From: an uncultured Opitutales bacterium
GTDB taxonomy: Bacteria > Verrucomicrobiota > Verrucomicrobiia > Opitutales > Seribacteraceae
Length of the DNA stretch: 64,000 nt
Reading direction: 5' to 3'
Assembly (NCBI GenBank): GCA_943787575.1
Contig: CALSMY010000007.1
Coordinates: 1 to 64,000, forward strand
This document shows positions 1 through 64,000 of the stretch, piece by piece; the stretch's first letter is position 1; every line of letters begins with the position of its first letter. The notes below the pieces were generated by a model. That model was not told the origin of the DNA and did no database searches. It was given only the letters and a program-made list of their open reading frames with translations. Both the position numbers and the translations under genes were made by a program.

Positions 1-149
1 CTGGACTTGCAATCGCTCTTCCAACGATACTTTTCAACTCATACCTGCAACGGGTACTCGATAAACGAGCAGCCTCCCTAGACTGGTTAACCGCTCGACT
101 TATCGACGCGACAGAACGAAAAAAACTACCTGCTGATATAATCAGATGA
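1..149 (+). CDS. ExbB/TolQ/MotA-family proton channel protein, C-terminal end (5' truncated by window)
   Basis: Only the last 48 residues are present, read in the frame starting at base 3 and ending at TGA 147-149. The peptide begins GLAIALPTILFNSYL, which matches the last transmembrane helix of the ExbB/TolQ family, and ends in a charged cytoplasmic tail. The stop overlaps the start of the following exbD by four bases (ATGA), the usual coupling of this pair. The family forms the inner-membrane proton channel that energises TonB- or Tol-type envelope machinery. The assignment rests on the short tail plus the ExbD neighbour; whether it serves TonB or Tol cannot be told. Confidence 0.75.
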   Translation, partial: GLAIALPTILFNSYLQRVLDKRAASLDWLTARLIDATERKKLPADIIR

Positions 150-541
150 GCCTGCGCCCCAAGCGGAGAAACATGCCAAGGGTGGATGTCATTCCGCTAA
201 TCGATGTTCTAATGGTGCTGATCCTGTTCTTTTTAACCAGCATGCAGTTTCAGGACCTTCGTGCGTTGAATGTTACGCTACCTAAGATCGATTCCGCGGG
301 ATCAAACAAAATTACCAATCAACTTGTAGTTTCTGTATCCCAAAAGGGAGAATATTTTCTCAATGGCAATGAGGATAACCTCAAAAAAATTGGGGAAGTT
401 ATGAAATCCACAGCCTCCCTACCTCGAAAGCCTGCCGTTTTGGTGGTTGCCGATGAAAATGTCCCCTTAAAGCATGTTACTAAGATAGTTGATCTCTGCA
501 GGGAGTCAGGACTAGACGATTTTCGTCTGCAATCGAGATAA
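146..541 (+). CDS. ExbD/TolR-family biopolymer transport protein
   Basis: The 131-residue protein has the ExbD/TolR layout: a short basic N-terminus (MSLRPKRRNMPRVDVIP), one transmembrane helix at about residues 15-35 carrying the conserved aspartate in the PLIDVLMVLILFFL segment, and a periplasmic domain of about 95 residues. That Asp is the proton-carrying residue in this family. It partners the ExbB/TolQ channel encoded immediately upstream, with a four-base start/stop overlap. ExbD and TolR are too similar to separate here; no tonB or tolB lies next to it. Length is normal. Confidence 0.88.
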   Translation: MSLRPKRRNMPRVDVIPLIDVLMVLILFFLTSMQFQDLRALNVTLPKIDSAGSNKITNQLVVSVSQKGEYFLNGNEDNLKKIGEVMKSTASLPRKPAVLVVADENVPLKHVTKIVDLCRESGLDDFRLQSR

Positions 542-545
542 TATT

Positions 546-1373
546 CTAGCGGAGCTCAGGAAAGAATGGATTGTTTTTCTTTTCTTCCTGCACCGTAGTC
601 ATGGGTCCATGCCCAGGGCATAAAATTGTCTCACCGGACAAAGTCATAATTTTCTCCCGATTCGTCCGCAAAGCATCTTCGTAAGAAACCATCCCTCCCC
701 CCATAGAACCGGCAAAAATCGCATCACCAACAATCGCAACAGGACTCTCAAGGCCATCAATTATATAGGTAATTCCACCTAATGCATGCCCGTGAGTGTG
801 CAATGCTTGGATTGAAAGAGTTCCACTACTTTCTTCAAAGCCCTCAGTGATCAATAAACACCCATCAAGTGCTTCTAGTTCGTGCACATAAACGGAAGGA
901 TTGCCAGTTTTCTCCTTCAATTCATCCAAGCAGGCAATATGGTCACGGTGGGTATGGGTAAGAAAAATGGCATTAACCTTCAAGCCTTCATCCTCAATGA
1001 AATCCAAAACCGGATGGGCCATAGGTCCAGTATCAAACACCCATGCATTTTTCGAAGTTTGCTCCCAAATCACATAAACGTTTACCAGCATATCTCCAAA
1101 AGGAAGATTGAACTGTTTTAGCCCTCGAATCTCCAGAGGGGCAGGGCTCCATTCCCGGTTAGCAGAACGAATCAACTTTTCAGTATCCAAATTCAATTCA
1201 CAAGCCATTAAGCGAATCAAACTTTCGTTCACTCCTCCGGACAGAATCTCATCAATATCAGACTTTTCGGAACCAAGTCTTTTTGCCATTTCATTTTTAC
1301 CTATCCCCAAGCCCCGCATGGCTTTTCCCAAAATATCTTCATGGAAATCTTCTAAGTTAATTTCCGTGTTCAT
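546..1373 (-). CDS. MBL-fold metallohydrolase with N-terminal helix-turn-helix domain
   Basis: The 275-residue protein starts with an XRE-like helix-turn-helix of about 60 residues (GIGKNEMAKRLGSEKSDIDEIL) followed by a metallo-beta-lactamase fold. The metal-binding signature THTHRDH lies near residue 140, with further ligand motifs HTHGH, VGDAIF and CPGHGP, so the active site looks complete. The closest general class is glyoxalase II-like hydrolases, but no substrate can be read from the sequence. It is convergent with exbD, with a 4-base gap between the two stops. The joined HTH suggests DNA binding or substrate-linked regulation, which is inference. Confidence 0.8.
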   Translation of the reverse strand: MNTEINLEDFHEDILGKAMRGLGIGKNEMAKRLGSEKSDIDEILSGGVNESLIRLMACELNLDTEKLIRSANREWSPAPLEIRGLKQFNLPFGDMLVNVYVIWEQTSKNAWVFDTGPMAHPVLDFIEDEGLKVNAIFLTHTHRDHIACLDELKEKTGNPSVYVHELEALDGCLLITEGFEESSGTLSIQALHTHGHALGGITYIIDGLESPVAIVGDAIFAGSMGGGMVSYEDALRTNREKIMTLSGETILCPGHGPMTTVQEEKKNNPFFPELR

Positions 1374-1388
1374 CCAAAAATGATAAAA

Positions 1389-2359
1389 TTAGTTAAATGG
1401 AAGTAATTTAGGTTCCGGTTTTTTTAGCGATGGGGGTTCTTTATTCAAGATTTCTCCAGCTAAAACCCGCTCATAAATTTCTACATAACTGAGTGCCATT
1501 TTTTTTGAATTAAAGTTTTCAACGGCATAATCTCGGCAGACTTGAGGTTTCCACTGTTGTGAATCTTTCATCGCCTCAGCCAACTGATCTGAACTTGCTG
1601 AAAGAAACCCGACTTCAGAAGGAACAAGTTCTGGTAAGGAACCATAGGGAGTACCAAATACCGGACATCCTGAAAAAAGACTTTCAATAATTGCCAGACC
1701 GAAAGGTTCATTCCAGCAAACCGGGAAGACTAAGCCTTTAGAAGATTCCATAACTTTATATTTCTTGGAATTATCAACCATTCCATGAAAGCGAGCAATT
1801 GGATCAAGGGTAAACCTGAAACCCATGTTGAAATTAATACGAGTACCTCCTAAAATATCAATTTTTCCAGAGTTAGCTTTCCGAGCACAACGAATCGCAC
1901 CTTTAACATTTTTGCGCCTCCACGCTGCTTTCCCAAGAAAATGAAAACTTGCCCTTTCATGAGTTAAGTTAGTTTCACAAGGTGCCAGACCGTTGTAAAC
2001 AACACAATCACCACCATGCCTAAAAGCTTGGTTATGAGAAACAAATACAGTTTGATACTTAGGATTTCTCCAAAGCTAGCGTTTCCTTCAAGCGTAAAAA
2101 TATGAGGGGAATCAATTAGATGGGGTAGATCAGAAAAGAAGTGAATAAAATCAACATCCTTTGGTATCGAGTCCATTATACTCCCACCAAAATCATGTCC
2201 AACAACCTCAGCAAAATCGCAAGAAGTACCATGTGGGGCAACTAACACGACTTCATTGCCGAGTGCATTAAGTTCTCGACATAAGTCCCAAATAACTCTT
2301 TCAGCACCACCATAAAGATTAACAGGTAATTTAATTTGGCTGGTTACTGCGATCTTCAT
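1389..2359 (-). CDS. GT4-type glycosyltransferase, frameshifted
   Basis: Reading starts at the ATG at 2359 (MKIAVTSQIKLP) and carries the N-terminal motif NLYGGAERVIWDLCREL of the GT-B fold. The frame breaks after GNASFGEI; adding one base at the GG of 2062-2063 restores a continuous product through VFVSHNQAFRHGG to the C-terminal half. That half holds the nucleotide-sugar motif region PFGLAIIESLFSGCPVFGTPYGSLPEL, typical of glycosyl transferases group 1. The reconstructed length is about 323 residues, normal for the family. It probably adds a sugar to lipopolysaccharide or a related glycan, judging from neighbours. An in-frame ATG at 1826 is not the true start. Confidence 0.75.
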
Positions 2360-2494
2360 AATAAATAAAACGAAACCATATATTATGTGAAAAATATAAA
2401 AACGGGTGGACAACCAAGGAAAAGCTTAAATTTTCCAACTAATAAACATTAAAATTAATAGTTCGATCAATCACTGTAAGCCATCAAGTTGCAA

Positions 2495-3695
2495 TTATGT
2501 CTCACTCGAAGTAACTAAATTGCTCAAACTTGCACTGAGAAACAATAAACAACAGAATATAAAAAATAATGTCGAATGCATGGATCCAACAAAAGGACTA
2601 TCCGTGAAAAAGAACATAATGTAGCAAGAGATTAGAATTAAACCATATGAAGAAAATTCCCTTTCACCATGTTTTCGAAGAGCAAAAAAGATAAGAATTA
2701 AAACCAACATGAAGGATAATGTGGATAGCAAACCTAACAATCCACGCATTGCGAGGTCAGAGATAAATTGGTTATGAGAATGTGTTAAGTGGATAAGATA
2801 TTTTTCATCATATCCTTGCTCAACCATTTTTTGCCTAAAACCCTGGCGACCACTTCCCAAAATCGGATTTTCAAGAAGGCAAGAAACCCATATTTGATAA
2901 AGTTGTACCTTATTGTGATACTTGAAGTGCCGTGAAACTCATCATTTTCAATTGATTGATCTAAAACTTTTAAACTCTCAATTGTTGTATGGTATCTAGC
3001 ATTAAGTGAAGGTATATTTTGTATCGCCGCGATAGATATGATAATTAACACCGTAAAAACATATATGATATATTTAAATCTCAGTTTATTATACCTTAAA
3101 TAAATAACAATTAACAAAGCAAAAGGAAGACACATTATGACACCTCTAGTTTCAGATAAAAAAACTGAAGTAATTGAACATAATACAACAGTAAACAAAA
3201 TTAAGATCACTTTGAAATTTGTCTTACCCAATAATATGAAAAATGTAATTAAACCTAAAACCAAACTCACTTGAGCACCTGAAATACAACTATAATTATA
3301 AGATCTATGAATATCAAATAAAGCAAAGTTTATTATAACAATAATTGATGTAATAAGTGATGCCGAGATTATAATATTTTCTAAAAACGAAGAACGGATT
3401 CAATTTTTCGAAATGCAAAATATAGAGGAATTAATAAAATGAACCTAGAAGCATGATCAATATCCCTAATCAAGAACCCGGGGTCATTAAAAATATAAAT
3501 TAAGTGAGTTATAAAGTATAAAAAAAATGTAATAAGTATAAATTTTTCGATGTAATACAGTTTCCCATTCTTATCTTTAAAAAAATAAAATAATCCAATT
3601 AAAACTAATAGTAAAATTGATATCTGATAAATGGACTTTGAATCATTAATGAATAGAAACACTAGTGAAGTAAGTGTAATAATAACCAGATTCAT
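2495..3695 (-). CDS. O-antigen ligase / Wzy-type membrane protein, two frameshifts
   Basis: Three reading-frame pieces (from 3695, from about 3381 and from about 2879) join into one hydrophobic protein of about 400 residues once one base is restored in the A5 run at 3383-3387 and one at the GG of 2878-2879. The product has roughly ten membrane segments. It shows features of the Wzy_C family: a SETRG segment in a periplasmic-loop position, NPILGSGRQGF, and the HSHNQFISDLAMRGLLGL block. Enzymes of this family ligate O-antigen to lipid A-core or polymerise it at the outer face of the inner membrane. Its ATG overlaps the GT90 stop by four bases. Base composition here is more AT-rich than in the housekeeping genes, common for O-antigen loci. 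Confidence 0.7.
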
Positions 3696-4585
3696 TTTAC
3701 AATTTTGGAATATTTCAAGGTTACTGAGCGTGCAATATTTAGCATATTTCTAGATGAAAAATAATTTGAAACAAAATCTTGGGCATTGTTTATAATTTTT
3801 TTACAAGCAGGTTTGTCATTCACATATCTTGCAAAGACATCTTCAATGTCTGAAAAGTCATCCCTTATCTCGATATAATGATAATTGGGCAACAATGTTC
3901 CCTCTTTATACCATGTTTCATATTTTGGGCGAGGCATCATACAGACTGAATTAGATGACATGATCCATTTTAAATTCGTAGCAACATCATTACCTTCCAA
4001 GGAAAGTACAAATTTGTATTTAAGTTGTTCTTTATGGACATTTTGGGTTTCGCAAAAGGAACATTTCCATTTTTTTGTACGGCGGTGTTTCCGGCATTTA
4101 TAAAGCTCAATCCACTGCAGGATTCTAAAAATCTTTGTCGATGCTCTTGGTAAGCAGCTCCCCGCCAGACCACTCCATCTAACTTATCGGCATATCTAAT
4201 TCTATCATTCACAAACCTAAAATGTCTTTGAGAATCGAGAGGTAACAAAACTGAATTATCGTTTTTACCTTCAATGGGTCGACTTTTCACAAATGCGGGA
4301 TAGTCGGGGACAGTCGTTACATCACCAGGAATAAAATTAAATCTTAGCTCCTCGCGAAAAGGGTATAAAATGTTGTACAAGTCGTATGTATATCCACTAT
4401 TTTTTAATAAATTGATGTCCCGTACTTTTATACCCTTTCTCCAGACTTACGGGTTGCTTAATCTTACAATAGTAATCGATTTCAGACTTATGACTCTCAA
4501 AATACTTTTCATCGGGTATTTGATCGTCAAATGATTTGGTGAGGTATCTCAACCAAAACTTAGTGTAATAGGAAGCTCTACTCAA
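3692..4585 (-). CDS. GT90-family (CAP10-like) LPS glycosyltransferase, two frameshifts
   Basis: Three overlapping frames combine into a protein of about 297 residues. One surplus base lies at about 4433-4438 and one base is missing at the GG of 4036-4037. The restored product contains the block SGYTYDLYNILYPF, then VVWRGAAYQEHRQRF, GNTAVQKNGNVPFAKPKMS, and the strongly conserved KYKFVLSLEGNDVATNLKW followed by SNSVCMMPRPKYETWY. These are hallmarks of the glycosyl transferase family 90 / LPS-modifying group. The start is uncertain: TTG at 4585 is the first usual codon and no ATG is in frame. It is packed between the acyltransferase-GT9 fusion and the O-antigen ligase, so it probably works on the same surface glycan. 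Confidence 0.75.
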
Positions 4586-4598
4586 GGATGTTTGTTTA

Positions 4599-6486
4599 CT
4601 AATTTCGGATCAAGGTGACGAGTTTTTTAAACTGCTCAAAGACTTCAACTTGGGACCAATCTCTCATCGAGTGCAATGGCAAAGGGGAAACAAGCTCTCT
4701 CTTGATATTATTAAAGCATGGAGATGTAACCGTATGATTCGTGGGTCCAAAGATTGTGAGTGTAGGAGTACCAACAGCACTAGCGAGATGAACGGCACCA
4801 GAATCACACCCAATCACTGTAGAGCACGCTGAAAACTCTTTAGCAAGCTGTACAATTGAAGTTTGCCCAACTAAATTTTCGATATCTCTGAGGCAATTCT
4901 GAGCCAGTATCTGATTTGATAACCCATAATCGCTTTTCATTCCGTACAAAACAAATTGAATATCGCTTTCATGCTCGCCCAGTAACTTGACGAGATGGAT
5001 CCAGTTATCAACTGGCCACTGCTTTGCTGGGTTATTCGATGAGCCAAGAGCAATGCCAATTTTAAGTTGATCCTTCTTTTTTTCTTTTGGATTTTTAAAG
5101 ATGAAAGGCTCAAAGCTTACTTTTCCAATAAACCCAAATTTATTGATCATTTGCCCCCATGTTTGAGTCAAATGCTGGGAATTAAAATCTGTCCTATCGA
5201 TTTTGAACGAATCAGTAAGGAAAGGTCTTTTTTTGCCAGAAAGTTCAAGCCCAAGTCTCTGGGGAGTACCTATTATTAAAGACTCTGTATCGCCCCTCAA
5301 AGAATTGGTAAACAATAGATGGCACTCAGGCATCTTACTCCTAACTTCTATTAAAACATCTAGATAATTTCTGAGGCTTTTACTATCAGTGCTTATAAAT
5401 TCTTCTCCTAGTTCAAATTCCTTAAGCAAGGGTAGGAATATTGAGCGACCCATAATCAAAAACTGCATATCGGGTCTCGCATTGCGAAGGGCTCGAATAA
5501 TCGGGAGTGACATAACCACATCCCCCAACCAGTTTGATAACCGAATTACGATACGGGTACCAGTTCGGACAGACTCATTCTTTGTCAAGAAGCTCCTCTT
5601 TTGATTAAGTTGGAACCGGACTTCTGGATAATAATGAACTTTCCATTTTCCATGAGCCCAAAGCCATTCTGGCAAAGCTCTATCGCAGTTTTTAATATCA
5701 CTTGCCAGCAAATCATGAGCTTGGATAGAAATTGGCTTATCCTTGCTTGGAAGTATTTCCTTGAGAGCTAAATGGGTCTTAAAAAAACCAATTCTCCTAG
5801 GTAGGGCATAGACGACTCGTAAATTATTAACTTTTGCAAGCAAGTCAGGAAATGTGGTAACAGATGTTAGTCTATTTAAAAACATGGCATCGCTGCCTGC
5901 ATGCCCTCCATTTTGATCAAATAATACCGTTAACCAATTACCATCTCGAAGAAAATATAGGGCTTTCTTCAAACCTGCTTTACGAGAAAATAATTTCATG
6001 CCCGTAGATAAACGAGCTTCCGTAATCCAATCATCCAATTTGGGATTTCGATTCGGACGATAAACTGCTCCCAAGCTTTTCCCTTGTTTCGGTCTAAAGA
6101 AAGGAGAGGTTGCCAGAGTTTCAAATAAAGAAACATGAGGAATAAGAAATAATACTGGTACATTATCTCTCCTTAAGTCATCAAGCTCCCTGACTGTTTG
6201 TTGATCATACACTACCGTACGCCGCCGTTCTGGCTTTATTGAAGTAAGGATAAATTATTGAAAAGAATCCCATCTCAAACATTCGAGCAGCTGACTCTCT
6301 TGCAACACTGTTCAACTTGGCTTTACTCCAAAATGGAAAAGCATGGACAAGGTTTGAAAGAAGTACCCTTTTTCTCTTCAAGGGAAGCCAAATCATGAGT
6401 GCCCCCAATGATTGGCAAATTTTACCCAAGGTAAAAAGTGGCAGCTTGGACAATAAAAACGCTATTGCTTTAATCAATATCGCCAT
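4599..6486 (-). CDS. Lipid A acyltransferase (LpxL-like) fused to GT9 heptosyltransferase-like domain, one frameshift
   Basis: Residues 1-300 are LpxL/HtrB-like: an N-terminal membrane anchor, LPLKRKRVLLSNLVHAFP, and the acyltransferase HX4(D/E) motif PHVSLFETLA. From about residue 310 (IRLSNWLGDVVMSLPIIRAL) to the end it is a GT9 enzyme, with the C-terminal signature GCDSGAVHLASAVGTPT and FGPTNH. The fusion point lies inside one uninterrupted stretch, so the fusion does not depend on frame repair. The only break is near residue 85, where removing one base of the T3 at 6235-6237 joins the N-terminal piece (start 6486) to the rest. The total is about 628 residues. It would acylate lipid A and transfer a core sugar at the inner face of the inner membrane. 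Confidence 0.82.
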
Positions 6487-6541
6487 TGTGTCCTCCGATT
6501 GGTTGTAGTAGTAAAAAATTTATACAGATTCCCCTTATGCC

Positions 6542-7487
6542 GTGAAAATTCTAGTTATCAAGCCTTCCTCGTTAGGAGACATAGTACACGGACTGCGTAT
6601 TGTACATCAAGTTCATGAAATTTTGCCCGGTATTCGTATTGATTGGGTAATAAAGAAAGGACTTGAGGATATTCTTCATGCCAGTGGGTTTGTTGAAAAA
6701 GTTTTTCTTTTTGAAAGGGGAGGTGGTTTCCTTTCATTTGTTCGACTGATTAAAGAAATAAGAACCTTGAAGTACGACTATGTTTTGGATTTACAAGGTT
6801 TATTAAGGAGTGCCGTATTAACGGCTACTGCTCGAAGTAAAAATAAATTTGGCGTAGCGGATGGCAGAGAATTTTCTACTTTTTTTTACTCCTGCATCGG
6901 TGAAAAGTGCAGGCAAAAACAGTTGCATGCTATCGACCGGCTAGTCCCTTTTTTAGAAAAAATTGGAGTTGCAAACTACAACGCAACCTTACCTCTGGAA
7001 TTCAAGAATTCTACCCTGAATGGAATAACAAGGAATAAGTTAGCTGAAAAAAAATATATACTTCTTTTTCCAGAAAGTCGTAGGCTTGAAAAGGTTTGGC
7101 CTTTTTTTAATGAACTCAACTCTAGACCTCTTAAAACAGAAAAACTTTTCATTAGTTGTTGCGGGAAACCACCAGGATAAAGATTTCCTTGGATCAATTG
7201 ACCTAAGAGGGAAATTAAAGCTTTCGGAATTACCTGAATTAATAAGAGGTGCATCTGTCGTTGTCTCTAATGATAGTGCACCTTTGCACATTGCATCTGC
7301 ATTGGGAACTTCAACGGTTGCCTTATTTGGACCGACCAAAGAGGAAAAATATGGACCCTACCCATTAGAACAAAAGTCGTCTAGAATATTGACCGCACCT
7401 GACGGCCAAATGAAATCCATTACTTTAGAATCAGTAATGCTTACTATTGATGAACTTGTAGAAACTAAATCCAAAGGAGAGTATTAA
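6542..7487 (+). CDS. ADP-heptose:LPS heptosyltransferase-like GT9 protein, one frameshift
   Basis: The GTG start at 6542 gives MKILVIKPSSLGDIVHGLRI, the standard GT9 N-terminus (WaaC/WaaF/RfaQ group). The frame breaks in the T7 run at 7102-7108. Reading it as T6 joins the N-terminal half (ending KVWPF) to the C-terminal half with VVSNDSAPLHIASALGTSTVALFGPTKEEKYGPY, the ADP-heptose-binding region. The repaired protein is about 314 residues, slightly short for the family. It is divergent from the acyltransferase-GT9 gene across 55 bases that probably hold both promoters, and it overlaps the methyltransferase gene end-to-end by four bases. Its sugar specificity is unknown. Confidence 0.82.
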
Positions 7488-8443
7488 AATATTTCATCCA
7501 AAATTTCTCTGCCATTCTTTGCTCTTGTTTTTAATTTCTCTTTAATATTTGAGAAGATTTTACTTATGAATTTAAAGTAATTCCAAAACCTTAAATGATA
7601 CAAAATCTTACCCTTCTTTAACTTTTTAAAACTTAATTCTACCGAGGCAGGCTTAGAGAACTTGGTTGAAAGGAGCTTTTTTTGATCTGAAGTTTTAAAT
7701 ACCCCCCAAAGATTTCCAGCATCCCCGATTGGCGAACAACTAACCGTCTCAAAACCAGCTTTCTCCATGAGCATGGATAGGGTTAGAGCCGAAAAAGAAA
7801 AAAGGTGGCCAGGGTGCCACTTGTGCGAAAATGCCATGTCCGCGTATGTAATGTTGGGCACCTCAATGATGAAATGTCCACCTGGATTAAGGAATTGACC
7901 AAGGTGAGCGAGGTCAAGAACTGGGTTCTCAAGGTGCTCGAGAACATGAAACATGGTAATCAGATCGAATTTTTGCTCTGGCTGAAACTGAGAAAAGGGC
8001 GAAATAGTCACAGGAATCTTAAGCTCCGCCTGACTGTACTCCGCATAGGGCATATTGGCTTCAACACCTTCAGCTAAAAAGCCCTTGCTATTTAAAAGGT
8101 AAACAAACTCGCCACTACTTGAACCCGCATCGAGACAGCGAGCGGATAAGGGTATCAAATCGACAAGCCTGGAAAGTCTTTGCTGGGCAATTTTAGCAGC
8201 TCGGTAAACATGTTTAGGCTTAGGGGAGTGAACCCCTTTGTATGATTTTCGATAATCGGTCTTATAAAATTCCTCAGTATTTTCAAAGGGTACAGGATCC
8301 ACGTAAATTAATCCGGATTCTACAGACATTACATTCCTCAAGGGCTTTCCGTGACGATCTTTGGAAGATATTACAACGGAATCCTTGCTGCCGGAGATTG
8401 GACAGGGTCGTGTTGCCACTATCTTTTTTGCGGGAACTGACAT
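7484..8443 (-). CDS. Class I SAM-dependent methyltransferase with N-terminal Cys motif
   Basis: The 319-residue protein carries the SAM-binding motif I LDAGSSSGEFVYLL near residue 105, motif II/III around DLITMFHVLEHLENP, and the post-motif FLNPGGHFIIEVPN. This is the Methyltransf_11/23 type often found in glycan loci. The first 75 residues form a separate domain starting CPISGSKDS. Such two-part proteins commonly methylate sugars or lipid-linked glycans; the substrate here is not readable. The start ATG at 8443 follows an AGGAAAG stretch. It closes the envelope block. Confidence 0.78.
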   Translation of the reverse strand: MSVPAKKIVATRPCPISGSKDSVVISSKDRHGKPLRNVMSVESGLIYVDPVPFENTEEFYKTDYRKSYKGVHSPKPKHVYRAAKIAQQRLSRLVDLIPLSARCLDAGSSSGEFVYLLNSKGFLAEGVEANMPYAEYSQAELKIPVTISPFSQFQPEQKFDLITMFHVLEHLENPVLDLAHLGQFLNPGGHFIIEVPNITYADMAFSHKWHPGHLFSFSALTLSMLMEKAGFETVSCSPIGDAGNLWGVFKTSDQKKLLSTKFSKPASVELSFKKLKKGKILYHLRFWNYFKFISKIFSNIKEKLKTRAKNGREILDEIF

Positions 8444-8587
8444 CTTTCCTATAATCGCTAATTTTGTCCTTCTAACAAGAATGATTTACGGATTACACAA
8501 AATGACTACCAAGACAGGAGTCCCTTTTCTCTATTCGGCAATTTCCTTTCCATCATCCATAGAAAATGATTTAAACAGGGGACAATT

Positions 8588-9854
8588 ATGATCGAAATTT
8601 CACATCTCAGAAATGACTTGAACGGTTTAGAAGCCGCAATTTCCAGGAAAAAATTTGAATGCGACCTAGAGGGGCTTTTAAAGTTGGACCAAAAGCGCAG
8701 AGAGGAGATTTCTGCAGCAGAGCATGCAAGGGCAGGGCAAAAAGCGACGAACAACGAGATGTCCCAACTACCCAAAGGCTCTCCGGAATTTTTGGCCAAG
8801 GTTGCTGAAATGAGAGAGTTGTCTGCAAAGGTTAAAGAGCTCGAGTCAGCCGCTAAAGAGGCGGATGATAACTTCCGGAATGCATTCATGAGCGTACCCA
8901 ACATCCCGCATGAATCGGTCCCTGATGGCAAAGGAGAGGAGGATAACCAAACAATTTCAACATGGGGCGATAAGGATGACTAATTCCCGAATGCGTTGCC
9001 TCACTACGATATTCCTTGGTTTGATCAAATGATTGACTTTCCCTAGAGGTGTAAAGGTGGCGGGCGCAGGCTTTCCATTTTATTTGGGTGAAATGTCCCA
9101 ACTGGTCCGAGCCTTGATTAATTTCTTTTTGGAAGAGGCGGGAAAGAATGGATACGAGGAAGTTCATGCCCCGATCGTTGTCAATGCGGCAAGTGCCACG
9201 GCGACTGGACAGTTACCTGACAAGGAAGGGCAAATGTATCTGGATCAAAACGAGGAGATCTACCTCATTCCAACTGCGGAAGTACCTGTGACCAATTTTT
9301 ACAGGGATGAAATCTTATCTGCCGAAAAATTACCGATAAAACGATGTGCATATACACCTTGCTTCCGAAGGGAAGCGGGTAGCTGGGGCAAGGATGTTCG
9401 CGGATTAAACCGCTTGCACCAATTTGATAAAGTGGAGTTAGTAAAATGGACGCATCCAGACGACAGTTTTGAGGAACTCGAAAAACTTAGAACTGACGCC
9501 GAGGGTCTTTTGCAAAAACTTGGCCTGCCGTATCGCGTACTTTTAATTTGTTCAGGAGATATAGGTTTTCCGCATTCCAAGCAGTACGACTTGGAAGTTT
9601 GGGCTGCCGGACAGAAGCGTTGGCTGGAAGTCTCAAGCTGTAGCAATTTTACCGACTTTCAGGCAAGGCGAGCCAACATTCGCTTTCGCTCAGAAGAGGG
9701 AAAGCCTAAACCGGTGCACACGCTAAACGGCTCCGCCCTGGCTATTCCACGCGTACTGGCAGCCCTTTTGGAAAACAATTTACAGGAGGATGGAAAAGTA
9801 AAAATTCCAGAATGCCTACAAAAATGGTTTCCGAAGGATACGATCGGAATTTAA
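8588..9854 (+). CDS. serS: Seryl-tRNA synthetase, interrupted by a stop codon and a frameshift
   Basis: Residues 1-131 form the SerRS N-terminal coiled-coil arm, starting MIEISHLRNDLNGLEAAI. The class II catalytic core follows from about 9010, with GQLPDKEGQMY, LIPTAEVPVTNFYRDE (motif 2 region), TPCFRREAGSWGKDVRGLNR, and motif 3 LNGSALAIPRVLAALLEN. An in-frame TAA at 8981-8983 follows WGDKDD, yet the same frame continues with the conserved PHYDIPWFDQMIDFP. A surplus C at 9041-9043 then shifts it into the downstream frame. The enzyme charges tRNA-Ser and is essential, and no second copy is in view, so an error in the sequence is the likeliest cause. Repaired length is about 421 residues, normal. 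Confidence 0.9.
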
Positions 9855-9864
9855 GAACCTAACT

Positions 9865-11328
9865 ATGGAACATTCTTTGGACCTGCCGGATGACTTAGCC
9901 GAGCGGGCGAGGGGATTGCTTGAATTGGTACCATTTGAATTGTGGCATATCGATGCACTTTCTGTGCTTATGAAGACTCCCAGCAAAGAAGGTCTGATTG
10001 GGATTGCATGTTCCGGAGGGGCTGATAGCACCTTTTCGCTGATTCTAGCCTTTGCTGCCTTTCCTCAATTGCGAAAACGAATGGTCGTCCTGCATTACAA
10101 TCATCAATTAAGGAAAGATGCCTCAGAGGGGGATGAATCCTTTCTTTGTCTTCTTTCCAGCAAACTCGGATTACCCTGCAAGGTAGGGTACCCGGAAACC
10201 CCAAAAGGCGGATCAGATGAAGCTACATTAAGAAAGGACAGGCTGGACTTTTATGCAAAACAGGCGAAGCAGGATGGAATCGTACATATTTTACAGGGGC
10301 ATAACCTGGATGATATTGCAGAAACTTTACTCTGGCGGATACCTAGGGGAGTATCCGTGGATGGCTTAATCAGTCCGCAAGCGGTTAGCCAAGTTGGTTG
10401 CCTTAACTTTCTACGCCCCTTTGTTACATTGGGTAGGCAATTTATTCGGGATACACTCCAAAAATGTTCCATTCCATGGAGAGAAGACGCAAGCAACCAA
10501 GAGAATGAATACCTGCGCAATCGAATGCGCAATTCAGTATTGCCGCAGTGGAACGAAGCAAGTGATCGAGACCTTTTGCAAGGAGTTGCCCAAACGGTCG
10601 ATCTTTTACGCCAAGATTCCAAGGCACTCGAACATTATGCCAAAGAATCTTACAAACAATGTAAATCAGGAGAAAAATTAGATTTTGAGGGTTTGATAAA
10701 ATTGCCTTGTGCCATCCAAAGAAGAGTCCTGACCAAGTGGTTAGAGGAAATTGAGTGTAAATTTGCTACCCCAAAATCTTTAAGTGCAAAAACTGGTCGC
10801 TTGGTTAAGTCACTTGAAAACACCAATTTTACAGCTCTACAATTGGCTGAAAAATTTAGCGTTCGAAAAAAAGGGAAATTCATAGAACTTGAGCATTTAA
10901 ATGAATCACCTCCTATCTGTAAGGCAGTCTTGCCATTTAGCTATCCCATATATTTACCATGTGGTGGAAGGGTTCTGGGAGAACAAATGATATTAGATAC
11001 CCGTATCCTTAATCTAATTGATGGGAAACTTGTTAATCCTCAGAACGAAGCATTTATTTCAGTAAAATCTTTGCCCGATTATCTTTTTTTACGATCTCGA
11101 AAAGAAGGAGATATGTTTCGCCCACTCGGGTCCCCAGGAAGTAAAAAACTTTCAGATTGGATGATCGACCGAAAGTGGTCGAAAGCTAAAAAATCAAACA
11201 CCCCGATTTTCTTAAATCAAAAAGACGAAATCATATGGGTACCAGGCTTTGCACCAGCAGAATCCGCCAAGGTTTCTAAGGCTGACTCAGGGGTAATCCG
11301 TTTGACTTACCAACAATCTGACACATGA
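9865..11328 (+). CDS. tilS: tRNA(Ile)-lysidine synthase
   Basis: The 487-residue protein has the PP-loop ATP-pyrophosphatase motif IACSGGADSTFSL near residue 50 and the TilS pattern LHYNHQLRKDA, followed by GHNLDDIAETLLWRIPRG. The C-terminal substrate-binding domain (about residues 350-480) ends with the FRPLG...KKLSDWMIDRKW segment typical of TilS C-terminal domains. TilS converts C34 of tRNA-Ile(CAU) to lysidine so it reads AUA, an essential step. It starts 10 bases after serS and precedes ftsH by 10 bases, an arrangement known from many bacteria where tilS and ftsH are adjacent. Confidence 0.93.
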   Translation: MEHSLDLPDDLAERARGLLELVPFELWHIDALSVLMKTPSKEGLIGIACSGGADSTFSLILAFAAFPQLRKRMVVLHYNHQLRKDASEGDESFLCLLSSKLGLPCKVGYPETPKGGSDEATLRKDRLDFYAKQAKQDGIVHILQGHNLDDIAETLLWRIPRGVSVDGLISPQAVSQVGCLNFLRPFVTLGRQFIRDTLQKCSIPWREDASNQENEYLRNRMRNSVLPQWNEASDRDLLQGVAQTVDLLRQDSKALEHYAKESYKQCKSGEKLDFEGLIKLPCAIQRRVLTKWLEEIECKFATPKSLSAKTGRLVKSLENTNFTALQLAEKFSVRKKGKFIELEHLNESPPICKAVLPFSYPIYLPCGGRVLGEQMILDTRILNLIDGKLVNPQNEAFISVKSLPDYLFLRSRKEGDMFRPLGSPGSKKLSDWMIDRKWSKAKKSNTPIFLNQKDEIIWVPGFAPAESAKVSKADSGVIRLTYQQSDT

Positions 11329-11338
11329 TTGTATCGCT

Positions 11339-13369
11339 GTGGAAAACAATAAGAAAGATGATTCAGATGGGCAGGCTAAAGGCTTCCAACCCAAGGTTTT
11401 ATTAATTTGGCTGGCAGTACTAGCTGCTATTATCGGGCTGGTTATGGCCCAATCGGGAGAAATTACCCCTAGCCAACTCTCGATTTCATCCATTGATGAT
11501 TTAATAACTGCGGCTAAGCAGGATCGGGTGGACAAAGCCATTATTCAAAGCGATCCCAAAGGCGGAGAGGACTGGTACACCATTCAAGGAAAAATTCAAA
11601 ACCCCGCATTTGAAATAGATGAGAACCAGTACAAAACTCTTCCCTTTGTTGTTAAAGGTAGGGTGACTGAATCAGATTACAAAGAGCTCAGGGATTTACT
11701 TGGGACTCGTCTGCGCGAAGAACCCTCAAGCACCATTTGGACGGAATTACTCTTCAGCCTCCTTCCATTTCTTCTCATTATTGGTCTTCTTTACTTTCTC
11801 TTTGTCCGCCAATTGCGAATGGCAGGAAAAGGTGCACTCAGTTTTGGCAAAAGCAAAGCCAAGTTGCTTACCCGTGAAAATGAAAAGATTGTATTCAATA
11901 ATGTAGCTGGTTGCGACGAAGCCAAGGAAGAGGTTTCTGAAATTGTTGATTTCCTCAAAGACCCAAAGAGGTTTCGTAAAATTGGAGGTAAAATCCCCAA
12001 AGGGGTTCTCATGGTAGGCCCCCCAGGCACAGGTAAAACTCTCCTCGCTAAAGCTGTCGCTGGTGAAGCAGATGTTCCTTTTTTTAGCATAAGTGGTTCC
12101 GACTTTGTAGAAATGTTTGTTGGTGTAGGCGCAGCCCGAGTTAGGGATATGTTTGAACAGGGCAGAAAAAATGCCCCCTGCTTGATCTTTATAGACGAAA
12201 TTGACGCTGTTGGTCGACAACGGGGAGCCGGGCTTGGCGGAGGTAACGACGAGCGCGAACAAACCCTAAACTCTTTGCTCGTGGAAATGGATGGGTTTGA
12301 TGGTCATGAAGGAATCATCATCATTGCCGCAACAAACCGTCCGGATGTTTTGGATAATGCACTACTTCGCCCAGGTCGATTTGATCGTCAGGTTATGATC
12401 GATCTTCCTGATTTGGAGGGTAGGGAAGCCATCCTCAAGGTGCATGCAAAAAAGATCAAGCTATCAGAAGAGGTTGAACTCAAGTCACTCGCCCGTGCAA
12501 CTGCTGGTTTTTCGGGTGCAGACCTTGCAAACCTTCTGAACGAAGGTGCATTAATCGCAGCTCGTAGACGTAAAAAACATGTTGAACCTATCGACCTTGA
12601 TGATGCCAGGGAAAAAATCTCATTTGGGCGCGAACGTCGCAGGGTTATGGATGACGAGGACAGAAAAATAATTGCCTACCATGAAGCCGGCCATGCAATC
12701 GTTCAGGCAAAAACTGACGATGGATTACTCCCCATTCATAAAGTCACCATTATCCCAAGAGGACAAAGCCTTGGAAGCACGATGTTCACGCCCAAAAAGG
12801 ATATCTTGAATCACAGCAAAAGAAGAATGCTTAACCAAGTTTGCTGTGCAATGGGGGGCCGGGCGGCAGAAGAAATCGAGATCGGAGATGTAACCAGTGG
12901 TGCGGCTGGAGATATTCGCATGGCAACAAACATTGCCCGTAGTATGGTTTGCGACTGGGGGATGAGTGAATTGGGCATGATTTCATTTGGTGATAAACAG
13001 GACCAAGTCTTTCTTGGTAAAGAACTCAGCAGGGCACAAAATTACAGCGAAGAAACCGCTCGTAAGATTGACTCTTCAATCAAGGAAATCATTGACCAAC
13101 AATACGACAGAGCGAAACAAATTCTCACCGAAAATATTGATTCATTGCACGCGGCAGCAAACGCACTGCTCGAATTTGAAACAATTGAAGGAAAACACAT
13201 CCATGAAATTATAGAACATGGCAAAATCACTTCTGAAATAACCAAATCCTCTGAAAAAAGTTCTGAAGAAAAAGAGAATGAGGATTCAAGCGAATCAGCA
13301 AATGATAAATCGGAGGAGAAACAGGACTCTATCGATCCTGGTGCAGAACCAATCGGTGCAACTGCATAA
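11339..13369 (+). CDS. ftsH: ATP-dependent zinc metalloprotease FtsH
   Basis: The 676-residue membrane protease begins at GTG 11339 with two transmembrane helices (about residues 20-38 and 135-158) around a periplasmic domain. The AAA domain has Walker A GPPGTGKT near residue 227, Walker [13 protein letters not shown] and the second-region-of-homology arginines ([19 protein letters not shown]). The zinc site HEAGH is at about 448-452 with the downstream Asp in TSGAAGDI. The tail is acidic and Ser/Glu-rich, as in other Verrucomicrobia. FtsH degrades misassembled membrane proteins and regulatory substrates. It lies directly after tilS. Confidence 0.97.
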
Positions 13370-13421
13370 TTCTTTTTTCTCACTTGAAATATTATACAAT
13401 TTCCCATAATTAAATATAGCT

Positions 13422-13577
13422 ATGAGCAGACATCCAAGTTTTAGTCCTCCAGGAGGACTTTCCAAGAACAGAAACGTACTTAAACGCTTTGAGCGTGTCG
13501 AGTTGCTACGCAAACGTGGACAGTGGAAAAAAGGGGATCGCGTCGTTTCTTTAATCAAGACAAAACCAGAAGAATAA
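13422..13577 (+). CDS. Small basic PVC signature protein
   Basis: This 51-residue, strongly basic protein begins MSRHPSFSPPGGLSKNRNVL and continues KRFERVELLRKRGQWKKGDRVV. The pattern of a short MS-HPS N-terminus, an R/K-rich helix containing RxERxELLxKxGxWxxGD, and a compact C-terminus matches the small basic protein conserved across Planctomycetes, Verrucomicrobia and Chlamydiae. That protein has been proposed as a PVC signature protein with a ribosome- or RNA-related role. It sits 52 bases after ftsH on the same strand. Family recognition is from memory of the pattern; its molecular function remains unproven. Confidence 0.8.
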   Translation: MSRHPSFSPPGGLSKNRNVLKRFERVELLRKRGQWKKGDRVVSLIKTKPEE

Positions 13578-13587
13578 TATTTTCAAA

Positions 13588-13920
13588 TCATGGGGATGTA
13601 TTTGTGCATACCCAAGTTTTATATTCTTCGCTAGTTTCTACCTCCCAACAAATCCATTGCGGTAATTCGTAAGGATGAATTTCGGATACCCTTTTCTTTA
13701 TTTTTGTTTTTAAACTCTTGGGGAATTTCAAACATACTCTCCATTCATCATCTTCAACAATTTTTTCGTTCCATCGATAAATCGTTGAAAACGGACCTTC
13801 AATTTCTCCACAGGCAATAAGTTTTGATTCCAACAGGTTATGAACCATATTCCGAGCATCCTTTTGTGATGTTACAGTTGTCCAACCAACCATGATAATA
13901 TCGTTCTTGCCCTTCATCAT
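13588..13920 (-). CDS. cutA: Divalent-cation tolerance protein CutA
   Basis: The product has the CutA1 fold pattern: an N-terminal strand MVGWTTVTSQKDARNMVHNLLESKLIACGEI, central SIYRWNEKIVEDDEWRVCLKFP (here starting TIYRWNEK), and C-terminal HPYELPQWICWEV. About 110 residues is the family size. CutA1 proteins form trimers; the link to copper tolerance comes from E. coli and the true role is unclear. The ATG at 13920 is preferred to the TTG at 13935, which would run further into the divergent rpoZ side; an internal ATG at 13893 is also possible. It is convergent with the PVC signature gene. Confidence 0.88.
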   Translation of the reverse strand: MMKGKNDIIMVGWTTVTSQKDARNMVHNLLESKLIACGEIEGPFSTIYRWNEKIVEDDEWRVCLKFPKSLKTKIKKRVSEIHPYELPQWICWEVETSEEYKTWVCTNTSP

Positions 13921-13995
13921 AGAAATACATTGCAAATTTCACATTTACCCCTAAATTTCAACCCTTTTGCACAAATCCAATCACCTAATCTAATT

Positions 13996-14208
13996 GTGAG
14001 AGACGAATACCTACAAGAAGCCCAAACCATCGTCGAGGACCCAAACGCCCTCATCAACTTGGTCTCTCGACGCTCCAAGCAACTAAAGCACGGAAGCAAA
14101 CCTCTGATTGAATCTTTGGAGAAATTAGAACCTGAAGATGTTGCACTTCGCGAAATTATCGAAGGCAAAATCACATACCAGCCCTGGGACGAAGATTCCG
14201 AGGACTGA
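13996..14208 (+). CDS. rpoZ: DNA-directed RNA polymerase omega subunit
   Basis: The 70-residue product starting at GTG 13996 reads MRDEYLQEAQTIVEDPNALI, then NLVSRRSKQLKHGSKPLIE and LEKLEPEDVALREIIEGKI. The NxLxNLVSRRxxQL motif and the terminal E(D)(I/V)ALxEIxEGKI block are those of RpoZ. Omega aids assembly of the beta' subunit into RNA polymerase. An upstream TTG at 13930 would add 22 residues that look like intergenic sequence and would overlap the cutA 5' end, so the GTG is preferred. It faces away from cutA and leads toward smpB. Confidence 0.82.
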   Translation: MRDEYLQEAQTIVEDPNALINLVSRRSKQLKHGSKPLIESLEKLEPEDVALREIIEGKITYQPWDEDSED

Positions 14209-14224
14209 TTTAATCAAACAGACT

Positions 14225-14246
14225 GCTACGGGAAAACTACCTGTAG
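14225..14246 (+). terminator. Possible weak hairpin after rpoZ
   Basis: An imperfect inverted repeat, CTACGGG paired with CCTGTAG around an AAAACTA loop, sits 17 bases after the rpoZ stop. The 3' side is only a mixed TTTAATTT, so this is a poor intrinsic terminator and may have no function. Confidence 0.3.
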
Positions 14247-14271
14247 TTTAATTTACGCCAAGTAATCCATC

Positions 14272-14751
14272 ATGGCAGGCAAGAAAAAGATTGCCGATCG
14301 TTTGCCCTCCTTCAGCAACTCAAAGGCTAGGCATAAGTTCTTACTTGGTGACAAAATGGTTGCTGGTATTGAATTGCAAGGCACAGAGGTAAAATCTATT
14401 CGAAATGGAAAGGCTCAGATTTCCGAATCATTTGCCCGTTTCAATAAGGACCAGCTATACTTGTACAATGCTTATATTGACGAATATATTTTTGGTAATG
14501 AAAACAATCATGAACCTACGAGACCCCGAAAATTACTTTTAAACCGCAGAGAATTAGATCGTTTAAAAGCAGCAGTCGAAGCTTCTGGAAAAACCATTGT
14601 TCCCTTAAAGCTTTTTTTCAAAGGTGCCTTAATCAAATGTGAACTGGCATTGGGCACGGGTAAAAACCAAAGAGATAAGAGGCAGGATTTAAAAAAGAGG
14701 GTGGCCCAGAGAGAAGCTGATCAGGCAATGAAAAATTCTCTCAAGCGATGA
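14272..14751 (+). CDS. smpB: SsrA (tmRNA)-binding protein
   Basis: The 159-residue basic protein carries the SmpB pattern: NSKARHKFLLGDKMVAGIEL with LQGTEVKSIRNGKAQI, then the NNHEPTRPRKLLLNRRELDRL block and the GKNQRDKRQDLKKR C-terminus. SmpB binds tmRNA and positions it in stalled ribosomes for trans-translation. The basic C-terminal tail needed for ribosome contact is present. The tmRNA gene itself was not seen in the window. The stop overlaps the trmL start by four bases. Confidence 0.96.
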   Translation: MAGKKKIADRLPSFSNSKARHKFLLGDKMVAGIELQGTEVKSIRNGKAQISESFARFNKDQLYLYNAYIDEYIFGNENNHEPTRPRKLLLNRRELDRLKAAVEASGKTIVPLKLFFKGALIKCELALGTGKNQRDKRQDLKKRVAQREADQAMKNSLKR

Positions 14752-15209
14752 TAGATGTAATTCTTTTCCAGCCTGAAATACCTCAAAATACTGGAAATAT
14801 TGGAAGGCTTTGTGCCTTTACAAATTGCCGACTTCACCTCATCCATCCGCTAGGTTTTGAAATCAACGACAAAAATTTGAGGCGAGCAGGAATGGACTAT
14901 TGGCAGTCCCTTGAGGTTAATGAATATCAGAACTGGGATGATTTTATTAAATCTCCCAAACGACCAAGTAAACTTTATCTTTTAAGCACTCATGCCAAGA
15001 AAACTATCTGGGATGCAAATTTTCAATCCGGAGATGGTTTAATTTTTGGAAATGAGGGTGGTGGTGCCCCTGATTATATACATCAATGGGTCGAAGAAAA
15101 CCGATTAACCATTCCAAAGTACGCGCCCGAATTGCGGTCCCTAAACCTTGCAGTTTCCGTTGGTATAACCGTTTACGAAGCGATTCGGCAAATATCATCA
15201 TCTAATTAA
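14748..15209 (+). CDS. trmL: tRNA (cytidine(34)-2'-O)-methyltransferase, SPOUT family
   Basis: The 153-residue protein is the single-domain SPOUT/SpoU type: MIDVILFQPEIPQNTGNIGRLCAFT at the start, the middle HPLGFEINDKNLRRAGMDYW, and the SAM-binding knot LIFGNEGGGAPDY plus RSLNLAVSVGITVYEA. These motifs and the short length match TrmL (YibK), which methylates the ribose of nucleotide 34 in tRNA-Leu isoacceptors. It is translationally coupled to smpB (ATGA overlap), so a translation-related mini-operon smpB-trmL is likely. Confidence 0.92.
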   Translation: MIDVILFQPEIPQNTGNIGRLCAFTNCRLHLIHPLGFEINDKNLRRAGMDYWQSLEVNEYQNWDDFIKSPKRPSKLYLLSTHAKKTIWDANFQSGDGLIFGNEGGGAPDYIHQWVEENRLTIPKYAPELRSLNLAVSVGITVYEAIRQISSSN

Positions 15210-15222
15210 GATCAAAAAAAGC

Positions 15223-16248
15223 ATGCCTCCTAAAGTTTCGATCGTGCTGCCAGTTCGAAACGAAGAAAAGTTTTTAAAAGAATGCCTTAAATCCATTCAA
15301 CGACAAACTCTGTCCCACTGGGAACTCATTGTAGTTGATGATCATTCAACCGATGATAGCAATCAAATCTTGGAAAGTTTTTCCAAAAGGGATAATCGAG
15401 TCAGAATCTTTAAAAACCCAGGCAACGGCATCTCAGATTGCTTGAACTTTGGTATCTACCTAGCAAAATCCCCTTTAATTGCGAGGATGGATGGCGATGA
15501 CCTTATGGAATCAAAACGTTTGGAGATTCAAGTCGATTATTTGAATAAGAATAACAAGGTTGGCTTAGTAGCAAGCCAAGTTGAGCCTTTCCCCAAGGCC
15601 ATTACAAATCATAGAAAAGGGTATGAATTGTATGTCGAGTGGACGAATGAAATCCTCACTGCAGAGGAACATTCAATGAATCGATTTGTAGACTGCACAT
15701 TTGCTCACCCATCGATAATCTTCCGTAAAAGCCTGATTGATTGTTATGGCGGTTATGCAAAAGGCATATTACCCGAGGATTTCGAACTCTGGTTAAGATG
15801 GATGGGGCATGGAGTGGTAATGGAAAAATTACCGCAGGTTCTTTTAAAATGGAGGGATCATCCCAAACGAGCTTCCCGAACGAATTTAGGTTATACACCT
15901 TCCGCATTTCAAAAAGTTAAAGCCAAGTATTTACGCAAATGGTTGGAAGAAGAATTTACCATAGGTGATCGAAGCATCCTATGCTGGGGAGCCGGTCGAG
16001 TAGCTAGGGAACTTTTTAGTCTTTTACAAAAAGAGGGGATTAAGATTTCTGGCTTTATTGATCCGGACCCTAAAAAAATGAACAAACAAATTGCAACCTT
16101 ACCCATTATTCCGATTGAACAGATTCCATCAGCCAAACAATGTTTTATCTTAATTTTGGCAGGAGCAAGAGGTGTAAGAAAAAAAACTTCTAAATATTTG
16201 CAAGAACATGGATATGTTTTAGGTAATGACTTTTTACCCTTGGCATAA
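15223..16248 (+). CDS. GT2 glycosyltransferase with C-terminal Rossmann-like domain
   Basis: Residues 1-220 form a GT-A family 2 enzyme: VSIVLPVRNEEKFLKECLKS, the metal-binding region IVVDDHSTDDS, ARMDGDDLM (DXD-like) and GILPEDFELWLRW near the acceptor site. From about residue 245 a separate domain follows, beginning ILCWGAGRVARELFSLL with GFIDPDP, a dinucleotide-binding beta-alpha-beta start like those in PglD- or epimerase-type domains. The total is 341 residues. The donor and acceptor are not readable. It lies outside the main envelope block, 13 bases after trmL. Confidence 0.82.
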   Translation: MPPKVSIVLPVRNEEKFLKECLKSIQRQTLSHWELIVVDDHSTDDSNQILESFSKRDNRVRIFKNPGNGISDCLNFGIYLAKSPLIARMDGDDLMESKRLEIQVDYLNKNNKVGLVASQVEPFPKAITNHRKGYELYVEWTNEILTAEEHSMNRFVDCTFAHPSIIFRKSLIDCYGGYAKGILPEDFELWLRWMGHGVVMEKLPQVLLKWRDHPKRASRTNLGYTPSAFQKVKAKYLRKWLEEEFTIGDRSILCWGAGRVARELFSLLQKEGIKISGFIDPDPKKMNKQIATLPIIPIEQIPSAKQCFILILAGARGVRKKTSKYLQEHGYVLGNDFLPLA

Positions 16249-16303
16249 TTTTTTAACCTTTTCCAAATTGCCAGCAAGCATTCGATAATCCATAAGTTTT
16301 TAT

Positions 16304-17008
16304 ATGAAACCAACACTCCATCTATTTCTATTAATTGGATTTTTTTTGCATTGTATGCATGCCCAACCCAAAGGCTTCAAAGCCTTATTCAACGGGAAAG
16401 ACTTGGATGGCTGGTGGGGACTCGGAACGGTCGACCCATCCACATGGATTAACCTACCCGAAGAAAAACTTGCTAAAAAACGGGCGGACAGTCTATCCAA
16501 CATTAATAAACACTGGCGGGTTGAAAATGGTGAACTCGTTAATGATGGACATGGTCTTTTTCTGACCACAGTAGAGAACTTTTCAGATTTTGAGTTACTA
16601 TTAGATTACAAAACCGTTCCGCTCGCGGACAGTGGGATTTACTTGCGAGGAGTACCCCAAGTGCAAATCTGGGATACTACTGAGGCAGGGGGGAAATGGA
16701 AACACGGATCAAAAAAAGGATCCGGTGGACTTTGGAATAATGGCAAGGGAGTCCACGGTCGCGATCCCCTTGTTCATGCTGATAAACCTTTTGGAGAATG
16801 GAATCATTTTCGGGTCATAATGACTGGAAATATTGTAACGGTTTGGCTTAACGAAAAATTGGTCGTCGATCAGGCTCCTCTTACCAAGTACTGGAAGCGG
16901 GCAAAAAGCTTAATTGACCGAGGTCCAATTCAATTACAAACACATGGCGGAGAGATTCGTTGGAAAAACGTATTTATCAAGCCAGCCACTACAAAACAAT
17001 CAAAGTAG
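16304..17008 (+). CDS. Secreted DUF1080 (3-keto-disaccharide hydrolase-like) protein
   Basis: The 234-residue protein has an N-terminal signal peptide of about 18 residues (LHLFLLIGFFLHCMHAQ) and then the DUF1080 concanavalin-like fold. Its markers are GFKALFNGKDLDGWWGLG, WRVENGELVNDGHGLFL, FELLLDYKTVPLADSGIYLRG, the WNHFRVIMTGN segment and the C-terminal GPIQLQTHGGEIRWKNVFI. This family is greatly expanded in Planctomycetes and Verrucomicrobia and includes hydrolases of 3-keto-glycosides; members are usually periplasmic or exported. The specific substrate here is unknown. It stands alone, 55 bases after the GT2 gene. Confidence 0.88.
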   Translation: MKPTLHLFLLIGFFLHCMHAQPKGFKALFNGKDLDGWWGLGTVDPSTWINLPEEKLAKKRADSLSNINKHWRVENGELVNDGHGLFLTTVENFSDFELLLDYKTVPLADSGIYLRGVPQVQIWDTTEAGGKWKHGSKKGSGGLWNNGKGVHGRDPLVHADKPFGEWNHFRVIMTGNIVTVWLNEKLVVDQAPLTKYWKRAKSLIDRGPIQLQTHGGEIRWKNVFIKPATTKQSK

Positions 17009-17055
17009 GCTTTATTAATTTAACTCAAAGCCTTTAATTTGTTTTTGACCGCAGA

Positions 17056-17958
17056 GTGATCACCTCCAAGTTGCAAAGAAGAAAAAGCGGACAGACTCGC
17101 TTTTTTCCGGAAATCGCAATTTCGTGCTCCAGGGAACTTCAAAACTTAGGTTTTTCAGCAGATGTATTCTTGATACCTGGGGGCCTGGGCGTTCGCTTTC
17201 TTTCCGATCGTCAATTCTCGAACCTCTCCAGCCTGTCCCATCTCCCCATTAAGGAATTAGACTTTTCTAAAGTTTTTTCCTTTGAGCCTGAATATATTCA
17301 ATCTTTTTCACTGGAGGCATTATCCCTTCCTAGGGGGTGCAATTTTCCCTTTCGAGAATTTAAAAGGTTTAAACTTAAAAGGCTTTCCGCGATCCAATCT
17401 AAATCAACCGATTTTGAATCTTTAGCTATTCTACCCATTGAGGAATTAAACTTATCTGGGTGCTCGATCCAAAACCTATCTTTTATCCACTCAATGCCTT
17501 TAACCAGGCTGGATCTATCAGGTACAAACATTCTCGACCTTCGTCCGCTTTCCGAAAAACCATTAGAGAAATTATTTCTTCAAAATTCAAAAGTCGAAAA
17601 CTTATCCCCACTTGCAGACTGTCCGCTAGAAGAATTGAATTTAAACAAGACACTTATTTCTGATCTTGCACCGCTTCGCGGAAGTCCACTTCGCTACTTA
17701 GAACTCAGAAAAACTGAGGTCAATGACCTAAGTCCTTTAATGGAGTCCCCTTTAGAAAATTTAACTTTGCCCGGATCTCCAATTTTTTCAATCGCTCCAC
17801 TGACTTATTGTCCCCTAAAAAATTTAAATTTAATCGGTCTCGACCTTGATGATCTATCTCCACTCAAAGAGATGCAGCTTACGAGTTTATCTATCTCTCC
17901 ACTTGAATTAGATGAGGAAGATTTTTTGCTTTTGAATGAAATTAATCTTCCTATTTGA
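17056..17958 (+). CDS. Leucine-rich-repeat protein
   Basis: The 300-residue protein contains about eight consecutive 21-residue leucine-rich repeats from about residue 130 onward, each of the form LxxLxLxxTxIxDLxPLxxxP (for example LEELNLNKTLISDLAPL and LRYLELRKTEVNDLSPL). The N-terminal 75 residues are not repetitive, and no signal peptide or membrane helix is evident, so it may be cytoplasmic. Such short-repeat LRR proteins are common in PVC genomes, often attached to kinase or lipoprotein domains; no such domain is seen here. The GTG start is tentative. A frame-shifted open stretch follows the stop (see findings). Confidence 0.7.
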   Translation: MITSKLQRRKSGQTRFFPEIAISCSRELQNLGFSADVFLIPGGLGVRFLSDRQFSNLSSLSHLPIKELDFSKVFSFEPEYIQSFSLEALSLPRGCNFPFREFKRFKLKRLSAIQSKSTDFESLAILPIEELNLSGCSIQNLSFIHSMPLTRLDLSGTNILDLRPLSEKPLEKLFLQNSKVENLSPLADCPLEELNLNKTLISDLAPLRGSPLRYLELRKTEVNDLSPLMESPLENLTLPGSPIFSIAPLTYCPLKNLNLIGLDLDDLSPLKEMQLTSLSISPLELDEEDFLLLNEINLPI

Positions 17959-18079
17959 TCGGACCTGGCGATGACCCTAAACAGACCGTTAAGCAATTCA
18001 TGGACAAATACAGTAATCACGAAGATCAATAAATCGGTTTGTTTGCCGGACCCCCCAATTTACACTAGCTTATATTTAT

Positions 18080-19570
18080 ATGAATTCCAAAAGAGACCAC
18101 TTGAAAGGTGCTAAGGACTATTACGATGTAGTGGTCGTGGGTAGTGGACTGGGGGGATTAACTGGTGCTAATTGTTTAGCAAAACAAGGACATTCTGTAC
18201 TCTTGCTGGAAAACCACTATCAATTTGGAGGCTTAGCAACATGGTTTAAGCGGGCAGGGGGACATATTTTTGATATCTCACTCCATGGATTCCCTGTTGG
18301 TATGATCAAGTCTTGCCGTAGATATTGGACCAAGGAAATTGCTGATTCGATTGTTCAATTAAAGAATATACGATTTGTTAATCCGCAATACGATCTCAGA
18401 ACTACATTTGATCGAATGGACTTTACTAATATTCTTCACAATACCTTTAAGATTGCCCGTGAAAGGGTGGAAGAATTTTACGACCATTTACGCAAGATGG
18501 ATTATTTTGCTCAAGATGGACGAACTATCGGGGATCTCCTAGAAGAATTCTTCCCAGGACGCGACGATGTCAAAAGGCTCCTCTTAGAACCAATTTCCTA
18601 CGCAAATGGCTCATCCTTTATGGATCCGGCCATTGCTTATGGGATTGTTTTCACTAATTTTATGCGCAAGGGAATATATACCTTCAAAGACGGCACCGAC
18701 TCTTTAATTCGTAAAATGGTTGATGAACTGCGAAGAAATGGGGCGGAACTTCGTCGCCAGTGTTTGGTTGAAAAATTAATCACTGAAGAGAGAGATGGTA
18801 AATCATGCGTTACTGGAGTTATCGTTAATGGGAAAAAAATTCGTTGTGGGGCTGTTCTTTCTAATGCGAATCTAAAAAACACCATTGAGAGTATGCTGGG
18901 CCTATCAAAACTGCCTAAGAGATTTGCCTCGCAAGCTAAAGAAGTTCGACTAAACAGCACATCCTGCCAAGTTTACATCGGGCTGAAAAAAGGGGCAGTA
19001 ATTCCTGAATCAGTTGGCGACCTGATATTCACATCGGAATCTGCAAATTTTTCGACCGATGAACTTGCAGACTTCCACACCACAAGCCGTACTTTTTCGA
19101 TTTACTACCCCGATACCCGGCCTCATCGGAAAGACCCAAGATACAGCATTGTTGCATCCTTAAATGCAAACTGGAAAGATTGGGGCAAACTAACCGATGA
19201 AGAGTACGAAAAAGCTAAAAAAAGACTTTGCGAGGAAAGTTTGGAGGCCCTCGAAAAAATAATTCCTGATATCAGGGATAAAATCGAGCACTTAGAAGCC
19301 GCCACCCCCAGAACCATTAAACATTATACCCAACATGCAAACGGGGCAACATTTGGAACCAAGTTCGAAGGCTTAGAGGTTTCCGGAGACTTACCAAAAT
19401 ACGCACCCGGACTTTTTCATGCCGGGTCGGTAGGGATTATTATGTCCGGATGGCTTGGCACCATTAATTATGGAGTGATCACAGCTAATAAAATTGATAG
19501 CTTTTTACGGCGCAAATCTGGCAAGGACAGTCCAAACGATACAGACGAGTCTACCTTTGCCATTGCCTGA
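18080..19570 (+). CDS. CrtI/carotenoid-isomerase-like FAD-dependent oxidoreductase
   Basis: The 496-residue protein has an N-terminal FAD-binding motif [28 protein letters not shown], followed by the phytoene-desaturase-type [16 protein letters not shown] and the C-terminal FAD site region [24 protein letters not shown]. Overall it resembles the phytoene desaturase / carotenoid isomerase / retinol saturase group. It opens an operon with FabZ-, FabI-, OleA- and OleB-like genes, spaced by about 33 bases from the next. This suggests a substrate that is a long acyl or polyene chain rather than phytoene; no crtB is nearby. The exact reaction is unknown. Confidence 0.75.
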
Positions 19571-19603
19571 GAGGCTTTCATTCTCTAGCTCTCTTCCTTG
19601 TCT

Positions 19604-20047
19604 ATGGAAGAAATTTATCGTCGCATTCCTCACCGCCCGCCCTTTCTCTTTATCGATAAAATTATCGAGATTACAGAAACAGGGGCTCGGGCAGCTCTAA
19701 CAATCCGTCCGGACTTTTCTTTTTTCGAAGGACACTATCCGGGTAATCCAATCATGCCTGGGGTGCTCCTGTGTGAATCGGTTTTTCAAACGGGAGCCAT
19801 TTTTCTCGCCGACCACTTGAAGTCCGAATCTTTAAATGACGACTCAGTAACCCCTGTTCTTTCGAGAATTCGAGACGCTCGATTCAAACGCATGGTAAAA
19901 CCAGGCGACGAAGTTGAAATTTCTGTAACTTTAGGCGAAAAAATGGGGCAGTTCTTCACCATGACTGGAGAAATTCGCAAAGAAGGTAAAGTTGCCCTGA
20001 CCATATCTTATGCATTGGCCATGGTTAGAGAAAATCCCACCAAGTGA
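19604..20047 (+). CDS. FabZ-like 3-hydroxyacyl-ACP dehydratase
   Basis: The hot-dog-fold dehydratase of 147 residues starts at ATG 19604 (MEEIYRRIPHRPPFLFIDKI). It carries the FabZ active-site histidine in FFEGHYPGNPIMPGVLLCE together with the helix glutamate, so it looks catalytically complete. An upstream TTG at 19598 would add two residues. The location, between a CrtI-like enzyme and a FabI-like reductase and overlapping the latter by four bases, argues for a dedicated role in this lipid operon rather than the housekeeping fabZ, which normally sits with lpxA, lpxC or lpxD. Confidence 0.85.
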   Translation: MEEIYRRIPHRPPFLFIDKIIEITETGARAALTIRPDFSFFEGHYPGNPIMPGVLLCESVFQTGAIFLADHLKSESLNDDSVTPVLSRIRDARFKRMVKPGDEVEISVTLGEKMGQFFTMTGEIRKEGKVALTISYALAMVRENPTK

Positions 20048-20856
20048 GTTTTCTCAACCTCAGAGGAAAGACCTTTTTAGTCGTTGGAGTCGCCAACCGC
20101 AAAAGTGTAGCCTGGGCGGTTGCCAAGGTATTAGAATCTGAAGGGGCGAACCTGCTTTATTGTGTTCGCAGCGAAAAACGTCGTTTGGAGTTGCAAAACC
20201 TCCTTCCTTCCCAAAGCCCGATTTTTATCTGTGATTTTGAAAACTCTGCAGACTTAGAAAGTTTACAGACCTCTCTCGAATCCGAACCTGAGCTCCAACT
20301 AAACGGGGTAGTCCATTCCATTGCCTTTGCCAATTATACTGATGGAGTAAAACCTTTTCACGAAACCAAAAGAGAGGACTTTCTTCAAGCTACTCAAATT
20401 TCTTCTTTTTCCTTGGTCGAATTGGCAAGGATCTGCAAACCATTCCTCGTAAAAGATGCATCCTTTATAACCATTGGTATTTCTTCCACTGAAGTAACTG
20501 CAGAGAATTATGGATATATGGCACCAATCAAAGCATCCCTGGAAGCTTCCATTCGATACCTTGCAAAATCATTTTCCAAGGATACGGCAGTAAGATTTAA
20601 TTCGGTAAATGCTGGTCCATTAAAAACTAGTGCATCAGCAGGAATCCCCGGCTATCTAGTTAATTATTTGTATGCTGAAAAATTAACCTTTCGAAAGAAA
20701 GCTTTGCAAACCGAAGAGGTTGCCAACTTGGCTGCCTTTTTACTGAGCCCGCGCTCCTCTGGAATTAATGGCCAAGGAATTGTCATTGATGCTGGCATGG
20801 GAATGAATTATTTCGATCAGGAAATTGTTCAGGAAGCCATGCGTTTGAACCCATGA
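20044..20856 (+). CDS. FabI-like enoyl-ACP reductase (SDR)
   Basis: The 270-residue short-chain dehydrogenase resembles FabI: KTFLVVGVANRKSVAWAVAKVL (the FabI-type nucleotide loop), GVVHSIAFAN, and the catalytic YGYMAPIK (Tyr156 and Lys163 in this protein's own count), followed by VNAGPLKTSASAGIPG. The second tyrosine of classical FabI (Tyr146 in E. coli) falls on an isoleucine in my alignment, so the substrate pocket may differ. FabI performs the last reduction of fatty-acid elongation with NAD(P)H. The start is GTG overlapping the fabZ-like stop, and the stop overlaps the OleA-like start (ATGA), so the four genes are translationally coupled. Confidence 0.82.
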   Translation: MSFLNLRGKTFLVVGVANRKSVAWAVAKVLESEGANLLYCVRSEKRRLELQNLLPSQSPIFICDFENSADLESLQTSLESEPELQLNGVVHSIAFANYTDGVKPFHETKREDFLQATQISSFSLVELARICKPFLVKDASFITIGISSTEVTAENYGYMAPIKASLEASIRYLAKSFSKDTAVRFNSVNAGPLKTSASAGIPGYLVNYLYAEKLTFRKKALQTEEVANLAAFLLSPRSSGINGQGIVIDAGMGMNYFDQEIVQEAMRLNP

Positions 20857-21881
20857 GTTTCTCATCTGTGGTAATTGAAGGAATGGCTTACTCCCTTCCT
20901 CCCGAAATTTATAAATCTGCTGATATTGAAGATAAGCTTTCTCCGCTTTATGAATCATTAAAATTGCCTGCCGGACGCTTAGAGCTGATGACCGGAATCT
21001 CTGAGCGCCGACTTTGGCCGAGTAACTTCAAGCCATCTCAAGCCTCTGCAGAAGCTGGGCTTAAGCTTTTGCAATCAGGAATTGATGGAAGTGAGGTGGA
21101 TTTACTTATTCATTGCTCGGTCTGCCGAGATCGCCTGGAACCTGCGACTGCATCTTATGTACATCGATTGATGGGACTGGGTGGCGGGACCCAAATCCTT
21201 GATATTTCCAATGCTTGCCTTGGTTTTTTAAATGCCTTGGTACTGGCAGGCTCTATGATTGAAACTGGGCAAATTCGCCGGGCCATTTTGGTCGCTGGAG
21301 AGAATGGGGCACCCTTAGTTGATAAAACCATTCAATTATTGAATAAGGGCGATCATACCCGAAAATCGATTAAACCATTTTTTGCCAACCTTACCATCGG
21401 AGCAAGTGCGGTCGCATGGTCGATTGCCCATCGAGACTTAGTTGCTAAAGATTGTCCAACCCTAGGCTCATGGGCCACGGAAACTGATACTTCTTATAAT
21501 GAATTGTGCGAAGGGGATGCATCCGGGGATGACTTGGTCATGCAGACCGACTCGGAAGAACTCCTGCATGCGGGAATTTCGGTAGCTCAACGGGCATGGG
21601 CTAAATTTCTCAAAGTTCAAGACTGGGAACCTCATGACCCAGAACTTATCATCACTCATCAAGTCGGGAAGGCACACACGCAGGCAGTGCTTGAAGCCCT
21701 TTCTGTGGATCCATCAATCAATTTTTCAAGCTTTGAACATCTGGGCAACTGCGGATCCGCATCCCTTCCCATAACTTATACTCTTGCGTGTGAAAAAGAT
21801 CCACAAAACCTTTTAAGGAAAACGGCACTATTGGGAATAGGCAGTGGTCTATCCAGCTTAATGCTTTCGATTAACCCTTGA
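20853..21881 (+). CDS. oleA: OleA-like thiolase-fold acyl condensing enzyme (3-oxoacyl-ACP synthase III family)
   Basis: The 342-residue protein has the thiolase catalytic triad in OleA-like surroundings: Cys122 in DISNACLGFLNAL, His269 in IITHQVGKAH and Asn299 in EHLGNCGSASLP. It also has a glutamate at about residue 96 in CRDRLEPATAS, a position matching the second-subunit Glu (Glu117 of Xanthomonas OleA) that distinguishes OleA from FabH. OleA joins two long fatty acyl-CoAs head to head to a beta-keto acid, the first step of long-chain olefin or ketone synthesis. It is followed with overlap by an OleB-like hydrolase. FabH-type function cannot be fully excluded. Confidence 0.75.
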   Translation: MSFSSVVIEGMAYSLPPEIYKSADIEDKLSPLYESLKLPAGRLELMTGISERRLWPSNFKPSQASAEAGLKLLQSGIDGSEVDLLIHCSVCRDRLEPATASYVHRLMGLGGGTQILDISNACLGFLNALVLAGSMIETGQIRRAILVAGENGAPLVDKTIQLLNKGDHTRKSIKPFFANLTIGASAVAWSIAHRDLVAKDCPTLGSWATETDTSYNELCEGDASGDDLVMQTDSEELLHAGISVAQRAWAKFLKVQDWEPHDPELIITHQVGKAHTQAVLEALSVDPSINFSSFEHLGNCGSASLPITYTLACEKDPQNLLRKTALLGIGSGLSSLMLSINP

Positions 21882-22762
21882 ACATTCCATCCAGTCTTAA
21901 GGATTCCTATCCTTTTCAACCTAAGCGGTTCAAGCTTTCCAATGGACACTCCCTAAGCTACCTGGACGAAGGTAGTGATGAGAAAACACCCACATTATTC
22001 CTTCATGGTAATCCGACCTGGTCATTTTATTACCGTAAGGCTGTACGCTTTTGGAAAGATCATAGCAGGTGTATTGCGGTTGATCATTTAGGGTGTGGAC
22101 TGTCTGACAAACCAAGTTCTTCTTCTTTCCCTTACAACCTACAAAATCATGCCAATAACCTTTTAGAATTGGTTGATTCATTAAACCTTCAAAACTTTAA
22201 TTTAGTGGTGCATGACTGGGGGGGAGCCATTGGAATGACTGCTTTTGCTGATCAAGCCCATCGAATTCGTAAGATTGTATTGCTCAATACCGCTGCCTTT
22301 CCTTCACGAGATGTGCCTCGTCGTATTCTTTTCTGTCGACTTCCAGGCATTGGTGAGTTTTTTGTCCGGGCACTCAATGGGTTTGCTGGCCCGGCAACTT
22401 GGATGGCTTCAGCGAAAGGCATAACTGACTCAGCTAAAAAAGGATTACTCCTGCCATATGGAAATTGGAAGAATCGCGTGGCTATCTGGAATTTTGTCAG
22501 AGATATTCCTTATGAACGAAATCATCCAACCCTTACAGTTTTACAATCCACGGCAGAAAAACTAAAAGCATTTTCAACCACTCCAGTAATGGCATGCTGG
22601 GGAATGAAAGATTTTTGCTTTCATGGTGGGTATTTAAAAAAATGGGAGGAACAATGGCCCCATATCCTATCCCATCGTTTTGCAGGTTCGGGACACTATA
22701 TTTTGGAAGATTCTTTTGAAGATGTGAGGGCCAAAGTAGAACCCTTTCTTGTTTGCCACTGA
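21878..22762 (+). CDS. oleB: OleB-like alpha/beta hydrolase (haloalkane dehalogenase family)
   Basis: The 294-residue alpha/beta hydrolase has the motif LFLHGNPTWSFYYR (oxyanion region), the nucleophile Asp113 in VVHDWGGAIGM, an acid Asp near 246 in CWGMKDFCF, and His273 in GSGHYILED. The Asp nucleophile and these surroundings match the dehalogenase/OleB branch. OleB decarboxylates the beta-lactone intermediate to the final alkene in the Ole pathway. The TTG start overlaps the oleA-like stop by four bases, supporting joint function. Its usual partners OleC (beta-lactone synthetase) and OleD (reductase) are not next to it. Confidence 0.75.
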   Translation: MNIPSSLKDSYPFQPKRFKLSNGHSLSYLDEGSDEKTPTLFLHGNPTWSFYYRKAVRFWKDHSRCIAVDHLGCGLSDKPSSSSFPYNLQNHANNLLELVDSLNLQNFNLVVHDWGGAIGMTAFADQAHRIRKIVLLNTAAFPSRDVPRRILFCRLPGIGEFFVRALNGFAGPATWMASAKGITDSAKKGLLLPYGNWKNRVAIWNFVRDIPYERNHPTLTVLQSTAEKLKAFSTTPVMACWGMKDFCFHGGYLKKWEEQWPHILSHRFAGSGHYILEDSFEDVRAKVEPFLVCH

Positions 22763-22816
22763 GTAAGACTGAAGGGGCCCAACTGCTTCCGCTTGCCAAG
22801 CCAAGCAGACGGAATC

Positions 22817-23053
22817 ATGTTAAGTAAAAGCATGAGCAAGAAAACTCCATTAAAGAATCGATCTGAGCGATCTGGAAATCTTGTATCAATTGCCCCTTAT
22901 GATAGCACCTCTAATGCTTACAAAAAGGACTCAAGGCAGCGCCCACAAACTGGTTTTGGGGCCTACCTCACTGTAGCAATCTTGGTATTCCTGGTGGTCT
23001 TTTTTGCCGGCATTTATGAACTTGTCGTGGAAACGTGGACACGCCTGAAATAG
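22817..23053 (+). CDS. Small single-pass membrane protein of unknown function
   Basis: This 78-residue product has a basic, polar N-terminal half (MLSKSMSKKTPLKNRSERSG) and one strong transmembrane helix near the C-terminus (GAYLTVAILVFLVVFFAGIYELV). The family is not recognised. An ATG at 22832 is an alternative start; the 22817 ATG has a GACGGA just upstream. It lies 54 bases after the OleB-like gene and overlaps the recombinase gene start by 19 bases, so it is probably co-transcribed with both. Confidence 0.5.
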   Translation: MLSKSMSKKTPLKNRSERSGNLVSIAPYDSTSNAYKKDSRQRPQTGFGAYLTVAILVFLVVFFAGIYELVVETWTRLK

Positions 23054-23982
23054 GATCTGGTAACAAAAGGGAACCGGAAATCCCGGAACCGGAAGTAGTT
23101 CGATTCTTAGACCACTTATCCTTGGAGCGAAGATTATCCGCCCACACTTTACGAAACTACAAAGGAGCACTGCAAAAGTTTGCCCATTGGCTTGGCAAGG
23201 ATTCAAATGAAAATAAACTCAATCAAGTGGATAGGCAAATTGCCCGGTCTTATCTTATTGAGGCTCAAAATTCTTTATCCCGTAGAACTTTAGCCAATCA
23301 AGTTTCCGCTCTACGTTGCTTTTATCAGTTTTGCCAAACACGAGGCTGGGTAATCTCCAATCCTTTTAAAAACTTATCACTGCCTAAAGCTGAAAAACCT
23401 CTCCCAAAATTCTTAACTGAGAAACAGGCACGCGCCCTTATGTCAGCCCCAACCTTGGTTCACCAAGATTCCAATCATGCTGATTTTCTGGCTATGCGCG
23501 ATGGTATCATTCTTGAACTTATGTATGGTGCTGGTCTTCGAGTAAGCGAGGTTGTGTGCTTAAATCATGAACACCTAGATCTTCCTAGTGGGATAATTCG
23601 CGTAAAAGGAAAAGGAAATAAGGAACGAACCTGTCCAATTGTAGCAATTACCACATCAAAGCTCGCTCAGTTTCGAAATTCCTACAGCAAAGACGCCTCC
23701 CTAAATGCTCCTGTATTTACTAATCAATCAGGGAAAAGGTTATCAACGAGATGGGTACAATTATTTCTCAAAAAATGCCTAAAGGTTGCCTCGCTCCCAC
23801 AAGACTTTACACCCCACAAACTCAGGCATTCCTTCGCAACTCATCTTTTAGATAATGGGGCTGACCTCCGAGCAGTCCAAGAACTGCTTGGTCATGCAAG
23901 CTTATCCACCACCCAAGTGTATACCCATGTATCTGTGGGCAGGTTAAAAAACGCTCATAAACTCGCCCACCCGAGAGCCTAA
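23035..23982 (+). CDS. XerC/XerD-type tyrosine recombinase
   Basis: The 315-residue protein has the N-terminal core-binding SAM-like domain (SAHTLRNYKGALQKFAHWL) and a C-terminal catalytic domain with the full set of tyrosine-recombinase residues: Arg in GAGLRVSEV, Lys in VKGKGNKER, the HKLRHSFATHLL box, and His/Tyr in LLGHASLSTTQVYTHV. Length and motifs fit the housekeeping XerC/XerD enzymes that resolve chromosome dimers at dif, rather than a phage integrase. No attachment site or mobile cargo is visible beside it. XerC and XerD cannot be separated with confidence. Confidence 0.88.
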   Translation: MDTPEIGSGNKREPEIPEPEVVRFLDHLSLERRLSAHTLRNYKGALQKFAHWLGKDSNENKLNQVDRQIARSYLIEAQNSLSRRTLANQVSALRCFYQFCQTRGWVISNPFKNLSLPKAEKPLPKFLTEKQARALMSAPTLVHQDSNHADFLAMRDGIILELMYGAGLRVSEVVCLNHEHLDLPSGIIRVKGKGNKERTCPIVAITTSKLAQFRNSYSKDASLNAPVFTNQSGKRLSTRWVQLFLKKCLKVASLPQDFTPHKLRHSFATHLLDNGADLRAVQELLGHASLSTTQVYTHVSVGRLKNAHKLAHPRA

Positions 23983-23992
23983 GACTAGACTT

Positions 23993-24271
23993 ATGGTCAG
24001 ATGCTTTCTAATTTTCCTTCCCTTATCCATTGCGATTTTTTTCTGGGTGAAAGATGGCCCCAGGCTCTCTTTTTGGGCAACCAGTGAGGAAATTCATCAA
24101 GAAGTACCAATAGTTGAAGGAATGCCCGAATTAGGCTTTCAGACCCAGGTAATTTGGAAAGATCGTTTTATATGCGGTATCGAAACTCCAATATTGGGCT
24201 TAACATTTTCTTCACTCCTTGCCCTTGGGTCGTTTTATCAAAAAAGAAGTTTGAAAAAATTGCCTCACTGA
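23993..24271 (+). CDS. Small hypothetical membrane protein
   Basis: The 92-residue protein has a hydrophobic N-terminal segment (CFLIFLPLSIAIFFWV), a central polar part of about 40 residues, and a second hydrophobic helix (GLTFSSLLALGSFYQ) before a basic tail. Two membrane passes with an external loop are likely. No family is recognised. It sits 10 bases after the recombinase and 14 before the YceI gene. Confidence 0.5.
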   Translation: MVRCFLIFLPLSIAIFFWVKDGPRLSFWATSEEIHQEVPIVEGMPELGFQTQVIWKDRFICGIETPILGLTFSSLLALGSFYQKRSLKKLPH

Positions 24272-24285
24272 GTCGTATTTAATAT

Positions 24286-24888
24286 ATGAAATTTACTTAT
24301 TTTATTTTATTAACGGTTCCTCTTTTTATTTTCGGGTCGCCCAAATCATTTGATTTCAAAGATCCCAAAGGGGTTAACACCATCATTTTTCAATTGGATG
24401 CATTACTTGAATCAATAAACGGTTCAGCTGGGGGGATTTCCGGAACGATTTCCTACGATCCAAAGAAACCAGAATCGACCAAGGGATCAATCGTTCTGGA
24501 TGCATCAAGCCTTCGGGTAGATAATTCCGTCCTCCAGGAACATATGCACGGAGAAGGTTGGCTTCATGTATCAAAATTTCCTCAAATCGTATTCGCACTT
24601 TCTAACCTTAAGAACATTAAAACAGAAGCTCGTGTACTAAAAGCAACAGCTGAGGGGAAAATGACGATTCGAAATGTTACTATAATCATGGAAGTTCCAG
24701 TAGAACTGACATACCTCGAAGGCTTGCTTGAAAAAAGGAATAAGACCCCAGGCGATTTACTGGTGGTACGCTCGAAATTCAAAGTTAAACGGGACGATTT
24801 CGGCATCAAACCTGGAGAATATTTGGACAAAGTTGCCAACGAGATTGATATCTCGATTAATCTTGCCGGAGCCTGCCCAACTCAATAA
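24286..24888 (+). CDS. YceI-family periplasmic lipid-binding protein
   Basis: The 200-residue protein has a signal peptide (YFILLTVPLFIFGSP) and the YceI lipocalin-like barrel: SGTISYDPKKPESTKGSIVLDASSL, LHVSKFPQIVFAL, ATAEGKMTIRNVT and the C-terminal DDFGIKPGEYLDKVANEIDI. YceI proteins bind polyisoprenoid or other amphiphilic ligands in the periplasm. Interestingly it lies three genes after an OleA/OleB pair, but no direct link is shown. A strong terminator follows 43 bases later. Confidence 0.88.
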   Translation: MKFTYFILLTVPLFIFGSPKSFDFKDPKGVNTIIFQLDALLESINGSAGGISGTISYDPKKPESTKGSIVLDASSLRVDNSVLQEHMHGEGWLHVSKFPQIVFALSNLKNIKTEARVLKATAEGKMTIRNVTIIMEVPVELTYLEGLLEKRNKTPGDLLVVRSKFKVKRDDFGIKPGEYLDKVANEIDISINLAGACPTQ

Positions 24889-24931
24889 TTTATTTCCTTA
24901 CCCCACGAGAGAGAAATCTCTCACCCCAATA

Positions 24932-24969
24932 AGCGAGAGCGCCCCTAAGCGTTCTCGCTTTTTTTTTTT
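24932..24969 (+). terminator. Rho-independent terminator after yceI-like gene
   Basis: The hairpin AGCGAGAGCG paired with CGTTCTCGCT (nine of ten positions complementary) around a CCCCTAAG loop is followed at once by a run of about ten T residues. This is a classic intrinsic terminator. It separates the upstream genes from the sulfate-activation operon starting 27 bases downstream. A second small palindrome, GAGAGA-AAA-TCTCTC-like, precedes it at about 24909-24922. Confidence 0.88.
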
Positions 24970-24995
24970 AGATATGTTAAAGTAGTCCCTTTTTC

Positions 24996-25595
24996 GTGAA
25001 AAATAAGAATATCTATCCGATCTCTGATCGTTTAATTGCTCAAACTGAGAAAGAGAAACTTCTCGGGAGCAAAGGTATGGTCTTTTGGCTCTATGGCTTA
25101 TCTGGTTCTGGAAAAAGTACCATGGCAGTAGAGATGGAAAAACGCTTGCATGAAAAAGGCATTCATTCCGTAGTTCTAGATGGTGACAACCTCCGTTCTG
25201 GACTCAACCAGGACTTAAGCTTTTCCGAAAATGACCGCCGTGAAAATATTCGTCGCGTTAGTGAGGTAGCCAAAATCTTGTCAGAAAATGGTATCATTGT
25301 CTTCGTTTCATTAATTACTCCGTTACGTGCATTCCGTCAAAATGCACGAACGATTATCGGAGATCATTATTTTCAGGAGGTTTTCGTCAAAGCCTCCTTC
25401 AATACTTGCCAGCAACGAGATGTAAAAGGTCTCTATGCCAAAGTAAGTGAAGGACAAGTGCCTTCCTTTACAGGGCAGGGGTCTGATTTTGAAGAACCCG
25501 AAGATAAACAATTTACAATAGATAGCGAAAAGGAGAGTGAGGATATCTCATCTGAAAAACTTTTCCAATTCGTTCTCGATTCAATTTCTCTTTAA
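24996..25595 (+). CDS. cysC: Adenylyl-sulfate kinase
   Basis: The 199-residue P-loop kinase has Walker A in LYGLSGSGKSTMAVEME and the APS-kinase motif VVLDGDNLRSGLNQDLSFSENDRRENIRRVSEVAK, plus GLYAKVSEG...FTGQGSDFEEP. It phosphorylates adenosine 5'-phosphosulfate to PAPS. The start is GTG at 24996, just after the terminator. It leads a cysC-cysD-cysN operon, with 4 bases between cysC and cysD. PAPS may serve assimilation or sulfotransferases; no PAPS reductase is in the window. Confidence 0.94.
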   Translation: MKNKNIYPISDRLIAQTEKEKLLGSKGMVFWLYGLSGSGKSTMAVEMEKRLHEKGIHSVVLDGDNLRSGLNQDLSFSENDRRENIRRVSEVAKILSENGIIVFVSLITPLRAFRQNARTIIGDHYFQEVFVKASFNTCQQRDVKGLYAKVSEGQVPSFTGQGSDFEEPEDKQFTIDSEKESEDISSEKLFQFVLDSISL

Positions 25596-25599
25596 GCAA

Positions 25600-26505
25600 A
25601 TGAAAAACTATAACCTTACCCATTTGGAACAACTAGAAGCTGAAGCTATATTCGTACTTCGCGAGACCGCTGCCCAGTTTGAACGACCAGGACTGCTTTT
25701 TTCCGGAGGCAAAGATTCCATTGTAATGGCTCACTTAGCCTACAAGGCATTTTTCCCGGCTAAGTCTCCTTTTCCACTGGTTCATGTAGATACTGGGCAT
25801 AATTTCCCGGAAACCATAGAATTCCGGGATCGATTTGTAGATAAAATTGGATCCCAACTCATTGTCGGGTTGGTCCAAGATTCAATTGATCAAGGTACAG
25901 CCGTTGAAGAAACTGGCCCCAATGCAAGTCGCAACGCCCTTCAATCGGTAACCCTACTCGAAACCATTGAGTCAGAAGGTTTGGATGCTGCCCTTGGAGG
26001 TGGCCGTCGAGATGAAGAAAAAGCGAGAGCCAAAGAGCGTTTTTTCTCTCACCGCGATGCATTCGGACAATGGGATCCCAAAAACCAGCGTCCTGAATTG
26101 TGGAATCTTTTCAATGGTAGAAAAAGCCAGGGTGAACACTTTCGGGTTTTTCCCTTGAGCAACTGGACGGAAATGGATGTTTGGCAATACCTTAAAAAAG
26201 AAAAAATCGAACTCCCTTCGCTTTATTTTTCACACGAGCGCAAAATCATTGAGCGAAATGGGTCCCTTCTCGCAGTGAGTGATTTTGTCACTCCCAATGA
26301 CAAGGAAACTCCACGAACTGAAGTTGTTCGATTCCGCACCATTGGTGATGCCACCTGTACGGGAGCTGTTCTATCGACGGCTGCCAACCTGGATGAAGTT
26401 ATTGCCGAAGTAGCAGCTTCACGCGTAACCGAGCGTGGAACCCGGGCAGATGACCGCAGATCGGAATCAGCCATGGAAGACCGCAAAAAACAAGGATATT
26501 TCTAA
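25600..26505 (+). CDS. cysD: Sulfate adenylyltransferase subunit 2
   Basis: The 301-residue product from ATG 25600 (MKNYNLTHLEQLEAEAIFVLRE) has the PP-loop LLFSGGKDSIVMAHLAYKAF and the CysD pattern LGGGRRDEEKARAKERFFSHRD, then LWNLFNGR and FPLSNWTEMDVWQYL. It is the catalytic subunit of ATP sulfurylase, forming APS from ATP and sulfate together with the GTPase CysN encoded next. An upstream in-frame start inside cysC is unlikely given this family N-terminus. Confidence 0.96.
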   Translation: MKNYNLTHLEQLEAEAIFVLRETAAQFERPGLLFSGGKDSIVMAHLAYKAFFPAKSPFPLVHVDTGHNFPETIEFRDRFVDKIGSQLIVGLVQDSIDQGTAVEETGPNASRNALQSVTLLETIESEGLDAALGGGRRDEEKARAKERFFSHRDAFGQWDPKNQRPELWNLFNGRKSQGEHFRVFPLSNWTEMDVWQYLKKEKIELPSLYFSHERKIIERNGSLLAVSDFVTPNDKETPRTEVVRFRTIGDATCTGAVLSTAANLDEVIAEVAASRVTERGTRADDRRSESAMEDRKKQGYF

Positions 26506-26524
26506 TTATTAACTGCCACTTTTC

Positions 26525-27799
26525 ATGAGCGAAGACAAAAACTATCTAAACATGGACCTCTTACGTTTCACCACTGCTGGCAGTGTGGACGACGGCAAGA
26601 GCACCTTGATCGGCCGACTTTTTCACGACACAAAAGCGATTTTTGAGGATCAATTGGAAGCAATTGAAGTCAGTAGCAAAAAAAGAGGGGACGAACATGT
26701 AAACCTTGCACTTCTTACCGATGGACTGAAAGCAGAAAGGGAGCAGGGAATAACTATAGATGTTGCTTACCGTTATTTTGCCACGCCCAAACGAAAATTC
26801 ATTATTGCTGATACTCCGGGCCATATCCAGTACACCCGAAATATGGTAACCGGTGCCTCAACCGCGAATTTAGCCCTCATTCTTGTGGATGCAAGGCATG
26901 GAGTGGTCGAACAGACTAAAAGACATAGTTTCATTGCTGATCTTCTCGGTATCAAGCATGTGGCTGTGTGCATTAACAAAATGGACTTGGTCGGCTATGA
27001 GGAGGATGCATATATCAAAGTTCTCGAACAATTTACCGATTTTGCAAGTCGCTTGGAGAATGTTACCGACATCACCTTTATACCCATCTCTGCACTGAAA
27101 GGAGACAATGTAGTAGATAGATCCGAAAACATGCCTTGGTATAAGGGCCCGCCTTTACTTTATCACTTGGAGAATGTCTATGTTGGATCGGATTTCAATC
27201 ATGTGGACGCCCGCTTTCCAGTGCAATGGGTTATCCGTCCTCATTCTGACGAGCATCATGACTTTCGCGGTTTTGCAGGTCGTGTAGCGGGAGGTGTTTT
27301 TAAAACGGGAGATGAAGTGACTGTTCTTCCCTCAGGATTTTCCTCGAAAATTAAACAAATTATGCTCGCGGATCAAGAACTCGATCAAGCTTTTCATCCT
27401 CAGTCCGTCACCATCTTATTGGAGGATGAAATCGATGTAAGTCGAGGTGATATGTTGGTCAAACCAAACAACCAGCCAAACAACTCTCAGGACTTGGATG
27501 CTCGTATTTGCTGGTTTTCAGGTGCCAAAAAACTTACTAAAGGAGCCAAGTTCCTTTTTCGACAAACTTCTAAAGAGGCACAAGTCTTGGTTAGTGAAGT
27601 TCGCTACAAGATTGATGTAAACTCACTTAGGAAAAACGAAGATGATCAGGAATTGGGCATGAACGACATCGGTCGTGTTTCCCTGAGAACTTCCCAACCT
27701 GTTTTCTGGGACTCATACCGTAGAAACCGAAATACGGGGAGTTTTATTTTGGTCGATCCTTTTACCAACGAAACTTTGGGAGCAGGGATGTTACGTTAG
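26525..27799 (+). CDS. cysN: Sulfate adenylyltransferase subunit 1 (GTPase)
   Basis: The 424-residue EF-Tu-like GTPase has G1 AGSVDDGKSTLIGRL, G3 IIADTPGHIQYTRNMVTGAS, G4 CINKMDLV and beta-barrel domains with the C-terminal NRNTGSFILVDPFTNETLGAGM, all typical of CysN. It couples GTP hydrolysis to APS formation by CysD. Length indicates CysN alone, without the fused CysC domain of NodQ-type proteins, consistent with a separate cysC upstream. The intergenic 19 bases lack an SD. Confidence 0.96.
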   Translation: MSEDKNYLNMDLLRFTTAGSVDDGKSTLIGRLFHDTKAIFEDQLEAIEVSSKKRGDEHVNLALLTDGLKAEREQGITIDVAYRYFATPKRKFIIADTPGHIQYTRNMVTGASTANLALILVDARHGVVEQTKRHSFIADLLGIKHVAVCINKMDLVGYEEDAYIKVLEQFTDFASRLENVTDITFIPISALKGDNVVDRSENMPWYKGPPLLYHLENVYVGSDFNHVDARFPVQWVIRPHSDEHHDFRGFAGRVAGGVFKTGDEVTVLPSGFSSKIKQIMLADQELDQAFHPQSVTILLEDEIDVSRGDMLVKPNNQPNNSQDLDARICWFSGAKKLTKGAKFLFRQTSKEAQVLVSEVRYKIDVNSLRKNEDDQELGMNDIGRVSLRTSQPVFWDSYRRNRNTGSFILVDPFTNETLGAGMLR

Positions 27800-27907
27800 A
27801 AACGGACTCATTTTTATTTTTGGCACAATCTTTCTGTCTTTTCCTATTTGGAATTATTGATTCTTTCTAATTCTCTTACAAAACCTTACCGACTGAACTT
27901 ATTTCTA

Positions 27908-29671
27908 ATGAAATTGAAATTACTGTTTTTACTAACTGCCTTTGTGTTGACAGCACCTTTGTACTCACGATTGATCGCCGCTGCTTCCTCAGAGCAATTG
28001 CCTAAATCAAGACCTTATGCTTGGACAACCGACCACCTGCAAATTGGGGTACGTTGGCAACCTTTTGGGCTTCCCGGATGCGAACTTTACGATGCTAATC
28101 GTCCACTGATATCCAAGCACAGTAGTTATGCCCAGTTTTGGGTAAGTTGGAATGCTGTAGAACCAGATGAAAAGAACACGGATTACAAGAATCATATGTC
28201 CGGTCATTTACAGTCGATCGAGAACGCCGTCAATTTGTGCATAGAGCGTGGGGTGAAGGTTGAATTTGTGATGTGGCATACACCAAGGTGGGCATCGGTT
28301 TCTGGAAACGCTGGACCTTGGCGTCCCAAAACAGGTCTGCACGCCGAGTTTGTGACCCGAATGGCTGAGCATTTCAAAGGTCGTGTGGACGCCTATCAAC
28401 TCTACCACGAAGTAAACCTACAAGGGATGATGAAAGAGGCAGATTCCCGTTTTATTATCGATGAAATTTTTAACAAAGGCGCAAAAGCTGTTCGCTCGGT
28501 CTACGATCGAGAACCGAGAATGCCAGTAATAATTTCCACCTCGGGAACTTCTCCTTGTGAGGGATGCGGATCTCTCGCTGGATTAAAGGGAAAAGGTGCA
28601 GTAGCCGTGGATGATTACTACGATCAGCAAATTGCCTCTACCGAAATGATGAATGGAGTTGATGCCCTAAACATGAATGTATCCGACCATTTTAACGGAT
28701 ACGGGATGATGGATGGACAAATTATTCCCCATGTTTGGGGTCAATATGATTTGGTGCGGAGCAAATTGGATGCTGCCAATTTACATTCCAAAAAAATCCT
28801 CTCTTCTGAATCCTGGATAGTCTGGGATGGTTCGGGCAACAATCATGACGTCAATGCTGACGGAGTAAAAGACGAGAAAGATTCTTTCGATAAAACGGTG
28901 ACCATCTTTGGAAAATTATTGGAAAGAGGATTAAATACGATGAACATGCCATGGTGTGACAATTCAAGTAGATGGTCTATGGGATTAGTCAAGCGAGTGG
29001 ATTACAATGGTAGGATCAAGCAATTAAAACCCAAATGGGTTGTTCCTGCCAATGATGGAGGACCAGGTATTGTAACCCGTAAAATCAATTTAAGAGGCTC
29101 CTCCGATGATACAATTGTACCCCTGGAAATGCCCTCAAGTGGTCTCCCATTTACCGAAGAAAACTACATCAATCCAGGGGACCCCAACCACTTGCATTAC
29201 TATGCCTGGCGTTGGTATTCCCAAATATCTGGAGGTTCTGACGAAGTGATTCGCCATGCAATGGCTGGGGAGCAGGGAAATGATATCACTGTTCTTGGAA
29301 TTGGCATGACTGGGCAGGAACAGTACCGAATTTCTTCTTACAACCGCTCCAAGAAATCCTTCACCGTGCTTATTTATTCTGGAGGGGCTAATGGAAAAGG
29401 ATGGGCAAATGTTTCAATACCTTCAACCATTCAAGATGGAAAGTATTACAACAACGAGCATTCAAAGATAGACTTTCGTGGAGAAGGTATAAAGAACGCA
29501 CGAAAATATTCTACAAGAATTATAACCAAGGAAATAAGTCGTGTAGATGGGAGCGATCAGAATGTCAAAGAGGTTGAACTTAGAAAGCAAGTGGTCAGAG
29601 AAGGAAAACTTACGGCCCGTGTCGATGGGATGAACAAATTTACTACCATCGAATTCTCACCCATCCGTTAA
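27908..29671 (+). CDS. Secreted glycoside hydrolase, (beta/alpha)8 type, possibly GH39-like
   Basis: The 587-residue product starts at ATG 27908 with a signal peptide (LLFLLTAFVLTAPLYS). A TIM-barrel catalytic region follows, with VEFVMWHTPRWAS near residue 125, the probable acid/base glutamate in AYQLYHEVNLQG, and a candidate nucleophile in ILSSESWIVWDGSG. After this comes a calcium-loop-like NHDVNADGVKDEKDSF segment. The C-terminal 120 residues look like a beta-rich accessory domain. The layout resembles clan GH-A glycosidases such as GH39, but family and substrate are not certain. It overlaps the next convergent gene by four bases. Confidence 0.65.
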   Translation: MKLKLLFLLTAFVLTAPLYSRLIAAASSEQLPKSRPYAWTTDHLQIGVRWQPFGLPGCELYDANRPLISKHSSYAQFWVSWNAVEPDEKNTDYKNHMSGHLQSIENAVNLCIERGVKVEFVMWHTPRWASVSGNAGPWRPKTGLHAEFVTRMAEHFKGRVDAYQLYHEVNLQGMMKEADSRFIIDEIFNKGAKAVRSVYDREPRMPVIISTSGTSPCEGCGSLAGLKGKGAVAVDDYYDQQIASTEMMNGVDALNMNVSDHFNGYGMMDGQIIPHVWGQYDLVRSKLDAANLHSKKILSSESWIVWDGSGNNHDVNADGVKDEKDSFDKTVTIFGKLLERGLNTMNMPWCDNSSRWSMGLVKRVDYNGRIKQLKPKWVVPANDGGPGIVTRKINLRGSSDDTIVPLEMPSSGLPFTEENYINPGDPNHLHYYAWRWYSQISGGSDEVIRHAMAGEQGNDITVLGIGMTGQEQYRISSYNRSKKSFTVLIYSGGANGKGWANVSIPSTIQDGKYYNNEHSKIDFRGEGIKNARKYSTRIITKEISRVDGSDQNVKEVELRKQVVREGKLTARVDGMNKFTTIEFSPIR

Positions 29672-30123
29672 AGATCGGTTATATTCTTATCTGCTTGTAA
29701 TATTTTTTTTGCATCCTGCAGTTCCTGTTCCCTCATAAAAATTTTGTGGGTCAGTAGTGCTTGCCTTGATTGCCGAGGTAGGCGATTTAGGACATTGGCC
29801 ACTACCAAGCAAACAGACAAACAAAGTAACGAAAACACAGAAGGGTCGTAGAGGTAAAGGAATACCAATGCCGATAACAGAAGAAAAAGTATCACGAGGA
29901 TTCGTACGCTAATGACCAACCGTTTGCAATTCTTCAAATATTGCATCACAGACCCACAAGTCACACAGTGTGGAATCTCCATGTTTTCGGAATAGGCACC
30001 ACCATCCAAATCAGCACGGGGTACAGTTGTCCATTTCCTCCGATAATCGGTAAAACCTGAACATATTGAACACCACGGTTCTTCTTTTTCCTCCTCGCTT
30101 AGGTCAACGATTTCATCTTCCAT
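29668..30123 (-). CDS. Zinc-ribbon membrane protein of unknown function
   Basis: The 151-residue protein from ATG 30123 has an acidic N-terminus, two CxxC pairs (CSIC near residue 18 and CVTC near 54) that probably bind zinc, two adjoining transmembrane helices (ISVRILVILFLLLSALVFLYLY and SLLCLSVCLVVANVL), and a polar C-terminal helix. The ATG at 30123 has an AGGG at -12 to -9; the ATG at 30183 has no such site. No family is recognised. Confidence 0.55.
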   Translation of the reverse strand: MEDEIVDLSEEEKEEPWCSICSGFTDYRRKWTTVPRADLDGGAYSENMEIPHCVTCGSVMQYLKNCKRLVISVRILVILFLLLSALVFLYLYDPSVFSLLCLSVCLVVANVLNRLPRQSRQALLTHKIFMREQELQDAKKILQADKNITDL

Positions 30124-30252
30124 TCGATTACCCTGTACAAGATGATTGAATTTCGCAAGACCATGACAATAAGGTACAATCATCCTATGTAAGAAGTTCT
30201 ATTTTATCCGTTTTACCTTGAAAGATACCTTATCCATCCTTTGAAAAATTAA

Positions 30253-31374
30253 ATGGCCTCCCCAGAAACAAAGGATGAACGAGATGGTAGAATGCTCTTA
30301 AATTCGGTTCCTGGAGTTGGTCCCATTACCCTTAGTCGTTTACTCGAAAATTTCCACAATGACCCATGGGAAATTCTCACTGCCAATGAATCCGAGCTCA
30401 AAAAAGTTAGGGGGGTAGGGGAACAAGCATCCGCAGCTATTTACAAAGCTCAATCATCTGGATGGTTGGATAAAGAAAAAGAAAAACTAGAAAAGATGGG
30501 TGGAGGTTTTCTCTTTGGTTCTGAGATTTCCCAATATTTAAAAGAACTTAGCGACCCACCAATCGGATTGTATTGCCTTGGAGAGATACCGATGATGCCC
30601 TGCATCTCAATAGTAGGCACTCGCATTCCGTCCATGTACGGAAAGAAAATGGCCCGAAAAATCGCCTCGGAATTGGCAGAATCTGGAATATGCATCGTTT
30701 CCGGAATGGCTAGGGGAGTAGATAGTGCTGCCCACGAAGGAGCTCTTGAAGCAGGTGGAAAAACACTCGCATTTCTGGGTAGCGGGCTTGATATCATCTA
30801 TCCACCGGAAAACCTCAACCTCTACCGAAAGATTCAAAATTCTGGAGCTGTTCTTTCAGAGTTCCCCTTAGGAAGAAGAGCGGATCGTCGTACATTTCCA
30901 ATGAGAAACCGTTTGGTTGCTGGAGTTTCTCTTGGGGTCTTAGTTATAGAATCCGCAAAAGCCGGAGGGAGTATGATTACGGCAAGATTTGCCGCAGAAC
31001 AGGGCAGAACGGTATTTGCACTTCCCGGAAGAGTAGACCAAGCAGAATCACAAGGATGCTTGGACCTGCTAAGAGATGGAGCAACTCTTGTTCGTAACTC
31101 TGCAGATATATTAGAAGAAGTGGAACCGATGCTCGATTTTGCTTCCTTATCATATCCAAGCAGTGATTTATCTGTTAATAAAAAAGACTATTCTTCACTT
31201 GATGATGACGAACAAGTAATCATGGAAAATTTAAAGGAGGGAGATGCTTTTACCGTCGATCATTTTCATCAAGTTACGCAATTAGCACTTCCCCAAATTA
31301 TGTCCACTTTGACCATGTTGGAAATTCGGGGATTAATTCAAAAGCGGACGGATGGCTCCTACGAAGCCACTTAA
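30253..31374 (+). CDS. dprA: DNA-processing protein DprA
   Basis: The 373-residue protein has an N-terminal helix-hairpin-helix region (LNSVPGVGPITLSRLLENF and VRGVGEQASAAIY), then the Rossmann-like DprA core: ISIVGTRIPSMYGKKMARKIA, GICIVSGMARGVDSAAHEGAL, FLGSGLDIIYPPEN, and SLGVLVIESAKAGGSMITARFAAEQGR. A C-terminal winged-helix domain covers about 305-370. DprA loads RecA onto incoming single-stranded DNA during natural transformation. No other competence gene is nearby. Confidence 0.95.
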   Translation: MASPETKDERDGRMLLNSVPGVGPITLSRLLENFHNDPWEILTANESELKKVRGVGEQASAAIYKAQSSGWLDKEKEKLEKMGGGFLFGSEISQYLKELSDPPIGLYCLGEIPMMPCISIVGTRIPSMYGKKMARKIASELAESGICIVSGMARGVDSAAHEGALEAGGKTLAFLGSGLDIIYPPENLNLYRKIQNSGAVLSEFPLGRRADRRTFPMRNRLVAGVSLGVLVIESAKAGGSMITARFAAEQGRTVFALPGRVDQAESQGCLDLLRDGATLVRNSADILEEVEPMLDFASLSYPSSDLSVNKKDYSSLDDDEQVIMENLKEGDAFTVDHFHQVTQLALPQIMSTLTMLEIRGLIQKRTDGSYEAT

Positions 31375-31414
31375 TTTTCACTTCTTCAAAAACTTTGTAT
31401 TTGTATGGTTGCCT

Positions 31415-31440
31415 TTGCCAAAATTGCGCCCTTGTATGAT
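31415..31440 (+). promoter_or_regulatory. Candidate promoter of the thiamin operon
   Basis: A TATGAT at 31435-31440 sits about ten bases before the start of the riboswitch aptamer, where a -10 box would be expected. The only TTG-type -35 candidate, TTGCCA at 31415-31420, has a short 14-base spacer, so only the -10 element is suggested with some weight. Confidence 0.35.
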
Positions 31441-31449
31441 TGATAGTTT

Positions 31450-31538
31450 AGGGGAGCCCGGGGATGATGGGCTGAGAAGTTGGATCCATTCCGCCAACGA
31501 CCCTCCGAACCTGATGCGTTTTGCGCCGTAGGGAAAAC
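31450..31538 (+). promoter_or_regulatory. TPP riboswitch (THI element)
   Basis: The aptamer signature is complete: GGGGAGCCC at 31451, the GCTGAGA of the J2/3 thi-box at about 31480, and the block GACCCTCCGAACCTGATG at about 31499-31515, ending in GCGCCGTAGGGAAAAC. It lies 64 bases before thiC. TPP binding represses thiamin genes. No intrinsic terminator follows. A small hairpin, GAATGT (31578-31583) with ACATTC (31594-31599), ends three bases before the thiC ATG, so control of translation initiation is more likely than attenuation (inference). Confidence 0.95.
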
Positions 31539-31590
31539 TTTTTCTTTAATCGCTTAAAGAGAAGGCCCTTCGACAACGAATGTATCTTAA

Positions 31591-33733
<2,143 letters not shown>

Positions 33734-33734
<1 letters not shown>

Positions 33735-34393
33735 TGGAGCACCCTTTAGCCATATTAATTTCCGCCGCATCCCTGAGGGATGGAGAGGCAGGTATTATAT
33801 CGGATTTGTTTGAAGTGGGCTTGCAGAGGTTTCACCTTCGCAAACCAGATTCCACAGCATCCGAAGTAGCAAAACTCTTAGGTCAAATTCCCGATATTTA
33901 TCATGGCCGGATTGTCCTTCATCGCTTTCCTGAGTTAATCAAAGATTTTTCACTTTGTGGATACCATCATTACTCAAAAGAAAAACTGGTCGAAACGAGC
34001 GGGACGATTAGTCGTTCGCTCCATAAACTTGATGAGCTTAAAAATTTAAATGAACCATTAGATTATTGCTTCTTTGGTCCAGTTTATGAATCAATTTCTA
34101 AAAAAGGATATATACCCAAGGTTTCCCTACCCGAATTGGGTGGTCTTCTTTACAACTTAAAGAAGGAAAGTTCTAAAAAACCATTAATTTATGCCCTCGG
34201 TGGAGTAAGAAGGCGCAAAATACCTGAACTTTTTAACCTTGGATTTGATGGTGTAACTTTGCTTGGATCGATTTGGGGAAAAAAGGACCCGGTGGCTGCA
34301 TTTGAACGATATCAATTCATTGAACGTAGCGTTTGGGCAAAAAAGGAAAAAGAAAAAGGAATCCTAAAAAGGTTACTTGGTAAAGAAGATTGA
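33734..34393 (+). CDS. ThiE/TenI-like protein (second thiamin-phosphate-synthase paralogue)
   Basis: The 219-residue barrel protein resembles the ThiE2/TenI group seen in Bacteroidetes thiamin operons: LFEVGLQRFHLRKPDSTASEVAKLL, IPDIYHGRIVLHRFPEL, DYCFFGPVYESISKKGY, and ALGGVRRRKIPELFNLGFDGVTLLGSIW. It lacks the NDH motif of the neighbouring ThiE, so it may act as a TenI-type thiazole tautomerase rather than a synthase. It carries an unusually long lysine-rich tail. Its stop precedes the next thiE by 10 bases. Confidence 0.78.
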
Positions 34394-34403
34394 TTGTGTG
34401 CCG

Positions 34404-35039
34404 ATGAACAATTCAATCATGTGCCTAACCCGAGATGCCCCTGAGTATTCCCACGACCAACAAGTAAATGACTTTATCCAAGGAGGGGCACAATTCATTC
34501 AGTTACGATCCAAATCTCTTTCAAATGAAATATTGTACCAACAGGCAAACAAGGCGGTGACTTACGCCAAGGCATACGGGACTAAACTTATTATAAACGA
34601 CCATATTGAACTGACTCGAAAAGTGGATGCTCACGGAGTGCACCTTGGTGCCAACGATGGAACGATAGCTAATGCCAGAAGAATTCTCCCGTCCGGAAAA
34701 ATTATTGGAAAAACTGTACATTCGATCGAAGAAGCTTTATCCGCCCAAAAAGATAAACCTGACTATGTCGGTTTGGGTCCTTACCGAATCTCCTCCACCA
34801 AAAAAGATCTCCAGCCTGTTTTATCTAATTATCAATTTCAACAGATTGTGAAAATCTTAGACCCAATACCCGTCTATTTGATTGGTGGTTTGTCCAAAGA
34901 TGATTTCCCATTGATCGAATCCCTTGGTGTTCAAGGACTCGCCTTATGCTCGGCTTTATTTTCCGGTAAAAACCTACAGGAGCAGACAAGGTTGACAGTT
35001 GATAAAAGCCGAGCCTATTCCCGCCTTACCACTTACTAG
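34404..35039 (+). CDS. thiE: Thiamin-phosphate synthase
   Basis: The 211-residue TIM-barrel protein from ATG 34404 carries ThiE motifs: FIQLRSKSLSNEILYQQA, LIINDHIELTRKVDAHGVHLGANDG, GKTVHSIEEA, YVGLGPYRISSTKKDL and the phosphate-loop YLIGGLSKDDFPL. It joins HMP-PP and thiazole phosphate to thiamin phosphate. A TTG start 27 bases upstream would overlap the preceding gene and add an unlikely tail. It is followed after 6 bases by thiG. Confidence 0.92.
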   Translation: MNNSIMCLTRDAPEYSHDQQVNDFIQGGAQFIQLRSKSLSNEILYQQANKAVTYAKAYGTKLIINDHIELTRKVDAHGVHLGANDGTIANARRILPSGKIIGKTVHSIEEALSAQKDKPDYVGLGPYRISSTKKDLQPVLSNYQFQQIVKILDPIPVYLIGGLSKDDFPLIESLGVQGLALCSALFSGKNLQEQTRLTVDKSRAYSRLTTY

Positions 35040-35045
35040 TTTGTT

Positions 35046-35819
35046 ATGAAAACAGACCCTTTGGAAATTGCTGGTGTTACATTTACTTCTCGACTGTTTG
35101 TAGGAACTGGTAAGTTTTCATCCGGTCAAGTTCTCCAAGAAACGGTAAGATCCAGCAAATCAGAACTGGTCACCGTAGCAATGAAGCGTGCTAATCCACG
35201 GGGTCTAGAAGATTCAATTCTTGATTATTTATCAGATAAAAACATCAGAATCCTTCCAAATACCTCAGGTGTAAGGAATGCCAAGGAAGCTGTATTTGTG
35301 GCTCAAATGGCAAGAGAGGCCCTTAATACTAACTGGTTAAAACTCGAGATTCATCCCGATCCGAAATACCTCATGCCTGACCCCATTGAAACTCTCTTAG
35401 CTACTGAACAGCTAGCCAAGGAAGGGTTTGTTGTCTTGCCTTACTGCCACGCAGATCCCGTGCTTTGTAAAAGACTTGAAGATGCGGGTGCCTCAGCTGT
35501 TATGCCCCTGGGATCACCCATAGGAAGTAATCGCGGACTGGAAAGTCGGGAGTTTTTGCGGATTATCATCGAACAGTCAGATCTCCCAGTAGTAGTGGAT
35601 GCAGGCATAGGTGCCCCTTCACATGCAGCCGAAGCCTTAGAGATGGGTGCCTCAGCTGTATTAGTAAATACCGCATTGGCGGCTGCCCAAGACCCCTCCC
35701 AAATGGGGATTGCCTTCAGGAAATCGGTGGATGCTGGAAGGCTTGCTTATCTCGCTGGCCTGGGTGGGGAATCTCGCACAGCTCAAGCAACCTCACCGCT
35801 CACAAGCTTTTTAGACTAA
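35046..35819 (+). CDS. thiG: Thiazole synthase
   Basis: The 257-residue barrel protein has ThiG motifs [70 protein letters not shown] and the C-terminal [28 protein letters not shown]. The catalytic lysine is in WLKLEI. It condenses DXP, ThiS thiocarboxylate and dehydroglycine into the thiazole ring. ThiH follows after 7 bases. Confidence 0.96.
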
Positions 35820-35826
35820 ACTTTTC

Positions 35827-37029
35827 GTGGCTAAACACTCCTCTTTTTCACACTTTTTAAAAGGGCAAGACTGGTCCACTCATTCCTCGGGCCTCCAGCA
35901 AATTGGCCCCCAGCAAATTGAATTTGCACTCAAACGGCAAGGGCAGGGCGGAATTGATGATTTAAGAGCTCTACTTTCTCCACTGGCTGGCGAAAAATAC
36001 CTCGAAGATATGGCCAAGCTTAGTCATTCCCTTACCCGAAAGAGGTTTGGCCAGGCAATTCGACTGTTCGCCCCCATGTATCTGTCGAATGAATGCAACA
36101 ATGTTTGCGACTATTGCGGGTTTAGTATGCATAATAAGATTGCCCGCAAAACACTGACAGATTTAGAAATTCTGCGGGAGGCCGGAATTCTCAAGAAACG
36201 AGGTTTTGATCATGTTTTGCTTGTAACTGGAGAATCAAACCAACAGGTGGGTATGAATTACCTATCCCATGCAATTGACCTGCTTCGTCCGCACTTTGCT
36301 AACCTCTCCATCGAAGTACAACCTTTGAGTTTAGGTAATTATTCTTCCCTCATTGAACATGGTATCCATGCGGTCATGGTTTATCAGGAAACCTACAATC
36401 AGGAAAGCTACTCCAGGCATCACCTTAAGGGAAAGAAAACAAATTTTGAATGGCGGCTTGATACTGCTGACCGCCTGGGGCAAGCAGGCGTAAATAAAAT
36501 CGGATTGGGTTGTCTTTTTGGTCTTACGGAGGACTGGAGGGTGGATGCTTTTTATGCAGGCATGCACTTGGACTATTTAGAAAGGCGCTATTGGCAGACC
36601 AGTTATTCGATGTCATTCCCAAGAATACGTCCCTATGAAGGAGATAATATTGTGGCAGTCGACTTAAAAGATCGAGATCTCGTTCAGTTGCTCTGTGCCT
36701 TTCGTATATTTAACCACGAATTGGAAATTACTCTATCCACCCGGGAAAGCCAACAACTCAGGGAGAATCTTCTCCCATTAGGTGTCACAACTATGAGTGC
36801 GGGTTCGAAAACCAATCCAGGTGGCTATGCAGAAGAGTCGCAATCCCTTGAACAGTTCTCCATTTCAGACGAAAGGTCTCCAAGAGAAGTCTCAGCCATG
36901 CTAAAGTCCAAGGGTTATGACCCTGTATGGAAAGATTGGGACTCTTCCTATGATAAGCCTCGGATGACTAATGTTGATTCCACCGGCTTACAACAAGCAA
37001 ACTCCCCTCAGGTTGCAGCTTCTTTCTAG
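35827..37029 (+). CDS. thiH: 2-iminoacetate synthase (radical SAM)
   Basis: The 400-residue radical SAM protein has the CX3CX2C cluster motif in SNECNNVCDYCGFSMHNK and ThiH features MVYQETYNQESYSRHHLKGKK, GLGCLFGLTEDWRVDAF and SAGSKTNPGGYAEES. It cleaves tyrosine to dehydroglycine for ThiG. The presence of ThiH rather than ThiO implies an oxygen-sensitive, anaerobe-type branch. The start is GTG at 35827. Confidence 0.95.
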   Translation: MAKHSSFSHFLKGQDWSTHSSGLQQIGPQQIEFALKRQGQGGIDDLRALLSPLAGEKYLEDMAKLSHSLTRKRFGQAIRLFAPMYLSNECNNVCDYCGFSMHNKIARKTLTDLEILREAGILKKRGFDHVLLVTGESNQQVGMNYLSHAIDLLRPHFANLSIEVQPLSLGNYSSLIEHGIHAVMVYQETYNQESYSRHHLKGKKTNFEWRLDTADRLGQAGVNKIGLGCLFGLTEDWRVDAFYAGMHLDYLERRYWQTSYSMSFPRIRPYEGDNIVAVDLKDRDLVQLLCAFRIFNHELEITLSTRESQQLRENLLPLGVTTMSAGSKTNPGGYAEESQSLEQFSISDERSPREVSAMLKSKGYDPVWKDWDSSYDKPRMTNVDSTGLQQANSPQVAASF

Positions 37030-37044
37030 CAGAAATTAGTAAAC

Positions 37045-38189
37045 ATGACGGAATTAAATGAAGGCGAAGTTGAGCAGTATAGTAGGCACCTTTCTCTGCA
37101 GGACTTCGGTTTAGAAAGCCAAATTAAACTAAAAAATTCGTCGGTTTTGGTTATAGGGGCGGGTGGATTGGGTTGCCCTGTCCTCCAATACTTAGTCGCT
37201 GCTGGTGTGGGCAAAATTGGCATTGTAGATAACGATGTGATTGAATCTTCCAATCTGCAAAGGCAAATTCTATTCGACCATGATGACATTGGTTCTCCAA
37301 AAGCCAAGGTAGCGGCTGCCAAGCTTACCCGCTTAAACCCATTCATTAAAATTCATCCCATTATTGAACGATTAAAGAAGGAAAATGCTGAATTCTTATT
37401 CGTGGTTATGATTTAATTGTGGATGGTACAGATAATTTCTCGAGCCGTTACCTGATTAATGATGCATGTATCCTTTTTGAAAAACCTTTGATCCATGGAT
37501 CTATTCATTTATTCGAAGGTATGGTCAGCGTATTTAACTTTCAGGGTGGACCTACCTATCGTTGCCTCTTCCCTGAACAACCTGATTCCTCAAGCATTCC
37601 TTCTTGTGCCGAAGCTGGAGTACTTGGTGTTCTTCCCGGAATCATTGGATGTATGCAGGCAATGGAAGCCATCAAGGTGATCACTGGGCGAGGACAACCA
37701 TTATCTGGAAAAATACTAAGCTACAATTCTCTCTCTAACAGTACTCGTATCATTAATCTTCAAGCACTTCCCCAAAGCAGGGAAATTAAAGAACTTCCCG
37801 ATTCATGTGAACCATCATGTTCCGACTCGTCTCCAAAAATATGCCTGAATAAAAAAATTGTAGAGATTTCTGAGGATGAATTACGAGAAATGATGGCAAA
37901 GAAAAAAGATCTGCAAATATTGGATGTCCGAGAAGACTGGGAAAGGATGCAATCGAGAATCGATCCATCGCTACATCAACCCTTGGGCACCTTGGTTAAC
38001 TCGGTACCCGTTTCTCCATTAGATTGTTTAATCCCAGAAAAAGAGGTTGTTGTTTATTGTAAAGCGGGAGTTCGCAGCCGTATGGCTTGTGAAGCACTTC
38101 AATCGATTGGGTTTAATCATCTTTTTAATTTATCTCCGGGTATGGACGGTTGGATGAATATGTTTCCGGAATTAACTCATCGTGGATAA
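37045..38189 (+). CDS. thiF: ThiF/MoeB-type ThiS adenylyltransferase with rhodanese domain, one frameshift
   Basis: The N-terminal E1-like domain has QYSRHLSLQDFGLESQ, the nucleotide loop VLVIGAGGLGCPVLQYL, and IVDNDVIESSNLQRQ. The frame breaks at 37391-37400. Restoring one base gives IRGYDLIVDGTDNFSSRYL and continues to the catalytic-cysteine region CAEAGVLGVLPGIIG. A C-terminal rhodanese domain follows, with LQILDVREDWE and active-site VVVYCKAGVRS. The repaired length is about 381 residues. It adenylates ThiS, and the rhodanese cysteine may deliver the sulfur. The stop overlaps thiD by eight bases. Confidence 0.88.
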
Positions 38190-38940
38190 ATCCACACCCC
38201 AAAATATAGGCATCATTGGAGGAACAGATTCTTCGAGGGGTTCCGGTCTTTGTGCAGACGAAGAGACTATTTATGAACTGGGCGATAACCCCCTTGCGGT
38301 GATCAGTGCAATAACCCAGCAATGCAATTCATCCAAAATAAGAATTCATGCGGTTCCAGCCTTAGGCTTGGAAAGTCAATTAGATGGGCTACTTCAGGAA
38401 GAACCAGACGCGATCAAAATTGGTATGCTACCAGACGAATCATCCGTCAGAATGGTGGGAGAATTCTTAAATAAATCTTCCTGTAAAAAAGTGATCTTAG
38501 ATCCAGTTCAAATGACGAGCAATGGCCACTCCCTTATTACCGGTAAAGGGTGGGAATGCCTCATTAAGGATTTAATACCAAGGGTTAACCTGGTAACTCC
38601 AAACTTACAAGAAGCCCGTAAATTACTTACCATCAATGACTCGGAAAAAATAAGCCCTATTTCCCTGGTTAAAGAATGCTCAAAACTTGGGGCTCAATCG
38701 ATTCTTTTAAAAGGAGGACATGGTGGAGGAGGGGAGTCCACTGACCTATTGGTTGTGGGCAAGAACCCAGTAATCGAATACAAATGGGAAAGAATTACTG
38801 GAGGCACCGAAGTTCGAGGTACTGGATGTCGTCTTGCCTCAGCCATCTCGTGTAACTGGGCAAAGACAAATGATCTTCCCATCGCTGTCAAAGAAGCAGG
38901 CAAATACCTGCAAAAGTACATTCGCCAAAACGCCGCTTAG
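38182..38940 (+). CDS. thiD: Hydroxymethylpyrimidine/phosphomethylpyrimidine kinase
   Basis: The 252-residue ribokinase-fold enzyme begins GIIGGTDSSRGSGLCADEE (the ThiD start motif), with LDPVQMTSNGHSLI in the middle and anion-hole GTEVRGTGCRLASAISC at the end. It phosphorylates HMP-P to HMP-PP. Several positions of the classic ThiD motif differ (R for G in DSSGGAG), so the copy is somewhat divergent. It uses GTG at 38182 and ends the operon, convergent with ruvA with the stop codons overlapping. Confidence 0.87.
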   Translation: MDKSTPQNIGIIGGTDSSRGSGLCADEETIYELGDNPLAVISAITQQCNSSKIRIHAVPALGLESQLDGLLQEEPDAIKIGMLPDESSVRMVGEFLNKSSCKKVILDPVQMTSNGHSLITGKGWECLIKDLIPRVNLVTPNLQEARKLLTINDSEKISPISLVKECSKLGAQSILLKGGHGGGGESTDLLVVGKNPVIEYKWERITGGTEVRGTGCRLASAISCNWAKTNDLPIAVKEAGKYLQKYIRQNAA

Positions 38941-39569
38941 CGACCTAAAGCCTTACGGATTAGTTCTTCAGTTGTGCAATCTTTACCCAAGCCATCAGCT
39001 GCTCTACGAACTGCTTGGTCTGCGTCTGTAGCCTTGTAGCCCAAAGTGAGAAGGGCAGATACAGCATCTCCATAGATTCCTAAATCCTGAGAAAGTGAGG
39101 TTTCGTTGTCTACTGAAGTTGAACTAGGGGCACTTACTGCAGGAGAAGCGGTCGTTGTGCCCTTGGGCAGTACCTTGTCCTTTAATTCAACTACAATTCT
39201 TTCAGCAGTCTTCTTTCCTAATCCCTGTGCTTTGGAAAGCATACCCACATCTCCATGAGCGATTGAATTCTTAAGGGTCGGTAGGGAAAGGGAACCAAGA
39301 AGGTTTAAGGCAATTTTGGGACCGATACCCGAAACCTTGTCCACAATCATGCGGAAAAAATCACGGGATTCCCGATCAATAAAACCATACAATGTTTGAG
39401 AGTCCTCACGATAGGTTGCCTGCACATGCAATCTCACGGACTCGCCAAGTGCGGGTAATTTCTCGGAAGTCGTCAAGGGAACATGAATTTCATACCCCAT
39501 ACCGCCAGTTTGAATGACCGCCAAGTTCAATTGGCACTCGATTAGTTTACCTTCAATAAATGCAATCAT
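38937..39569 (-). CDS. ruvA: Holliday junction branch migration protein RuvA
   Basis: The 210-residue protein from ATG 39569 begins MIAFIEGKLIEC, with the OB-fold GMGYEIHVP, the two helix-hairpin-helix motifs VDKVSGIGPKIALNLLGSL and LSKAQGLGKKTAERIVVEL, and the C-terminal RuvB-contact domain DAVSALLTLGYKATDADQAV. RuvA tetramers bind Holliday junctions and recruit RuvB. An upstream in-frame start at 39638 would run through the intergenic region into dapB and is rejected. Confidence 0.95.
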   Translation of the reverse strand: MIAFIEGKLIECQLNLAVIQTGGMGYEIHVPLTTSEKLPALGESVRLHVQATYREDSQTLYGFIDRESRDFFRMIVDKVSGIGPKIALNLLGSLSLPTLKNSIAHGDVGMLSKAQGLGKKTAERIVVELKDKVLPKGTTTASPAVSAPSSTSVDNETSLSQDLGIYGDAVSALLTLGYKATDADQAVRRAADGLGKDCTTEELIRKALGR

Positions 39570-39574
39570 TTTTC

Positions 39575-40315
39575 CTAAGAAGTTAGCCCAAGTACATCCT
39601 GCATCGAATAGAGGCCAGGCGAATGACCTACCACCCACTTTGCTGCCCGTAGAGCACCTGCAGCAAAGATCTTTCTGTCAGTTGCCCGATGAGTCAGTTC
39701 AATCCTCTCCCCCATACCTGCAAAAAGTACAGTATGATCACCCACCACATCTCCTCCACGCAGAGCGTGAGAACCAATCTCCTTGGCCGGGCGAGCCCCA
39801 ACCATTCCGCTTCGCCCGTGTGCAACTTGATCATCACCAAGCTCACGAGATTCTTTGAGAATTTCCAATAGCCGATCAGCAGTTCCACTGGGAGCATCTT
39901 TTTTCAATCGATGATGCATCTCAATGACTTCAGGATCAAAATCAGATTGGCCATCCAGTACGCGAGCAGCTTGCTCGGTCAAATAAAAGAGCAAGTTTAC
40001 ACCTGTGGAAAAATTCCCTGCCCAGACCATGGGTATCTTCGAGGAAAGAGCCTCTATTTCGGCCTTTTCACCCGACTCATGACCAGTAGTGCCAATCACC
40101 ATGGGTTTGCCCGCCGCTGAAGACAAGCGGGCAAGTGGAAGTGTCGCTTCCCGAAGAGAGAAATCAATCACCACATCGCAGGCATCAATGCCTTGGGCTG
40201 GATCATCGCCCAAATCCACCGGAAAGGAAATAGTACAACCATGCTCTTGAGAAATTGAAGAAATAGCTTGGCCCATACGACCGCCGGCTCCGCAAAGTAA
40301 AATATTCAAGCTCAT
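39575..40315 (-). CDS. dapB: 4-hydroxy-tetrahydrodipicolinate reductase
   Basis: The 246-residue enzyme has the nucleotide motif NILLCGAGGRMGQAISSIS and the DapB signature EVIEMHHRLKKDAPSGTA, with VVGDHTVLFAGMGERIELTH in the C-terminal part. It reduces the DapA product in lysine and diaminopimelate synthesis for peptidoglycan. Its ATG overlaps the dapA stop by four bases, and ruvA follows after 5 bases. Confidence 0.96.
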   Translation of the reverse strand: MSLNILLCGAGGRMGQAISSISQEHGCTISFPVDLGDDPAQGIDACDVVIDFSLREATLPLARLSSAAGKPMVIGTTGHESGEKAEIEALSSKIPMVWAGNFSTGVNLLFYLTEQAARVLDGQSDFDPEVIEMHHRLKKDAPSGTADRLLEILKESRELGDDQVAHGRSGMVGARPAKEIGSHALRGGDVVGDHTVLFAGMGERIELTHRATDRKIFAAGALRAAKWVVGHSPGLYSMQDVLGLTS

Positions 40316-41217
40316 GAAACTACTCTCTGGGGAAGGGAAAGTTTAGACCCTAAGCTTTTTAACAAATCATGGTTTGCAGAGGAAGCTGCAATCAGAGGTA
40401 AGCGAACTTCGGAAGATTCAATCATTCCATTCATTTGCATGAGAGTTTTAACCGGAACGGGATTAGGCTCACAAAAAAGATCAGTAAATAATTGGTAGTT
40501 TGACAGATGAATTTTACGGGCTCTCTCATAATCTCCCCCCAAGGCTAGGTTAACCATTTCCGTAACCAGCTCAGGAACTAAATTCGAAGCCACACTAACT
40601 ACGCCCTTTGCCCCACATGCCATAAAGGGTAGGGTAAGCCCATCATCTCCGGACAGGACCACAAAATCCTCATCAATCGAGATCAAGGTTTCTGAAACTT
40701 TTGACGACCTCCCCCCTGCTTCCTTAAGGGCACAAACATGGGGATATTTTTCACGCAAACGACAAATCACTTCTGTAGAAATCTCAATTCCACACCTTGA
40801 AGGGATCGAATATAAGACGATTGGTTTTTCAGTGCTCTCGGCCAAGGCACTAAAATGAGCAAATAAGCCCTCCTGGCTGGGCTTATTGTAATAAGGTGCA
40901 ACGAGCAGAAAAGCATCCGCCCCCGCATCATCAGCAGCTTGGGTAAGAGAAAGTGCTTCGGTAGTCGAATTCGCACCAGTTCCCGCAATTACCAGGCTCT
41001 TACCCCGAGCACCTTCAATACAGGTGCGTATAACCTGTAGGTGTTCCGATTCCGAAAGGGTGGGGGATTCTCCCGTGGTTCCGCATGGAACTATACCCGA
41101 GACATCTGTCTCCAACTGCCTTTCGATCAAGCGTTCCAAATCTGCATATGCAACCGCACCATCCAACATTGGGGTAACCAATGCCGTGTGCACTCCGTGA
41201 AGTCGATTCTTGTCCAT
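40312..41217 (-). CDS. dapA: 4-hydroxy-tetrahydrodipicolinate synthase
   Basis: The 301-residue aldolase has ALVTPMLDGAVAYADL, the GTTGESPTLSESEH motif, VAPYYNKPSQEGLFAHF, the tyrosine region VLYSIPSRCG and the Schiff-base lysine in VCALKEAGG. It condenses pyruvate with aspartate semialdehyde. It heads a dapA-dapB-ruvA transcript that is divergent from lepA; the 88-base gap at 41218-41305 should hold both promoters. Confidence 0.96.
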   Translation of the reverse strand: MDKNRLHGVHTALVTPMLDGAVAYADLERLIERQLETDVSGIVPCGTTGESPTLSESEHLQVIRTCIEGARGKSLVIAGTGANSTTEALSLTQAADDAGADAFLLVAPYYNKPSQEGLFAHFSALAESTEKPIVLYSIPSRCGIEISTEVICRLREKYPHVCALKEAGGRSSKVSETLISIDEDFVVLSGDDGLTLPFMACGAKGVVSVASNLVPELVTEMVNLALGGDYERARKIHLSNYQLFTDLFCEPNPVPVKTLMQMNGMIESSEVRLPLIAASSANHDLLKSLGSKLSLPQRVVS

Positions 41218-41305
41218 TGTTTGGTTTTATGAAATAAAAGTAATTTACACTTAAGTGTTCTTCTTTGACTTTTGTCGAGAGAAACACGGGGTGGTCAACT
41301 TTTTA

Positions 41306-43108
41306 ATGGTGGAAACGCAAAGGATTCGCAATTTTTGTATCATAGCGCATGTCGATCACGGCAAGACAACCTTGTCTGATCGATTACTTGAACGCACCCA
41401 AACGGTGATGCAAAGAGAAATGAAAGAACAACTTCTTGATTCCATGGATTTGGAAAGAGAACGTGGTATCACCATTAAATGCCATCCGGTGACTATGAAG
41501 TATCTGGCGAAGGATGGGCAAAACTACACCTTTAACCTCATAGACACTCCTGGCCATGTGGACTTTGCATATGAAGTTTCGAGAAGCTTGGCCGCTTGTG
41601 AGGGTGCCCTGCTTTTGGTCGACGCCTCACAGGGAGTGGAAGCCCAAACTTTGGCAAATGCTCAACTTGCAGATGCTCAGGGACTTAGTATTATACCGGT
41701 TATCAATAAAGTGGACTTGCCAAGTGCCGATGTGGATCGAGTTTCCAATCAAATAGAGGAGATCCTTGCCATACCAGCCGAAGAAATCATTCTTGCCAGT
41801 GGAAAGTCTGGGATTGGGGTGGATGACATTCTCGAAGCTGTTGTCCATCGACTTCCTCCTCCAAGATGGACAGACCACCCCAAACCAAGAGCTCTTATTT
41901 TTGACAGCCAATACGATGCTTACCGTGGAGTTATTTGCTACCTGAGAGTATTTTCTGGGACATTTTCGGATAATGCCTCTCTTTTGTTGATGAGTGATCA
42001 GAGAAAGACCCAAGTTAAAGAATTGGGAACCTTTGTTCCAACCCCATCCCCTAAGCCCACCCTTGGTGAAGGAGAAGTAGGCTATGTGGTAACTGCGATT
42101 CGCGATGTGGCGGATATAAAGATCGGTGATACCTTAACTCTTGCGGATACTCCATCAGGCAAAATGTTGCCCGGATATAAGGAAGTAAGACCTATGGTAT
42201 TTAGTGGTTTATACCCTCTAGATACTTCGGATTATCAAAAGCTAAAGCGTAGCGTGGGTAAACTCAGGTTAAACGACGCCTCCTTTAGTTATCAGGCAGA
42301 AACCTCGGTTGCTTTAGGATTTGGGTTTCGTTGCGGTTTCCTCGGTTTACTCCACATGGAAATTATTCAGGAAAGACTGAGACGGGAATATGAAATCGAT
42401 CTTATATCTACCTACCCAAGCGTAATTTATCGAGTAACCCTAACAACAGGCGAGACCATTGAAGTGGATAATCCTTTAGAACTGCCGGATCCCTCTGAAA
42501 TTGGAAAGATTGAAGAGCCCACAATTGTTGCTCGTATTCATGCCCCCAATGAATCTATCGGAGATTTACTTGCATTAGTTACGGAAAAAAGAGGCACTTG
42601 TACCGACACAGAGACCATTGATGAAACCCGTGTCATGCTCACTTGCCATCTGCCCCTTAACGAAATCTTAGTCGATTTCAACGATCGTTTAAAGAGTGTG
42701 ACTCATGGGTATGGATCCATGGATTACGATATGGACGAGTATTCTGAGTCTGCCTTAGTCCGCATGGAGATAATGGTAAATTCCGAACCCGTTGATGCTT
42801 TTTCAACGATTGTCCATAGGGACAAGGCTGAATCAAGGGGTAGGGTGCTCTGCTCAAAACTTAAAGATATTTTACCTAGGCAATTATTTAAAATAGCCCT
42901 GCAAGCTGCTATAGGTGGAAAAGTAATTGCCCGAGAAACTATCAGTGCGATGCGCAAAGATGTCACAGCAAAATGCTATGGTGGTGATATTTCCAGAAAA
43001 CGTAAATTATTGGATAAACAAAAAGAGGGAAAAAAGAGAATGAAACAAATTGGCAATGTAAACATTCCCCAGGAAGCGTTTGTTCAAATACTTAAGAGTT
43101 CAAATTGA
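41306..43108 (+). CDS. lepA: Elongation factor 4 (LepA)
   Basis: The 600-residue GTPase from ATG 41306 (MVETQRIRNFCIIAHVDHGKTTLSDRLLE) has G3 DTPGHVDFAYEVSRSLAACEG, G4 VINKVDLP, and the LepA-specific C-terminal domain with KRKLLDKQKEGKKRMKQIGNVNIPQEAF. It acts on ribosomes during translation under stress. The in-frame GTG/ATG at 41255 would add 17 residues outside the family N-terminus. Confidence 0.97.
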   Translation: MVETQRIRNFCIIAHVDHGKTTLSDRLLERTQTVMQREMKEQLLDSMDLERERGITIKCHPVTMKYLAKDGQNYTFNLIDTPGHVDFAYEVSRSLAACEGALLLVDASQGVEAQTLANAQLADAQGLSIIPVINKVDLPSADVDRVSNQIEEILAIPAEEIILASGKSGIGVDDILEAVVHRLPPPRWTDHPKPRALIFDSQYDAYRGVICYLRVFSGTFSDNASLLLMSDQRKTQVKELGTFVPTPSPKPTLGEGEVGYVVTAIRDVADIKIGDTLTLADTPSGKMLPGYKEVRPMVFSGLYPLDTSDYQKLKRSVGKLRLNDASFSYQAETSVALGFGFRCGFLGLLHMEIIQERLRREYEIDLISTYPSVIYRVTLTTGETIEVDNPLELPDPSEIGKIEEPTIVARIHAPNESIGDLLALVTEKRGTCTDTETIDETRVMLTCHLPLNEILVDFNDRLKSVTHGYGSMDYDMDEYSESALVRMEIMVNSEPVDAFSTIVHRDKAESRGRVLCSKLKDILPRQLFKIALQAAIGGKVIARETISAMRKDVTAKCYGGDISRKRKLLDKQKEGKKRMKQIGNVNIPQEAFVQILKSSN

Positions 43109-43173
43109 TCGAATTTTCTTTTGATCATTAAATGATAATTTCAAAATTTTAATTCTAGTTAGCTAAGACCGTT

Positions 43174-44556
43174 ATGAACGAAGACCGAAAAGCAAACCGC
43201 AGAGAAAAAAAGGGGGCCAAAGAACTTTTGCGCATCGGCTTAAAGGCTTGGTTATACCGAAAAGACCGATTGCCCCCAATCGAAGAAAGAGCCTTACAAA
43301 TTGCCAACCAAGGATTACGGGATGCCATCAAAACCAAAGGGATAAGCTCGCAGGAGTTAGAAAAGAAGGCACGAATTTTGGATGACGCACTTCGCAAATC
43401 CGGAGGTCACTACTATCACAAAAAAAATTGGGTGGAAAATGTGGAAATGTTCCTTGTTGCCGCAATTGTTATTTTAGGAATACGCAGCTTTTTTGTTCAG
43501 CCTTTTATTATTCCAACGAATTCAATGTATCCTTCGTTTTATGGAATGACACCTCATGTTTATGAGGATGACACACCAAACTTCCTTGAACGGGGAGCGG
43601 ATAAACTTCTACTTGGTGCCTCCCACTATAGAATGGAAGCAGAATCCTCAGGCACGCTTTACTTGGTTCTTCAAAATGGGTCCAGCCACCGTTATGTACA
43701 GGCAAATTTTCCAAATGGTCGGTTTTTCATTATTCCTACGATGGTACGAGAATATGTCTTTGAAATTGGGGGAAAAGAGCACTCCATAAAAGTACCAGCA
43801 GAATTTGATATGGATGAATTATTATCAAAGAAATTTGCCGGCATAGAAAATCTTCGCGATTTACCCATGGTGATCGCCCAGGATGAATCACTTAGCCGAG
43901 GTAGGTTGAAACTTTCGGAAAGAAAGTTTGTCAAAGGAGAAATTCCGCTAGCTTTTGATGTGTTGCTTGGAGATGCCTTGTTTGTTGACCGCATGAGTTA
44001 CAACTTCATCACTCCAAAAGTTGGAGATCCGATCGTTTTCAGAACAGCCAGCATTGATCGATTTAACTATGAACTTGGAACCAAAACCTTTTCTCAGATT
44101 GGAGAAGATAAATATTACATTAAACGACTTGTTGGCGAACCAGGAGATAAGTTGGAAATGCGCGTACCTGAGTCTATCTTCACCAATGGAACAGATGTAA
44201 GAAAAGGCGTACCTGGGATTTTATTTCGAAATGATCAGCACATAAATGGATGCCATGCATTTGAACAAAATCGAAAACAAACCGAATCCTTTGCTGAATC
44301 ATTTAAAGATGAACTCATATCCGGTTATCCAGGCTACCGGGCAGATGGACTTCTTTCCAACCGATCCATTTTAAAAGTCCCGCAAAAAAATGATCCTGAA
44401 AACCCAACTGGATTAAATGGTTACTTTGCGATGGGCGACAATTCTACGGACAGCTTGGATGGAAGAGCTTGGGGCTTTGTTCCTGAAAATGAATTAGTTG
44501 GCAGAGCATTATTTGTTTACTATCCCTTTACTAAACGCTGGGGCTTAAGTAATTAG
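43174..44556 (+). CDS. lepB: Signal peptidase I, enlarged form
   Basis: The 460-residue protein has an N-terminal cytosolic extension of about 90 residues rich in Lys/Arg, one transmembrane helix (EMFLVAAIVILGIRSFFVQP), the catalytic Ser117 in IPTNSMYPSF, the catalytic Lys near 317 in YYIKRLVGEPGD, and the box GYFAMGDNSTDSLDGRAWGFVP. About 180 residues are inserted between Ser and Lys boxes, which is longer than in E. coli and typical for PVC-type enzymes. It removes signal peptides of exported proteins. It follows lepA, a common pairing. Confidence 0.94.
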   Translation: MNEDRKANRREKKGAKELLRIGLKAWLYRKDRLPPIEERALQIANQGLRDAIKTKGISSQELEKKARILDDALRKSGGHYYHKKNWVENVEMFLVAAIVILGIRSFFVQPFIIPTNSMYPSFYGMTPHVYEDDTPNFLERGADKLLLGASHYRMEAESSGTLYLVLQNGSSHRYVQANFPNGRFFIIPTMVREYVFEIGGKEHSIKVPAEFDMDELLSKKFAGIENLRDLPMVIAQDESLSRGRLKLSERKFVKGEIPLAFDVLLGDALFVDRMSYNFITPKVGDPIVFRTASIDRFNYELGTKTFSQIGEDKYYIKRLVGEPGDKLEMRVPESIFTNGTDVRKGVPGILFRNDQHINGCHAFEQNRKQTESFAESFKDELISGYPGYRADGLLSNRSILKVPQKNDPENPTGLNGYFAMGDNSTDSLDGRAWGFVPENELVGRALFVYYPFTKRWGLSN

Positions 44557-44573
44557 TTCGCACAATATACATT

Positions 44574-46153
44574 ATGTCTAATAAGGATTTTTCAATAGTG
44601 CCCTCTGTTGAGAAGTTGCCCCAATGGTTGAATAAACGAGCAGCTGGTGTACTGCTTCATCCAAGTTCTCTACCAGGTGGATATGGCATAGGTTGCCTGG
44701 GTCAATCTGCCCGAAATTGGATTGATTTTTTATCCGATGCAGGTTTTTCCTACTGGCAAATGTGTCCAGTTGGACCGACTGGTTTTGGAGATTCACCCTA
44801 CCAAGTATTTTCTTCCTCCGCTGGAAATCCATACTTTATAGATTGGGAGCCATTAATCTCACTTGGATACATAAGGAATGAAGATTTGCATTCAATTAAT
44901 CATTTTGCTCCTGACCAAGTGGATTATGGATCTCTATGGGAAACTTTTTTTCCGCTCATGCGGGTTGCACACAGGAATTTCCTTAAAAACTCACTTCCAC
45001 TTGAAAAAAAGTACGGCAGCCTCGATGAATTTAAAAATTTACATGCCAGGTGGCTTGAACCCTTTGCAAAATTTCAAACTCTTAAGACTAAGAATGATTT
45101 AAAGCCATGGTGGTTGTGGGATGAAGAAGATAAAAATGCTGCAAAATCTCGAATTCCTGATGCATGGTCTGAGGAGTATGATTTCCATATCTTCCTACAA
45201 TTCATTTTTCGCTCTCAGTGGGAAATTATTCACCATTATGCAAAATCCAAAAAGGTATCACTCATAGGAGACTTGCCCATTTATGTGGCTCCAGATTCTT
45301 CAGATACTTGGTACAACCCTGAGCTATTTCAAATAGGTAAAGATGGGAATTTCAAGCTGTTGCCGGCGTACCACCTGATTATTTCAATGAATCCGGTCAA
45401 TTATGGGGAAATCCGTTATATGACTGGGAAAAGATGCATACCAATGGCTACGATTGGTGGGTTAACAGAATTCAAGATCAACTGGATCTTTTCGAAGTTG
45501 TGAGAATCGATCACTTTCGAGGGTTTCATGATTATTGGTCCATCCCAGAGGGATCTACAGATGCAAAAAGAGGGAAATGGGAAACAGGGCCTGGGTATAA
45601 GTTTTGGGAAAAAATGAAAAAATCTTTTCCCCTCCTTCCCTTCTTGGCTGAAGACTTAGGTGACATCAACAAAGGGGTTCGAAACTTAAGGATTTCTTCT
45701 GGGTTACCTGGTATGGCGGTACTTCAATTTGCCTTTGATGGAAACCCACAAAACCTTTACCTCCCGCATAACCTATCAAAAGACCTTGTTCTCTACACCG
45801 GTACTCATGATAATGATACCTCTTGCGGATGGTATGACTCGACCGATGAAGAAACCCGTTCCTTCTTTCGAAATTATCTTAACATCGATGGATCCACCCC
45901 TGGTTGGGATATGCTCAGGCATGCCTACCGGAGCGTTTCTCAACTGGTTGTAGTGCTTGCTCAAGACTTGCTCTCTTTAGGAAATGAAGCCCGACTTAAT
46001 ACCCCAGGAGAACCCTGTGGAAACTGGCAGTGGAGAATGACGGAAGAGCAGTTCACCAACCTTCGGAACCATTCGTGCGATTACCTTCGAGAACAAGCTT
46101 TTCTTGCAGACAGGTTCAGGGAGAAGCTAGGTAGTATTGTAATATTTGAGTTG
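44574..46153 (+). CDS. malQ: 4-alpha-glucanotransferase (amylomaltase), one frameshift, stop codon not found
   Basis: GH77 motifs are present: AAGVLLHPSSLPGGYGIGCLG at the start, SYWQMCPVGPTGFGDSPYQ, LIGDLPIYVAPDS, the nucleophile region VRIDHFRGFHDYW, the acid/base LAEDLGDI, and TGTHDNDTSCGW. The frame breaks at 45354-45355. Restoring one A gives AVAGVPPDYFNESGQLWGNPLYDW and continuity to the end. The family end, NWQWRMTEEQFT and LREQAFL, is reached at about 46110, but no stop follows and the frame runs into the ABC transporter. Malto-oligosaccharide rearrangement is the known role. Confidence 0.88.
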
Positions 46154-47956
46154 ATGAAAAAAAATACGCAAGCCCGTTCAGATTACCCAAAGATATCAAG
46201 CCTGCTTCCTTATTTTTTACATCTTAAGCCCTACTGGATTCCCTTTACTGGGGCACTATTTTTTGGAGTAATTTATGGAATTTCAAGTGGTTTTGGACTT
46301 CCCTTCATGACCGATCAAATATTTCCCAGAATTTTCCCATCCAATGAAAATGCGATCCAGTTAACAAGTTGGGAGATTTTCATTTATGTCTGCTGGTTTC
46401 CTTTAGTCTTTCTGATTCGTGGAGTGAGCAGCTTTTTTAACTCTTATCTAATTAACTTTTGTGGGATGAAGGTATTGGAAAAAATACGGATTGAAGTATT
46501 TGCCAAAATCCAACGCCTCCCCCTTGCCTTTTTTCAACGGCACAAATCTGGAGATTTGCTCAGCCGCGTTACTGCAGACACCGCTCAGTTGCAGTCTGCC
46601 GTTCTTTCGGTGAGCAATGATTTGATTCGTCAACCCATAACCTTTATCGGCGCGATCACAGCACTGGCCGTCATGGCCATCCAGCGCGAAGGTATGGCAT
46701 TCGTTCTTCTTTGCTTAGTGGCAATTCCTCTCTGTGTATTCCCTATTCGAAGAATTGGCTCATTGCTGATGAGAAAAGCCCTCGATCTTCAACAAAGAGC
46801 AGGAGGCTTATCCTCGGTTTTAAATGAAAACCTCTCCGGCCCCGCTGAAATTCGCTCACTTAATTTACAAGATCGTGAAATTGGGCGCTTTCGTGAGCAA
46901 TCTGAAAAATTTTTAACTGCCCGAATGAAAGTCGTCAAATACTCCCATATCCTGACGCCTTTAATCGAAATCATAACCGCTACCGGAATCTCCGTAGCTA
47001 TTTTCCAGGCCGCCCGCACTTCTATTCATTTGGATGCGGTAGTTCCAGTAATTGTGGCCCTCTACATGTCTTACGAGCCTGTTAAAAAACTCGGATCTAT
47101 ACACAACACAATCAAAGAAGGCTTAGCATCGCTTAAAAGATTACACGAAGTGCTTCATGCAGAGGAAACAATAACTGAACCGCAATCCCCCACCCCACTA
47201 AAAGAGATCAATGGAAAACTAGAGTTTAATAATGTATCATTCCATTACCCAGTACTTGAAGAGGGCAAGAAAAAGCATGCAACAGCAATTGATTGCATGA
47301 ATTTAACGATTAACCCAGGTGAAGTAGTGGCAATAGTGGGACCAAGTGGTGCAGGAAAAACCACCTTGGCCGGATTGCTGAACCGCCTGCACGACCCAAC
47401 CTCAGGAATTGTGCTTTTGGATGGCAAGGACCTTCGAGATCTTTCACTTGTGGAACTCAGAGAAGCCATTGCGTCCGTCCCCCAAAAACCTTTTCTTTTT
47501 GACGATACAATCGAGGAAAATATTCGACTTGGGGAATCTATTCATTCAAGGGGTACGGTTGAAGAGGCTCTTAAAAAAGCAAATGCCTGGGAATTTGTAT
47601 CCTCCATGGATATGAAAACGAAACAGAAAATTGGGGAAAAAGGCAGCCGGGTTTCAGGAGGGCAATTACAACGACTTGCACTAGCTCGAGCTTTTTACCG
47701 GAACTCCCCTATCCTTCTCTTGGATGAAGCCACATCCGCACTTGATACAGAAAGCGAAGAAAAAATACAGCAAGCCATGAAAAAGCTGACTCAGGGAAAG
47801 ACCACTATTATGATTGCCCATCGTTTTAGTTCGATTCGCTTGGCAAACCGTATTCTAGTAATGGAGGCTGGAAAAATCATTGCCGACGGTTCACACGATG
47901 AAGTTTATAAAAGTTGCCATCTTTATCGCACACTTTTCGATAACCAGACTGAATGA
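46154..47956 (+). CDS. MsbA-like ABC exporter (fused permease-ATPase)
   Basis: From ATG 46154 the product is 600 residues, the usual half-transporter length. Six transmembrane helices cover about 20-320, with the ICL motif RLPLAFFQRHKSGDLLSRVTAD. The ATPase domain has Walker A VGPSGAGKTTLAGLL, the Q-loop ASVPQKPFLFDDTIEENI, the signature SGGQLQRLALARA, Walker B ILLLDEATSAL and the H-loop IAHRFSSI. It likely flips lipids or exports a small molecule; lipid A flipping (MsbA) is inference. The same reading frame continues upstream into malQ, so the true start is not settled. Confidence 0.88.
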   Translation: MKKNTQARSDYPKISSLLPYFLHLKPYWIPFTGALFFGVIYGISSGFGLPFMTDQIFPRIFPSNENAIQLTSWEIFIYVCWFPLVFLIRGVSSFFNSYLINFCGMKVLEKIRIEVFAKIQRLPLAFFQRHKSGDLLSRVTADTAQLQSAVLSVSNDLIRQPITFIGAITALAVMAIQREGMAFVLLCLVAIPLCVFPIRRIGSLLMRKALDLQQRAGGLSSVLNENLSGPAEIRSLNLQDREIGRFREQSEKFLTARMKVVKYSHILTPLIEIITATGISVAIFQAARTSIHLDAVVPVIVALYMSYEPVKKLGSIHNTIKEGLASLKRLHEVLHAEETITEPQSPTPLKEINGKLEFNNVSFHYPVLEEGKKKHATAIDCMNLTINPGEVVAIVGPSGAGKTTLAGLLNRLHDPTSGIVLLDGKDLRDLSLVELREAIASVPQKPFLFDDTIEENIRLGESIHSRGTVEEALKKANAWEFVSSMDMKTKQKIGEKGSRVSGGQLQRLALARAFYRNSPILLLDEATSALDTESEEKIQQAMKKLTQGKTTIMIAHRFSSIRLANRILVMEAGKIIADGSHDEVYKSCHLYRTLFDNQTE

Positions 47957-47962
47957 ATTATT

Positions 47963-48502
47963 TCAGCTACCGCCGCTTTCTTTCTTTTTACTAAAGCACT
48001 GGATATAGATCTGCAAACCGTCACTTGGCGGACCTTTGGGAAAAGATTCTGTGGGTTTTAATCGCATTGGAATAACCGCACGAAGAAAAGTTAGTGAATG
48101 GCAACAGAACCAACTGATCAAAAATAACTCTACCCAAAGTCCATGAGATTGATAAAAAAGAAGGTAACCTGAATGCAGGACAATAAAAAGTGTCGAAAAA
48201 GGCCCACCCACTAAAATTAAAAATGTTTTGTACTTCGCTAAACCTTTGACAGAAAAGGTTGTTAAGCCCTCTTGACCGTTCCGAGGTGATAACTCAATAG
48301 TGAAATTCTTAGACAACCTGAAGAGTTTCCCGCCTGGTCTACCGACTCGAAGCGATACTTCACCGGAGGTCAGAAAACAGGCAACAAGTGAATGACCAAG
48401 TTCGTGAAAAAAAGTTGCCAAGGGACGAATTAACCAAATTCCAAGCCAGGCAATCAATACATAGGGAATACCGCTCAGGCTAAAATAATCAATGGATGAC
48501 AT
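47963..48502 (-). CDS. M50-like membrane metalloprotease
   Basis: The 179-residue integral membrane protein has the zinc motif HELGHSL within the first helix pair (LATFFHELGHSLVAC) and further hydrophobic helices around 95-115 and 125-150. A C-terminal PPSDGLQIYI may supply the third ligand, in the place of the NPDG motif of site-2 proteases. It is short and lacks PDZ domains. Substrate unknown. It is convergent with the ABC exporter, with 6 bases between stops. Confidence 0.65.
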   Translation of the reverse strand: MSSIDYFSLSGIPYVLIAWLGIWLIRPLATFFHELGHSLVACFLTSGEVSLRVGRPGGKLFRLSKNFTIELSPRNGQEGLTTFSVKGLAKYKTFLILVGGPFSTLFIVLHSGYLLFYQSHGLWVELFLISWFCCHSLTFLRAVIPMRLKPTESFPKGPPSDGLQIYIQCFSKKKESGGS

Positions 48503-48584
48503 GGAAAAGATTTAAAATTAAAAGAAAAAGGATTGATACAGGATGGTGCTTAATGCAAGGTTTCTGCTTGTTGAATGATCATTC

Positions 48585-49040
48585 ATGTTTCGTTTTTTTA
48601 AGCAAGTATTCTCAAGTAAGAAACTTGAAGTGCGGGTGCCTCACGCTCGCGGATTACCTCTTACAGACATGAATCAATATGGCGAAGAAGCCGAATCCAG
48701 GCAATGGATAGGAGTCGACTTGGATGGAACATTAGCTGAAGCTGAAGCGTGGAAAGGTTTTGAGCATATCGGAAAGCCTGTGCCTAATATGGTAAAACGG
48801 TTAAAGATTTGGTTAGAACTTGGTTACCGGGTTAAAATTGTTACCGCACGAGCACAAAACCCTGACTTAGCAATACCACCAATATTAGAATGGTTGGAAA
48901 AGCACGGTCTTCCAGAGTTAGAGGTAACCAATGCCAAAGATATGGACATGATCGAATTATGGGACGATCGATGCGTACAGGTTATACCCAACACAGGAAA
49001 CCCAGTCGGGCCTAACCCTGACCCGTACCGGCAACGATAA
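48585..49040 (+). CDS. HAD-like phosphatase domain protein
   Basis: The 151-residue protein carries the HAD motif I in WIGVDLDGTLAEAEAW (residues about 43-58), motif II VKIVTARAQN and a late acidic motif ELWDDRCVQVI, in the arrangement seen in small bacterial and phage HAD proteins related to polynucleotide 3'-phosphatases. The substrate is not readable. The N-terminal 40 residues are not conserved. It stands between the divergent M50 gene and the TerB/DnaJ gene. Confidence 0.7.
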   Translation: MFRFFKQVFSSKKLEVRVPHARGLPLTDMNQYGEEAESRQWIGVDLDGTLAEAEAWKGFEHIGKPVPNMVKRLKIWLELGYRVKIVTARAQNPDLAIPPILEWLEKHGLPELEVTNAKDMDMIELWDDRCVQVIPNTGNPVGPNPDPYRQR

Positions 49041-49069
49041 TCTCCCAAGGTTTCAACCTACTGGAAAAC

Positions 49070-49825
49070 TTGAATTGGTGGGGCAAAATCGTCGGATCGG
49101 GAGTAGGTATGCTCGCGGGTCCCTTATCCGCCTTGATTGGGGGTGCTATAGGGCACTTCATTGATCATCGAAGTAAAGAACCTGCCGAAGAAAAAAGAGC
49201 TAAATTAATGTACTACGCTTATTTTTTTTCTTCCGCAGCAAAAGTCGCTAAAGCTAATGGGAGTATCTCAGAAATGGAAATTCTGAAAGTTGAAAACTTG
49301 ATCCAAAAAATGAGCCTTTCTCCTAATTTAGAAAAATTTGCCAAAGATATATTTCGAAAAAGTAAGGTAAATTCGAGGCATATATCTGAAGACTTTAAGG
49401 AGTGTGCCAAGCTGATTCGCTATGAACAATCAATTGCTTATTCCTTCATGGGCGGCCTTTTTGAAATTGCCACATGCGAGGGAGTTCCATCAAGCAAAGC
49501 ACAAATAAAATGCTTACTATTAGGGGAGAAATATTTCAAGATGCCTCCCGGAACAATCCGTACGTGGTATGCTGGAGGTTACATCACTGATACCCCTGGC
49601 GAGGCAAGCAACCAACTTAAAGAATGCTTCGATATTTTAGGCGTCTGCCCCACCGCAAAAAATGAAGTGATCAAAAAATATTATCGAAAAAAAATTAGCT
49701 CCTTTCATCCAGATTTATTAGAAAGTAAAAATTTACCTGAAGAGTTGATTGTTTTGGCAAAACAACAAGTCATTCGGGTGAACTTAGCCTATGAAAAAAT
49801 AAAAGAAGTTCGTGGGTTCAAATAA
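49070..49825 (+). CDS. TerB-like plus DnaJ-domain protein (DjlA-like)
   Basis: The 251-residue product starts at TTG 49070 with a glycine-rich hydrophobic segment (VGSGVGMLAGPLSALIGGAIGHFIDH), then a TerB-like helical domain (YAYFFSSAAKVAKANGSISEMEIL), and a C-terminal J domain at about 185-245 with the key HPD in SSFHPDLLES. This order matches DjlA-type cochaperones, which are membrane-anchored DnaK partners. The J domain is divergent but keeps HPD. The gene is convergent with the ATPase gene, overlapping by eight bases. Confidence 0.78.
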   Translation: MNWWGKIVGSGVGMLAGPLSALIGGAIGHFIDHRSKEPAEEKRAKLMYYAYFFSSAAKVAKANGSISEMEILKVENLIQKMSLSPNLEKFAKDIFRKSKVNSRHISEDFKECAKLIRYEQSIAYSFMGGLFEIATCEGVPSSKAQIKCLLLGEKYFKMPPGTIRTWYAGGYITDTPGEASNQLKECFDILGVCPTAKNEVIKKYYRKKISSFHPDLLESKNLPEELIVLAKQQVIRVNLAYEKIKEVRGFK

Positions 49826-50522
49826 CTATCCTACCATCTTCCATCCAATATTTTCGGTGCGAAAGATCGGCAAGTTTTTCGTTATGAGTTACAAGTATGA
49901 CCGATAAACCAGTTTGCTTAGCCATACGATCAAGCAATTCGAATACACCCTCTGAATTTGAACTGTCCAAATTCCCCGTTGGTTCATCAGCAAGCAAATA
50001 CTTCGGTGAATTAGCTAAAGCACGAGCAATGGCTACTCTTTGTTGTTCCCCACCCGATAATTTGTAGGCGGGGCGCTGAGCCTTACTTTCAAGACCAAGT
50101 TCAGACAAAAGGTCATTGGCTTTTTGATTAGCACTGTCTTCGTCTTTGCCAAGTTTTAAAAGAGGTAGGGAAATATTCTCAATTGCGCTTAACTCTTTGA
50201 TCAAAAAGTGAAATTGAAAAACAAATCCTATAAAATGATTTCGGGCTTTAGTTCGCTCATCATCTTCTAAATTTTGAACTTCTGAATCACCCATGAAAAC
50301 CTTTCCTGAATCCGGACGATCTAAAAGTCCCATTAAATAAAGCAGCGTACTTTTTCCACAACCTGAGGGTCCAGCAATAGAGGTAATTTCTCCAGGTTTA
50401 GCTTCGAGGCTAACTCCATTTAATACCTGTACTGTTCCGTTCGCCTCTGAAAAAGAATGAAACAAATTTTCTACCCTCATTGAACCATTAGGCATCATTT
50501 TATTTTTCTGAGAAAAATCCAT
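49818..50522 (-). CDS. LolD/MacB-type ABC transporter ATPase
   Basis: The 234-residue ATPase has Walker A IAGPSGCGKSTLLYLMG, the MacB/LolD loop FVFQFHFLIKELSAIENI, the signature KLSGGEQQRVAIARALANSP, Walker B YLLADEPTGNLDSSNSE and an H-loop VTHNEK. It is the last gene of a tolC-hlyD-permease-ATPase unit on the minus strand. The substrate could be lipoproteins or a secreted small molecule. Its ATG is adjacent to the permease stop. Confidence 0.93.
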   Translation of the reverse strand: MDFSQKNKMMPNGSMRVENLFHSFSEANGTVQVLNGVSLEAKPGEITSIAGPSGCGKSTLLYLMGLLDRPDSGKVFMGDSEVQNLEDDERTKARNHFIGFVFQFHFLIKELSAIENISLPLLKLGKDEDSANQKANDLLSELGLESKAQRPAYKLSGGEQQRVAIARALANSPKYLLADEPTGNLDSSNSEGVFELLDRMAKQTGLSVILVTHNEKLADLSHRKYWMEDGRIVI

Positions 50523-51766
50523 TACAGAGTCTCTCTAATAATCTTTGCCGGTTCTATACGAGCTGCACGACGTGCAGGAATCCATGTCGCTACAGCCACA
50601 AAGACAAAGGCTATACAGCTAGCCCACAGGTAATGATTAAGATCCCAATTTACCACAAAGCTATCAGTAGAAAATATTCCTCGAATTCGAAGCGGAATCA
50701 TCGAAATAAAATAAGTTCCCGAAGCCGCAAATAAAGATCCGATCGTTATACCTGCGACCAGAACAATCGTACCTTGCCACAAAAATATTGCAGAAATATC
50801 CGTTCTCGAAAAGCCCATTGAACGTAAGATTGCAATATCTCGAGTTTTTTCGATCACAAGAATTGCAAAGACATTAAACATGCCTAGACCAGACAATAGA
50901 AGTATACAAGACACGGTAATTGCCGAGGAGAAACGAAGTGCCTTGAATACATCAAGCCAGACTCTTTCCCTTTCTTGCCAACTAACAACCCGATGATTAA
51001 GAGCCGATTGCAATTGGGCGGCAAGTCCGGGTGCATGAGAGGGTTCATTTAAAGCTATCTGGAAAACTGAACCTCCATGTGAACTGCCAAGGAAAGAACG
51101 GGCGGTAATCAAATGTATATAGATGCGATTTTTATCGATCTGGCTAACACCAGATTCAAAAATAGCTGAAACTCTAAGATGTAGATTACCGGTTCCGCCG
51201 ACCAAGCTAACCCTGTCACCAATTTTTAGGCCTAAGCGTTGAGAAATCCTGGACCCTAATATAACTCCCATTTGGTCAGATGAAAAGTTATTGATAGTTC
51301 CCTGAATAATTTGTTTATTCAGGTCAGATGATTGGAGGTGGTCTTCCCATCGAATACCATTAAGCACAACGGACTTTCGACGAAAGCCCGTATCAAGGAC
51401 TGCACTGCCTTCCATAATTTCAGACACCCCCATGAGCTCAGGGTAGTCAGCTAAAGCATCTCGAATCAATGAAGGTTGGTCCACGCCTTCATGATATAGA
51501 GAACCTTCGCGCGAATGAAAAAGAAACCTGACATCTCCATCATCATCGACTTGTTCAACAGTTCCATAAGTATCTTGAAAGCGGTCAGAAATCCGCAGTG
51601 CACCGTTTGTACCTAAGATTGTTTGAATAAAAAATTTCTCAAACCCGGAGGTTTGAGCCTGAGTAACCACAAAAAAAGAAACTCCAAATACAATTCCAGC
51701 CAAAGATAAAAACATCGGCCTCTTCCGAGCAATTACGAAACGCCAGGCTAATTTGAAACAGAGCAT
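50522..51766 (-). CDS. LolC/LolE-MacB-type ABC transporter permease
   Basis: The 414-residue protein has the FtsX/MacB topology: one N-terminal helix (MFLSLAGIVFGVSFFVVTQ), a periplasmic domain of about 230 residues, and three C-terminal helices at about 275-400. The RSMGFSRTDISAIFLWQGTIVLVAG coupling segment and final TWIPARRAARIEPAKII are typical of LolC/E and MacB. It pairs with the ATPase encoded next. With the adaptor and TolC genes it resembles a MacAB-TolC or DevBCA-like exporter more than a stand-alone Lol system. Confidence 0.9.
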   Translation of the reverse strand: MLCFKLAWRFVIARKRPMFLSLAGIVFGVSFFVVTQAQTSGFEKFFIQTILGTNGALRISDRFQDTYGTVEQVDDDGDVRFLFHSREGSLYHEGVDQPSLIRDALADYPELMGVSEIMEGSAVLDTGFRRKSVVLNGIRWEDHLQSSDLNKQIIQGTINNFSSDQMGVILGSRISQRLGLKIGDRVSLVGGTGNLHLRVSAIFESGVSQIDKNRIYIHLITARSFLGSSHGGSVFQIALNEPSHAPGLAAQLQSALNHRVVSWQERERVWLDVFKALRFSSAITVSCILLLSGLGMFNVFAILVIEKTRDIAILRSMGFSRTDISAIFLWQGTIVLVAGITIGSLFAASGTYFISMIPLRIRGIFSTDSFVVNWDLNHYLWASCIAFVFVAVATWIPARRAARIEPAKIIRETL

Positions 51767-51786
51767 TAGATGACAACCTCTCCCAT

Positions 51787-52917
51787 CTATTCGGAAAAAC
51801 TAACCTGAGTAGACTTAATCCTTTCCCCATCTTTTAATAAGTGCGGTGTTTCAACCACAACCTTCTCACCTTTTTTCAAGCCGTTTAAGACCTCAACAGT
51901 CCGCAAATTCTTAGACCCGATTAAAACTTTTCTAAATTGAGCCACACCTCCCTGCTCCACCACTACATAATCACCGATTAGTGCCTTGCGCGGTATAAGC
52001 AAAGCACCCTCTTTCTCTGATTTTATAATCTCAGCCCGTCCAGAACTCCCAACTGGAATTCTTTCATCAGGATTATTCAACCTCAAATAAAGTTTTCTGA
52101 TGCCGGAGTTTGATTCCACCGTAGAAGAAAGGGCTGATACATTTGCATCAAAAATAGTTCTTCCTTGAGAGAAAAATGTAACTCCTGCAGAAAGTCCTAC
52201 CTTTAAGCCAGGAAACTCTTCTTCGTTTAAAGAAACCTCGATAATTCTTTCAGATGAATGAACATTCCCAACAATATTTCCAGAAAAGACTTGGTTACCA
52301 GGGGCAACAAAACAGGAAGAAAAATCGCCTTTAATTGGACTCCTTATTGCCCGTTTATCTACTTCAGCAACGAGAGTATCCATAGAAAGGTCAAAGTTTT
52401 GTAAAAAATGGGATTCAGCTAATAACTCCAGTTTTCGTTGTGCTCGCATCCGCTCAACTTCGTTTTGCTTTGTTTCAAGGTTATGAATTGAAACTTTTTC
52501 CTCTTTGGCTAATTCACTTATTGAGAGAAGTTCTTTCTCCTGAATCTCTAAAAGTATGCCAAGAGGAGACCCCGCTTTTTTTCTTTCAGTAAATTGTTTT
52601 TTGTCCAAAAGAAGGCGATCCATCCTTCGGTCAAGATCATCAAGTTCGAGTTGGACTAATGTCTGGTTTTCATCAACTGATAGGGTCCCCCCTAAGGGTA
52701 AAAGTGCGACCCAATCTACTTTTGCATTTGATTGAGCTCGTAACTCATAAGTCGCAGCTGCATGGACGCGGACATTACCGGTAACCGAATCCCGAATTGT
52801 TCCAGTCTTAGATTGGGTAACCAAAACGGTGGGAACGATTTGCCTGAAAATAAAAAAAACAGAGAGGACAATCAGGCAAAGTATAAAACCACATAAAGCT
52901 AGAGAACTTTTTTTCAT
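51787..52917 (-). CDS. HlyD/MacA-type membrane fusion protein
   Basis: The 376-residue protein has an N-terminal membrane anchor (LCGFILCLIVLSVFFIFRQIV), a lipoyl/barrel-sandwich half (DSVTGNVRVHAAATYELRA), an alpha-hairpin coiled-coil of about residues 90-175 (Lys/Glu rich), the second half AIRSPIKGDFSSCFVAPG, and a beta-barrel ending VVEQGGVAQFRKVLIGS. It links the inner-membrane permease with the TolC-like channel. It lies between those genes, 20 bases before the permease and two after tolC. Confidence 0.9.
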   Translation of the reverse strand: MKKSSLALCGFILCLIVLSVFFIFRQIVPTVLVTQSKTGTIRDSVTGNVRVHAAATYELRAQSNAKVDWVALLPLGGTLSVDENQTLVQLELDDLDRRMDRLLLDKKQFTERKKAGSPLGILLEIQEKELLSISELAKEEKVSIHNLETKQNEVERMRAQRKLELLAESHFLQNFDLSMDTLVAEVDKRAIRSPIKGDFSSCFVAPGNQVFSGNIVGNVHSSERIIEVSLNEEEFPGLKVGLSAGVTFFSQGRTIFDANVSALSSTVESNSGIRKLYLRLNNPDERIPVGSSGRAEIIKSEKEGALLIPRKALIGDYVVVEQGGVAQFRKVLIGSKNLRTVEVLNGLKKGEKVVVETPHLLKDGERIKSTQVSFSE

Positions 52918-52919
52918 AC

Positions 52920-54272
52920 TTATTTAGGATTTGGATAGTTGATAAAGGTTTTAAACATTACAATCTGTTCATACTGGTCAAGCAGCACCATAAATTGACA
53001 TACTGCTTCCAAATTCTCCAATTGAGACCGATCCAACGCAACTCTAGCAGAAAAGTGGTCTGCGGGAGATATACGATCCATTTGTAATTCAATTTTACTT
53101 TTCTCAAGCCTGTTTTCAGCTACTAAAATTAATTTTCGCCCCAAGATGATCCTTTCTTTTAAAGACTTAAGTTCGCTAACCACAGAACGGACTTTATCTC
53201 GCAGTTCACGATTTTGATTTTCAATTGCATTTTCAAATTTTAACTTCCTTGCCAAAGCAGCTTTTTTTTGTCCAGCACTCTTGTGTGAATCCCAAATTGA
53301 CCAACTGGCCTCTAAGCCAACTAAAAAATTGTTCCTGTCTAAACTGCTTCTACCTTCTGCAAGATCAACCTGATCTTGGAAGTATGCACCAGTCAGATTA
53401 ATTTTGGGTTTTAGTTCAGCTTCCGCAATTTTTATATGCTCATCTTCGATCTGAACTTGGGTATGTAATTTCTCGATCTCTATATTACTTAAAGAACCAA
53501 CAAGGATAGGAAATTCCTGATTAAAATTATGACTTTTAGAAAACTCCCAAAAACCTTTGGTAATATCGAGAGACAAAGGCTTATCGTATCCGGAAAGACT
53601 TACAAAATAAGCTTTATTTCTTTCTAATGAAGTTCTCAGTTCCGCAATGGATATTTCACGGTTGAGTTGCTCAACCCTAGCCTCTTCTAAAGCAAGAGGA
53701 GTACTCAATTTTAACTCCAACCTCTTTTCAATTGTATCTACATATTGGGTTGCAATCCTGAGTTGCTCAATTGCCATCTGGCTACGATATTTTAGGGCAA
53801 CCAGCTTTAGAAATATACCCCGAACCTCACCGGTAAGAATTCTTTTTTGGACTGAACAACTATCTTCGGCCCAAGATATATTTAGCTTGGCAATTTGCTC
53901 TCGTGCTTTCAATGCCCCCCAATGGAATATTGGCTTGGTCAGATAAGCTTGATTAAAAGTGCGATAACGATGATAGAAATCTTCACTTGGTCGATCTTCA
54001 TGAATTGATTGACCAGAAACCTTGAACCCAAGCTTAAATCCTTGTTCTGACTTGGCAATCACCTGATTAGCCTGGGCAATATCCAAATCGAATTCTTTAC
54101 TTTTTAATACCGGCGAACGGTCATTTAGTTTTTCTAAAACCTCAACAAGTTCCTTAAAAAAAAACTCAGGCCTTTCTTTATTAGGAATTTCAAACCCAAA
54201 TAAATTTAAGCAAGTGAAAGTGGTGAGATAAAAAAATAAATATGTTTTTTTCAAGTCACCACAATGGAACAA
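52920..54272 (-). CDS. TolC-family outer membrane efflux protein
   Basis: The 450-residue protein has an N-terminal signal segment (YLFFYLTTFTCLNLFGFE) and the duplicated helical coiled-coil organisation of TolC proteins (for example LDIAQANQVIAKSEQGF and AGQKKAALARKLKFENAIE), with SWSIWDSHKS in the second strand/hairpin region. It would form the outer-membrane channel of the exporter encoded after it. It follows the respiratory operon by 47 bases on the same strand, so co-transcription is possible. Confidence 0.88.
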   Translation of the reverse strand: MFHCGDLKKTYLFFYLTTFTCLNLFGFEIPNKERPEFFFKELVEVLEKLNDRSPVLKSKEFDLDIAQANQVIAKSEQGFKLGFKVSGQSIHEDRPSEDFYHRYRTFNQAYLTKPIFHWGALKAREQIAKLNISWAEDSCSVQKRILTGEVRGIFLKLVALKYRSQMAIEQLRIATQYVDTIEKRLELKLSTPLALEEARVEQLNREISIAELRTSLERNKAYFVSLSGYDKPLSLDITKGFWEFSKSHNFNQEFPILVGSLSNIEIEKLHTQVQIEDEHIKIAEAELKPKINLTGAYFQDQVDLAEGRSSLDRNNFLVGLEASWSIWDSHKSAGQKKAALARKLKFENAIENQNRELRDKVRSVVSELKSLKERIILGRKLILVAENRLEKSKIELQMDRISPADHFSARVALDRSQLENLEAVCQFMVLLDQYEQIVMFKTFINYPNPK

Positions 54273-54319
54273 TCTAAAAATAGGGACAATTCCAAAAGCC
54301 AGAAGGGTGCTGAAAGCAA

Positions 54320-54997
54320 TTATTGACCAAACGAGTCTGAAAACATCTTGCGTAGTTCAGAACCAACCCACTGATCTTGCATATCAGATGATTCATCCCG
54401 TAAACGGCTGACCTCATCCTCGAAAACTTCAGATGAAGAATTACCCCATGCTTGCCTGACATAAGTGGAAACATTCGCAATTTCACGGTCAGTAATTGGA
54501 ACAGCAGCCATATTAACCGCTGCAGATGTGCCATACTTTTGACCTTTCACCATAATTTCTCCCTTTAGGCCTTTTAGGATAACATTTGCAATAACTGCTG
54601 GATCTGCAGAAACCCACTCGGAACCAGCAAGGGGAGGAAACTGCCCTTCTATTCCCAATCCATTAGCTTGGTGACATGAAGCACAACGGGCGGCAAAAAT
54701 CTTTTCTCCCGAAGAAATCTTCCTGTCCAATCGTAAGGTTTCTTTTTCCTCTGCTGTAAGTTCGACTATTTCAACAGGGGGATGGAGTTGAAATGAATTG
54801 GTAGAATGGGACAACTGAATTGAACAAACAAAAATCAAACAACCAAATACGAACACGAAAACCAAAGGGGCCAACAGAAAATTTGCGGTAGGCTCGTGCT
54901 TGGTTTTGGAAAGCTCGACATGAGATTTAACGATTTCTTCATCAGAAAATTCTTTGTCGTTCGGCAAGTTGCCGCTGTGTGTTGAATCGTCGTTCAT
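54320..54997 (-). CDS. Membrane-anchored single-haem cytochrome c (CcoP-like)
   Basis: The 225-residue protein has one transmembrane helix (FLLAPLVFVFVFGCLIFVCSIQ, about residues 40-62) and one c-type haem site CASCH, followed by the QANGLGIEGQFPPLAGSEWV box and an axial-Met candidate in VNMAAVPI. It resembles half of a CcoP subunit, which normally has two haems. It overlaps the CcoO-cytochrome fusion by four bases and so belongs to the cbb3-like unit. It could also be the electron carrier from alternative complex III. Confidence 0.82.
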   Translation of the reverse strand: MNDDSTHSGNLPNDKEFSDEEIVKSHVELSKTKHEPTANFLLAPLVFVFVFGCLIFVCSIQLSHSTNSFQLHPPVEIVELTAEEKETLRLDRKISSGEKIFAARCASCHQANGLGIEGQFPPLAGSEWVSADPAVIANVILKGLKGEIMVKGQKYGTSAAVNMAAVPITDREIANVSTYVRQAWGNSSSEVFEDEVSRLRDESSDMQDQWVGSELRKMFSDSFGQ

Positions 54998-56124
54998 TGT
55001 ACAGGAGTGGTAAGCTCGGCGGCCGTAAACATTTGCATAGGGGCCCTACCCTTCAAAGATGCTCGAACGGTGGCAACTTCTTCAGCTGAAACAGCAGATG
55101 CAGAATTACCCCAATCGTTTCGAATGTAAGTAAGAACGTTAGCGATCTGATCGTCAGTCAAAGATCCAGGAGGAATACCAGGGGGAGCCATAACATTGTT
55201 GTATTTAACTCCATTAACCTCAATCTCACCCATTAGTCCATACATCGAAATCTTTATCAGCCTTTCCTTATTACCCAAAACCCAGTCAGACCCAGCAAGA
55301 GGGGGGAACTGTCCCGCAAGACCTTCTCCGTTTTGTTGATGACATGTAAAACACATTCCACCGCCTGGTGCAGCCTTCATATAAATTTCTTTCCCCGTGT
55401 CTATCTGTTCCTGCAGCCATTGGGGAGCACTTGAACTGGCTACTGACACATCGGTGGAAACAACATCCTCCTCGACTGGTTCATCTTCAGTCTCAACAAA
55501 GGAAACTTCAGGAAGTTCATAATCTTGTTTCAATGCTTGCAAGTAAGCCACAAGACGGTTGGCTCGGACCGTTGGGCGAACATGACGATTATCTTGAGGA
55601 TCGTTATTGGAAGCTATTTCAATATCAGTATTCACCGGTTCATCAATTTGCTGGTAGAGAAACGGGCTAGGCGGACAAAGAGAAGAAGGGAAAATCGATT
55701 GAGGTTCAAATAAGTGTTGGTGTAACCATTCATCAGAATATTCCCGTAAGCCAACATTGGCCAAATCCGGACCGATTCTTGAATTCCCTAGAAGTACATG
55801 TTTTTGTAAGACATAGTCTCGAGGAGCAGATGGCCGTTTCCCCCAACCTCTTTCCACGTCAAAACCGGCTTCAACACGTCTTACTTGCTGGGTGTGGCAA
55901 GTTACGCAACCAAGGGCAGCATACTCTTCAGCACCTTGCTTAGCTATACCGGAAAAAGCGATAGGAAACAGTTCGGCGTCTTCAGGAACTGAACCGTCAT
56001 CATCTAATACCTCGGAGGTTGGCACTAAATCTCCAAATTGAGAGCGGGCACCGACAACAAATGCAAGCCATGCCATGCCTAGGGTAAAAAATATACCAAT
56101 GGTGAATTTGGCCAGGTTGTTCAT
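54994..56124 (-). CDS. CcoO-like cytochrome c subunit fused to a second cytochrome c domain
   Basis: The 376-residue protein has an N-terminal membrane helix (FTIGIFFTLGMAWLAFVVG), then a CcoO-type haem site in EYAALGCVTCHTQQVRRVEAG with the HVLLGNSRIGPDLANVG and RLVAYLQALKQDY segments of CcoO. From about residue 235 a second cytochrome c domain with CFTCHQQNGEGLAGQFPPLAG follows. This C-terminal domain is closely similar to the separate cytochrome encoded next, suggesting duplication. The fusion may replace part of CcoP. Its start overlaps the CcoN-like stop by four bases. Confidence 0.87.
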   Translation of the reverse strand: MNNLAKFTIGIFFTLGMAWLAFVVGARSQFGDLVPTSEVLDDDGSVPEDAELFPIAFSGIAKQGAEEYAALGCVTCHTQQVRRVEAGFDVERGWGKRPSAPRDYVLQKHVLLGNSRIGPDLANVGLREYSDEWLHQHLFEPQSIFPSSLCPPSPFLYQQIDEPVNTDIEIASNNDPQDNRHVRPTVRANRLVAYLQALKQDYELPEVSFVETEDEPVEEDVVSTDVSVASSSAPQWLQEQIDTGKEIYMKAAPGGGMCFTCHQQNGEGLAGQFPPLAGSDWVLGNKERLIKISMYGLMGEIEVNGVKYNNVMAPPGIPPGSLTDDQIANVLTYIRNDWGNSASAVSAEEVATVRASLKGRAPMQMFTAAELTTPVQ

Positions 56125-57524
56125 ACGCTTGCCTCCTTCTTATCTTCAGCAAAAAAAGCAAATGGATTTGGGAAAATTACTCTCCATACATTGACCACAA
56201 ATACAAACTGAGAAAAAGCGAGAATGATGAAAGCGAATTTGGTGATCAAGAAATAAGGTTGGATGGATTGAATGACTGATGATGCCCAGGGCAAACTAGG
56301 TTGTCCGGCCAAAACCCCATGAGTAAGACCGCCAATTAAGTAGGCAAGTAGGAGCATCAAAACGCCAAGTGTAGAGGTCCAAAAATGAAAAGACTTTGCA
56401 GCTTTGGGAATTTCACGACCAGTAATCCGGGGAAGTGCAAAATAAACTGCCCCGAAAATAATCATACTGAAAAATCCATAAACTCTTTGATTAAAGTGAA
56501 ATTCATTGATGATTGTAAATTGAGTGATCTTGGCAACTGCAGGTAATGAAAACACCACACCGATATAACTCGATACGGTGTATGATAATGTGCCGAAAAT
56601 AACAAACCTCAGAGGCAAGCTGTCCCAAACCTTTCCAATATCCATGAATGCTGTGGCATGAAAGTTCGTTGATGCCACGGCTATTGGGAAAACCATCGCT
56701 ATGCTCATCACTGTGCCAACTGCTGGTATCCACATGGGTACGGGTCCACCTTCCAAGTGGTGAACAACTGACCAAGGAGCAAGGGCGGCGATACACCAAA
56801 AACCAAATATAGCTAGATAATACTTATCTATTGTTCTACCAAGAATTGCAGGGATAAGGTAATAAGCAGCACCTAAAGCTACAGGAGTTAACCATAGCCA
56901 AACTAGGCTTTGTCCATACCACATCGAAAGAACTGTCTGCAACGTACCACGAGCAGGATTAATCTCGAGTCCATTCCATGCGATCAAAAACAACGCCGGG
57001 AACCAAAGTAATGCAGCTAAAATAAACCACTGAGGAGCAATCGTTTCACGCACTTGACGAGAGCGATGAATGACAAGAGCTAAGAATGTAATAATCAGGT
57101 AGGAAATAAGCATAGCTGGCCAAACTTCCGTGGGCATTTCAAGCATTTCGTGCCCACTCATATGACCATCCATAATGCCCAACAATCCAAATGTGATAGC
57201 TAAATTCCAGATGACTCCAGCAAATATAAGAAAGACGGATCCGCGTACCTCTGCCTGGGACAGACGGGCCAATATCCAAAGAGATACAGCAAAAATCGCG
57301 TTACCTCCCCATCCGTAAACAAAAGCGTTAGCCTGAGCTACTTTGACTTTACCATAAGTCAGAAATTCAAAGGATGATAAGAAAAAAGGATCGGTCAGTT
57401 TGGCTGCAGCAAGGTATGCAAGCAATGCAGCCATAAGTAGCCAAAGTCCCGCTGAAGAAAGAAAGAAGGAAAAAGCCAACTTAGCGGAACGATCAATAAC
57501 CTTGTCTGGAGAATCTACTGCCAT
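56121..57524 (-). CDS. Degenerate CcoN-like (cbb3 oxidase subunit I-like) protein lacking haem/copper ligands
   Basis: The 467-residue protein has about 12 membrane helices and aligns along its length with CcoN: VAQANAFVYGWGGNAIF, GIMDGHMSGHEMLEMP, MWYGQSLVWLWLT, APWSVVHHLEGGP and NEFHFNQRVYG. The low-spin haem ligands are replaced (Gln64 for His60, Asn345 for His349 of Pseudomonas numbering), one CuB ligand is Gln205 for His207, and the cross-linked Tyr251 position is Ala249. His255, His256 and His343 (the other CuB pair and the high-spin haem ligand) remain. The codons were read directly. It therefore cannot be a standard oxygen reductase. It may be a structural or quinol/electron-transfer partner of the adjacent complex III (inference). 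Confidence 0.85.
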   Translation of the reverse strand: MAVDSPDKVIDRSAKLAFSFFLSSAGLWLLMAALLAYLAAAKLTDPFFLSSFEFLTYGKVKVAQANAFVYGWGGNAIFAVSLWILARLSQAEVRGSVFLIFAGVIWNLAITFGLLGIMDGHMSGHEMLEMPTEVWPAMLISYLIITFLALVIHRSRQVRETIAPQWFILAALLWFPALFLIAWNGLEINPARGTLQTVLSMWYGQSLVWLWLTPVALGAAYYLIPAILGRTIDKYYLAIFGFWCIAALAPWSVVHHLEGGPVPMWIPAVGTVMSIAMVFPIAVASTNFHATAFMDIGKVWDSLPLRFVIFGTLSYTVSSYIGVVFSLPAVAKITQFTIINEFHFNQRVYGFFSMIIFGAVYFALPRITGREIPKAAKSFHFWTSTLGVLMLLLAYLIGGLTHGVLAGQPSLPWASSVIQSIQPYFLITKFAFIILAFSQFVFVVNVWRVIFPNPFAFFAEDKKEASV

Positions 57525-57530
57525 GCGAAC

Positions 57531-57842
57531 CTATTTGGATGGTTGTGGTTGAGCCTTGTTAGCGGCACGATAAGTTTTAAGGACACTTTCCATCGACGAT
57601 TCAATGGTGGTATTGCGCTCAGCATGAAAATTATCAACCGAGGACAAAAATTGTTCATTTTGGTCTCGGTGTGCCTGAGCTTTTGCTATGCGAGCTGAGT
57701 CAATTGCCTCGTTAACAGGAGCAGGTACATCAGGCTCGAAAGTTCTTTGAGCCAAGTAGAATCCGGAAAGCAACAATGCCAATACTAAAAAAGTAAAGAA
57801 GACGCTGCATCCGTCAGCCCGTTGGTTCTTCGGATCACTCAT
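57531..57842 (-). CDS. Small membrane protein linked to the respiratory operon
   Basis: The 103-residue protein has a single N-terminal transmembrane helix (VFFTFLVLALLLSGFYLAQ) and a soluble, charged, probably helical tail of about 70 residues. It lies between actF (8-base overlap) and the CcoN-like gene (6-base gap). No family is recognised. Its position is like that of small accessory subunits in oxidase or complex III operons, so an assembly or accessory role is suggested by context only. Confidence 0.7.
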   Translation of the reverse strand: MSDPKNQRADGCSVFFTFLVLALLLSGFYLAQRTFEPDVPAPVNEAIDSARIAKAQAHRDQNEQFLSSVDNFHAERNTTIESSMESVLKTYRAANKAQPQPSK

Positions 57843-59139
57843 GATGATTTATGGATTCACGAATGCGAGGATCGCGAATCGGAATAATTTCTGCCACGCC
57901 AGATTGAAAACTGCGAATAACTGCCCATGCACAAAGACAACCAACCCCCACGAGGGAAAACAGACCCCAGAGCAAGTGAGAACCAACCACAGGGCGGGCT
58001 TCATAACCAACATATGCTCCTGGAACAATTTCGCGGCCTGGAATAATATTCCAATATAGATCAAGAAGGTGGAAAACTAAAATCCAGCAAACGATAAATA
58101 CAAGTTTGGGGACATCGACTTTATTTCGGTAGAAAAGCAGGTATAAGAAAGGGAAAAAGAAATGACCAAATATTAAACCCATACTCACCCAAAACCAACC
58201 AGAACGAAGACCCGTATTTGGATCAATTTCACGGATAGTAAACCAAAAGGTTTCTTCCGGAATATTTGCACTGTAAATCAAAAAATATTGGGAGAAACTA
58301 ACATAGGCCCAAAATATCGTAAAAGTTAGAGACAGACAGGCCAAATCATACTGATGAGCTTGCTTAAATAAGCCCTTGAGCTTGCCATTTGCTACTAGGT
58401 AGAGACAAATCAAAATGGTTACTGCAAGTGCGGCTCGCATACCCGAAGCAAAAAACCAAACCCCGTACATAGTTGAAAACCATTGGTATTCCAAACTCAT
58501 GAACATATCAAAAGCACCAAAGGTAAGGGCTAATGCAGCGGCCGGGATTCCAATTGCGGAAACTTTAGTACCAAGATGTGTCCAACTTGGATCACCATCC
58601 TTGTCCTGTGAAAAGGACGCTTTTCTAAGCCAATGACTAATCCCACAGAAAATTCCAAAGTAAGCGATGAGTCGAAGAGTGAAAAAGTTTAGGTTCAGGT
58701 ATCCTGCTTTTTTTTGATGAAGTACATCTTCCTCAACCGATATTACACTGCTTACCTCAATCGTCGGACTGGCTGGATTAACCCAGGACCAAAGAATACC
58801 TGCCTGATCCTTCCCAAACCAAGCGACTAATAAAAGGGGCAAGAGGCATAAGGCTAACCAAGGGAAAGCAGAAAGTGCGTGTTCCTGTTGTCTTCGAACC
58901 ACCGGGCTCCATTTTGAATTAAACACACGGAAAATCATGATTAACATGAGCATGCCAATGGCAATACTCAGCCAAAAGGAACAACCCCACAGCCAGCCAA
59001 GAAAAGGTGCTTTATCACCAGTTTGTAATCCTTGAAAAAGTCCGACTAATCCACCTCCGAGGCCAAGGATAGAACCAGCTAAGAGTTTGGTGGAAAGACC
59101 CTTTTGGGGAGTGTCCTTAGTGGAGGAATCTTCCATCAT
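57835..59139 (-). CDS. actF: Alternative complex III subunit F (quinol:cytochrome c oxidoreductase, membrane subunit)
   Basis: The 434-residue polytopic protein has about ten helices, for example LLAGSILGLGGGLVGLFQGL, IAIGMLMLIMIFRVF and LVFIVCWILVFHLLDLYW, with HWLRKASFSQDKDGD between. Context and pattern match ActF, the second NrfD/PsrC-like membrane subunit. It starts at ATG 59139, overlapping the actE stop by four bases; the longer reading upstream is in the actE region. It probably contributes to quinol binding. Confidence 0.86.
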   Translation of the reverse strand: MMEDSSTKDTPQKGLSTKLLAGSILGLGGGLVGLFQGLQTGDKAPFLGWLWGCSFWLSIAIGMLMLIMIFRVFNSKWSPVVRRQQEHALSAFPWLALCLLPLLLVAWFGKDQAGILWSWVNPASPTIEVSSVISVEEDVLHQKKAGYLNLNFFTLRLIAYFGIFCGISHWLRKASFSQDKDGDPSWTHLGTKVSAIGIPAAALALTFGAFDMFMSLEYQWFSTMYGVWFFASGMRAALAVTILICLYLVANGKLKGLFKQAHQYDLACLSLTFTIFWAYVSFSQYFLIYSANIPEETFWFTIREIDPNTGLRSGWFWVSMGLIFGHFFFPFLYLLFYRNKVDVPKLVFIVCWILVFHLLDLYWNIIPGREIVPGAYVGYEARPVVGSHLLWGLFSLVGVGCLCAWAVIRSFQSGVAEIIPIRDPRIRESINHHE

Positions 59140-59801
59140 GATCCTTGTCCTTTCGATGCAGTGGTTGCCTGCCCAACATAGTCTTGTAAAGCACGAAGAT
59201 ATAGTACAATGGCCCAACGCTCATCTGGAGAAAGCCTGTCTTTAAGCCCAAGCATAATTCCAGATGCAGAACCGTTTGAAATTGCATGGTAAATTTGTCC
59301 GTCTGTCCACGGTGCGGCGGACTCTAAATAAGTGCCAGAATTTGATGGGTCAGCCAAGTTTCTTGGATTGAGACCAAATTTGGCTGTTACCCCCAAACCA
59401 TTCCCGTAATCACCATGGCAAACGGAGCAGTGAATGTCGTATTTTTCCTTACCTAAACGCATCGTCGACAAATTTAATCCAACTTGAACAGGTACATTCT
59501 TTACCCACTCACCATTTGGTAATTTACCAGTGGTGTAAGCGTCTGAATGAAATTTTGGTTGTGATGAGAAAACATTTTTTGGATCAATCGCAGTTCCTCG
59601 TAACACAGTACCTGCAACAGGTAACCGGTCAGCACTGCCATCTGCAAAACGAGAATTTGCGGTTTGGGCCTTGAACTTCGCTTGTCTGTCCATGTCCGGA
59701 AAAACTTCGATTGGAGTATTTTTTGAAAAATCACCTCGAAACCCAAGGATCGAGACAATGGTGATAACCAAAATGGTAAAGATTGGTATGATGTATCTCA
59801 C
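59136..59801 (-). CDS. actE: Alternative complex III subunit E (monohaem cytochrome c)
   Basis: The 221-residue protein has an N-terminal membrane helix (YIIPIFTILVITIVSILGF), and the haem site CSVCHGDYGNGLGVTAKFGLNPRNL with a methionine-containing region ASGIMLGLKDRLSPDERWAIVLYL. This is the ActE cytochrome c of alternative complex III. Its position between actD and actF is the canonical order. Confidence 0.88.
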   Translation of the reverse strand: MRYIIPIFTILVITIVSILGFRGDFSKNTPIEVFPDMDRQAKFKAQTANSRFADGSADRLPVAGTVLRGTAIDPKNVFSSQPKFHSDAYTTGKLPNGEWVKNVPVQVGLNLSTMRLGKEKYDIHCSVCHGDYGNGLGVTAKFGLNPRNLADPSNSGTYLESAAPWTDGQIYHAISNGSASGIMLGLKDRLSPDERWAIVLYLRALQDYVGQATTASKGQGS

Positions 59802-59805
59802 TTGA

Positions 59806-60357
59806 TTAATCTATGGGTTCGCGAATAATTTGCACAGCCTTACCGCCAACCTCTTCAAGAAAACTAACGGTTTCTTCGTCATCAAACTTTGGATCTTCAA
59901 CTTCGATAACGATCATAAATTTATCATCCCCAGTACGACCAAAATCTGGATGTTCAAAAACGGGATGATTGTGCCGAGGTAGACGGTTTAGAAAAAACAT
60001 GCCAAACAATGTACCGAATGCAGCAAATAGAATGGTAAGTTCATAAAAAACCGGAAAGGGATAGATGGGACTGAAATATGGCTTACCTCCCACAATTAAG
60101 GGATAATCAAACTCATTCATAAACCATACGATTAACATACCCGTAAAAAAACCAGTAATTCCGCCTGCAAGTGTGAAACGTGGTACTTTAGATCTCGCGT
60201 ATCCCATTTGAGCATCCAGACCATGTACAGGAATCGGGGAAAAGCATTCCCAGTTAGAATAGCCTTTTTCTTTCACCTTACCCGCAGCATCGTAGAGTTC
60301 CTTGGCGGAAGAAAATGTTGCCGCTGCAGCATATTTGATGTCCATAATATCACTCAT
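59806..60357 (-). CDS. actD: Alternative complex III subunit D (DUF3341)
   Basis: The 183-residue protein has the DUF3341 layout: a soluble N-terminus (YAAAATFSSAKELYDAAGKVKEKGY and CFSPIPVHGLDAQMG), two transmembrane helices (LAGGITGFFTGMLIVWFMNEF and FYELTILFAAFGTLFGMFF) and a C-terminal part with RLPRHNHPVFEHPDF. DUF3341 proteins are ActD subunits. It follows actC after two bases. Confidence 0.92.
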   Translation of the reverse strand: MSDIMDIKYAAAATFSSAKELYDAAGKVKEKGYSNWECFSPIPVHGLDAQMGYARSKVPRFTLAGGITGFFTGMLIVWFMNEFDYPLIVGGKPYFSPIYPFPVFYELTILFAAFGTLFGMFFLNRLPRHNHPVFEHPDFGRTGDDKFMIVIEVEDPKFDDEETVSFLEEVGGKAVQIIREPID

Positions 60358-60359
60358 GA

Positions 60360-61766
60360 TTAATGATCAGCATGGGGATCAGCTTGGGGCATTACGGACT
60401 TCACTTCACACATGGGCATGAGAGGTAAAAATCTTAAGAAAAGAAGGAAAAGAACTGAGAAAAACCCAAAGGTTCCAAAGAAAGTAAAAATATCCACAAC
60501 TGTGGGTGAATAATAGCCCCATGATGAAGGCAAGAAGTCACGGGATAAAGTGGTATTAGCAATAACAAACCTTTCAAACCACATACCCACATTAACAAAG
60601 ATCGAAATAATCCAAACAAGCGGAGTGTTTTGACGAATCTTTTTAAACCAGAACAACTGCGGGCAGATAACATTGCAGGATACCATTATCCAATAGGACC
60701 ACCAGTAATTGCCAAATGCACGATTGATGAAGGCAAAACCCTCATAGGAATTGGCACCATACCATGCGATAAAGAACTCCATTGCGTACGCATACCCGAC
60801 TAGACTACCAGTCGCTAGAGTAATCATACACATATTATCGATGTGTTTTTGTGTGATCAAATCACGCAGACCAAAAACTGCACGAACTGGCAGTAGAAGG
60901 GTCAAAACCATTCCGAAGCCAGAGAAAATTGCCCCTGCCACGAAGTAAGGGGGGAAAATTGTAGTATGCCAACCAGGCAAATTAGCCACAGCAAAGTCAA
61001 AAGACACGATTGTATGAACCGACAAAACGAGAGGAGTTGAAAGACCAGCTAGTAGAAGGTAAGCCATCTCGAAATTACGCCAGTGATTATTTGCATTTCG
61101 CCAACCCATTGCAAAAAATCCATAAAAATATTTACGCCAAGTCTCGGTTGCACGATCACGGAGAACCGCCATGTCGGGAATCATACCCATGTACCAAAAG
61201 AGTATCGACACCGTTGCGTATGTTGAAACCGCAAACACATCCCATTCAAGTGGACTCCGAAACTGCGGCCAAATCGCATTGGCATTAGGAATCGGGAAAA
61301 GCCACCAAGCAAACCAAACCCGTCCCACATGAAAGAGTGGAAAAATACCTGCACATAAAACAGCGAACACCGTCATGGCTTCAGAAGCCCGGTTAATCGA
61401 TGTTCTCCATTTTTGTTTAAGGAGACAAAGTACTGCAGAAATTAAAGTACCTGCATGCCCGATACCGATCCAAAAAACAAAATTAACAATCGCCCAACCC
61501 CAATTAACAGGATTGTTATTTCCCCAAACACCAACTCCAGTGGAAACAAGGTAGACCAAGCCCATTCCAGTAAAACTGGCGATACAAAGTGCGGTGATAA
61601 AACACCACCACCACCAAGTTGGAGTCTTTGACTCTACAATGCCACAAATCTTGTCAGTAACCCATTTATAATCCCGATTATTAAGAACCAAAGGAACATC
61701 TTTCCAGGGAGCGGGGTCGACCTTTTTCAAGATCTCGTGTTCTTCGACTTCTTTTACCTCAGACAT
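60360..61766 (-). CDS. actC: Alternative complex III subunit C (NrfD/PsrC-like)
   Basis: The 468-residue membrane protein has about ten helices and the NrfD pattern: [84 protein letters not shown] and GANSYEGF. This is ActC, the main quinol-binding membrane subunit next to the iron-sulfur protein ActB. It starts 2 bases after the actB stop. Confidence 0.94.
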
Positions 61767-61768
61767 TT

Positions 61769-64000
61769 TTAATGGGCTCCGTGCTCATCTCCGTGATGTG
61801 AAGGATGTGCTTTGTCGTGGTATTCACGAGCAGAATGAGGTGATACTGCAAAATCTGGCATCCGTGGATTAGGGTTACGAACTTTTGCAAGAAAGGTGGT
61901 GCGTGGACGTGTGTTTAAATAACCGAGGACTGAATAGTCTCTTGGATTGTTTTTCAATTTACTGACCTCACTTTTCGGGTCACTGATGTCGCCAAATACA
62001 ATCGCTTCACTCGGGCAAACTTGTTGACATGCCGTTTTAATAGTCCCATCTGGAACTTTTAAGATCAGACTTTTCAAGTTTCACACCTGCTCCATCCTCA
62101 CCAGACTCGAGTTTGGCAGAGCGCTGAGCATTTACTTTGGTGCGAATCTTGGACTCTTGAATTCGTTGGACGCAGTAAGTGCATTTCTCCATAATACCAC
62201 GCATACGCACGGTAACATCAGGATTTTTTCCCATGTCTACAAGGGAATCGTTCTTATCACCAATAGGCCCTTGGTAGAGCTCATCAGTTTTGCGTTTATT
62301 CCAATCAAAAAAGTTAAAGCGGCGGACCTTGTAAGGACAATTATTTGCACAATACCTCGTTCCAACACAACGATTGTAAGCCATCGCATTCAAGCCTTCT
62401 TCGTCATGAACCGTTGCATTAACAGGACAAACGCTCTCACAAGGTGCGGTTTCGCAGTGCATACATGCTACGCCCTGGAAGGAAACTTGGACATCAGATG
62501 GAATCTCTGCTCCATCACGAGCAGTAGAACTAAAATAGCGATCCAAGCGAATCCAGTGCATCTCGCGACCACGAAGAACTTGGTCCTTACCAACTACGGG
62601 AATGTTATTCTCGCTCTGACAGGCAACAACGCAAGCACTACAACCAGTACACTGATTTAAATCAATAGTCATTCCCCATTGGTGAATACCAAAAACATCA
62701 GATTTTTCGTAAGTATGATCTGGATGCTCGTAAGCAGAATTACCCCGGGGTGTGGAAGTCGCTTTTTCTTCGAGAGATTTATTTTGGTCTTTTCCCCACA
62801 TTGGCGGGGAGTGCGACTCAGCGCCCATGTGGTCAGCAAACTCTGGATCAGAAATATATTCATCAGCATTGGCCTCACGAACAATCGCACGACCTTCCAT
62901 TGACCAATGCTCCTGAACATTTGCCAAAATTTGAAAGCGACCCGTTGGTTCCAATGAAGCTCCTTTAAGTGTCAAAGAACCTGTACCATCCAACAAGGGG
63001 GTAGAATCATACCCCGTACCCTGCCCTACTCGACCGACATGGGTGCGCCCAAAGCCAAGTGTAGCTACCACGGTATAATCAGCCAAACCAGGTTGTACAT
63101 AAAGAGGAGCCTCGATCTTGCGATCTCCCAGGTTGACAATTACGACGGGGGCTTTTTGTTTACCACCATCAAACTGAGCAACATCTGGAGCAATTTGACC
63201 ACTCTTATTGAGCATAGTTGGTTGAGGGAGAAGACCGATATCTGGGTGCTTAGCTTCTAATTCTTTCGCCAAAACTGGGCTAATTAAAAGAGCGTTATCC
63301 CAGGTAAGTTTACTGATGGGGTCCGGGCACTCCTGCATCCATCCATTATTGGAATACTGCCCATCATGCGCATGGAAATCTGGAATAATAAGAACATCTA
63401 ATTGATCAGCAGACAAAGTAGCCGGCTTTGCCTGTTTAGGCTTAATGGCAATAATCGCAGGCTTGGGATCAATATCATTTACCCTAACTGCCTTGTAGTC
63501 GAGGGAACCAAGACGCAAGAAGTCGTCAAATTTTGAACCTGATGAAAGAGATTTGTGTAGGTCTTTTACGCGAGAATAATCATCTCCCTTCTCGCCAATT
63601 AAATGGGAAAGTAGAGAGGTCTCGGAAATGGTATCAAATAAGGGAGCAAGTAGAGGTTGCACAGGTACCACAACAGATTTGTCCCAAGTTAATCCCAAAT
63701 CCCAGCTTTCGAGGTAATGAGACTGTCCAAGATGGTGATCAGCAATCTGAGAACTTTCATCGATGGATGAGCCCAAGCGTAAAACATACTTAAGTTTCTT
63801 GGAAAGTTCCTCCCAATTAATAAATCCCTTGGTGTGGTAGACCGGGTTACCACCAAGGATAATCAATCTCTCAACCTCACCATCCTTAACAAGCTTGGCT
63901 AGAGAATCAATAGAACCATCGGTATAATTAGTCTCGATATAATCAATGGTTTGCCCGATTGAACCGAGGGCTCGGTTCATGGCATAGGAAAGAAGTTGTA
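61769..64000 (-). CDS. actB: Alternative complex III subunit B (molybdopterin-like plus iron-sulfur), one frameshift, 5' end outside window
   Basis: The product reads on past the window end (upstream residues QLLSYA are in frame), so the start is missing. The first part is the molybdopterin-oxidoreductase-like half ([34 protein letters not shown]). The second is the ferredoxin half with cysteine groups [42 protein letters not shown] and CTYCVQRI. The frame breaks at the T-run 62057-62060; removing one base joins it to the piece with [17 protein letters not shown], which supplies the last cysteines. ActB and ActC together oxidise quinol, passing electrons to ActA/ActE. Confidence 0.93.

Follow-up and report, generated by a model that had tools for sequence, protein, structure and literature searches.

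The window analysed here, a 64,000-nucleotide stretch of contig CALSMY010000007.1 from an uncultured Opitutales bacterium, carries an alternative complex III (ACIII) operon on its minus strand, with the gene order actA-B-C-D-E-F, a gene for a 103-aa protein, N, O and P. The actA gene, which has five CxxCH motifs, lies outside the window in the same minus-strand operon, and actB (61769..63998) extends beyond the window end. They are followed by actC (60360..61766; NrfD, PF03916), actD (59806..60357; Pfam PF11821, 209.8 bits), actE (59136..59801), which encodes a monohaem cytochrome c, and the NrfD-like actF (57835..59217), whose TTG start at 59217, overlapping actE, is probably too early. The 103-aa protein (57531..57842) has one hydrophobic segment and lies between ActF and N, a place where a short gene was found in most operons. 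N (56121..57524) is a CcoN-like pseudo-oxidase subunit, a polytopic membrane protein of 467 aa. It is followed by the CcoO-like subunit O (54994..56124; 376 aa), which joins a FixO domain to a C-terminal class I cytochrome c domain, and by the CcoP-like subunit P (54320..54997; 225 aa), in which a hydrophobic segment at the N-terminus precedes a single class I cytochrome c domain (CASCH ... NMAAV). Overlaps of 4 bases join N to O and O to P.

Some minor features of the operon were also recorded. In actB, the frame breaks at 62037-62077, where an A-run is one A longer than in L004 and L006, giving frames of 1048 and 102 aa; because close relatives have a single frame, an assembly or sequencing error is likely. 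Positions 49818-54272, directly after P, carry TolC-like, HlyD-like, permease and ABC ATPase genes. In the family's other genera (L169-L173), the genes that come after P are of comparable length. In eight other loci (L065, L084, L100, L101, L107, L110, L116 and L138), the short protein between actF and N is replaced by an extra one-haem cytochrome of 251-280 aa. A search for an RNA element in this region found none.

A CcoN-like subunit without its cofactor ligands

The N frame contains no internal stop over 56121-57524, which bears out the statement in the first-pass annotation, where the strand was left unstated, that the gene has no frameshift. We aligned N by HMMER to the CcoN chains of 3mk7, 9g6b, 8smr and 6xkw (E values of 5e-31 to 2e-26), using the numbering of the PDB chains, and obtained a second placing of the ligand columns from a MAFFT alignment with homologues that included intact ones. 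In both alignments, the replacements that had been proposed for this protein were found: the two low-spin haem b ligands are exchanged (H60 for Q64 and H347 for N345), as are the CuB ligand H207 (Q205) and the active-site Tyr of helix VII, Y251 (A249). The second low-spin ligand had been numbered His349; its loss stands, and its number is corrected to H347. H255 and H256 remain, corresponding to H257 and H258 of CcoN, as does H343, corresponding to H345. Three of the six histidines that bind haem b, haem b3 and CuB in a functional cbb3 oxidase are therefore replaced.

The first-pass annotation had also proposed a check for ligands at shifted positions. N has nine histidines in total, each of which could be placed in the alignment, and those other than the remaining ligands (121, 125, 153, 289, 380 and 402) lie away from the ligand columns; shifted ligands were thereby ruled out and the loss stands. 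A sequencing error or frameshift in N was likewise ruled out by the occurrence of the same state in public contigs from other assemblies and in family genomes.

The overall fold is intact, as had been claimed. An AlphaFold2 model of N (pLDDT, 91.9; pTM, 0.91) gave 3mk7_A (CcoN) as its best Foldseek match, with TM scores of 0.89/0.90, ahead of NOR and A/B-type oxidases. N also scored 139.1 bits against Pfam COX1 (gathering score, 34.8), indicating homology to the haem-copper oxidase superfamily, and 105.3 bits against the NCBIfam ccoN model, where the curated cut-off of 583.15 was not reached. A NorB-like protein would bind its low-spin haem through a pair of His and have three more at its FeB site, and N has lost the same His positions. 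Compared with the CcoN of cbb3 oxidases (3MK7, 8SMR and 6XKW), N thus shares the fold, the N-O-P gene order and many non-ligand invariants, but it has neither low-spin haem b ligand, lacks one of the CuB ligands and has no active-site Tyr.

We took 34 positions outside the ligand and Tyr set that are invariant in 38 ligand-complete C-type sequences and scored them in 57 ligand-less rows, where they were kept on average in 68%, while the seven ligand and Tyr positions were kept in about 22%. Arg57 was present in 7% of these rows and Tyr251 in none of the 57. The N proteins of the window clade retain E126, E129, S274 and Y315, and both Arg57 and Arg437 are gone. With the low-spin haem ligands and the Tyr missing and the CuB site incomplete, the sequence makes N very unlikely to reduce oxygen; we reject that function, in agreement with the earlier view that N is not an oxygen reductase.

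Ligand states among relatives and their history

Close relatives of N (71-97% identity) were collected from 27 public contigs and a search of the family. Over the seven columns, the relatives read from the window's genus and from two others show the state Q,Q,A,H,H,H,N; the exceptions among the 27 public contigs were one with N at 255 and one truncated before position 64. A fourth genus of the family (L167 and L168; 41% identity) has S/F,Q,A,G/V,D/E,Q,N and hence none of the histidines. Twenty-one operons, 20 from the window's order and one from its class, keep all six histidines and the Tyr, at 34-39% identity. The first-pass annotation had set relatives with six histidines against its reading: not one was found among the family members read, whereas the 21 intact operons do occur in the order and class. 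The latter date the ligand loss and do not refute it.

Our survey covered one phylum, Verrucomicrobiota, in a sample of 289 genomes, of which 90 matched, some of them through a canonical cbb3 oxidase only. Where these organisms have a canonical cbb3, it is encoded separately, as a CcoN-O fusion whose ligands are intact. The actABCDEF-N-O-P cluster was conserved in the Verrucomicrobiota loci examined. Seventy-five operons were used in both an N tree and an ActB+ActC tree, 21 with all seven residues and 54 without.

In the N tree, which was built with the seven ligand and Tyr columns removed, 78 ACIII-type N proteins formed one clade (100/100) apart from canonical cbb3, and this clade mixes intact and ligand-less members. 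For example, L064, with the state AAGVNQQ, was nested in the intact group of its own family. Taken alone, the N tree, which has long branches, joined most of the order-level ligand-less rows and implied about three losses, while the ActB+ActC tree required at least nine state changes. A single clade of the order's ligand-less rows was rejected on the ActB+ActC tree (p-AU, 2.6e-72), and a clade uniting the window clade with the ligand-less rows of family f3 (p-AU, 2.2e-4) or with L064 and L088 (p-AU, 3.2e-72) was rejected as well. The separation on the ActB+ActC tree and the AU tests rule out a single ancient loss. We read the state changes as losses because seven residues would hardly be regained together; the replacement residues at the ligand positions vary between lineages, and transfer of N alone among operons is a less simple explanation. 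The N of the window is therefore not the isolated oddity that it had seemed, but one of many separate losses in a protein family that also has intact members.

Branch lengths and substitution rates were then compared between N and its operon partners. The N branch of L064 is 4.9 to 7.4 times as long as those of its intact sisters, versus 0.7 to 0.9 times for ActBC, and in other loss lineages the corresponding values are 2.2 to 5.3 for N and 1.0 to 2.2 for ActBC. The ratio of N to ActBC distances is 0.50 in the window clade and 0.66 among intact operons. Against the two closest unsaturated relatives, at 97% and 96% identity, N gave Ka/Ks values of 0.021 and 0.042 and ActF values of 0.026 and 0.047, and within the family N has evolved no faster than ActF. 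N has thus undergone a burst of change at the loss followed by renewed constraint, which is not decay. Judged by gene linkage, the conserved cluster and the strong purifying selection support the earlier proposal that N is a membrane subunit of non-canonical type and part of the ACIII operon.

Partner cytochromes and A-type oxidases

Subunit O has changed along with N. Its FixO domain keeps CVTCH, and the axial Met of SxMP is replaced by Cys (SLCPPSPFL), so that the His/Met ligation of the CcoO haem c of cbb3 is absent from the O of the window; the C-terminal class I cytochrome c domain reads CFTCH ... VMAPPG. Each of the 19 intact operons for which O was aligned retains the axial Met, which is replaced in many ligand-less ones. 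Met-to-Cys replacement was confined to ligand-less operons, where it was seen throughout the window's family and separately in one family of the class, and a few other ligand-less operons have H, K, A or R at this site. P, by comparison, has CxxCH and a Met in every operon aligned. With ligands gone in N, altered in O and kept in P, the loss spreads outward from the catalytic core and ends at P, a cytochrome c that can pass electrons elsewhere.

The window genome (2.1 Mb; 86% complete) contains one other COX1, an A-type subunit on contig C4, separate from the N operon. The accompanying subunit II has one CxxCH, as in the caa3 type. We judged this caa3 oxidase intact by eye, from the usual His and the HPEVY motif in subunit I and the CuA motif in subunit II. 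A search for cytochrome bd in the same 86%-complete genome found none. Across the phylum sample, an A-type oxidase was present in 43 of 43 ligand-less genomes and in 17 of 21 genomes with intact N; the four genomes without one (G001, G128, G146 and G229) all have intact N. The difference (4/21 versus 0/43 lacking A-type) gave a one-sided Fisher value of about 0.009, computed by hand and ignoring kinship. Since most intact-N genomes also hold an A-type oxidase, its presence permits the loss and does not predict it. In the family sample, one ligand-less genome, 82% complete, showed no A-type gene. Of the 23 class-level ligand-less operons, 19 have aa3 genes immediately behind N-O-P. One locus (L104) combines a ligand-complete N with aa3 genes in one cluster and is a plausible intermediate.

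Proposed role of N and its relation to known systems

We propose, with a probability of roughly 0.6, that N is a pseudo-oxidase scaffold, evolved more than once, that keeps cytochrome c in place between ACIII and caa3. This reading builds on the selection on N, on the constant position of its gene between those of ActF and the cytochromes, and on the presence of an intact caa3. A C-family subunit I (CcoN) would thus have become a fixed member of the ACIII operon (ACIII-N-O-P) and been kept as a membrane scaffold, and N, linked to ACIII through its gene cluster, would be part of the ACIII particle. Menaquinol oxidation and a haem c wire through ActA and ActE are established for ACIII elsewhere. 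In the organism studied here, ActC/ActB would oxidise menaquinol and electrons would run along the ActA/ActE wire. N would anchor O and P on ACIII as an active cbb3 core would, while carrying no electrons itself. Electrons would pass from ActA/ActE to P and to the C-terminal cytochrome c domain of O, and from these to the cytochrome c domain of caa3, which would reduce O2. The c-haem of the FixO domain, having once served the lost haem b, would now lie off the main path, which would explain the changed axial ligand in O. The ligand-less state arose repeatedly, in genomes with an A-type oxidase. More tentatively, and at slightly less than even odds, the terminal-oxidase module built into Verrucomicrobiota ACIII may repeatedly have been stripped of cofactors and reused as a dedicated dock and electron bridge to a second, A-type oxidase, giving ACIII-(pseudo-cbb3)-caa3 supercomplexes. 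Two functions suggested in the first-pass annotation fit less well. A proton path is disfavoured by the loss of even the remaining His in the sibling genus and by the absence of Tyr251 from the ligand-less rows, and an electron-transfer unit is a fitting description of the attached cytochromes, but not of N itself.

It is unlikely that N in the window clade retains a residual site with one cofactor, whether H343 carries a five-coordinate haem b or a metal sits on H255/H256/H343, and works outside oxidase chemistry, for instance in redox sensing or in binding NO or peroxide. The three histidines are indeed 96-100% conserved in the 27 window-clade rows, helices 7-10 are the most conserved part of N (71-77% invariant), and E126, E129, S274 and Y315 are retained. 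However, those 27 rows share 223 invariant columns out of 467, which makes three kept histidines unremarkable; one member has H255 replaced by N, the sister genus lacks all three, Arg57 and Arg437 are gone, and no low-spin haem is left to feed such a site.

We also consider it improbable that N serves only as an assembly or stability factor that inserts or matures O/P, ACIII or caa3 and stays outside the electron bridge. The strong conservation of the fold without cofactors would suit such a role, for which the retained ligand-free COX1-like protein of Acetobacter (PMC10715153) offers a precedent. Against it, N adjoins the structural genes for ActA-F, O and P rather than assembly genes, and the cytochrome c of P is conserved.

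A His/Cys-ligated haem c is known in SoxA/TsdA-type cytochromes. If O had one, N-O-P might be a branch enzyme on ACIII with a substrate other than O2, and the twofold appearance of Met-to-Cys replacement in ligand-less operons would fit. We regard this as highly doubtful: most other ligand-less operons have Met, or H, K, A or R, at the site, a pattern suggestive of relaxed constraint; sulfur-oxidation genes were not recognised beside the operon in the window; and the Cys ligation is putative. Finally, a decaying pseudogene of a redundant oxidase, for which ligand loss and rate acceleration could be cited, is ruled out by the low Ka/Ks (0.02-0.04) and renewed constraint, the frame being open in the relatives read and N being no faster than ActF in the family and retained after each of several losses.

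The scaffold reading touches on several known systems. Opitutaceae and the verrucomicrobial methanotrophs are known to have a C-type oxidase beside ACIII (Refojo 2010, cited in PMC8498564), in the same kind of cluster, where the C-type oxidase genes come after those for ACIII, and the intact homologues of the window's order are presumably these reported ACIII-associated oxidases. They are described there as oxidases, whereas in the accessible portions of the open-access literature we found no mention of ligand-less versions and no description of a ligand-less CcoN beside ACIII; the main early ACIII papers, Refojo 2010 among them, lie outside that search. In Rhodothermus marinus, electron transfer from ACIII to caa3 is direct and the two form a supercomplex (PMC5928083), and in Flavobacterium johnsoniae ActE is dispensable for electron transfer to aa3 (PMC8552683). 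These supercomplexes likewise connect ACIII to an A-type oxidase via haem c domains, but an N-O-P module between the two is not described there; the proposed N-O-P bridge would be a further solution for transfer from ACIII to an oxidase. The "deranged" COX1-like protein of Acetobacter is also a retained haem-copper subunit I homologue without cofactor residues, but it is clustered with CtaB rather than in an ACIII operon, and the accessible part of that report (PMC10715153) describes no series of separate conversions. A C-type oxidase beside ACIII and a retained cofactor-less COX1-like protein are thus already known, while in the open-access literature searched we found no account of CcoN in ACIII being converted repeatedly into a subunit without cofactors as CcoO changed in step.

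If the scaffold reading is true, a respiratory enzyme has recurrently been converted into a structural respiratory subunit. The occurrence of intact and cofactor-less operons in related genera amounts to a natural experiment on the rewiring of respiratory supercomplexes, and the operon set makes testable what an oxidase core contributes besides catalysis. There is also a practical consequence. Ligand-less N passes the Pfam COX1 threshold by 100 bits, so that annotation as cytochrome c oxidase subunit I is to be expected; in a cbb3 context this would imply a high-affinity oxidase, and inferences about oxygen respiration from Verrucomicrobiota genomes and metagenomes can go wrong.

Other CcoN groups were seen in the survey. 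Six loci (L071, L073, L074, L075, L079 and L086) belong to another C-type oxidase group with complete ligands, an N of 453-461 aa and an O of 194-197 aa, which adjoins a seven-haem cytochrome of about 600 aa and not ACIII. A third divergent CcoN group (L070 and L090; 546-618 aa) has complete ligands and a two-haem CcoO-like partner; it lies outside ACIII operons, and the same genomes also hold a ligand-less ACIII N.
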